The notes under the pieces were generated by a model, which was not told where the DNA came from, made no database searches, and was given only the letters and a program-made list of their open reading frames with translations. A program made the position numbers and the translations under genes. 33,343 nucleotides of DNA from Prevotellaceae bacterium (GTDB taxonomy: Bacteria; Bacteroidota; Bacteroidia; Bacteroidales; UBA932): the NCBI GenBank assembly GCA_031274595.1, contig JAISPX010000030.1:1-33343 (forward strand). The letters run 5' to 3'. Position 1 is the stretch's first letter. Each line of letters begins with the position of its first letter. Positions 1-33,343 of the stretch are shown in pieces.

Positions 1-394
1 TCTTCATCACTTCCAACGGGAAATATTGATTGGCTAATGTAGTGTTCATTGTGTCGGCTGCTTTGCGCGGGGCGCTGCCGATATCGTGATTGCCCAATGA
101 AAAAGTAAATGGAAGTTTAACCTTGTCGAATGATTGAAACAATTTGCCTGCAACATACCATTCCAGCGGATGATTATCCTGCGTAATATCGCCTAAATGT
201 ATCAGAGCGGCATATTGATTACTGTTTTCGGCAATGACATGTACTTGCTTTTCCAGTATTTCAGGACAGGATTCCAAATAAGTTTGCGTGTCGGGAAGTA
301 ATACAAACGTTGCCGTTTGCCCTTTTGACCGGAACGGCAGCAGGGAGAAAATGCACAGTATAATAATCAGTTTATTGTTGTTCATTTTTGCCAT
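1..394 (-). CDS. Secreted metallophosphoesterase, partial (C-terminus beyond window)
   Basis: The reverse strand from ATG at 394 stays open for 131 codons to the window edge. The first ~25 residues are a signal peptide (KLIIILCIFSLLPF, then GQ), so the enzyme is exported to the periplasm or surface. The mature part shows calcineurin-like phosphoesterase motifs in order: LLPDTQTY, HLGDITQDNHP and SLGNHDIGS, which supply the two-metal ligands. The family hydrolyses phosphomonoesters or phosphodiesters; the substrate cannot be read from this piece. A second ATG at 385 is also possible. The gene lies about 100 nt downstream of a small broken ORF that follows the GH144 gene, on the same strand, so it is probably part of the PUL. 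Inference: it could remove phosphoglycerol or similar groups from the glucan. The family call is firm and the role is not. Confidence 0.85.
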   Translation of the reverse strand, partial: MAKMNNNKLIIILCIFSLLPFRSKGQTATFVLLPDTQTYLESCPEILEKQVHVIAENSNQYAALIHLGDITQDNHPLEWYVAGKLFQSFDKVKLPFTFSLGNHDIGSAPRKAADTMNTTLANQYFPLEVMK

Positions 395-418
395 TTATTT
401 TTAATTATTAATCATTTT

Positions 419-637
419 TTAATTTTGGCTTGATATAAATTTGAGCGTATCATTACGATTGATGGCAAGTTTTTGCGTAACTTCTGATAATATTAATTAT
501 AAGAAGTTAATTTGTCCGAAAACTTCGGGAATATCGGTAACGGAAAGTTTCCGATTTTCGTTAATTGACGCGGCTTCCCTTTGCGCATAAGCATGCAAGG
601 GCAGGCATAATATCAACACATAAAACCTTTCTTTCAT
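419..637 (-). pseudogene. Small secreted-protein ORF interrupted by an in-frame stop (probable gene remnant)
   Basis: An ATG at 637, only 3 nt after the stop of the GH144 gene, opens a 46-residue reading frame that begins with a clear signal peptide (MKERFYVLILCLPLHAYAQ). It stops at TAA 497-499. The same frame then stays open for 25 more codons to TAA 419-421. Tight coupling to the gene upstream plus an export signal suggests this was a real PUL gene, now truncated or decayed. I do not recognise the family. It could instead be a genuine 46-residue secreted peptide. Confidence 0.4.
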
Positions 638-640
638 AAA

Positions 641-2341
641 TTATTGAATATGCGGGCTTGTAAATTCCAATTTCTTTAATCCGTTTTGCACATCCGTATG
701 ACTCATAAACAAATTCCACAACAAGCCGCTGCGATGGTTTTCAATCATTACAATTATAGGCGCTTGGTCAATTGCCAGATATGACGAGGCAAACCATTGT
801 TCGCTTAAATTGAAGGCATCCTTAAATCCGTATTCGCCCCATAATTTATCGCCGAGTTTATAATAGAAAAATCTTAACGCACGCATTGATTCTTCGGGTG
901 TATATGGCATAGCCGATAATGCTGCCGTTGGGGCAATCACTCCTTTGTCGTTGGTTGGGCTGTGAGCCGAATAGCCGTTGTTGCCATCGCTGGCTGTAAG
1001 TCCCCAGCAGTCGGCACTATAGCCGCCGTATTTTCGTGGATTTTCAATGCAGTAATTATAATTTATAAGGCTGTGATTTCTGTTTTGTTCCCAGTAGTCG
1101 GCATAAGCATCTGATAGGTCGTGCGGGTTGAGACCCAAAAACGAGTAATGCGTAAAGAATAGCGGACCTCCGTAATCCGAGCCTAAGGGCAATGTATATC
1201 CGTAGTAAGATTTGCCGTTGGCAAAAGCGCCGCTGCGCGCCCAGCCTTCGTCATACACGGCTTTGGCTATGGGATGCGTAGGCGATGATGCTGCCAGCAC
1301 ATACACAATCAGACATTCGTTCCAGCCGCCGATACGGTGATTCATCACCCAGCCTTTGTCGGGACTCCAGTGCCAGTAGAGTACGTTTTCGCCGCCTTTA
1401 CTGTACCATGTCCATTCCACATCTTCCCATAAGCGGGTAATATCGTTGCGTAGTTTTGTTTCGGCTGCATCTGCGCCGTTAAAGTAACGCTGAGCAGTCA
1501 ATAATCCCTGCATAAGGAAAGCGGTTTCGACCAAATCGCCTCCGTTGTCGTTGGCGCTGAACGGGATGGTAGCGCCTGTTTCGCCGTTTATCCAGTGCGA
1601 AAATACGCCGTGATATTTGGTACATTTGGTATCAAGAAAAGTAACTATTTTCTGCACTCTGTTTAACGCTTCGATACGCGAAACAAAATTTCTTTGGGCT
1701 GCTGCAAGCATAGCCATAATGCCAAATCCTGTTCCGCCTGTGGTTACGGTATTGGCTGTGGCGGTACGTTCTGGCGCCATTCCCGATACGGGATGCCCAA
1801 AATCCCAAAAGTAACGGAAGGTTTGGCGTTGCGCCAAATCAAGCAGTTCGTCGTCAGGGATGCGCGGAAACTTGTCGGACATGTCTATTCCTGTTGTTAT
1901 ATTGAAAACTTTTCCTGTAAATATTGCCGCTCCCGCTTCCGATTTAAGTCCCGTATTAATTACCAGTTCATAATCGGCGTAAGAAACCAGTCCGTTAAAG
2001 GTGATTTTCAACGCAGGATTATCGTTGTGAGCGAGGTTTATCGGTATTGTTTCACCCGATTTTTTCAGGATAATGTTACCTGCAATACTGCCGACAGCAA
2101 CTTTTTCGGAGAAAGTTAACGTTACGGTTGCATCGGTGGGTACGTCCGTATATTTATTCTGATTTTTTATTCCGTTTATGTCGATTTCTTCCAACTTAAA
2201 GTCGGAAGCCGACGGCGCAGGTTCTGATGACGATTTGCATCCTGCCGATAAGAATAATCCTGTGCATAAAAGAACACAAACCAAGGCAAGGCTGATTGCC
2301 TTACCTGAATTTGTGTTTCGAGTGTTGTGTTTGCTATTCAT
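641..2341 (-). CDS. Lipoprotein endo-beta-1,2-glucanase-like glycoside hydrolase (GH144 / Glycoamylase family)
   Basis: 566 residues. A lipoprotein signal ends in LSAGC (Cys35), followed by a Ser-rich linker, so the protein is probably anchored to the outer membrane. Residues ~45-150 look like a bacterial Ig-like (Big_5) domain with the usual P-TDATVTLTFSE-V pattern. Residues ~165-555 match the PF10091 'Glycoamylase' (alpha/alpha)6 domain: LLDLAQRQTFRYFWDFGHP, GGTGFGIMAM, NDNGGDLVETAFLMQGLL and WHWSPDKGW are typical. In Bacteroidota this family corresponds mostly to GH144, the endo-beta-1,2-glucanases that release sophorooligosaccharides. It lies on the same strand as, and downstream of, the susC-susD-LamG genes, but a 468-nt repeat-bearing gap separates them, so it may have its own promoter. 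Exact substrate specificity is inferred from the family. Confidence 0.85.
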   Translation of the reverse strand: MNSKHNTRNTNSGKAISLALVCVLLCTGLFLSAGCKSSSEPAPSASDFKLEEIDINGIKNQNKYTDVPTDATVTLTFSEKVAVGSIAGNIILKKSGETIPINLAHNDNPALKITFNGLVSYADYELVINTGLKSEAGAAIFTGKVFNITTGIDMSDKFPRIPDDELLDLAQRQTFRYFWDFGHPVSGMAPERTATANTVTTGGTGFGIMAMLAAAQRNFVSRIEALNRVQKIVTFLDTKCTKYHGVFSHWINGETGATIPFSANDNGGDLVETAFLMQGLLTAQRYFNGADAAETKLRNDITRLWEDVEWTWYSKGGENVLYWHWSPDKGWVMNHRIGGWNECLIVYVLAASSPTHPIAKAVYDEGWARSGAFANGKSYYGYTLPLGSDYGGPLFFTHYSFLGLNPHDLSDAYADYWEQNRNHSLINYNYCIENPRKYGGYSADCWGLTASDGNNGYSAHSPTNDKGVIAPTAALSAMPYTPEESMRALRFFYYKLGDKLWGEYGFKDAFNLSEQWFASSYLAIDQAPIIVMIENHRSGLLWNLFMSHTDVQNGLKKLEFTSPHIQ

Positions 2342-2415
2342 TATTGTTTTATTGTTTTTTCGTCATTGCAAACTGCGAAGCAGGAAGCAATCCGACTATT
2401 TAGTTATAAAGTTTG

Positions 2416-2423
2416 TAAAGGTA
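2416..2423 (-). promoter_or_regulatory. Possible -7 element for the GH144 gene
   Basis: The minus strand reads TACCTTTA here, one base off the Bacteroidota -7 consensus TAnnTTTG, about 75 nt before the ATG at 2341. No TTG was found at the expected distance upstream, so the call is weak. Confidence 0.3.
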
Positions 2424-2478
2424 AAAGTGATTTATCATTAACTTTTATATCATTAATTTTTCATTCCTCATTTAATCA

Positions 2479-2639
2479 GTTCGTCCGATAGCCTCGTATC
2501 GGTTCGGTCGATAGCCTCGTATACGTTCATCATATAGCCTCGTATGCGTTCATCGTATAGCCTCGTATACGTTCATCGTATAGCCTCGCATACGTTCATC
2601 GTATAGCCTCGTATCCGCTCGTCGTATAGCCCTGCTTCT
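2479..2639. repeat. Tandem array of seven 23-bp units
   Basis: Seven contiguous units start at 2479, 2502, 2525, 2548, 2571, 2594 and 2617. The core is ATAGCCTCGTAT with a GTTCATCGT-like head. Units 4-6 are almost identical, while units 1, 2 and 7 are diverged, as expected when an array grows from the middle. There are no unique spacers, so it is not CRISPR. 23 is not a multiple of 3 and no gene spans it. It fills part of the 468-nt gap between the GH144 gene and the LamG gene. Confidence 0.95.
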
Positions 2640-2659
2640 CACTCGTTAGGAAACGAGTG
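2640..2659. other. Hairpin with AGGA loop
   Basis: CACTCGTT (2640-2647), loop AGGA, AACGAGTG (2652-2659): a perfect 8-bp stem directly after the last unit of the 23-bp array. There is no T-tract on either side. Its core GTTAGGAAAC recurs in the hairpin at 2754-2777. Confidence 0.8.
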
Positions 2660-2753
2660 TTAGCAGTTAGTGTCGTCCCTGCGGGATTTCCTATTAATCA
2701 TTTTATCATTAACCATTAATTTTGTGTGCCGTTGTTAAACGTTCTGCCATTTC

Positions 2754-2777
2754 CCCCCTTGTTAGGAAACAAGGGGG
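2754..2777. terminator. Strong hairpin downstream of the LamG gene, possible terminator or mRNA end
   Basis: CCCCCTTGTT (2754-2763), loop AGGA (2764-2767), AACAAGGGGG (2768-2777): a perfect 10-bp GC-rich stem. It lies 33 nt past the stop of the LamG gene, the last gene of the susC-susD operon. No U-run follows on either strand, so it may be an RNA-protecting 3' structure rather than a classical intrinsic terminator. Confidence 0.55.
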
Positions 2778-2809
2778 AGCATAGCGTTTCATTATTAACC
2801 ATTATTAAT

Positions 2810-3607
2810 TCAATGTGTAGCGTTCATTAGTTCGGTAATTTCAGCAACTGTCAGTTCCTTATTGAAGAACCTTAATTCGTCAATCAGGTCTGTATCCGAA
2901 AGGTGACTCCACACAGTGAATGTAGGAGCGCCCGAACCAATTGAAATACTTTCGCAGCCATCCCAATCGACTGCGCCGGTAAATGCGGTTTCTTTTACCA
3001 ATGTTCCGTTGAAATAAACGGCGCAACGTCCTTCGGCAATGGTAAAGGTAAGAAATACCCAGCCTACGGCAGGGTCAAGGTCTGCCGCAACGCCGCCGTC
3101 AGCATACACTTCGGCGCTGCCGTTGCCCATGTTGAGTTTAAAGCGTTGTGCCGTAGCGCTTCCTTCGCGGAAGAAGCGAAAGCCGAATTTTCGTTCGTCA
3201 TGGGCGGCATTATTTTTACCGCAGGTAAGAATACCTGCGCGTGTCGCCGTTCCCATTTTGTACCAGAGCGTAGCGCTGAATGCGGTCGTAAGCGGCGTTT
3301 TCAGGTCGGCTACATTCACGCTCAGGTAACTGTTAGCCGCGCCAAGATATGCCTTGCCTATTTTTCCATCGGCAAACGAGGGAGTACCCACAGCCAGCAC
3401 GTTATTCAGGCTTATGCTGTCAACGTAATAAGGGTCGGCTTCGTATGACATGTAAAAGGTTTCATCATATTGTGCCGCGTATTGCTGTCCGCCGCCTTCG
3501 GGATAATCAAACGAAGGGTCTTGATTCAAATCCTGAAAGCAGGATGCAGTTGCTAAAAGAAAACTGCTTATTATCGTTATCGAAAATATTATTTTTAGTC
3601 GTTTCAT
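2810..3607 (-). CDS. LamG-domain surface lipoprotein of the PUL (probable glycan-binding protein)
   Basis: 265 residues. A signal peptide ends in the lipobox ATASC (Cys23). Residues ~75-262 form a concanavalin-A-like/laminin-G fold of the LamG_3 type: FSATLWYKMG, FTIAEGRCAVYFNGTLVKE, SISIGSG and the ending LIDELRFFNKELTVAEI are the usual signatures. Such domains bind, and rarely cleave, polysaccharides. No catalytic motif is visible, so a surface glycan-binding role beside SusD is most likely. The start lies 12 nt after the susD stop, so the two are almost certainly co-transcribed. Function is inferred from fold and position. Confidence 0.8.
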   Translation of the reverse strand: MKRLKIIFSITIISSFLLATASCFQDLNQDPSFDYPEGGGQQYAAQYDETFYMSYEADPYYVDSISLNNVLAVGTPSFADGKIGKAYLGAANSYLSVNVADLKTPLTTAFSATLWYKMGTATRAGILTCGKNNAAHDERKFGFRFFREGSATAQRFKLNMGNGSAEVYADGGVAADLDPAVGWVFLTFTIAEGRCAVYFNGTLVKETAFTGAVDWDGCESISIGSGAPTFTVWSHLSDTDLIDELRFFNKELTVAEITELMNATH

Positions 3608-3619
3608 AATACATTAATT

Positions 3620-5158
3620 TTAATAGTTAGGATTCTGAACTAATACGCCGTTTGATTTATCAACTTCGGCTTGCGGCAGCGGCAAATACTGGTGTTTGGG
3701 TTGATACCCAAGTCCGCCCAATATGGCTTGCGCATCGCCCCAGCGCACAAGGTCGTAGAAGCGGTCCCATTCCATAGCAAGTTCCACACGCCGTTCATGT
3801 TTAATGGCAGCGCGCAACAGGTCTTTATTGGTAGTGGTTACCTGCGGCAGCGCAGTTGCAGGGTCGGCGGCATCTCTTCTTGCGCGTCCGCGCACTTGTT
3901 CCAAATAGCCGAGAGCCGCACCTGCATTGTCTAATTCATTGGCGGCTTCGGCAGCCATAAGCAACACATCGGAATAGCGAATCATGCGGATATTTATCCA
4001 GTAACAGCCTTTCGTATATTGCGCTCTTAATGCAGGGTCGCCGTATGCTTTTTTATTGAAGAATTTGGCTATAACATCTGCATTGGATATGGGTTTTTCG
4101 CCCCAAGGGGTATTGGCAGGGCAGGTAGCAGGGTCTTCGCCTGTTCTGTAAAAATACAACAGAGTTTCGTCCTTGCGCGGGTCGCCTGCTTCAAAAGCAT
4201 CCGCCAATACTTGGGTAGGCGTGTGCTGTCCCCATCCGAAATTCCAGTCGCCTGCGCCGCGTACTCCTTGTACAGCCGCATACTGGCTTCCAATCTCATT
4301 TGAGCCGGGCAAAGCAGCGGTAGAAGTGCATTGCAGTTCCCAAACAGATTCGCTGCAATTTTCGCCGTCTTCGCGGAATATTTTGTTGAAAGGCGTATTC
4401 AGGTTATAAATAGCAGAACCGATAACTTCTGCTGTTAGCGACTGCACCTGTCCCCAGTTGTTGCGCTGCATGTGAGTTTTGGCGTGCAACGCTTTCACCG
4501 CTCCCCATGTCAGGCGTCCCGGATATTGCGTTCCCCATGAGCGAGGAATGGGCAATGTTGCCGCTTCGGTCAAATCGTCGTCAATAAGTTTGTATATATT
4601 ATCAACCGAAGATTTAGGCACATTGGCTTCGACAGCATCGGTAATCTTGAAATCAATCAGCGGCACTTCGCCGAAAGCGCGTACCAGATTAAAGTAAACA
4701 AATGCGCGGAAAAACAGGGCTTCGGCTTTGTTCACAAGGTCGCCTTCGGTAGCAGTTCCTGCCGCTTCGGCTTCGTTGACATCGTTCAGCACATTATTTG
4801 CAATATGCGCAATGTCATAATTATTCGTCCAGTAAGTTCCAATCATACCGTTTGAAGCAGTGTAATTGAAATCATCGTACATTACGGCATTGGCAGCGCC
4901 ATCAGAAGCGGTAGAGCCTTTTTCTACATCTTCACACCTCACGTTGTGAATGAATAGCGCCGTGTTGCCTGTGGTTACGTGAAAACCGCGAACTTTGGCA
5001 TACATTGAAAATATATCTGCTGCAAACGAACCGCCTTTGTTGTCTTTGGCTGTCCATTCGCCTTGAGGTTCTTGCATCAGCATGTCGTTGCAGGCAACCA
5101 TCGTCAGCAATAATACTATTGCTGCAAAATATTTTGTGTTTAATAATTTATGTTTCAT
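3620..5158 (-). CDS. susD: SusD/RagB-family glycan-binding lipoprotein
   Basis: 512 residues with a lipobox TMVAC (Cys23). It has the features of SusD proteins: the N-terminal helical TPR-like part (EALFFRAFVYFNLVRAFGEV, about residues 145-165), the RPGR/TWGAVKALHAKTHM stretch, and the C-terminal segment with ERRVELAMEWDRFYDLVRWG followed by YLPLPQAEVD. SusD sits as a lid on its SusC partner and captures oligosaccharides for import across the outer membrane. susC ends 22 nt upstream and the LamG lipoprotein follows, giving the order susC-susD-LamG. The gene is visibly more GC-rich than the genes around 14-18 kb. The glycan is inferred only from the neighbouring GH144 enzyme. Confidence 0.95.
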   Translation of the reverse strand: MKHKLLNTKYFAAIVLLLTMVACNDMLMQEPQGEWTAKDNKGGSFAADIFSMYAKVRGFHVTTGNTALFIHNVRCEDVEKGSTASDGAANAVMYDDFNYTASNGMIGTYWTNNYDIAHIANNVLNDVNEAEAAGTATEGDLVNKAEALFFRAFVYFNLVRAFGEVPLIDFKITDAVEANVPKSSVDNIYKLIDDDLTEAATLPIPRSWGTQYPGRLTWGAVKALHAKTHMQRNNWGQVQSLTAEVIGSAIYNLNTPFNKIFREDGENCSESVWELQCTSTAALPGSNEIGSQYAAVQGVRGAGDWNFGWGQHTPTQVLADAFEAGDPRKDETLLYFYRTGEDPATCPANTPWGEKPISNADVIAKFFNKKAYGDPALRAQYTKGCYWINIRMIRYSDVLLMAAEAANELDNAGAALGYLEQVRGRARRDAADPATALPQVTTTNKDLLRAAIKHERRVELAMEWDRFYDLVRWGDAQAILGGLGYQPKHQYLPLPQAEVDKSNGVLVQNPNY

Positions 5159-5180
5159 ATTTATGTGAAATTTATAAAGT

Positions 5181-8100
5181 TTAGAATGAAATGTTTATTC
5201 CCATAGTGTAAACCACAGGCATTGGATAGCCTCCGCTGTCGATACCAAACGACAATGAGCCTCCGCCTACTTCAGGCGTATAGCCCGAATTTTTATGCCA
5301 TGTCTTAAGATTTTGCACATTGGCGAAAATACGCACTGTATTCAGATGAATCTTACTCAACGTTTCTTTGTTGAATGTATAACTCAACTGAATATTGCGG
5401 ATACGGAAGAAACTGCCGTCTTCGATAAAATATGTAGAAGGAAGATTGTTGATACTTCTCGACGGGTCAAGAATAGGTTCCCAATTGGAAGTTCCTTCGC
5501 CGTGCCAGCGGTTTAGTTGGCGTTGCTTATAATTCAGTTGCGCATAAGTTGAAGCGCCCCAGTCGCGGTAAATTTCATTGCCATATACGCCCATCATATC
5601 AATAGTCAAATCAAAGTTCTTGTAACCTAAGTTAATGTTGAAACCGTACAAACAGTCGGGAGTCGGATTGCCTATCATTGAGCGGTCTTTGTCGGTGATT
5701 CTGCCGTCTCCGTCAATATCCTTAAATTTCAGGTCGCCGGGTTTCACATTTGCTAACGTATTTATTGGCGACTGCCTTATATCCGACTGGTTCTGATAAA
5801 CTCCTTCCACCGTATATCCGTAGAAATGAGCTATCGGGTAGCCGCTTAAAGTACGCGACACGTTTTCGTGTTCGTATTTGGCATCTGCTTCATCTCGTCC
5901 CAACGAAATTACATTGTTCTTTATGGTTGTAAGATTAGCGCCTATAGAGTAACGGAAATCGCCGTTGGCGAGTTTATCGCTCCACGAAGCGGCTAACTCA
6001 AATCCTTTATTATTTATTTCACCGAGATTTTCCAGCGAATTGCGCGCTCCCGTACGCGAAGCCAACGAAACAATAATATCCTTTGTTGTTTTGCTGTAAT
6101 ACACAGGTTCTACGCTCAATCTGTTTTGCAGCAATCGCATTTCAAATCCAAGTTCCCATGAATATGTTTTTTCCCAGTGTAAATTCTGTACCAAATATGA
6201 ATAAGTATAGCCCGGAATAATTTCATCGCCAAAAACCGCAGACCCTGAACTTGTAAGAGTCGGATAAGTAGGATAATTGTTGCCGCCTGTATTTTCCGAA
6301 CCCAATACTCCCCACGAGCCTTTTAATTTAAGATAATTGATAATATTCTGCGTCTGCATAAATTCCTCTCCCGACACAATCCATCCTGCGCCTAATGAAT
6401 AGAAATCGTCCCATGTGTTGCCCACTCCGCTGAATACCGACGAGCCGTCTCTACGATATGACACGTTCAGCAGATAGCGGTTGTCATAGTTGTACAACGC
6501 TCTTGCCAGATACGACATCGTAAATCGTTTCCACTGACTGCTGCCGTTTGTCTGTGCAGTATTAGGCAATGCAGAAAGCCACCATTTATCCTGATTACCG
6601 TCCGGCGAGAAATATATATCGTCAAGCAGTTGCGAACGTCCGCCGCTTAATGAAGAATATTCTCTGTAATTGGTCGTAACGCCAAACATGGCAGTAAGTC
6701 CGTGTTTCCCGAATGTATTATCGTATGTGAGGATATAATCCTGCTGTACCGTAAGGCTCGTATTTTTGCTTTGGCTAACAGATTCACGGTCGTTTACATG
6801 CGTTTTTTTATCGGTTCCTGCTATATCGGGATTGTATTCCCAGATAATAGGCGAGAAACTGCGCGATTCTCCCGTAGAGTAGTTAGCGGAATAAGTTACC
6901 TTGAAAGTGAAATGCTGCAAGAAGTTTACTTCTCCGAATATATTTCCTGCAATGCGATGGTTTACGCCTATATTGTGTTGTCCCAGCAATTCAATATCCC
7001 GCAATGGATTTGAGGCTTGCGCCCGTTGAAAATCGGGCAGCGTATGAAGCAACCGTTCGCTTACGCCTGTAATCGGGTCGATGTAATCAAAATGTGTCGG
7101 AGAAATCGGCGCCGCTTTCAGAACACCCGTAACGCCTTTTGCATCGGGAGGCAGAGTGCGCGAACCGTTTACCTGAAATCCTACTTTTAAGTAATCTTTC
7201 ACTTTATGTTCGCTGTTAAGGTTCAAGGTTATTTTCGTCATCTTTTCTGTTTTTATAGAACCTTGTTCCGTAGTATAACCAATTCCTGCATAAAACTTGC
7301 TTTTAGCCGTAGCGCTTGTGATACTGATATTGTTGTTGTTGATAAATCCTGTTTGGAATATTTCATCCTGCCAGTCGGTATCAGCGTTCCAGTTAGTGTA
7401 ATCAAATGGTCCAACCCCCTGATTAACTCTTTGCTCATTGTACAATTCCTTGAATTGTGCTGCATTTGTCATAGGTAATCTTTCTGCAATATACTTAAAT
7501 CCTATTGAAGAATTAACATTTACCACAGTTTGCCCTTCTTTTGCCTTTTTTGTTGTAATAATAATTACGCCGTTAGCGCCGCGTACTCCAAAGATAGCCA
7601 GCGAAGAAGCATCTTTGAGAATCTCCATAGATTCCACATCTGCGGAGTTCAGATAATTAATATTATCAGAAAATAGTCCATCAACTACATATAAAGGCGT
7701 ATAACCATTAATAGAGTTTGTGCCTCTAATACGTATTTCGGGATCTTGTCCGGCACGCCCTGTATTGGTTACCTGCACCCCGGCAATTCTGCCCTGAATA
7801 GAAGCTAACGGATTTGTCGATGGTTTATCGGCTACCGTTTCTCCTTTAATACTTACAATAGAACCGGTTAAGTCGCGTTTCTTTGCGCTACCGTAACCAA
7901 TAACTACCGTTTCGTCCAATGCCACCGCATCTTCTTCCAATACTACATCAATAATACTCGATGAACCTACGGTGATTAATTGAGTTTCCATACCAATGTA
8001 TGAAAATTCCAATATATTCCCGAGTGCAGCGGAAATTGTGTATTGTCCCGACAAATCGGTGGCAACTACAAGCGGAGTTCCCTGTACTCGTACAGTTACT

Positions 8101-8267
8101 CCGACAAGCGGATAGAAAGACTTGTCGGTAACTTTTCCTGAAATGTTTTTGTTTTGCGCTTCAAGCGTTACGCTTGTCAACAATAAACAAAACAATAGCA
8201 AAACAGGTACTAACAAGACCTGATTTCCGCCTTTTTTGAAAAATGTTCTTTTTAATTTTAATTGCAT
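5181..8267 (-). CDS. susC: SusC/RagA-family TonB-dependent outer-membrane glycan importer
   Basis: 1028 residues. A long signal peptide (to about LEAQ, residue 38) is followed by a carboxypeptidase-D regulatory-like beta-sandwich (NISGKVTDKSFYPLVGVTV, residues ~40-115), the TonB box DETVVIGYG (~118-126), a plug domain containing MEILKDASSLAIFGVRGANG, and a 22-strand barrel ending in the aromatic MGINISF. These features define the SusC/RagA class, which imports oligosaccharides with TonB energy together with the SusD encoded just downstream. An AAAAATGGAGATATG context gives a good ribosome-binding site. A matching promoter lies ~65 nt upstream. The gene is divergent from the sensor-regulator across a 292-nt gap. 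Confidence 0.95.
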   Translation of the reverse strand: MQLKLKRTFFKKGGNQVLLVPVLLLFCLLLTSVTLEAQNKNISGKVTDKSFYPLVGVTVRVQGTPLVVATDLSGQYTISAALGNILEFSYIGMETQLITVGSSSIIDVVLEEDAVALDETVVIGYGSAKKRDLTGSIVSIKGETVADKPSTNPLASIQGRIAGVQVTNTGRAGQDPEIRIRGTNSINGYTPLYVVDGLFSDNINYLNSADVESMEILKDASSLAIFGVRGANGVIIITTKKAKEGQTVVNVNSSIGFKYIAERLPMTNAAQFKELYNEQRVNQGVGPFDYTNWNADTDWQDEIFQTGFINNNNISITSATAKSKFYAGIGYTTEQGSIKTEKMTKITLNLNSEHKVKDYLKVGFQVNGSRTLPPDAKGVTGVLKAAPISPTHFDYIDPITGVSERLLHTLPDFQRAQASNPLRDIELLGQHNIGVNHRIAGNIFGEVNFLQHFTFKVTYSANYSTGESRSFSPIIWEYNPDIAGTDKKTHVNDRESVSQSKNTSLTVQQDYILTYDNTFGKHGLTAMFGVTTNYREYSSLSGGRSQLLDDIYFSPDGNQDKWWLSALPNTAQTNGSSQWKRFTMSYLARALYNYDNRYLLNVSYRRDGSSVFSGVGNTWDDFYSLGAGWIVSGEEFMQTQNIINYLKLKGSWGVLGSENTGGNNYPTYPTLTSSGSAVFGDEIIPGYTYSYLVQNLHWEKTYSWELGFEMRLLQNRLSVEPVYYSKTTKDIIVSLASRTGARNSLENLGEINNKGFELAASWSDKLANGDFRYSIGANLTTIKNNVISLGRDEADAKYEHENVSRTLSGYPIAHFYGYTVEGVYQNQSDIRQSPINTLANVKPGDLKFKDIDGDGRITDKDRSMIGNPTPDCLYGFNINLGYKNFDLTIDMMGVYGNEIYRDWGASTYAQLNYKQRQLNRWHGEGTSNWEPILDPSRSINNLPSTYFIEDGSFFRIRNIQLSYTFNKETLSKIHLNTVRIFANVQNLKTWHKNSGYTPEVGGGSLSFGIDSGGYPMPVVYTMGINISF

Positions 8268-8333
8268 AACATATCTCCATTTTTAGATTAAATAATACTT
8301 TTTTTATTTTTCATTTAAGATAATTTTACATTG

Positions 8334-8365
8334 CAAATTTAGGCTAATGGTTTTTAATATTCAAA
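8334..8365 (-). promoter_or_regulatory. Promoter of susC operon
   Basis: On the minus strand, TTTG (8365-8362), a 20-nt spacer and TAAATTTG (8341-8334) match the Bacteroidota sigma-ABfr consensus. The predicted start is near 8327, leaving a leader of about 60 nt. Confidence 0.65.
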
Positions 8366-8511
8366 AAAAACATCATTCATTATACTACTTCATATTAAAA
8401 ATAACAATGCTATTAAAATACGTCATTACGCTTATTTTATGTATTTATATTATTAAAAACAAATGTATTATAAATAAGCATATTTATTTTGTAATTTCAT
8501 GCAAATAAAAA

Positions 8512-8541
8512 TTGTCTTTTGTTAAAATATTATTACATTTG
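8512..8541 (+). promoter_or_regulatory. Promoter of the PUL regulator gene
   Basis: TTG (8512-8514), 19 nt, TACATTTG (8534-8541). The predicted transcript begins around 8548, only about 12 nt before the ATG at 8560. This placement argues that the in-frame TTG at 8512 is the -33 element and not a start codon. The upstream gap back to 8268 is very AT-rich and contains AAATAA-GCATAT-TTATTT (8472-8489), an inverted repeat of uncertain meaning. Confidence 0.65.
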
Positions 8542-8559
8542 TGCTTCAAAAATAATGAA

Positions 8560-11388
8560 ATGAAGCAGTATAATAAAATTCACACAATTGTATATCTTTT
8601 AATTTCATATTTTTTAGCAGTAGCAAATGCTACTGCGGGCGAACAATATGGAAGCAACCCTAATGTTGTTAATTATCCTGCGAACAGAACATGGTCGATA
8701 ACACAAGACAAACAAGGAATACTCTATTTTGCCTGTAGCGACGAAATGTTGGAATTTGACGGGATACATTGGCTATCGTACAAATCACCTAATAATAGAA
8801 TTGTTCGCACGGTAGAATATGATTCCGTATCGCAACGTATTTATTGCGGTTCGTTTGAGGAATTCGGCTATTGGAAACGCAATGACTTCAACGAGATGGA
8901 ATATTATTCCATAAGCGACAGCCTGCCGGCTGACATTTTACACAATGATGATGTGTGGGAAATAATCTTGGGAGATACTGTTATTTTTCATTCGTTTGCA
9001 AAATATTTTTTGTATGGCAACAACCGCATTAGTTATGCTGAATTTCCTTCATCTTGCCTTACTATAAAAAGAATTAACAACCATCTGTATGCTGCAACTG
9101 TTAAGGGATTATATGTTTTTAGCGATAATGAATTCAGATTTATTCGTAACGGAGAACAATTTATCGACGACAAACAAATAAGCGCATTATTGCCTTTTGA
9201 TGAACAAAACATTTTAATAGCCACGCAAAGCAGCGGTCTTTGGCTGTACGATGGACAATCGTTATCACGATGGAAAACAGAAGTAGATGGATTTTTGTCG
9301 CAAAATCATCTTAATCGTGCGTTGGCTATGCGCGATTCCATGTTTGTGTTTGGAACTATTTTGAGCGGAGTAATTGCTATTGACTGTCATGGTCGTTTGC
9401 TGTGGCATTTGCATAAGTCAAATGGTTTGCAGAACAATACAGTACTTGGTTTGCACGAAGACCATGAAGGTAATTTGTGGGTAGCGCTCGATAATGGAAT
9501 AGATTACATCAACATCAAATCGCCGCTGTATTTCTATCGCGGCAATCATGATAATGTAGAAGCGGTTTATGACATTTGCAAATATAAAGGATCGTTGTAT
9601 ATGGCAACCAACAAAGGGCTGTTTCGCAGTACTGAGGATAATGAGCATTTTAAGATTTTACCCGAAATTCGCGGACAGGTGTGGAGTTTATCGGTATGGA
9701 ATAATCAGTTGATTTGCGGGCATAATAAAGGTACGGCTCGCATTGAAGGCGACAAGGTTATCCCTGTTTCTGATATTACAGGCGGCTATTGTATTCGCAG
9801 ATATAATACAAAAGATGGCGATGTGTTGATACAAAGCACTTATACTCATTTGGTCGTTTATAAACAAAATAAACAAGGTTTATGGCAAATGAGTCATTTT
9901 ATTCCAAATTTTATAGAGCCTATACGTTACATCGAAATAGACCATCATGGTAATATTTGGGCTGGTCATATTGAAAAAAATATCTTCAGAATACGGTTAA
10001 ACCAAACATTTACCGACATTAGCGATAAGCGTTGCTATACATCTGTGGGCAATAATAAATCAAGCCGAACAGGTGTTTTCAAAGTAAATAATCATATAGT
10101 TTTTACAACAGGTAACTCACTGTTTACCTATGATGATATAAACGACAGTATTGTGCCGTATGAGCGACTGAATAAGATGGTCGGAAAATTTGCCGCTGCA
10201 CATAAAATCATTTCAACAGACGACAAACATTACTGGTTTTGCTGTAACGACGAACTTGCTTGCTTTGTGTTTGAGAATACCGATACATGCAGAATGTTGC
10301 AAAGAATTTCTCACAAATTGTTAAAAAATCAAATAATGCTTGATAACGAATGTATCCTTACCAACAATAACAGATACTCGTTCATAGGATTGATAAACGG
10401 ATTTGCCATACTTGATTCCGAATATAAATCATCATCAACGCCCAAAGCAGATATTTTATTGCGTAAAATAGATGCAACAACGCAAAAGCAGCAATCATTA
10501 AAATTAGACCCGAAGATACCTAAAAACGTGCTGCCTTCGGCTTATTGTAATGTAAAATTTGTATTTGCTTATCCTTCATTTTGCTCGACTAATGTACAAT
10601 TGTTTTATAAACTTGAAGGATTAGAGAAAATATGGTCGCCGGTAGCCGAAAATTATGAAAAAGAATATTCTCGAATACCTGCCGGCAATTATAGATTTAT
10701 TGTAAAAGCGGTTGATAATAATGGAGATGAAATATCTCAAACTTCGTATAATTTTGTAATAAGTCCTCCATGGTATGCGAGTAAAGTTGCTATTATCGGG
10801 TATGTTGTGTTTGGAATACTGTTGCTTGTGTTTTCATACAAAATAGGCGAATTTCGATTGCATCTTCGACATCAGAAAGCCATGCAGGCGGGAGAGAAAA
10901 GACGTCAGGAAGAATTGGCTCAAAAAGAACAAAAAATCATTCGCCTGAAAAACGAAAAATTAGAATCGGAGGTGCTGTTTAAGGCAAAAGAACTTGCAAG
11001 CAGCGCTATGGCTATTATTCAAAAAAATAATGTATTGCAAACTCTGAAACAGGAATTGCAGAAAGAAAATAGCGATAAAAGCATGAAAAACATTGTTAAA
11101 CTGATTAATAAAAATCTTTCATCGCAAAAGGAATGGGAAATGTTTGAAGTAAACTTTGACCTGATTCACGACAGTTTTTTTCGTAATCTGAAAAAACGTT
11201 CACCGCAACTTACATCTCACGATTTGAAATTATGCGCTTATCTGCGTCTTAATCTTTCTACCAAAGAAATTGCTCAACTCACAGGCAATTCGATACGCGG
11301 CGTTGAGGTTGCGCGTTATCGTCTGCGTAAGAAACTGCAACTCTCAACCGAACAAAATCTAAATCTTTTTATGCTGGAATTTAAATGA
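8560..11388 (+). CDS. One-protein PUL sensor-regulator: beta-propeller, Y_Y_Y, TM, LuxR-type HTH
   Basis: 942 residues from ATG 8560. A signal or anchor segment (IVYLLISYFLAVANATA) leads into a large periplasmic sensor with two-component-regulator-propeller motifs such as DHEGNLWVALDNGIDYI and DHHGNIWAG. A Y_Y_Y domain follows (~667-735, ending NFVISPPWY), then one membrane helix (~743-765, AIIGYVVFGILLLVFSY), a cytoplasmic coiled coil (~775-850) and a C-terminal helix-turn-helix (~885-942, with LNLSTKEIAQLTGNSIRGVEVARYRLRKK). There is no histidine-kinase or receiver domain, unlike hybrid two-component systems. The sensing and DNA-binding parts are on one chain, as in SusR-type regulators. 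It is divergent from susC and probably activates that operon when an oligosaccharide binds the propeller. The ligand is unknown. Confidence 0.9.
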   Translation: MKQYNKIHTIVYLLISYFLAVANATAGEQYGSNPNVVNYPANRTWSITQDKQGILYFACSDEMLEFDGIHWLSYKSPNNRIVRTVEYDSVSQRIYCGSFEEFGYWKRNDFNEMEYYSISDSLPADILHNDDVWEIILGDTVIFHSFAKYFLYGNNRISYAEFPSSCLTIKRINNHLYAATVKGLYVFSDNEFRFIRNGEQFIDDKQISALLPFDEQNILIATQSSGLWLYDGQSLSRWKTEVDGFLSQNHLNRALAMRDSMFVFGTILSGVIAIDCHGRLLWHLHKSNGLQNNTVLGLHEDHEGNLWVALDNGIDYINIKSPLYFYRGNHDNVEAVYDICKYKGSLYMATNKGLFRSTEDNEHFKILPEIRGQVWSLSVWNNQLICGHNKGTARIEGDKVIPVSDITGGYCIRRYNTKDGDVLIQSTYTHLVVYKQNKQGLWQMSHFIPNFIEPIRYIEIDHHGNIWAGHIEKNIFRIRLNQTFTDISDKRCYTSVGNNKSSRTGVFKVNNHIVFTTGNSLFTYDDINDSIVPYERLNKMVGKFAAAHKIISTDDKHYWFCCNDELACFVFENTDTCRMLQRISHKLLKNQIMLDNECILTNNNRYSFIGLINGFAILDSEYKSSSTPKADILLRKIDATTQKQQSLKLDPKIPKNVLPSAYCNVKFVFAYPSFCSTNVQLFYKLEGLEKIWSPVAENYEKEYSRIPAGNYRFIVKAVDNNGDEISQTSYNFVISPPWYASKVAIIGYVVFGILLLVFSYKIGEFRLHLRHQKAMQAGEKRRQEELAQKEQKIIRLKNEKLESEVLFKAKELASSAMAIIQKNNVLQTLKQELQKENSDKSMKNIVKLINKNLSSQKEWEMFEVNFDLIHDSFFRNLKKRSPQLTSHDLKLCAYLRLNLSTKEIAQLTGNSIRGVEVARYRLRKKLQLSTEQNLNLFMLEFK

Positions 11389-11453
11389 TACCAAATCGTT
11401 ATTAAAAAATGAATAATGAAGAGCGAAAAATTAATGATTAATGATTAATGGTT

Positions 11454-11529
11454 TACAATGTCATTGTACTGCTGCGGCAACACCGCCGTGTTGAGTGTAC
11501 GGCATCGCCGTCTTGCAAACGCAACGACG
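11454..11529. repeat. Intergenic repeat element, left copy (palindrome plus two 22-bp units)
   Basis: TACAATG-T-CATTGTA (11454-11468) is a perfect palindrome with 7-bp arms. It is followed by two 22-bp units (11478-11499, 11500-11521) built on CAACACCGCCGTCTTGCAAA, and a partial unit to 11529. The same palindrome and units recur at 12892-13033 on the other side of the two genes between them. The rest of the 11389-11683 gap holds AT-rich ATTAATGATTAATGG runs and a promoter-like site. Confidence 0.9.
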
Positions 11530-11621
11530 AGAAAAAACAAAATAGTAAATAATAAAACAATCTGCGTTATCTACCTAATAAGAAAAATATAAAATTAATG
11601 TAAATTTTTACTGAAAATAAT

Positions 11622-11629
11622 TACTTTTG
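11622..11629 (+). promoter_or_regulatory. Promoter -7 element of the two-gene cassette
   Basis: TACTTTTG matches TAnnTTTG, 55 nt before the ATG at 11684. No convincing -33 TTG is seen at 19 nt. Unusually for this phylum, a good Shine-Dalgarno sequence (AGAGGA, 11671-11676) sits 7 nt before the start codon. Confidence 0.5.
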
Positions 11630-11683
11630 TTGCATGTTACAACAATATGAATCGCATACAGTAAGTTATAAGAGGAATTTAAT

Positions 11684-12301
11684 ATGGCAGATACGGGCAA
11701 ACGATTGGCGTATGATTTGGTAAAAGATATATGGGAAAACGGCGACAAGGATGCAGCGTGGGAACGGACGGATAAAAGACTTCAGTGCCTTGCGCAAAGC
11801 GGTTTTGATATATTTAAAGAAGAATTGATTCAAGACCAAATTGAAGACGCAATTGAAAACGGCTACGAGTTACAGGTAGAAGAAGCATGGCTAATGCTTG
11901 CATGTCGCCTTAGCTCGCTGGTGTGTAATCCTAATGAACTTCGCAGCAGATGGTTTGTGTTTTTAGAAAAAATGGAAGCGAAGATGGAGCAACTGTGCGA
12001 TGAAGAATTGCCTAAACTTACCGCAATTGAGAATATTGAAAAGGCGCGTTTGTATAGCCGCAAAATCGCAGGTCAACTGCAAAACATTCACAATAGAGCG
12101 CATACTGTCTATGAAGAAGAAATCATTGATAACTACTATAGACATGGAAATCATATCAAGATGGGAGACGCTCTTTTTGACAGGCTGTATGATTTCAGAA
12201 GCAGTTGTGAAGAAAGGTATAATAAATTTACACAAAAACGACTTAATTATATAGAAAAATTAAATAAAACATTTCAGAAAAAGGAAAAAACAAATGGGTA
12301 A
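11684..12301 (+). CDS. Hypothetical helical protein, first gene of two-gene cassette
   Basis: 205 residues, not recognised. The sequence is charged and almost wholly alpha-helical by eye, with no signal peptide and no membrane segment, so it should be cytoplasmic. It begins MADTGKRLAYDLVKDIWENG and has a middle Leu-rich helix around EEAWLMLACRLSSLV. The C-terminal third, around SCEERYNKFTQKRLNYIEKL, looks like a coiled coil. The start is supported by AGAGGA 7 nt upstream. The 3' end overlaps the next gene by 8 nt, so the two are translationally coupled and probably work together. Composition resembles the chromosome around it. I assign no function. Confidence 0.75.
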   Translation: MADTGKRLAYDLVKDIWENGDKDAAWERTDKRLQCLAQSGFDIFKEELIQDQIEDAIENGYELQVEEAWLMLACRLSSLVCNPNELRSRWFVFLEKMEAKMEQLCDEELPKLTAIENIEKARLYSRKIAGQLQNIHNRAHTVYEEEIIDNYYRHGNHIKMGDALFDRLYDFRSSCEERYNKFTQKRLNYIEKLNKTFQKKEKTNG

Positions 12302-12860
12302 AGAAATTTTAGAGCCGATACACGGCATCGATTTGAAGACTTATGTTGCGATAAGCAAAAAACTTATGGCAGGCATAAACGAAGAAAAAATTTTGCAGGC
12401 TATGAGTTTGGACAAATCAACATGGGATGAAATCAATACGCTTTGGGTACAACGAATGACACAAGATGAAACTTTTGAGTTGATAACGCTCTTCGGACAA
12501 TACAATGCCGACGAATCTACACATCCTAACCTTGAAGGCTTAACGGCTGAAACATCTCAAGAAGGCGCGGATAATCTGGCGCTGCTGAAAAGCGACCGTT
12601 ATTTTTATGAAGAACTGGCTGCCGCAAAAGACGCTGCATACGAATACGGCATAGACGGTGTTCAGTGGATAAAGGATAATTTTGGCATCAATCTTGCCGA
12701 TTTCCAGACAGTGGCTATGCAGTACACGGATAACAGAGATATCAACAACTCTGAAGAGATGTTGCACTATGCCCAATATCATGACGAAAAAAAAGAAGAA
12801 TATGCCCAACATTTTGCGGCAATGCAAGGCGGCAATATAGCAGATGACGTGGAATTTTAA
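12294..12860 (+). CDS. Hypothetical protein, second gene of two-gene cassette (DUF6620-like?)
   Basis: 188 residues, acidic, cytoplasmic, no signal or TM. The N-terminus (EPIHGIDLKTYVAISKKL, then TWDEINTLWVQRMTQDETFE) reads like a family I recall as DUF6620, known mainly from Bacteroidota and without assigned function; this recall is unverified. The C-terminal half is helical and ends in an acidic tail. The ATG at 12294 lies inside the last codons of the upstream gene (8-nt overlap), and AAGGA precedes it. The pair is isolated between two copies of a 22-bp-unit intergenic element. No toxin catalytic motif is visible in either gene. Confidence 0.75.
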   Translation: MGKEILEPIHGIDLKTYVAISKKLMAGINEEKILQAMSLDKSTWDEINTLWVQRMTQDETFELITLFGQYNADESTHPNLEGLTAETSQEGADNLALLKSDRYFYEELAAAKDAAYEYGIDGVQWIKDNFGINLADFQTVAMQYTDNRDINNSEEMLHYAQYHDEKKEEYAQHFAAMQGGNIADDVEF

Positions 12861-12891
12861 TTAATGGTTAATTAATAAATGGCTAATGATT

Positions 12892-13033
12892 TACAATGTC
12901 ATTGTACTGCTGCTGCAACACCGCCATCTTGCTTTTTCAACACCGCCGTCTTACAAATGTAACACCGCCGTCTTGCAAATGCAACACCGCCGTGTTGAGT
13001 GTGCGGCATCGCCGTCTTGCAAACGCAACGATG
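12892..13033. repeat. Intergenic repeat element, right copy (palindrome plus five 22-bp units)
   Basis: It has the same TACAATG-T-CATTGTA palindrome (12892-12906) as the left copy, followed by five 22-bp units starting at 12916, 12938, 12960, 12982 and 13004 and a partial unit to 13033. Its last two units correspond one-to-one with the two units of the left copy; the first three are extra. The orientation is direct relative to the left copy. Confidence 0.9.
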
Positions 13034-13123
13034 AAATAGTAAATCGTAAATAATAAAATAGCAAATAGCAAGAAGCCTACTTTGATGGCTGTTTAGTATA
13101 AACAATATTGTTAAGACACCATT

Positions 13124-13165
13124 AACAACACTGGAAAGGCTCACCGAACAACACTGGAAAGGCTC
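13124..13165. repeat. Two 19-bp direct repeats at 23-bp period, plus small hairpin
   Basis: AACAACACTGGAAAGGCTC occurs at 13124-13142 and again at 13147-13165. Next to it lie a palindrome AACAATATTGTT (13101-13112) and a 5-bp hairpin CCTTA-ACAAA-TAAGG (13166-13180) just past the stop of the DUF368 gene. The hairpin could mark the 3' end of that operon, but no U-tract is present. Confidence 0.75.
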
Positions 13166-13191
13166 CCTTAACAAATAAGGCTGTAATAATT

Positions 13192-14127
13192 TTACTTCCT
13201 TATTTTTTTTGCGATAAATTCTATTGTAAAAATCAGCAAAAAGCCGATTAGTGCGAATATTACGGCAAACATTAATTGCGAATCGCTGTTTGTTAACTCG
13301 CTGTAAGCAGTCGGCAAAATGTTTTTTTGCGACAAAGGTTGTTCTATTCCGTGCCTGTCGGTAAATGTTGTGAGAGTGTTTTTCCAAGGCCAGATTTTAT
13401 TCAGCGAGCCAAACATAAATCCTGTAAGCGAAGCCAGCGTTATGGTTTTGAAATATCGGAAAAGCCACGATAAAACTCGCGAAAATACAACAATACCAAC
13501 GCCTGCGCCGCATAAGAAAATCCCGATTATAGTAAAATTTAATTCGGCAAGCGATTTCATCATGAAGAAATATTGACCCAAAAGCACGAGAATGAAACTT
13601 CCTGAAATTCCCGGTAAAATCATTGCGCAAATGGCAATCGCTCCGCATATAAAAATGTACCAGTAGTCTCCGCTTGAATTTAACGGCGAATTTTCGGGCG
13701 AAGTAATGAAAAATGCGATAATGGTAAAAACAAGAAAAGCGGCAATTGCCTTAATATTCCATTTAACATCACGCGCAATAAATATTGTTGATGCAACTAT
13801 CAAACCCGAAAAAAACGACCACACAAAAATAGGATGATTTGCAATCAAATATGTCATTAATTTTGCAAGGCTGAGAAAACTTACCGCAATTCCGCTCAAC
13901 AAAAAAGCAATAAATGTTCCATCAATATTTGTCCAGAAGTTTCTAAATTCTCCTTTTATCAATAATTTTATATTTGCAATATTTATGCTTTTAATTGCGT
14001 TTATAAAGCGTTCGTAAATTCCTGTTATGAAAGCAATAGTTCCGCCCGAAACGCCCGGAATAACATCAGCCGCTCCCATTGCCATTCCTTTGAAAAAGGT
14101 AAGGATATAATTTGTTTTTTTCATCAT
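13192..14127 (-). CDS. popT: DUF368 / PopT-type undecaprenyl-phosphate translocase
   Basis: 311 residues, an integral inner-membrane protein with about 8-9 hydrophobic segments. It carries the two inverted-repeat signatures of the DUF368 family: MGAADVIPGVSGGTIAFITG near the N-terminus and ICAMILPGISGSFILVLLGQ in the second half. DUF368 proteins were shown to return undecaprenyl phosphate, the lipid carrier for peptidoglycan and other wall polymers, to the inner leaflet (PopT, alongside DedA-type UptA). The start overlaps the stop of the TPR gene (ATGA), so it is translationally coupled and last in the ligA operon. The family is certain; the activity is inferred from characterised members. 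Confidence 0.88.
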   Translation of the reverse strand: MMKKTNYILTFFKGMAMGAADVIPGVSGGTIAFITGIYERFINAIKSINIANIKLLIKGEFRNFWTNIDGTFIAFLLSGIAVSFLSLAKLMTYLIANHPIFVWSFFSGLIVASTIFIARDVKWNIKAIAAFLVFTIIAFFITSPENSPLNSSGDYWYIFICGAIAICAMILPGISGSFILVLLGQYFFMMKSLAELNFTIIGIFLCGAGVGIVVFSRVLSWLFRYFKTITLASLTGFMFGSLNKIWPWKNTLTTFTDRHGIEQPLSQKNILPTAYSELTNSDSQLMFAVIFALIGFLLIFTIEFIAKKIRK

Positions 14128-15527
14128 TTTTTTGTTTTATAGGATAAGTAAACATTCATTATTTGTTCGTTGAGCATTGCTTCGGGGCATAATTCAAAAA
14201 ACGATTTCATCATATCGGCGTCAAGTTCGAGACTTCGTTCAATATAAATCACGCTTTGCGATAAGTTGTTGTTTAGAAAATGATAATACGCCAAATGATA
14301 ACAAACTTCGGCAATCGAATAAAAACTTTCGTTGTATTTTGTTTCAAGAATTTCTATTCCTTTATCAATATCATCGAGGGCGATAATTTCGGCATACAAT
14401 AGCCAAGCCTGATAATCGTATTTACAGGAATCACTGTGAATAAATTTTTCCATTGTTTGTTCGGCTTCTTTAATTTTATTTTGCTGAAGCAGAATTTTGC
14501 CCATTTGAGTTAGAAATGCAGGAATAATTTCAATATCGTTCAAAGTTTTACGCATAAACTGTTCTGCTATTTTAAACTCGTTTCGCTGTGAATATATAGT
14601 TGCAAGGCTGTAATATGCATCTACATAATCGGGATTTTGCGATACAATATCCAGATACAGTTTTTCGGCTATGTCGTATATTTTTTCGCGTTCGTAACAC
14701 TTTGCTATTCCAAACAGTGCGTCTATATTTTCTTTTTCAAAATCTAAAATCTTGTTGTATATTTTTATTGCTTCGTTGTTTTTGCCAAGCACGCTGATAC
14801 ATTCGGCTTTGTTGATTAATGTTTCCTGCGCGTTTTCGCTGCTTACTGCAAGTCGCAAATCAAACGCTTTGATTGCTTTTTCGTATTCGGACAACAACAT
14901 GTAAATATCGCCTAACTCGTCCCATATATTTTCGTCGAAAGGGTTAATTTCCGTCATTTTTTCATATATGTTTGCGGCTTTGCGATATTCCAATTCACAT
15001 TCGTAGCATTTGGCAAGCCAGTACATCAAGTCAGGGTTAATGTCGCGAATTATTTTTTGTGCGAGTTCAAGATATTTTTTTGCAAGTGAGATTTGATGCA
15101 TTATCATCAAAAAATCGCAGATCATTTCTATTGTAATATCTTTGTCATCCGACAATTCTATGGCTTTATCAAAGAATTTTTCGGCTGATTTGTACTGATT
15201 TTTTTTTATGCATATCTCGCCTCTTAAAACGAAGACGTCTGTAATTACATCGCTGTTGTGTTCTATGTTTTTGATTACTTTTTCGGCTTTTTCAAATTCA
15301 TTGTTTCTTATATATAAATCGGCTTTTATTGTTTTAAGTTCAAACGACGATGGATAAAAAATTTGGGCTGTATTATTAACTTCAAGTGCGTTTTTATAAT
15401 TATTTATCAGTACATAATAATCCGAAATAGCGATAAATTCTTCTAATTTAAAATAATGTTGCCTGTCGTTTTCATATCGTTTTGCCAGTTGTTCAGATTG
15501 CAGTATGTAATTTTTATTTTCGGACAT
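14124..15527 (-). CDS. Tetratricopeptide-repeat protein
   Basis: 467 residues made almost entirely of TPR helices. At least ten 34-residue units can be seen, for example AEKFFDKAIELSDD, AANIYEKMTEINPFDENIWDELGDIYMLLSEYEKA and AEKLYLDIVSQNPDYVDAYYSLATIYSQRNEFKIAE. There is no signal peptide or TM helix, so it is a cytoplasmic scaffold; the partner is unknown. It overlaps the upstream gene by 1 nt (TAATG) and the downstream DUF368 gene by 4 nt, and so belongs to one operon with ligA. AT-rich, like the rest of this operon. Confidence 0.88.
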   Translation of the reverse strand: MSENKNYILQSEQLAKRYENDRQHYFKLEEFIAISDYYVLINNYKNALEVNNTAQIFYPSSFELKTIKADLYIRNNEFEKAEKVIKNIEHNSDVITDVFVLRGEICIKKNQYKSAEKFFDKAIELSDDKDITIEMICDFLMIMHQISLAKKYLELAQKIIRDINPDLMYWLAKCYECELEYRKAANIYEKMTEINPFDENIWDELGDIYMLLSEYEKAIKAFDLRLAVSSENAQETLINKAECISVLGKNNEAIKIYNKILDFEKENIDALFGIAKCYEREKIYDIAEKLYLDIVSQNPDYVDAYYSLATIYSQRNEFKIAEQFMRKTLNDIEIIPAFLTQMGKILLQQNKIKEAEQTMEKFIHSDSCKYDYQAWLLYAEIIALDDIDKGIEILETKYNESFYSIAEVCYHLAYYHFLNNNLSQSVIYIERSLELDADMMKSFFELCPEAMLNEQIMNVYLSYKTKK

Positions 15528-16069
15528 TAGTTTTGTACTTTTATTGTTGATAAAAAATTTATTATTAAACTCACAAATTTTGTCGTTTCATTCGAGTGTT
15601 CAAGAAGTATCAAATCAAAAGGGTCGTTTTTATATTGTAATCCTCCGATTTTGAATTTTGCAGTCGATAATGTTGATATGTACCTGTAAACGTATTCGGA
15701 ACTGCGCGACATGTCAATCAGCACATCAAACTTTTGCGTCATAAACTTGTTTACATCTTCGCAATTTGGTTTTCCATACCATGTTAAATCCGATTTTGTA
15801 AATATTTTTATGTATGAAGGAACATGTTTTCTGCTTTCTACTTCAACATCTTTTGTATCTTCAAATGCTATGGCAGATATTTTAATTTTTCGCGCCAAAA
15901 AGAATTTCATCATCTTATTTGCCATTAGATACGTACTTCCTGTATTTTCAAACAAAATACCTACGCTTTTCATTGTACTGATATTACAAAATCCTTTTTG
16001 TCGCTTAATTTTCGATATGCGATTTTCCAGAATTTTGTTTCCTACTATTTTTTTTATAATATTAAGCAT
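15527..16069 (-). CDS. DUF6913-like Bacteroidota protein of unknown function
   Basis: 180 residues, basic at the N-terminus, no signal peptide. The pattern TMKSVGILFENTG, FDVLIDMSRSSEYVYRYIS, KFKIGGLQYKNDPFDLIL matches a family I recall as DUF6913, common in Bacteroidetes and usually placed beside core genes. The alternating beta/alpha layout suggests a Rossmann-like fold, with no obvious catalytic motif. It starts 3 nt after the ligA stop and ends in a 1-nt overlap with the TPR gene. Role unknown. Confidence 0.75.
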   Translation of the reverse strand: MLNIIKKIVGNKILENRISKIKRQKGFCNISTMKSVGILFENTGSTYLMANKMMKFFLARKIKISAIAFEDTKDVEVESRKHVPSYIKIFTKSDLTWYGKPNCEDVNKFMTQKFDVLIDMSRSSEYVYRYISTLSTAKFKIGGLQYKNDPFDLILLEHSNETTKFVSLIINFLSTIKVQN

Positions 16070-16072
16070 ATT

Positions 16073-18124
<2,052 letters not shown>

Positions 18125-18150
18125 TTAATAAGTTTTGAGTATTTTTTATA

Positions 18151-18186
18151 AATCTGTTGTGCTATTTATGATATCTTCAACAGATT
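18151..18186. repeat. Inverted repeat in the ligA-xusA gap
   Basis: AATCTGTTG (18151-18159) and CAACAGATT (18178-18186) are perfect 9-bp arms around an 18-nt centre. No T-tract follows on either strand. It is one of several structured pieces in the 480-nt gap 18092-18571. Confidence 0.6.
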
Positions 18187-18224
18187 ATTTCCTGCCTTGT
18201 ACTTCGCAGTTGGCGAAGGGATGC

Positions 18225-18239
18225 TTTTGAGACAGCCTC
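18225..18239. mobile_element. Possible insertion-sequence end relic
   Basis: Read on the minus strand, GAGGCTGTCTCAAAA resembles the terminal inverted repeats of several Bacteroidota insertion sequences. No transposase ORF and no second end are present nearby, so at most this is a relic. The resemblance is from memory and unverified. Confidence 0.25.
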
Positions 18240-18271
18240 TATATCACGCACACTGCGAGGCAAACTTTTGC

Positions 18272-18329
18272 ATAACGGGCAAAAACGCTGAAAAACGCCG
18301 CTGGCGTTTCATTATTCGTTACCCGTTAT
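18272..18329. repeat. Nested inverted repeat (stem within stem)
   Basis: The outer arms are ATAACGGG (18272-18279) and CCCGTTAT (18322-18329). Inside is a perfect 7-bp hairpin AAACGCC-GCT-GGCGTTT (18293-18309). T-rich sequence follows on the plus strand. It could be a dispersed structured element or a terminator-like site. It lies about 240 nt before the receptor gene. Confidence 0.7.
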
Positions 18330-18422
18330 TTATTTTTATGTGTTTTTCAACATTTTACAAATTATGACGCATTTCTAATGCCTGTCAATAACCAATAATA
18401 AGTGTATTTGCGTGCAAAAATA

Positions 18423-18467
18423 CCTACAAATAGGGATTTCCTACGTCATCAACAGTGAATACTTTTG
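18423..18467 (+). promoter_or_regulatory. Promoter of the siderophore locus with alternating CCTA/TAGG operator
   Basis: TACTTTTG (18460-18467) is a good -7 element. Where a -33 TTG would be expected (near 18438) there is instead CCTA-CAAA-TAGG-GATTT-CCTA (18423-18443), three alternating half-sites. An activator or iron-responsive regulator may bind here. The leader to ATG 18572 is about 100 nt. Confidence 0.5.
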
Positions 18468-18571
18468 CAGTCTGTTTTTAATTCAATTATAAACAAACCC
18501 GAAACAACAAATGCGGTTTTTTATAATTATCTAAAAAACTGCGAATTTAGTTTATTGAAGAATTTATTAAA

Positions 18572-20746
18572 ATGATTAAGTTGAGATTTTATTATTGTTT
18601 ATTATTTATTTTGGTTTTCACTCCTGCGTTTTCGCAAAATACTCAAACCATTTCATCCGAAATTGATACGGCAAACAGCGTAAATTTAGAATCCGTTTTT
18701 GTTATCGGGAAAAGCAAGGTTAAAGAGATTAACGAATCGGCTTACAATGTGGTAAGCATCGACACCAGACCATTACATAATACTACATTGAGTTTAACAC
18801 AAACGCTCGACCGTATTTCGGGAGTGAAGATAAGAGAAACAGGCGGAGTAGGCTCAGACTCTCAAATTTCAATCAACGGCTTTAGCGGACGGCATATCAA
18901 AATATTTTTTGACGGAATACCGATGGAAGGTCTCGGTTCTTCGTTTCAGTTAAACAACATGCCTGTTAATCTGTCAGAACGCATAGAAGTTTACAAGGGA
19001 GTTGTTCCTGTTGAGTTTGGCTCTGATGCATTGGGCGGCGCTATTAACATAGTTACCAAACGAACAAGAAGCACATACGCAGATGTATCTTATGCTTACG
19101 GCTCGTTCAATACTCACAAATCAAACGTGAGTTTCGGTCATACAACGAAAAACGGATTTACATTTCAGTTAAACGCATATCAGAATTATTCGGATAACAA
19201 TTACAAGGTTAAAACAAAACTGCTTGATGTGAACAATGGCACATATTCCAACGAAGAATTTTGGTTCAAAAGATTTCACGACAATTATCACAACGAAGCA
19301 TTGATTGCAAAAGCGGGAATTGTAAATAAACCGTGGGCTGACAGACTTTTGATAGGAATTACTTTAAGTCAGGAAAAGGCAGACATACAAAATGCCAATA
19401 TCATGCAAATTGTTTTCGGAGGCAAAGAACGTAAAGCCCGAAGTATTATACCTTCATTGACCTACGAAAAAAGAAATCTTATAGTGCAAAATCTGAATTT
19501 TTCGTTAAATGCAACTTACACCAATGTCAGAAACAACAATATTGATACTCTTGCGCGTCAATACAACTGGAAAGGCGAATACAGAACAAAAGGAGCAAAA
19601 GGCGAAGGTCAATATTCGCTAAGCGAATTTGATGCTCAAACTGCATACGTAACCGCAAATCTGAATTACAAACTAAGCGATAAACATTACTTTGCCGTCA
19701 ACAATCTATACAGCAACTACACACGCAAAGCCACAGATGCGGTAGCCAATTCCGAAAACAGCACTGAGGCAACTTTTATGAAACGCGTGAACTCAAAAAA
19801 CGTTTTGGGATTTTCGTACCTGTTTGAACCAAGCAAACGATGGAATACTTCGGCTTTTTTCAAATATTACGAAGTAAACGTGAAAGGACCCGTTAATGTT
19901 TCCACCTCAACCACCGCCGAATACGAAGAAAGAGAAAAATCATTCAGCACAACAGGATATGGTTTGGTTATGACTTATTTTTTAACCTCTGCGCTTCAAA
20001 TCAAAACCTCGTTTGAAAAAGCATACCGACTGCCTTCGGAGCGCGAACTGTTTGGCGACGAAGTTTTGGAAACAGGAGACGTGGCGCTGAAACCAGAAAA
20101 CAGCAGCAATATTAATCTTAACATCAGTTACAGCAACGTATGGAACAATACTCATTCGGTATATTTTGATGCAGGATTGATATACCGAGATACAAGAGAT
20201 TATATCAGGCGGCAGATAGACCAACGATATGGAGGAGCATCTTATGCAAATCACGGAAAAGTGCTTAACTTGGGTGTTGACTGTGAAGCAAGATATTTTT
20301 ATAAAAACATTTTTTCGGCAGGAGGAAACATAACCTATCAGGACATAAGAAATATGGAACAATACAGCATTGACGGTCGCAAATTGGTTTATTACAAAGA
20401 CCGTATGCCCAATGTTCCGTATCTTTTCGGAAACATAGATGCAGCCTGCAACATACACAATCTGTTGGGCAAAGGAAATGTTTTTTCGATAGGATACAAC
20501 ATGCGATATGTACATTCATTTTTCCGCGACTGGCAAAGCGAAAGCAAAGGCGGCTATATTACTATTCCCGCGCAATTGTCGCACGATATTAATCTAACCT
20601 GCTCGCTCAAAAACGGAAAATATAATGTTTCTTTTGAAATTAAAAACATTGCCGATGCGATGTTATACGATAATTATAGTTTACAAAAACCAGGACGCAG
20701 TTTTCTGGTAAAATTCAGATATTTTTTCTTTAATAATAAATCTTAA
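18572..20746 (+). CDS. xusA: TonB-dependent siderophore receptor, XusA-like
   Basis: 724 residues. The signal peptide ends at AFSQ (residue 22). The protein lacks the N-terminal carboxypeptidase-like domain of SusC. A TonB-box-like LESVFVIGKSK is followed by a plug domain (LSLTQTLDRISGVKIRETGG, GRHIKIFFDGIPMEG, RIEVYKGVVPVEFGSDALGG) and a 22-strand barrel ending in the aromatic LVKFRYFFF. This is the size and form of siderophore, heme or cobalamin receptors. The next genes encode XusB-like and XusC-like proteins, so a ferric xenosiderophore is the best-supported cargo. The gap to the next gene is 12 nt. The family is certain; the substrate comes from context. Confidence 0.88.
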   Translation: MIKLRFYYCLLFILVFTPAFSQNTQTISSEIDTANSVNLESVFVIGKSKVKEINESAYNVVSIDTRPLHNTTLSLTQTLDRISGVKIRETGGVGSDSQISINGFSGRHIKIFFDGIPMEGLGSSFQLNNMPVNLSERIEVYKGVVPVEFGSDALGGAINIVTKRTRSTYADVSYAYGSFNTHKSNVSFGHTTKNGFTFQLNAYQNYSDNNYKVKTKLLDVNNGTYSNEEFWFKRFHDNYHNEALIAKAGIVNKPWADRLLIGITLSQEKADIQNANIMQIVFGGKERKARSIIPSLTYEKRNLIVQNLNFSLNATYTNVRNNNIDTLARQYNWKGEYRTKGAKGEGQYSLSEFDAQTAYVTANLNYKLSDKHYFAVNNLYSNYTRKATDAVANSENSTEATFMKRVNSKNVLGFSYLFEPSKRWNTSAFFKYYEVNVKGPVNVSTSTTAEYEEREKSFSTTGYGLVMTYFLTSALQIKTSFEKAYRLPSERELFGDEVLETGDVALKPENSSNINLNISYSNVWNNTHSVYFDAGLIYRDTRDYIRRQIDQRYGGASYANHGKVLNLGVDCEARYFYKNIFSAGGNITYQDIRNMEQYSIDGRKLVYYKDRMPNVPYLFGNIDAACNIHNLLGKGNVFSIGYNMRYVHSFFRDWQSESKGGYITIPAQLSHDINLTCSLKNGKYNVSFEIKNIADAMLYDNYSLQKPGRSFLVKFRYFFFNNKS

Positions 20747-20758
20747 AATAATATTAAA

Positions 20759-22054
20759 ATGATGACAAAAAAACAAATTAAAAAAGCATTTTTAGCAGGA
20801 TTTATCGGATGTTTAGCCTTATCTTTCGCATCATGCGACAGTAACGAATACAATCCGACTCCTACTATAGGTTCATTTTTTCTGTCGGTTTCAGGCGAAA
20901 CGGCAGAATACATTATCCAAACTAATAATCTGGAAACAGGCAATCTGTCTATCTCCGACAATAACGGAGCGCTTGAAAAATCAGGCTACACATGGATATT
21001 TAACGAAAATCCATCGGTTGCAGTCGGATTAATTTACAATCAGGGAGACCCGGGTGTATGTTTGGCTTATGGAATTAAATCAGACACAACACTGACTGAA
21101 TTAAAACAATTCCAAATCGAATCGCGTTTTACATCCTACGGTTTCTTTGACAAATACGCACTAACCAGCGTTGGTGGAGTAACTCCCGTAGATGAAAGCG
21201 GAAACGCTCTTGTTGATGGCAGCGGAAACGTTCGTTCGGATGGCGCTACTTTCAACTTCTTTGATTTGAAAAATCTTGTTTTGACTTCAAAAACAATTAC
21301 CACATTGAATATTACAGGTAATGGCGATCAGGCAACTTTTTCAGGCATAGTGGATATGGGCAACGGCGAATTTCTTACAGGCATGGTTGTTTCTCAACCC
21401 AAAGCTGCGGGAGCAGGAGGAGGCGCAAGCTCTGGAACGATAACTTATCCCGACAGCGTGTGGGTTGCGGCTTTCGATGCCATTCTAAACCTTAAACGCA
21501 TTTACAGAGACGACAGAATAAGTTACTCGTCGGGACGCTTCCGTTCTCAATATTATTCCCAAATCGGAAAAGCCGACGATGGAAGCGTTTATGTATTTTC
21601 AGGCTCGTATGAAAGCGCAACAACAAAACCCTGCGGTGCTTTGAAAATAAACAAAAATGCAACTGAGTTCGATCCTTCTTACTATTTCAATATAGAGCAA
21701 GAAACAGGCGGTTACAGGTTCAGAAAAGTTTGGCATATTACAGGAAATTATTTCTTGCTTGAACTGTACAACGACTTTACTATTACTACCGAAACTGCGG
21801 CAACTCAATACGGAATAGTAAACATGGGAACACAAAAGTTTTCATGGTTAAGCAACGGTTTCCCTGCCAAAAATCAGATAACAGCCACAGGCTTGCCTAT
21901 GGCTCACGACGGCAAAATGTATTTCCCGATAGTTACACAAGGAAACGACCCTGCAATATATATCATTGACCCTGCAACAGCATCTGCAAAAAAAGGCATA
22001 AGCATAACGGGTGCAAAAACTTTAAATGCAATAGGAAGATTGATTTATCAATAG
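20759..22054 (+). CDS. xusB: XusB-like siderophore-binding lipoprotein (DUF4374)
   Basis: 431 residues with lipobox LSFASC (Cys23, counted from the first ATG). The rest is beta-rich and reads as a propeller of the DUF4374 type: FFLSVSGETAEYIIQTNNLE, TSYGFFDKYALTSVGG, GSVYVFSGSYESATTKPCGAL and YGIVNMGTQKFSWLSNGFP are typical blades. In Bacteroides thetaiotaomicron XusB is a surface-exposed lipoprotein that binds ferric enterobactin for the XusA receptor. A low-complexity Gly/Ala stretch (AAGAGGGASSG) lies about residue 217-227. Two ATGs are tandem at 20759 and 20762; either works. A terminator follows the gene, so xusA and xusB may be made in larger amounts than the two genes after it. Confidence 0.88.
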   Translation: MMTKKQIKKAFLAGFIGCLALSFASCDSNEYNPTPTIGSFFLSVSGETAEYIIQTNNLETGNLSISDNNGALEKSGYTWIFNENPSVAVGLIYNQGDPGVCLAYGIKSDTTLTELKQFQIESRFTSYGFFDKYALTSVGGVTPVDESGNALVDGSGNVRSDGATFNFFDLKNLVLTSKTITTLNITGNGDQATFSGIVDMGNGEFLTGMVVSQPKAAGAGGGASSGTITYPDSVWVAAFDAILNLKRIYRDDRISYSSGRFRSQYYSQIGKADDGSVYVFSGSYESATTKPCGALKINKNATEFDPSYYFNIEQETGGYRFRKVWHITGNYFLLELYNDFTITTETAATQYGIVNMGTQKFSWLSNGFPAKNQITATGLPMAHDGKMYFPIVTQGNDPAIYIIDPATASAKKGISITGAKTLNAIGRLIYQ

Positions 22055-22070
22055 TATTTATACAAATAAG

Positions 22071-22106
22071 GAACAGTAATATATTCAATTATATTGCTGT
22101 TCTTTT
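22071..22106 (+). terminator. Intrinsic terminator (probably partial) after xusB
   Basis: The arms GAACAGTAATATA (22071-22083) and TATATTGCTGTTC (22090-22102) pair over 13 bp with one T-G wobble, loop TTCAAT, then TTTT (22103-22106). The short T-tract and the absence of a promoter-like site before the next gene suggest partial read-through. Confidence 0.75.
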
Positions 22107-22140
22107 AATTACTTAAATAAAAAATAAACATTCCCGCTTC

Positions 22141-22980
22141 ATGCGTAACAACATTTTATCTGTCATTCTGGGATTAACAATATTCTCTGCAAGCCTCTCC
22201 GCTCAAACAAACATTTGCATAGGTAGCAGAGACACGGTTTTTTCCGATATTTTACGCGAAGAGCGAACTTATTGGGTGCATCTTCCCGAAAATTACAGCG
22301 ACAGTATTCAAAAAAAATATCCCGTCATATATTTGCTTGACGGAGATTTGTTTTTTCACGCTCTTGTTGCCTTGCAGCGTTCATATTCGCGCGGACGGCA
22401 ACCTGTCATGCCCGAATGTATTATTGTAGGAATTTTGAATACCGACAGAACTCGCGACCTTACGCCTTCAAAATCATCTTATCGCCGAGACGGGAAAAAA
22501 TACGCCGATGATGAAGAAACAGGAGGCGGAAGCGAATTATTTACGGATTTCTTGACCAACGAGCTTAAACCCAAAATAAATAAAACTTACCGCACAAACA
22601 CTACCAATGTCATTATCGGACATTCTTTCGGCGGGCTGTTTGTTGTGAATACATTATTGCGCCATTCACAATTATTCGACATATACGTCGCTTTAGACCC
22701 GAGTTTTTGGTGGGATAATGGAAAATTGCAACAAGAAGCCGATAAATTACTTGAAACGAAACAATTTAAAAATATAAAATTTTATGTAGGAATTGCGACA
22801 AAAATACGACCCGATGTAAATAACATCAACTCGGATGTCGCACATAATTTTATAGAAAAAACGCTTCCGAAAGCAATAAAAAACGGATTACAGGTTAATT
22901 ATAAAATATTTTCTGACGAAAGTCACGGTACAATTCCTGTACCCGGCATGTCGGACGCATTAAAAATCATATTTCAATGA
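22141..22980 (+). CDS. Secreted alpha/beta-hydrolase, probable siderophore esterase (Fes/IroE/BesA type)
   Basis: 279 residues. A signal peptide (ILSVILGLTIFSASLSAQ) sends it to the periplasm. The core is the COG2819-type esterase fold: RTYWVHLPENY, YPVIYLLDGD, the nucleophile elbow GHSFGG (Ser162), VALDPSFWWDN, and the C-terminal catalytic His in DESHGT (His262). Enzymes of this family hydrolyse the ester backbone of trilactone siderophores such as enterobactin and salmochelin, which frees iron. It overlaps the PepSY gene by 4 nt (ATGA) and lies 86 nt after xusB, inside what is otherwise a xusA-xusB-xusC order. Esterase identity is strong; the siderophore substrate is inferred from location. 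Confidence 0.85.
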   Translation: MRNNILSVILGLTIFSASLSAQTNICIGSRDTVFSDILREERTYWVHLPENYSDSIQKKYPVIYLLDGDLFFHALVALQRSYSRGRQPVMPECIIVGILNTDRTRDLTPSKSSYRRDGKKYADDEETGGGSELFTDFLTNELKPKINKTYRTNTTNVIIGHSFGGLFVVNTLLRHSQLFDIYVALDPSFWWDNGKLQQEADKLLETKQFKNIKFYVGIATKIRPDVNNINSDVAHNFIEKTLPKAIKNGLQVNYKIFSDESHGTIPVPGMSDALKIIFQ

Positions 22981-24260
22981 AAAAAATTATTCGTAAAATC
23001 CATCTTTGGATTGCATTCCCAATCGGAATTATTATAACAATAATATGTCTCACAGGCGCAATTCTTGTATTTCGTCCCGAGATAGAAGAATCTTTGCATC
23101 CCGAACGTTTTTTTGCAAAGGAAACACATGACAAACCAATGAGTTTGACGGAACTGATACCTCTTGTAAATTCACAATTGGAAAACAATTCCATTGCAGG
23201 CGTAACTATTCCCAATAATCCCAAACGCAATTACATAATTAATCTTACCGAAGGATTTCGGGCTGCAGCATACGTAAATCCATACACAGGAAAATTGATT
23301 GAAATCACCAAACCCGAAGGCGGCTTTTTTACCAAAATAATGCAACTTCACCGCTGGCTGCTCGACGATACAAGAAAAATAGGCAAACCTGTTGTCGGAT
23401 ATTCAACGCTTTTGTTTGTAATTATATTGATTACAGGCATTATTATAATTTTCCCGAAAACCCGAAAAAGCCTGAAGCGCATCTTTACAATACACATAAA
23501 CAAAGGCTGGACACGATTTTGGTACGATATGCATATCTCGGCAGGCGTTTATGTTGTTTTGATTCTTCTGGTATTGGCTCTCTCAGGATTAACATGGTCG
23601 TTTCGCTGGTACAGCGCGGGAGTTTACAATCTTTTCGGAGTTGAATTGCCCGCAATGAATCCTAATCACGGAAACAGCAGAGGCGAAAGAACCTCCCAAA
23701 ATCAACAAACCGAGCAAAGAAACAACAGAGGCGAAAGAACCTCCCAAAATCAACAAGCCGAACAAAGAAACAACAGAGGCGAAAGACCTGCTCAAAATCA
23801 ACAAGCCGAACAAAGAAACAGCAGAGGCGAAAGAAACGCCCAAAATCAACAAGCCGAACAAAGAGACAGCATAAGCGAAAAAAACAGGCAAACGACAGAT
23901 TTTTCTCATTGGCAAGAAGTTTTTGAGGAAATAAAAAAGCAGAACCCCGATTTCAAATCCATTAGTATTCAAAACGAGTCGGCATCCGTTTCGCAGAAAC
24001 GCATCTGGGGCAATGCAAGAGCCTCCGACAGATATGCATTCGATGCAAAAACAGGCGTTATAAAAGATTATTTGCCTTACTCAAAACAAGAAAAAGCGAC
24101 AAAAATACGCGGCTGGATATATACTTTGCACGTAGGCGCATGGGGCGGATTATTTTCAAAAATTATAACATTCATCGCAGCCCTCACAGGCGCAAGCCTG
24201 CCAATCACAGGATATTATTTTTTCTGCAAAAAGAGAAAAAAACGGAAAAAAATTGATTAA
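22977..24260 (+). CDS. xusC: XusC-like PepSY-domain inner-membrane protein with repeat insertion (probable ferric-siderophore reductase)
   Basis: 427 residues. Four membrane helices are visible: ~10-32, ~140-162, ~182-204, and ~395-415. PepSY_TM hallmarks include KIHLWIAFPIGIIITI, MQLHRWLLDD, WYDMHISAGVYV and LHVGAWGG; their histidines are candidate heme ligands, as in FoxB-type reductases. Such proteins pass electrons to imported ferric siderophores. The predicted periplasmic loop between helices 3 and 4 carries a four-copy 16-residue hydrophilic repeat (residues 233-296). The start overlaps the esterase stop. XusC is the third component of the Bacteroides Xus system. No terminator was seen in the 146 nt after it, which hold ATTAACCATT-type AT-rich runs. 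Confidence 0.88.
   Translation: MKKIIRKIHLWIAFPIGIIITIICLTGAILVFRPEIEESLHPERFFAKETHDKPMSLTELIPLVNSQLENNSIAGVTIPNNPKRNYIINLTEGFRAAAYVNPYTGKLIEITKPEGGFFTKIMQLHRWLLDDTRKIGKPVVGYSTLLFVIILITGIIIIFPKTRKSLKRIFTIHINKGWTRFWYDMHISAGVYVVLILLVLALSGLTWSFRWYSAGVYNLFGVELPAMNPNHGNSRGERTSQNQQTEQRNNRGERTSQNQQAEQRNNRGERPAQNQQAEQRNSRGERNAQNQQAEQRDSISEKNRQTTDFSHWQEVFEEIKKQNPDFKSISIQNESASVSQKRIWGNARASDRYAFDAKTGVIKDYLPYSKQEKATKIRGWIYTLHVGAWGGLFSKIITFIAALTGASLPITGYYFFCKKRKKRKKID
23673..23864 (+). repeat. 48-bp in-frame tandem repeat, four units plus a degenerate fifth
   Basis: Units begin at 23673, 23721, 23769 and 23817; a decayed copy continues to about 23895. Each encodes 16 residues around RGERxxQNQQAEQR. Units 1 and 2 share nearly the whole DNA sequence, so the expansion is recent. 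It lies inside the PepSY protein gene. Confidence 0.95.
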
Positions 24261-24406
24261 CGATTAATGGTAGAATGATTAATCCGCTACCGTATCCGAT
24301 TGGAGACGAGTAAATGGTAAATAATAAACAGAGAGAATGAGCAAAAAAATGATTAACCATTATATCATTAACCATTGGATTACTTTACAAACTTTATAAT
24401 TAAACT

Positions 24407-25732
24407 TCATTCAAACAACAAATCGTTTTTTGACGTCAAATCATAGCGTTGATTTTCAAAAAAGAATTTTTCTTCGCCAAATGCAGGTTTCAATTGATTG
24501 AACCATGTGGCTTTTGCATCATATTCGGCAAAAAACGGAATATCAACCCACTTGGGATTACGTCCTTGTAAAAAGCGAAGAACGAAAACTTTTTTGCCGT
24601 TTATTTCCTGAATTCCCAAAACCTGTATTTTTCCAGCCGCATCGCTCATGCTTGGTCCGCGCACTGTTCTGCAAATTCCGCTAACCTGACGATAAGCCTT
24701 TCTGTATATTTCCCAACACTTTTCCAAAGGCAATTCAAAATAACGTTTAGCGCCCGTATCGCGCGGAATAAACATGTAATAGGGAATACATCCCAAATCA
24801 ACTTGTTTGCGCCAAAGTTGCGACCAAAGTTCGGGTTTATCGTTGATATGATTCAGAACAGGCGATTGTGTTCTTATTTGCGCTCCTGTGGCTCTGATAC
24901 GCTTGATAGCCTGCTGAACGGCGCTTGTAGATAATTCAACAGGATGATTAAAATGAGCCTGAATCGAAAGGTTTTTACCCGCTTTGTTTATCTGCTCAAA
25001 CAACCGAATTATATCGTCGCTGTCTTTATCGATAAGATAACGATAAGGCCAGTAACTGAGCGATTTTGTCCCGATTCGTATAGTATGAATATGTCTGAAT
25101 TCCTCTTGCAGCAAAGGTTGGATATACATTGCCAGCATCTCTGCCGACATCACCATTGGGTCGCCGCCGGTGAATAAAATATCGGTTACTTCTTTATGCA
25201 CTTTAAGATATTTCAGCAACAAATCGGTTTCTTTCATGGCAAATTTAAGTTCGTTCATTCCCGAAAACTGAGGCCAGCGAAAACAAAATGTACAATAAGC
25301 ATGACATGTTTGTCCCTGACTCGGGAAAAATAATATTGTTTCAGGATATTTGTGCTGAATTCCTTTCAACTTTATCTCGCCAAGATACGGAACATTATGT
25401 TCCTGTCCTGCCGGATTAGGATTAAGCATCAGACGTATTTTTTTAATTACTTCGTCAATTACATGTTTATCGGCATTTTCATCCAAAAGTTTTTTCACAA
25501 TATCATAATGTCGTTTCCTCAGCATGTTACGGCGAGGAAAATTAAGAGTAAATATCGGATCGGTATCCACATTTTCCCAGTCAATCAGTTCATCTACGAC
25601 ATAATTGTTTGTCTTAAAAGGTAAAACTCGTCCTACAATTTCTATATCTTTAATCAGTTCGTTGTTTAAAAGTGATGATTGCGAAATTCTCTTAAAATTA
25701 TGCAGCGAATATGTTTTTATAATTTTCTCCAT
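24407..25732 (-). CDS. KamA-family radical SAM protein (lysine 2,3-aminomutase-like)
   Basis: 441 residues. The radical-SAM cluster is C143-x3-C147-x2-C150 (TCHAYCTFCFRW), followed by the SAM-binding FTGGDPMVM and later the IRIGTKSL and IQAHFNHP strands seen in KamA proteins. A Lys near 368, in SDAAGKIQVLG, sits where the PLP-binding Lys of lysine 2,3-aminomutase is found. Canonical KamA has RYCRHC-like residues around its cluster, so this is a divergent Bacteroidota subgroup whose substrate may not be lysine. It is a lone gene, convergent with the PepSY gene, with no lysine-fermentation genes nearby. The family is sure and the reaction is not. Confidence 0.85.
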   Translation of the reverse strand: MEKIIKTYSLHNFKRISQSSLLNNELIKDIEIVGRVLPFKTNNYVVDELIDWENVDTDPIFTLNFPRRNMLRKRHYDIVKKLLDENADKHVIDEVIKKIRLMLNPNPAGQEHNVPYLGEIKLKGIQHKYPETILFFPSQGQTCHAYCTFCFRWPQFSGMNELKFAMKETDLLLKYLKVHKEVTDILFTGGDPMVMSAEMLAMYIQPLLQEEFRHIHTIRIGTKSLSYWPYRYLIDKDSDDIIRLFEQINKAGKNLSIQAHFNHPVELSTSAVQQAIKRIRATGAQIRTQSPVLNHINDKPELWSQLWRKQVDLGCIPYYMFIPRDTGAKRYFELPLEKCWEIYRKAYRQVSGICRTVRGPSMSDAAGKIQVLGIQEINGKKVFVLRFLQGRNPKWVDIPFFAEYDAKATWFNQLKPAFGEEKFFFENQRYDLTSKNDLLFE

Positions 25733-25757
25733 GATTTTTAATATTAAGGTTAACGGG

Positions 25758-25788
25758 TAAAGTTATAAAAATTTATTTTATAAACAAA
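25758..25788 (-). promoter_or_regulatory. Probable promoter of the KamA-family gene
   Basis: On the minus strand, TTTG (25788-25785), 19 nt, TAACTTTA (25765-25758): correct spacing with the last base of the -7 off consensus. The leader before ATG 25732 would be about 20 nt. Confidence 0.45.
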
Positions 25789-26014
25789 TTTTTTATGATA
25801 AATTCACAAAAAAACTATAAAATAATTGCTATAACTGTTCTTTCTGTATTGTAGTATTAGCGGTTAAAATGCCAAATTAAACCGATTATTTTTTTAACAC
25901 TTGATTGTTAATTTATTTTCTTTTTTATTGGTATAATAATCAATTTATACCAAACAGACATCAGAGTACATTTAATGTTGAAATTAGTAAGTTTGTATAG
26001 AAATTAAATTGAAA

Positions 26015-26043
26015 TTGGTAATATTACAGAGATATTATATTTG
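26015..26043 (+). promoter_or_regulatory. Upstream promoter-like site before gcvH
   Basis: TTG (26015-26017), 18 nt, TATATTTG (26036-26043). A further -7-like TACATTTG lies at 26114-26121 without a -33. The 490-nt gap 25733-26222 is very AT-rich, has no ORF with coding character, and includes CGGTT...AACCG followed by a T-run near 25860-25895, which might end a short plus-strand transcript. Confidence 0.35.
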
Positions 26044-26159
26044 TAATTATCTATAAATAATATAATTAATGCACATATTCCTATATAAATTTACTAATCC
26101 CAAATAAAAAACTTACATTTGGCAGTTAAATATACGAGCGACTAATTATTAATTTGTAA

Positions 26160-26189
26160 TTGATAATTCGTAATTTATTTTTACCTTTG
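26160..26189 (+). promoter_or_regulatory. Promoter of gcvH
   Basis: TTG (26160-26162), 19 nt, TACCTTTG (26182-26189): an exact match to the Bacteroidota consensus. The predicted start near 26196 leaves a ~27-nt leader to ATG 26223, which excludes the longer reading frame beginning at 26160. Confidence 0.8.
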
Positions 26190-26222
26190 CAACAAATAAA
26201 AAATAATATCAAATCAAAAACA

Positions 26223-26600
26223 ATGAATATACCATCAAATTTAAAGTATTCAAGCGACCATGAGTGGGTTCGCGTTGAAGGCAACATCGCCGTTGTGGGC
26301 ATTACCGATTTTGCTCAAAGTCAGTTGGGCGATATAGTTTTTGTTGACATACAAACCGAAGGCGAAACGCTTTCCGCAGGCGAAGTATTTGGAGCAATTG
26401 AGGCGGTGAAAACAGTTTCGGATGCATTAATGCCTGTTTCGGGAAAGATTATCGAAATAAATCAATCTTTGGAGAGCGCTCCTGAGTTGGTAAACAACGA
26501 TTCTTACGGTGAAGGCTGGATGATAAAAATAGAAATGTCGGATGCCGGCGAATTGAATAATTTGCTTAGCGCAGAACAATATCAGGAAATAGCGCAATAA
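26223..26600 (+). CDS. gcvH: Glycine cleavage system H protein
   Basis: 125 residues. GcvH carries the aminomethyl group on a lipoyl arm between the P, T and L proteins of the glycine cleavage system. The lipoylated lysine is Lys63 in [12 protein letters not shown]. The rest matches the family: [26 protein letters not shown], then [20 protein letters not shown] start at ATG 26223 because a consensus promoter lies directly upstream and the extra 21 residues of the longer frame are unlike GcvH. No gcvT or gcvP is in the window. It converges with the ABC exporter gene, with 28 nt between the stops. Confidence 0.97.
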
Positions 26601-26606
26601 TTGTGT

Positions 26607-26630
26607 AGATTTTTCGCAGATAATCTTTTT
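26607..26630 (+). terminator. Weak terminator after gcvH
   Basis: AGATT (26607-26611) pairs with AATCT (26622-26626), and TTTT follows. The stem is only 5 bp, with a 10-nt loop, so the call is tentative. Confidence 0.35.
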
Positions 26631-28461
26631 ATTTATTCAAAAGCTGCAAATCGCAGAGATGTCTGTAGATTCCGTTTTTGGCGGTTAGTTCGTCATGTGT
26701 TCCCTGTTCTGCAATTTTTCCCGAATCAAGAACAATGATGCAGTCGGCATTGCGAATTGTTGACAAACGGTGAGCAATAACAATCGACGTTCTATTTTTC
26801 ATCAGATTTGTCAGCGCATCCTGAACAAGACGTTCCGATTCTGTATCGAGCGCCGAAGTGGCTTCATCCAAAATAAGTATCGGCGGATTTTTAAGCACGG
26901 CGCGCGCTATGGCTAATCGCTGACGCTGTCCGCCCGAAAGTTTTCCGCCGCGGTCGCCTATATTTGTGTAATATCCGTATTCAAGATTCACAATAAATTC
27001 GTGAGCATTAGCAATTTTTGCGGCATTAATCACATCCTGTTCGCAAATATTTTCCATGCCGTAAGCAATATTATTTATAACCGTGTCGTTAAACAAAATT
27101 GCTTCCTGAGTAACTATTCCCATTAGCGAAATCAAATCTTTGGGTTCAAGATTTTTTACATTGATTCCATCAATCAGAATTTCGCCCGAAGTAACATCGT
27201 AAAAACGCGGAATAAGGTCGGCAATGGTCGATTTCCCTGCGCCCGAATGACCGACAAGAGCGTACATTTTTCCTTTGGGAATTGTGAAATTGATATTCGT
27301 AAGTACAGGTTCGGATTCATATTTAAATGATACGTTATTAAATCGTATTTCGCTGTTAAATTCTTTGACATGTATCGGATTTTCCGATTTTTTTATTGTA
27401 ACGGGAGTATCAATAATCTTAAAAATTCTTTCGGCGGCGGCAGTTCCTCGCTGAACATTGCTGTAGGCTTTTGATACTTCTTTAACAGGATTAAGAACGC
27501 TGTAATACAAGCCGAAATAAGCAATCAGAGATTCTATTCCAAATTCAAATTTTCCGTTAAGAATAAAAATTCCGCCAACAAGCAATACGACAGCGGCAAC
27601 CGTTACGCCCAAAAATTCAGACATCGGCGATGCTAATTCCTGACGATAAAACATCTTTTTTGTTACTTGCCTGTGCCGTTCATTGAGTTCATCAAAACGT
27701 TTATTTTGGTGTTTCTGAGCGTTAAATGCCTTTATAATTCTTATTCCCGAAACCGACTCTTCCATCGTGCTTAAAATATCGCCTTGCAGTTCCTGCGCTT
27801 CGGCGGCTCTGCGTTTCAAACGTTTCACCATACGGGTTATGAGCAATCCCGACAAAGGCAAAGCCACAACAGTTATAAGCGTGAGTTGATACGACATTAA
27901 AAACAATACGGTAAGATATCCTGCAATGTAAACAGGATCTTTGAAAATTACCTGAAACGATGTTACTGTTGTATTTTGAACTTCGGTAATATCATTTGAC
28001 ATGCACGACAAAAGGTTACCTTTACGCTGGTCGGTAAAATATCCCACATCAAGTTTTGTGATTTTTTCAAAAAGTTCTTTTCTCATTCCACGCATTACAT
28101 ACGTGCGCATCGAGGCAAGAATCCGCTGCAGCCAGTATCTGAAAAGGTTTGTCAAAAATGATGTTATAACGACAAAAATACATACAAAAATCAATGTTGT
28201 TACTCTTCCGTAATTCTGTACAAGATTATACATCATCAAACCGAAAGTATCTATAAAATAATCTTTTGAAAATTCAAACGAATGAACCTGTATTGGAATT
28301 TCGTATGCTTCGGGATTAAAAATAATTGTCAGCAGCGGAATTATCAAAAGAAAATTCAATGCGCTGAAAATAAATCCTGGAATGGTTACCAGAATATACT
28401 TCGGGACAAATTTGCTGTATGGTTTTGCGTATCCGAGTAATCGTTTTAATGTTTTGTTCAT
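26629..28461 (-). CDS. MsbA-like ABC exporter (fused membrane and ATPase domains)
   Basis: 610 residues. The N-terminal half (~20-335) is an ABC type-1 exporter domain with six membrane helices; the C-terminal half is the ATPase. Walker A GHSGAGKST lies near residue 403, the Q-loop VTQEAILF follows, the signature LSGGQRQRLAIARA is near 510, and Walker B ILILDEATSALD and the switch His in VIAHRLST complete the set, so it should be active as a homodimer. The subgroup resembles MsbA, which flips lipid A, but lipid, peptide or drug export cannot be separated from sequence alone. It starts 42 nt after the DUF4834 gene and is probably transcribed with it. Confidence 0.9.
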   Translation of the reverse strand: MNKTLKRLLGYAKPYSKFVPKYILVTIPGFIFSALNFLLIIPLLTIIFNPEAYEIPIQVHSFEFSKDYFIDTFGLMMYNLVQNYGRVTTLIFVCIFVVITSFLTNLFRYWLQRILASMRTYVMRGMRKELFEKITKLDVGYFTDQRKGNLLSCMSNDITEVQNTTVTSFQVIFKDPVYIAGYLTVLFLMSYQLTLITVVALPLSGLLITRMVKRLKRRAAEAQELQGDILSTMEESVSGIRIIKAFNAQKHQNKRFDELNERHRQVTKKMFYRQELASPMSEFLGVTVAAVVLLVGGIFILNGKFEFGIESLIAYFGLYYSVLNPVKEVSKAYSNVQRGTAAAERIFKIIDTPVTIKKSENPIHVKEFNSEIRFNNVSFKYESEPVLTNINFTIPKGKMYALVGHSGAGKSTIADLIPRFYDVTSGEILIDGINVKNLEPKDLISLMGIVTQEAILFNDTVINNIAYGMENICEQDVINAAKIANAHEFIVNLEYGYYTNIGDRGGKLSGGQRQRLAIARAVLKNPPILILDEATSALDTESERLVQDALTNLMKNRTSIVIAHRLSTIRNADCIIVLDSGKIAEQGTHDELTAKNGIYRHLCDLQLLNK

Positions 28462-28503
28462 ACAAGTTCGTGTAGATTGTAATCAATAATTTGCAATGTA
28501 ATT

Positions 28504-28752
28504 TTAATTTTCTTCTTCAAAATCTATATAATCTCCAACATTTTTGTCAACTTTTTTCTCTTTTTTATCGGTTTGATTTACACTGACACGTCCTTCGGAT
28601 TTTGTTCGTTTTTGAGTTTTTGCATTATTAAACTGTTCGGTAATTTTCTTTTCCATTCGCCGTATAGCCCAACGCATAATGTAAGGCGACAACAAACGAA
28701 AAATATAACTTATAAGCAATATGAAAAATAAAATTGTTAAAAGTGTTCTCAT
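28504..28752 (-). CDS. DUF4834-family small membrane protein
   Basis: 82 residues. One N-terminal membrane helix (LLTILFFILLISYIFRLLSPYI) is followed by a basic segment and a hydrophilic tail ending in GDYIDFEEEN. This pattern, including the conserved acidic DYIDFEE end, is that of DUF4834, a Bacteroidota family without assigned function. It lies upstream of the MsbA-like gene on the same strand and has its own promoter. Confidence 0.8.
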   Translation of the reverse strand: MRTLLTILFFILLISYIFRLLSPYIMRWAIRRMEKKITEQFNNAKTQKRTKSEGRVSVNQTDKKEKKVDKNVGDYIDFEEEN

Positions 28753-28779
28753 TTTTTCTGTTTTATATTATGCTGCCGA

Positions 28780-28787
28780 CAAAGGTA
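28780..28787 (-). promoter_or_regulatory. -7 element for the DUF4834 - ABC exporter genes
   Basis: The minus strand reads TACCTTTG, a perfect -7 consensus, 28 nt before ATG 28752. No TTG at the expected -33 distance. Confidence 0.55.
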
Positions 28788-28824
28788 ATAATAATTTTGT
28801 TTAGTTCGATTTCTTTTTTACATC

Positions 28825-28857
28825 AAAAAAAGGATAACAGTTGTGAACCGTTACCCT
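28825..28857 (-). terminator. Intrinsic terminator of rpmH
   Basis: On the minus strand AGGGTAACGG (28857-28848), loop TTCACAA, CTGTTATCCT (28840-28831) pair over 10 bp with two G-U wobbles, followed by six U (28830-28825). It lies 28 nt after the rpmH stop. Confidence 0.9.
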
Positions 28858-28884
28858 CTGTATTGCTTAATTAGAAACCGTTAA

Positions 28885-29037
28885 TTAAAAACGGGGTTCA
28901 TCAGAAACTGTCAGTTTTTTTCTGCCGCGAGCGCGCCGTGCAGCAAGTACACGCCGTCCGTTGGGCGTTGACATTCTTTCTCTGAAACCGTGTTTGTTCA
29001 CTCTTTTTCTACGCGATGGCTGGAATGTTCTTTTCAT
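28885..29037 (-). CDS. rpmH: Large-subunit ribosomal protein bL34
   Basis: 50 residues, very basic. It begins [20 protein letters not shown] and continues [25 protein letters not shown], the well-known bL34 sequence; the last residues are DEPRF. It has a consensus promoter upstream, a terminator downstream, and is divergent from rpsP. No rnpA follows, which is common in Bacteroidota. Confidence 0.98.
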
Positions 29038-29104
29038 TGCTTTATATTTTTAATTTTTATGATTTTCAAAATAAATACAAAATATTTTCCCCGTTAAGGG
29101 GCTG

Positions 29105-29135
29105 CAAAGGTAAACATTTTTTCGTTTTTCACAAA
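29105..29135 (-). promoter_or_regulatory. Promoter of rpmH
   Basis: On the minus strand, TTTG (29135-29132), 19 nt, TACCTTTG (29112-29105): a perfect consensus. Three nt further the transcript region begins with a hairpin CCCC-TTAAC-GGGG (29101-29089). Confidence 0.8.
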
Positions 29136-29175
29136 AAAAATCGGAAAAATATTTTAAAATATTCATAAATATGGC

Positions 29176-29204
29176 TTGTAAATTATAAAAAATTTCTACC
29201 TTTG
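29176..29204 (+). promoter_or_regulatory. Promoter of rpsP-rimM
   Basis: TTG (29176-29178), 18 nt, TACCTTTG (29197-29204). A small hairpin CCTTA-CGAGT-TAAGG (29210-29224) lies at the expected 5' end of the mRNA. Confidence 0.8.
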
Positions 29205-29254
29205 CGCCTCCTTACGAGTTAAGGAATAAGTCTAACAAATAATAAAAATAAAAA

Positions 29255-29818
29255 ATGGCTGTAAAAATCAGACTATCTAGACACGGAAAAAAAGGCTATG
29301 CATTCTATCATATTATAGTTGCCGATAGCCGCAGTCCACGCGATGGACGTTTTATTGAAAAAATTGGAACATACAATCCAAACACAAATCCTGCAACAAT
29401 AGACCTTGACAGCGACAAAGCTTTGAAATGGCTAAACAATGGAGCACAACCGACAGATACATGTCGCGCAATATTGTCGTACACAGGCGTATTGCTGAAA
29501 AAACATTTGTTGGGCGGCGTTAAAAAAGGTGCAATAACCGAAGAAATCGCCGAACAACGCCTGAACGCATGGCTTGAAGAAAAAAATGCTAAAATTCAGG
29601 AAAAGAAAGACAAAATACAGCAAGAGAAAAAAGCAGGCAAAAAAAATCTCCTCGAAAGAGAAGCTAAAGTTAGCGAAGCAAAAGCTGCAATAATTGCAAA
29701 AAAACGCATAGAAGCAGCTCAAAAAGAAGCCGAAGCAAAGGCTGCAGAAGAAGCAGATACGGAAATTGATTCTGCAACAGAAACGCCATCGGCAACAGCA
29801 GAAGAAGCTAACGCTTAA
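29255..29818 (+). CDS. rpsP: Small-subunit ribosomal protein bS16 with long C-terminal extension
   Basis: 187 residues. Residues 1-~85 are canonical bS16 ([50 protein letters not shown]). The remaining ~100 residues form a Lys/Glu/Ala-rich helical tail ending in a Thr/Ala-rich stretch. E. coli bS16 is about half this length; extended forms are usual in Bacteroidota. It is followed by rimM after 10 nt, the conserved pairing, but trmD and rplS are absent here. Confidence 0.97.
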
Positions 29819-29828
29819 ATTTTCAAGA

Positions 29829-30356
29829 ATGAAAACAGCAGAAAAATATCTGCTCTTTGGCGACATTCTTAAAACTTTCGGCGAGAACGGAGAATTGATT
29901 GTTAAACTTGGCAATCAAGCGCCTTCGGAAATTAATTTAAAAGAACCGATATTCATTATAATAGATGGATTATCGGTTCCTTTTTATTTTAAATTATTTG
30001 ATGAACGCGCCAATAATCGCGCTGTTGTGATACTCGAAAATATTGAAACCGAAAAACTTGCATCTCAATTGGTTGGAATGAAAATGTTGATGCCTTATAA
30101 AAAACAAATCGGAGAAAATGACTTTAACCTGAACAGTTTTGTCGGATTTTTTGCAACCGACACGCTTGCAGGAAAAATAGGAACGATAAACGAATTTCTT
30201 GATTTTCCCAACAATCCTTGTTTTCGGATAATATGCAACGGAAAAGAAATACTTGTGCCTGTAAACGAGGATTTTATAGAATCAATCGACACAAAATCAA
30301 AAACCATAAATTTTAATTTACCCAAAGGACTGGTTGATTTTTATCTTAATGAGTGA
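29829..30356 (+). CDS. rimM: Ribosome maturation factor RimM
   Basis: 175 residues. RimM helps mature the 30S head around uS19. The N-terminal barrel has YLLFGDILKTFGENGELIVKL, matching the G-I-KxxGxxGE pattern of the family, and the C-terminal PRC-like barrel follows (~95-170, ILVPVNEDFIESIDTKSKTI, then LPKGLVDFYL). I start at ATG 29829: a longer frame from 29766 would overlap rpsP and adds non-family residues. Operon with rpsP. Confidence 0.93.
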   Translation: MKTAEKYLLFGDILKTFGENGELIVKLGNQAPSEINLKEPIFIIIDGLSVPFYFKLFDERANNRAVVILENIETEKLASQLVGMKMLMPYKKQIGENDFNLNSFVGFFATDTLAGKIGTINEFLDFPNNPCFRIICNGKEILVPVNEDFIESIDTKSKTINFNLPKGLVDFYLNE

Positions 30357-30398
30357 TTTTTAGAATTTAACAACATGTTTGTTGATTTGCTATTTATT

Positions 30399-30424
30399 CC
30401 AAACCGCTGTTAAGAAATGGTAAA
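30399..30424. repeat. 26-bp dispersed repeat, copy 1
   Basis: The segment starts CCAAACCGCTGTTAAG and is identical over 26 bp to 32912-32937. It lies 43 nt past the rimM stop, in the 192-nt convergent gap before the S41 protease gene. The gap is otherwise AT-rich. Confidence 0.9.
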
Positions 30425-30548
30425 CGGTTAATACCTCGTCCTTGCATGGGACGTTGTTTTATTATTTACGATTTACTATCTTTAGTCATTGCTATTAGCG
30501 TAGCGAAGAAGAAATCAATTCTTTTGCACATTTATCCAAATTTTACAA

Positions 30549-31970
30549 TTATTTTATGTCATCTAAAACCGCCTGATTGCTGTACGCTTTTTTGTTGATG
30601 GACGTGCCGATAACATTTTCTTCAAGCATTGAATTTTTCTCCATTTTTTGTGTTACAGGTTGACCTGATATTGCCGCTAATGCCGATTTAAGCAATTCTT
30701 CGTTGGTATCGCCAAGTTGTTTTTTGGGCATTATTAAAATTTCGTTTAAAGGATAGTCAGGAATAATACCCGTTGCAGGAATTTCCGCACCGCTACCGTT
30801 TGTGAACATTGCTATCAATGGTTGCATTCCCCATTTGTTTCGCGGATTGTTTGATTCATAAAAACTGTAAGAAGCATAAGATTTTCCGACAGTTGTGTCG
30901 CCGACAATTATTATCTTATTCGACATAAATGGTTCCAATCCGTTTATAAGCATTTCGCTTGCCGATGCCGACCATCTACCTGTTATAAAACACACTTTTT
31001 GCAAATTGCCGCCGATATTGTTTATATTTTCGCTTATACTATTATTTCTTTCATTTTCAATTTTCAATAAAAAAGGCTGCTTTTCCTCTTCTGTATTACT
31101 GTTAAATGTCAATATATAAAAAATATTCGCAGCGTTTAACGGATTAACAATCATACTTGCCAAACGCGCCGCTGAAAGCGCAGAACCTCCCGAATTATAT
31201 CGTAAATCGACAATTATATTGTTTACTCCCGCCGATTGAAAGTTTTGAAATACCGAATTGAGTTGTTTATCATATACTGCCGAATTGTTGCCTGCATCGC
31301 TTGCAAAAAAATTATAAACCAGATAGCCGACTTTTTTACCGTTTATTTCATAAATAGAGTCTAAAAAAACAGGATTTTCCGTATATTTGATTTTAGTAAT
31401 CGAAATATTTCTTTCGTTGCTGAAACTTACGGTATTGCCAACAAGCAAAGGGTCAACAAACGTTATTGTCATCGACTCTTTTTGCAGCAACGATGAATAA
31501 TTGTTTACAGTTATTTCCGTACCGTCAATGGCAAGAAATACATCTCCGCGTTTTATGCCTTGCGTTTGCGCACTTGTACCCGGTTTTACATAAAGAACTT
31601 CGCCAAAAGCCTTGTCATTGTTATATCTGTGAAAAACATATTCAAATCCTAAATCGCCTGAATTTACGCCGCTCAAACTTTCCAGCAAATCCACGTAATT
31701 TTCCTGTATCCACGAGAAACGGTCGCCATCGAGTTCGCGGTATTTGTACAGTAACGAATAAAAAAAATCACTGGGAAATTGTTCCATATTGGGACTTGAA
31801 GGTATTTGCTCGTTCCAAAAATAATAATGTTTCATGTTTGTAAAAATCCAACTGTTGACATAATTGTTGTCGGATTTATTAACATCGCTTTTTTCGCATG
31901 ACAAAAAGGCGATTGCGCAAGCGCACACGCAGATAAAGAGAATATTTCTTACAATAGAGTTTGTTTTCAT
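30549..31970 (-). CDS. S41-family serine protease lipoprotein with PDZ domain
   Basis: 473 residues. The signal peptide ends in FLSC, a tolerable lipobox, so the protein is probably membrane-anchored outside the cytoplasm. A PDZ domain (~105-170) has KPGTSAQTQGIKRGDVFLAI. The S41 (Ctp/tricorn-like) core has VDLRYNSGGSALSAARLAS, the catalytic Ser in GRWSASASEM (~335) and the catalytic Lys in TTVGKSYASY (~362). It starts at ATG 31970; a longer frame from 32024 runs through the promoter. Likely role: cleavage of periplasmic or surface proteins; the substrate is unknown. Divergent from yitT. Confidence 0.88.
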   Translation of the reverse strand: MKTNSIVRNILFICVCACAIAFLSCEKSDVNKSDNNYVNSWIFTNMKHYYFWNEQIPSSPNMEQFPSDFFYSLLYKYRELDGDRFSWIQENYVDLLESLSGVNSGDLGFEYVFHRYNNDKAFGEVLYVKPGTSAQTQGIKRGDVFLAIDGTEITVNNYSSLLQKESMTITFVDPLLVGNTVSFSNERNISITKIKYTENPVFLDSIYEINGKKVGYLVYNFFASDAGNNSAVYDKQLNSVFQNFQSAGVNNIIVDLRYNSGGSALSAARLASMIVNPLNAANIFYILTFNSNTEEEKQPFLLKIENERNNSISENINNIGGNLQKVCFITGRWSASASEMLINGLEPFMSNKIIIVGDTTVGKSYASYSFYESNNPRNKWGMQPLIAMFTNGSGAEIPATGIIPDYPLNEILIMPKKQLGDTNEELLKSALAAISGQPVTQKMEKNSMLEENVIGTSINKKAYSNQAVLDDIK

Positions 31971-31994
31971 TTTTATTAATTTTAATAATTTGGG

Positions 31995-32025
31995 CAAAAT
32001 TATTAATTTTGCATCAAAATACAAA
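31995..32025 (-). promoter_or_regulatory. Promoter of the S41 protease gene
   Basis: On the minus strand TTTG (32025-32022), 19 nt, TAATTTTG (32002-31995). It overlaps the opposing promoter of the YitT gene. Confidence 0.65.
32004..32011 (+). promoter_or_regulatory. -7 element of the YitT-family gene
   Basis: TAATTTTG, 1 nt away from the opposing -7 of the protease gene; together they make the palindrome CAAAATTATTAATTTTG (31995-32011). There is no TTG at the proper -33 distance, so this side may be weaker. Leader about 10 nt. Confidence 0.5.
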
Positions 32026-32027
32026 AT

Positions 32028-32909
32028 ATGCCGAAAATTAGTTTATCAAAAGAAAATTTAATCCCATATATTTTAATAATCACAGGCTCGTTTATAATGT
32101 CGGTGGGATTTGTAGTGTTTGTTTCGCCATTAAAACTTGCGCCCGGAGGCGTTTATGGTATTGCCATAATTTTACATCATCACTTCAATTTTCCTATCGG
32201 GCTTTCTGGTATTTGTCTTGATTTGCCCTTGTTGCTGATAGGAACTTTGGTGTTAGGTTCAAAATTTGGAGCAAAAACGTTAATAGGAATAATATCGCTG
32301 TCGGGTTCGATTTCGATAATGGAATATATATACAAATATGAACCGTTAATCAACGACCCATCTACATTTTTTGTTCAGGCGGTTTTTGGCGGAGTGATTA
32401 TCGGAATAGGGCTTGGAATAATATTTAAAACCAAAGCAACTTCGGGCGGTACTGATATTATTGCCACGATATTGAAACGATATATACATTTGTCTATCGG
32501 CTCGGCTCTTATAATAGTAGATTCTATTGTTGTGCTTGCGGCTCTCATTGCGTTCAGCGACTGGACAATTCCTCTTTATTCGTGGATAGTTATTTATGTG
32601 AGCAGCACGGTTGCCGACAAGATTGTAAAAGGTTTCAATACTACTCAAACAGTGCTTATAATTTCCGATAAGTATGAAGAAATTTCAAAAAAAATTATCG
32701 ATGACATGGAACGCGGCGCAACGCTTATCAGCGCACAAGGCGTTTTTTCGGGTAAGGATAAAAAAATAATTTTCACCAACATAAGTATTCGCGAAGTTGC
32801 AACCGTGCGCCGATATATTCGACATATCGACCCTGCCGCTTTTGTTACTGTGATTGATGCCAACGAAGTAATAGGCGATGGATTTAAAAGTATCCATGAA
32901 AAATATTGA
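32028..32909 (+). CDS. YitT-family membrane protein (DUF161 + DUF2179)
   Basis: 293 residues. About six hydrophobic segments span residues ~10-195, including ITGSFIMSVGFVVFVSPLKLAPGGVYGIAI, the YitT signature with its PGG turn, and FGGVIIGIGLGIIFKTKATSGGTDIIA. A C-terminal cytoplasmic DUF2179 domain (~205-285) has EISKKIIDDMERGATLISAQGVF-like residues and VIDANEVIGDGF. The family is widespread in bacteria and its substrate is unsettled. ATG 32028 is close behind its promoter. It is divergent from the S41 protease gene. Confidence 0.9.
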   Translation: MPKISLSKENLIPYILIITGSFIMSVGFVVFVSPLKLAPGGVYGIAIILHHHFNFPIGLSGICLDLPLLLIGTLVLGSKFGAKTLIGIISLSGSISIMEYIYKYEPLINDPSTFFVQAVFGGVIIGIGLGIIFKTKATSGGTDIIATILKRYIHLSIGSALIIVDSIVVLAALIAFSDWTIPLYSWIVIYVSSTVADKIVKGFNTTQTVLIISDKYEEISKKIIDDMERGATLISAQGVFSGKDKKIIFTNISIREVATVRRYIRHIDPAAFVTVIDANEVIGDGFKSIHEKY

Positions 32910-32911
32910 TG

Positions 32912-32937
32912 CCAAACCGCTGTTAAGAAATGGTAAA
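32912..32937. repeat. 26-bp dispersed repeat, copy 2
   Basis: Identical over 26 bp to 30399-30424, same orientation, beginning 2 nt after the YitT stop codon. The rest of the gap to 33082 holds nothing gene-like; a short GCCT...AGGC hairpin is near 33031-33044. Confidence 0.9.
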
Positions 32938-33082
32938 TGATTTTTTGGTGATTTGAAATAACGCAGATAACACAGATTATTTTCATTGCTGTCCGCTAAA
33001 AGATAAAAACAAACAAATCACCTATCTGAAACGCCTATACAAAGGCAAATCAGACTTATAATTAAAAAAGTAAGCCCCCCTG

Positions 33083-33343
33083 TTAAAAATTGAATGCTAA
33101 TTGGACAGCATTTGGTGGCGAAGAATCGCTATGAAAAGATATCAAATTCCATGTTTTATCAGGATTTTCCATAAAAGAGATAAAATCAATATAATACATT
33201 AGCATTAAACGTATCATGGTAACAATTTGCGAAAAAGAGCAATGTCGTTTTATTTTGTGAGATATAATGGTACAAAGCAAATTAGCGATAAGCACAACCC
33301 ATGTTTGTGTTTGAATGGCATTAACGCTGTCGCCATAGAAAAA
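33083..33343 (-). CDS. IS4-like transposase, C-terminal part (rest beyond window)
   Basis: The minus-strand frame is open from the window edge for 87 codons to TAA 33083-33085. It reads FFYGDSVNAIQTQTWVVLIANLLC, continues SFSQIVTMIRLMLMYYIDFISF and ends AVQLAFNF. This is the C-terminal end of the IS4-type DDE transposases common in Bacteroidota; the DDE residues lie outside. The AGCCCCCC run at 33073-33080 may be near the IS end, but without the other end the inverted repeat cannot be proved. Confidence 0.7.
   Translation of the reverse strand, partial: FFYGDSVNAIQTQTWVVLIANLLCTIISHKIKRHCSFSQIVTMIRLMLMYYIDFISFMENPDKTWNLISFHSDSSPPNAVQLAFNF

Follow-up and report, generated by a model that had tools for sequence, protein, structure and literature searches.

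The window analysed here is a stretch of DNA of 33 343 nucleotides, and corresponds to contig C86 of a fragmented genome of 2.46 Mb that is 87% complete and belongs to a gut-type member of the Bacteroidales. Four open reading frames, all on the + strand as are the operon features described below, form an isolated unit at 18572–24260, where they were first noted. The unit is bounded by ligA upstream (16073–18091) and a radical-SAM gene downstream (24407–25732), both on the opposite strand. In order, the Pfam families are TonB Plug, DUF4374 (E = 8e-71), Esterase PF00756 (2e-26) and PepSY_TM (6e-62). Both the reading frames and the families agree with the gene order given in a preliminary description of the locus, namely TonB receptor, DUF4374 lipoprotein, α/β-hydrolase and PepSY membrane protein. 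The first two genes are separated by 12 nt, while the third and fourth share nucleotides 22977–22980, confirming the 4-nt overlap that had been claimed. The same gene set and order and the same 4-nt overlap are found in independent genomes, in loci L118 (P. distasonis), L111 and L125; in L091 the overlap is 17 nt. Since all three properties recur in this way the arrangement is not due to chance. Elsewhere in the window there is an intergenic tandem repeat at 2488–2631, comprising 6.3 copies of a 23-bp unit.

The first gene, xusA (18572–20746; 724 aa), encodes a TonB-dependent siderophore receptor with a Plug domain, and adjoins xusB. Its best match in a solved structure is B. theta XusA (9gbc_A, E = 5e-194), followed at a great distance by BtuB (9e-14). 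The receptor might have grouped with transporters of substrates other than iron, and it does not. The second gene, xusB (20759–22054; 431 aa; PF14298), encodes a DUF4374 surface lipoprotein, predicted to be a siderophore-binding, seven-bladed β-propeller. The cysteine of its lipobox (SFASC; codon at 20834–20836) is invariant in 35 XusB proteins. The model of the protein (pLDDT 87.5) superimposes on Barnesiella XusB (9gar) with Z = 39.3 over 372 residues, and on B. fragilis XusB (9hqe) with Z = 37.5. Taken with the PepSY_TM match of the fourth gene, these results bear out the identification of genes 1, 2 and 4 as a XusABC set. The closest relatives of this XusB, with identities of 75% or less, come mostly from metagenome-assembled genomes (MAGs) named Prevotellaceae, Tannerella and Dysgonamonadaceae, a style of naming that may be that of termite-gut MAGs. 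In two other loci (L050:8360-10979 and L051:8855-11476) tandem DUF4374 genes lie behind a single receptor gene, and the second copy is strongly diverged.

The promoter region of the operon contains a –7 box of the Bacteroidetes type, TACTTTTG (18460–18467), that is read in the sequence and conserved in relatives; the consensus for such boxes is TAnnTTTG. A second conserved element, AAATAGGGATTT (18428–18439), begins 144 nt before xusA and is a candidate regulator site. It is conserved in the xusA promoters of the seven nearest relatives, with single substitutions in L053 and L059; in this clade it reads AAATAGG(G/T)ATTT and lies shortly before the –7 box. A search of the complete genome for the element together with the –7 box gave no second exact match, and the inexact matches did not rise above the reversed control. 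Variants of the form AAATAGG.ATTG precede some other xusA genes (L066, L112 and L122). Expression of B. theta xusABC rises 489–676-fold under iron depletion (PMC10434189), and the window operon may be under iron control too.

The third gene (22141–22980; 279 aa; PF00756) encodes a predicted secreted esterase of the IroE/PfeE type. Its N-terminus is hydrophobic, and is followed by a glutamine at position 22 that is invariant in all homologues; there is no lipobox cysteine. The predicted catalytic residues are Ser162 (22624–22626, within GHSFGG) and His262 (22924–22926, within ESHGT), corresponding to the GHSxGG serine and C-terminal histidine of IroE/PfeE-type enzymes, and both are invariant in 15 homologues encoded in xus operons. 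Whether ranked with the single sequence or with the 15-member profile, the leading solved structures are 3gff, BES, EstA/EstB, PfeE and IroE. The top 11 solved matches to the profile are all siderophore esterases, with scores up to 220 bits, compared with less than 48 bits for feruloyl and carbohydrate esterases. A comparison with the structures of IroE and Fes had been proposed as a check on the assignment. In a fold search with the predicted structure of the esterase (pLDDT 88.8), 20 of the best 21 matches are siderophore esterases, with Z from 31.4 to 22.9. These include the IroE-like protein of Shewanella (3gff; 31.4), BES (29.3), Aspergillus EstA/EstB (26–27), PfeE (25), Fes (24) and IroE (23); the sole outsider is an uncharacterised Capnocytophaga protein (4w9r; 25.9). 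Xylan and feruloyl esterases reach 21.2 at most. The enzyme is thus nearer to the siderophore esterases than to other members of PF00756, and its original assignment as such an esterase, with Ser162 and His262, stands. It is not of the Fes type, which has an extra N-terminal domain and some 400 aa; the alignment with structures of Fes starts only at about residue 159.

The superfamily PF00756 also includes polysaccharide and feruloyl esterases, which are numerous in Bacteroidales, and the window has a locus of the SusCD type elsewhere. The gene could thus in principle encode such an enzyme and lie in the operon by coincidence. Both rankings are headed by siderophore esterases, however, and in the sampled genomes the subfamily is a single clade confined to xus operons, making this reading highly improbable. 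Among 393 genomes taken as an even sample of the order three full-length matches exceed 450 bits and a fourth copy is truncated; all four lie in xus operons, and the next match drops to 252 bits. In a tree of 16 xus esterases and 26 others the xus set lies on one side of a branch with values of 96/92; the esterase of L113 forms a very long branch. The divergence of the esterases is correlated with that of the XusB proteins (Mantel r = 0.46, with 0 of 2000 permutations as high). An origin among the carbohydrate or feruloyl esterases, a grouping that had been named as counting against the assignment, is rejected on the profile and fold rankings and on the confinement of the clade to xus operons.

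How often does a xus locus carry the esterase? This question, raised when the locus was first described, was addressed with 95 distinct xusB loci, comprising the matches from the 393-genome sample and 80 named loci. The esterase is intact in 16, missing in 75 and unscorable in 4, a patchy distribution amounting to about one locus in six; within the even sample it is intact in 3 of 21 hook-type loci. The apparent remnant of a decayed esterase gene is seen in one more of these 21, at L033:7646-8101, where a fragment of 151 residues that lacks the catalytic serine region lies between xusB and xusC. On the XusB tree there are at least 15 changes in the presence of the esterase, pointing to an optional component with a history of numerous losses, gains or both. 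As about five-sixths of the loci lack it, the enzyme is not needed for Xus systems generally. It is present in 16 of 91 loci compared with 0 of 20 loci of the B. fragilis (ferrichrome) type, but with p = 0.07 in a Fisher test that ignores relatedness a link to the hook type is only suggestive.

The nature of the ligand can be approached through the contacts made by XusB. In the protein of B. theta (BtXusB) ferric enterobactin is contacted by Asn120 and Ser121 of a hook loop, Arg167/Ser168, Arg255 and Tyr411/Gln413 (Silale et al. 2026, PMC13142918). The Barnesiella protein also binds ferric enterobactin, while the hookless B. fragilis XusB (BfXusB) is a ferrichrome binder (PMC13142918). Using the residue roles from that study, our alignments identify three equivalent elements in the window XusB. 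The L4 loop Y-N-Q (21035–21043) corresponds to Tyr411/Gln413, the sequence GGGASSG (21416–21436) is a shortened form of the hook at BtXusB 117–123, and the L2 loop GRFRSQYY (21533–21556) corresponds to Arg167/Ser168. Thus Arg167, Ser168, Tyr411, Gln413 and the hook serine are all kept. Ser168, Tyr411 and Gln413 are conserved in 16 of 16 XusB proteins from esterase-bearing loci. The hook is shorter than that of B. theta, lacking a downstream segment present in both B. theta and P. distasonis XusB, and Arg255 is not conserved; these two changes leave room for another tris-catecholate, or for some other ester siderophore, as the ligand.

It is therefore possible, though we consider it the less likely case, that the ligand is an ester siderophore other than enterobactin, for instance bacillibactin or a tri-ester hydroxamate of fungal origin (triacetylfusarinine type), with the esterase tuned to it and the mechanism otherwise the same. 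The altered hook and the loss of Arg255 point in this direction, as do the fold rankings, where BES and the fungal EstA/EstB occupy places 2–9, above PfeE and IroE. Moreover fungal EstB, of the same family, acts on the hydroxamate triacetylfusarinine C according to the titles of its structures. Yet most of the tris-catecholate contacts of BtXusB are preserved, in the L2 Arg/Ser, the L4 Tyr/Gln and the hook Ser. A hydroxamate is further disfavoured by comparison with BfXusB, a hydroxamate binder that has no hook (PMC13142918) and to which the window XusB is 17% identical, compared with 28% for Barnesiella XusB.

The alignments also reveal a rearrangement within the family. Residues 158–467 of P. 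distasonis XusB (L118:6944-8359) align with BtXusB 33–348 (solved chains 9gbc_B/8gex_A), while residues 50–151 align with BtXusB 353–459, both with high score. Barnesiella XusB is collinear, and the model of the window XusB aligns with it over the full length, but with BtXusB over 154–430 only. We conclude that BtXusB is a circular permutant of the XusB family, in which about 100 N-terminal residues of the propeller lie at the C-terminus. This would explain a published remark that the position of its hook, in blade 2, is unique (PMC13142918); the string ‘permut’ is absent from the main text of that paper.

The fourth gene, xusC (22977–24260; 427 aa; PF03929), encodes a PepSY inner-membrane protein, a probable heme iron reductase by prediction. 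His9, His125, His186 and His385, which are putative heme ligands, are invariant in 50 homologues. The gene contains a tandem repeat (Tandem Repeats Finder; 23671–23880) of 4.4 copies of a 48-bp unit, coding for a 16-aa repeat rich in N, R, Q and E. We surveyed the corresponding slot in the 95 loci, defined as the gene following xusB, or following the esterase where there is one. It is filled by a PepSY protein in 49 loci, by a Ferric_reduct-like protein (PF01794) in 23 (e.g. L055:7758-8783 and L054:8393-9424), and by a PF01497 binding protein in 7 (L080, L081, L085–L088 and L110, from Sphingobacterium, Parapedobacter and a Flavobacterium MAG); in 10 no member of the three families lies nearby, and 6 are cut off. 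The esterase accompanies PepSY in five loci and Ferric_reduct in six, but is found in none of the seven with a binding protein, in which the PF01497 protein suggests that the complex is imported by an ABC transporter. There are at least six switches between PepSY and Ferric_reduct on the XusB tree, and the Ferric_reduct version has three histidines invariant in its 23 sequences. The Ferric_reduct proteins of L054 and L055, which are unrelated to XusC, also have an N/R-rich stretch like the XusC repeat.

As two unrelated membrane families of heme type fill the slot, its role would be the transfer of electrons to iron, and the interchange supports iron reduction as the task of XusC. Alternatively, the PepSY protein might be a sensor or an assembly factor, with the iron released by the esterase alone. 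Our search of the literature turned up no direct measurement of reduction by a XusC protein, and XusC resembles the solved PepSY protein 7abw only weakly in sequence (E = 0.0045). Nevertheless we think a role other than reduction unlikely, given the four invariant histidines and the repeated replacement of PepSY by a Ferric_reduct-family protein in the slot. If true, this repeated swap would show that XusC reduces iron, and it provides a testable argument for that function; a literature search found no report of it. Overall, Xus operons are probably modular cassettes for iron release, with fixed XusAB, an optional esterase clade and three unrelated solutions at the inner membrane.

In our reading, which we hold to be very probably correct, the operon encodes iron piracy of the Xus type with an optional gene for a release enzyme, providing capture, cleavage and reduction of a foreign ferric siderophore. 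Substrate, hydrolysis, reduction and iron control are all what we infer from the locus and its relatives. At the cell surface the foreign ferric siderophore would be bound by XusB; the likeliest candidates are catecholates built on an ester backbone, for example enterobactin or salmochelin. XusB would then deliver its cargo to XusA, through which TonB would drive import into the periplasm. There the secreted esterase would open the ester backbone, weakening the binding of iron. The presumably heme-bearing XusC could then reduce the iron to Fe(II), which would leave the chelator and enter the cytoplasm through a transporter encoded outside the operon. Precedent is provided by P. aeruginosa PfeE, which hydrolyses ferri-enterobactin in the periplasm, after which reduction is performed by an unidentified reductase (PMC8001512). 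The sequence of capture, cutting and reduction first proposed therefore remains the best reading, tempered as to the substrate by the shortened hook and the lost Arg255. The release route is perhaps not self-contained, as a path for the iron through the inner membrane is also required. FeoB is rejected as the Fe(II) importer, as there is no match to FeoB_C, its C-terminal domain, in the 87%-complete genome, and the FeoB_N matches look like other GTPases; one FecCD importer gene is present on another contig. The same genome yielded no NRPS condensation domain, leading us to reject uptake of a self-made siderophore; a foreign siderophore is thus favoured, though not proved.

The esterase-bearing layout has been published for P. 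distasonis, whose xus operon encodes a periplasmic esterase with a suggested role in freeing iron through hydrolysis (Silale et al., PNAS 2026, PMC13142918). The operon described here is a further case, from a different XusB clade, and extends the pairing of iron piracy and an operon-borne release enzyme beyond Parabacteroides to a wider set of Bacteroidota. The P. distasonis operon (L118, with BDI_3403 the esterase) has the same four genes in the same order with the 4-nt overlap. Its XusB and esterase are about 33% and 46% identical to those of the window, respectively, but that XusB has a full-length hook and belongs to a separate clade. B. theta XusABC (BT_2065-2063) likewise runs from receptor through DUF4374 lipoprotein to PepSY protein, with the main ligand contacts kept; in contrast to the window, no esterase is encoded in that locus, and its XusB is circularly permuted with a longer hook. 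The nearest solved relatives of the esterase itself, Shewanella 3gff, B. cereus BES and IroE, share its fold and catalytic Ser/His, but lie in other gene contexts and are at best 34% identical. In the PfeA/PfeE system of P. aeruginosa, as here, the esterase gene adjoins the receptor gene, and an imported foreign trilactone siderophore is cut in the periplasm (PMC8001512). No lipoprotein partner of the XusB type has been described for it, however, and unlike P. aeruginosa the Xus loci have candidate reductase genes adjoining the esterase, so that a single operon links capture, cleavage and reduction.
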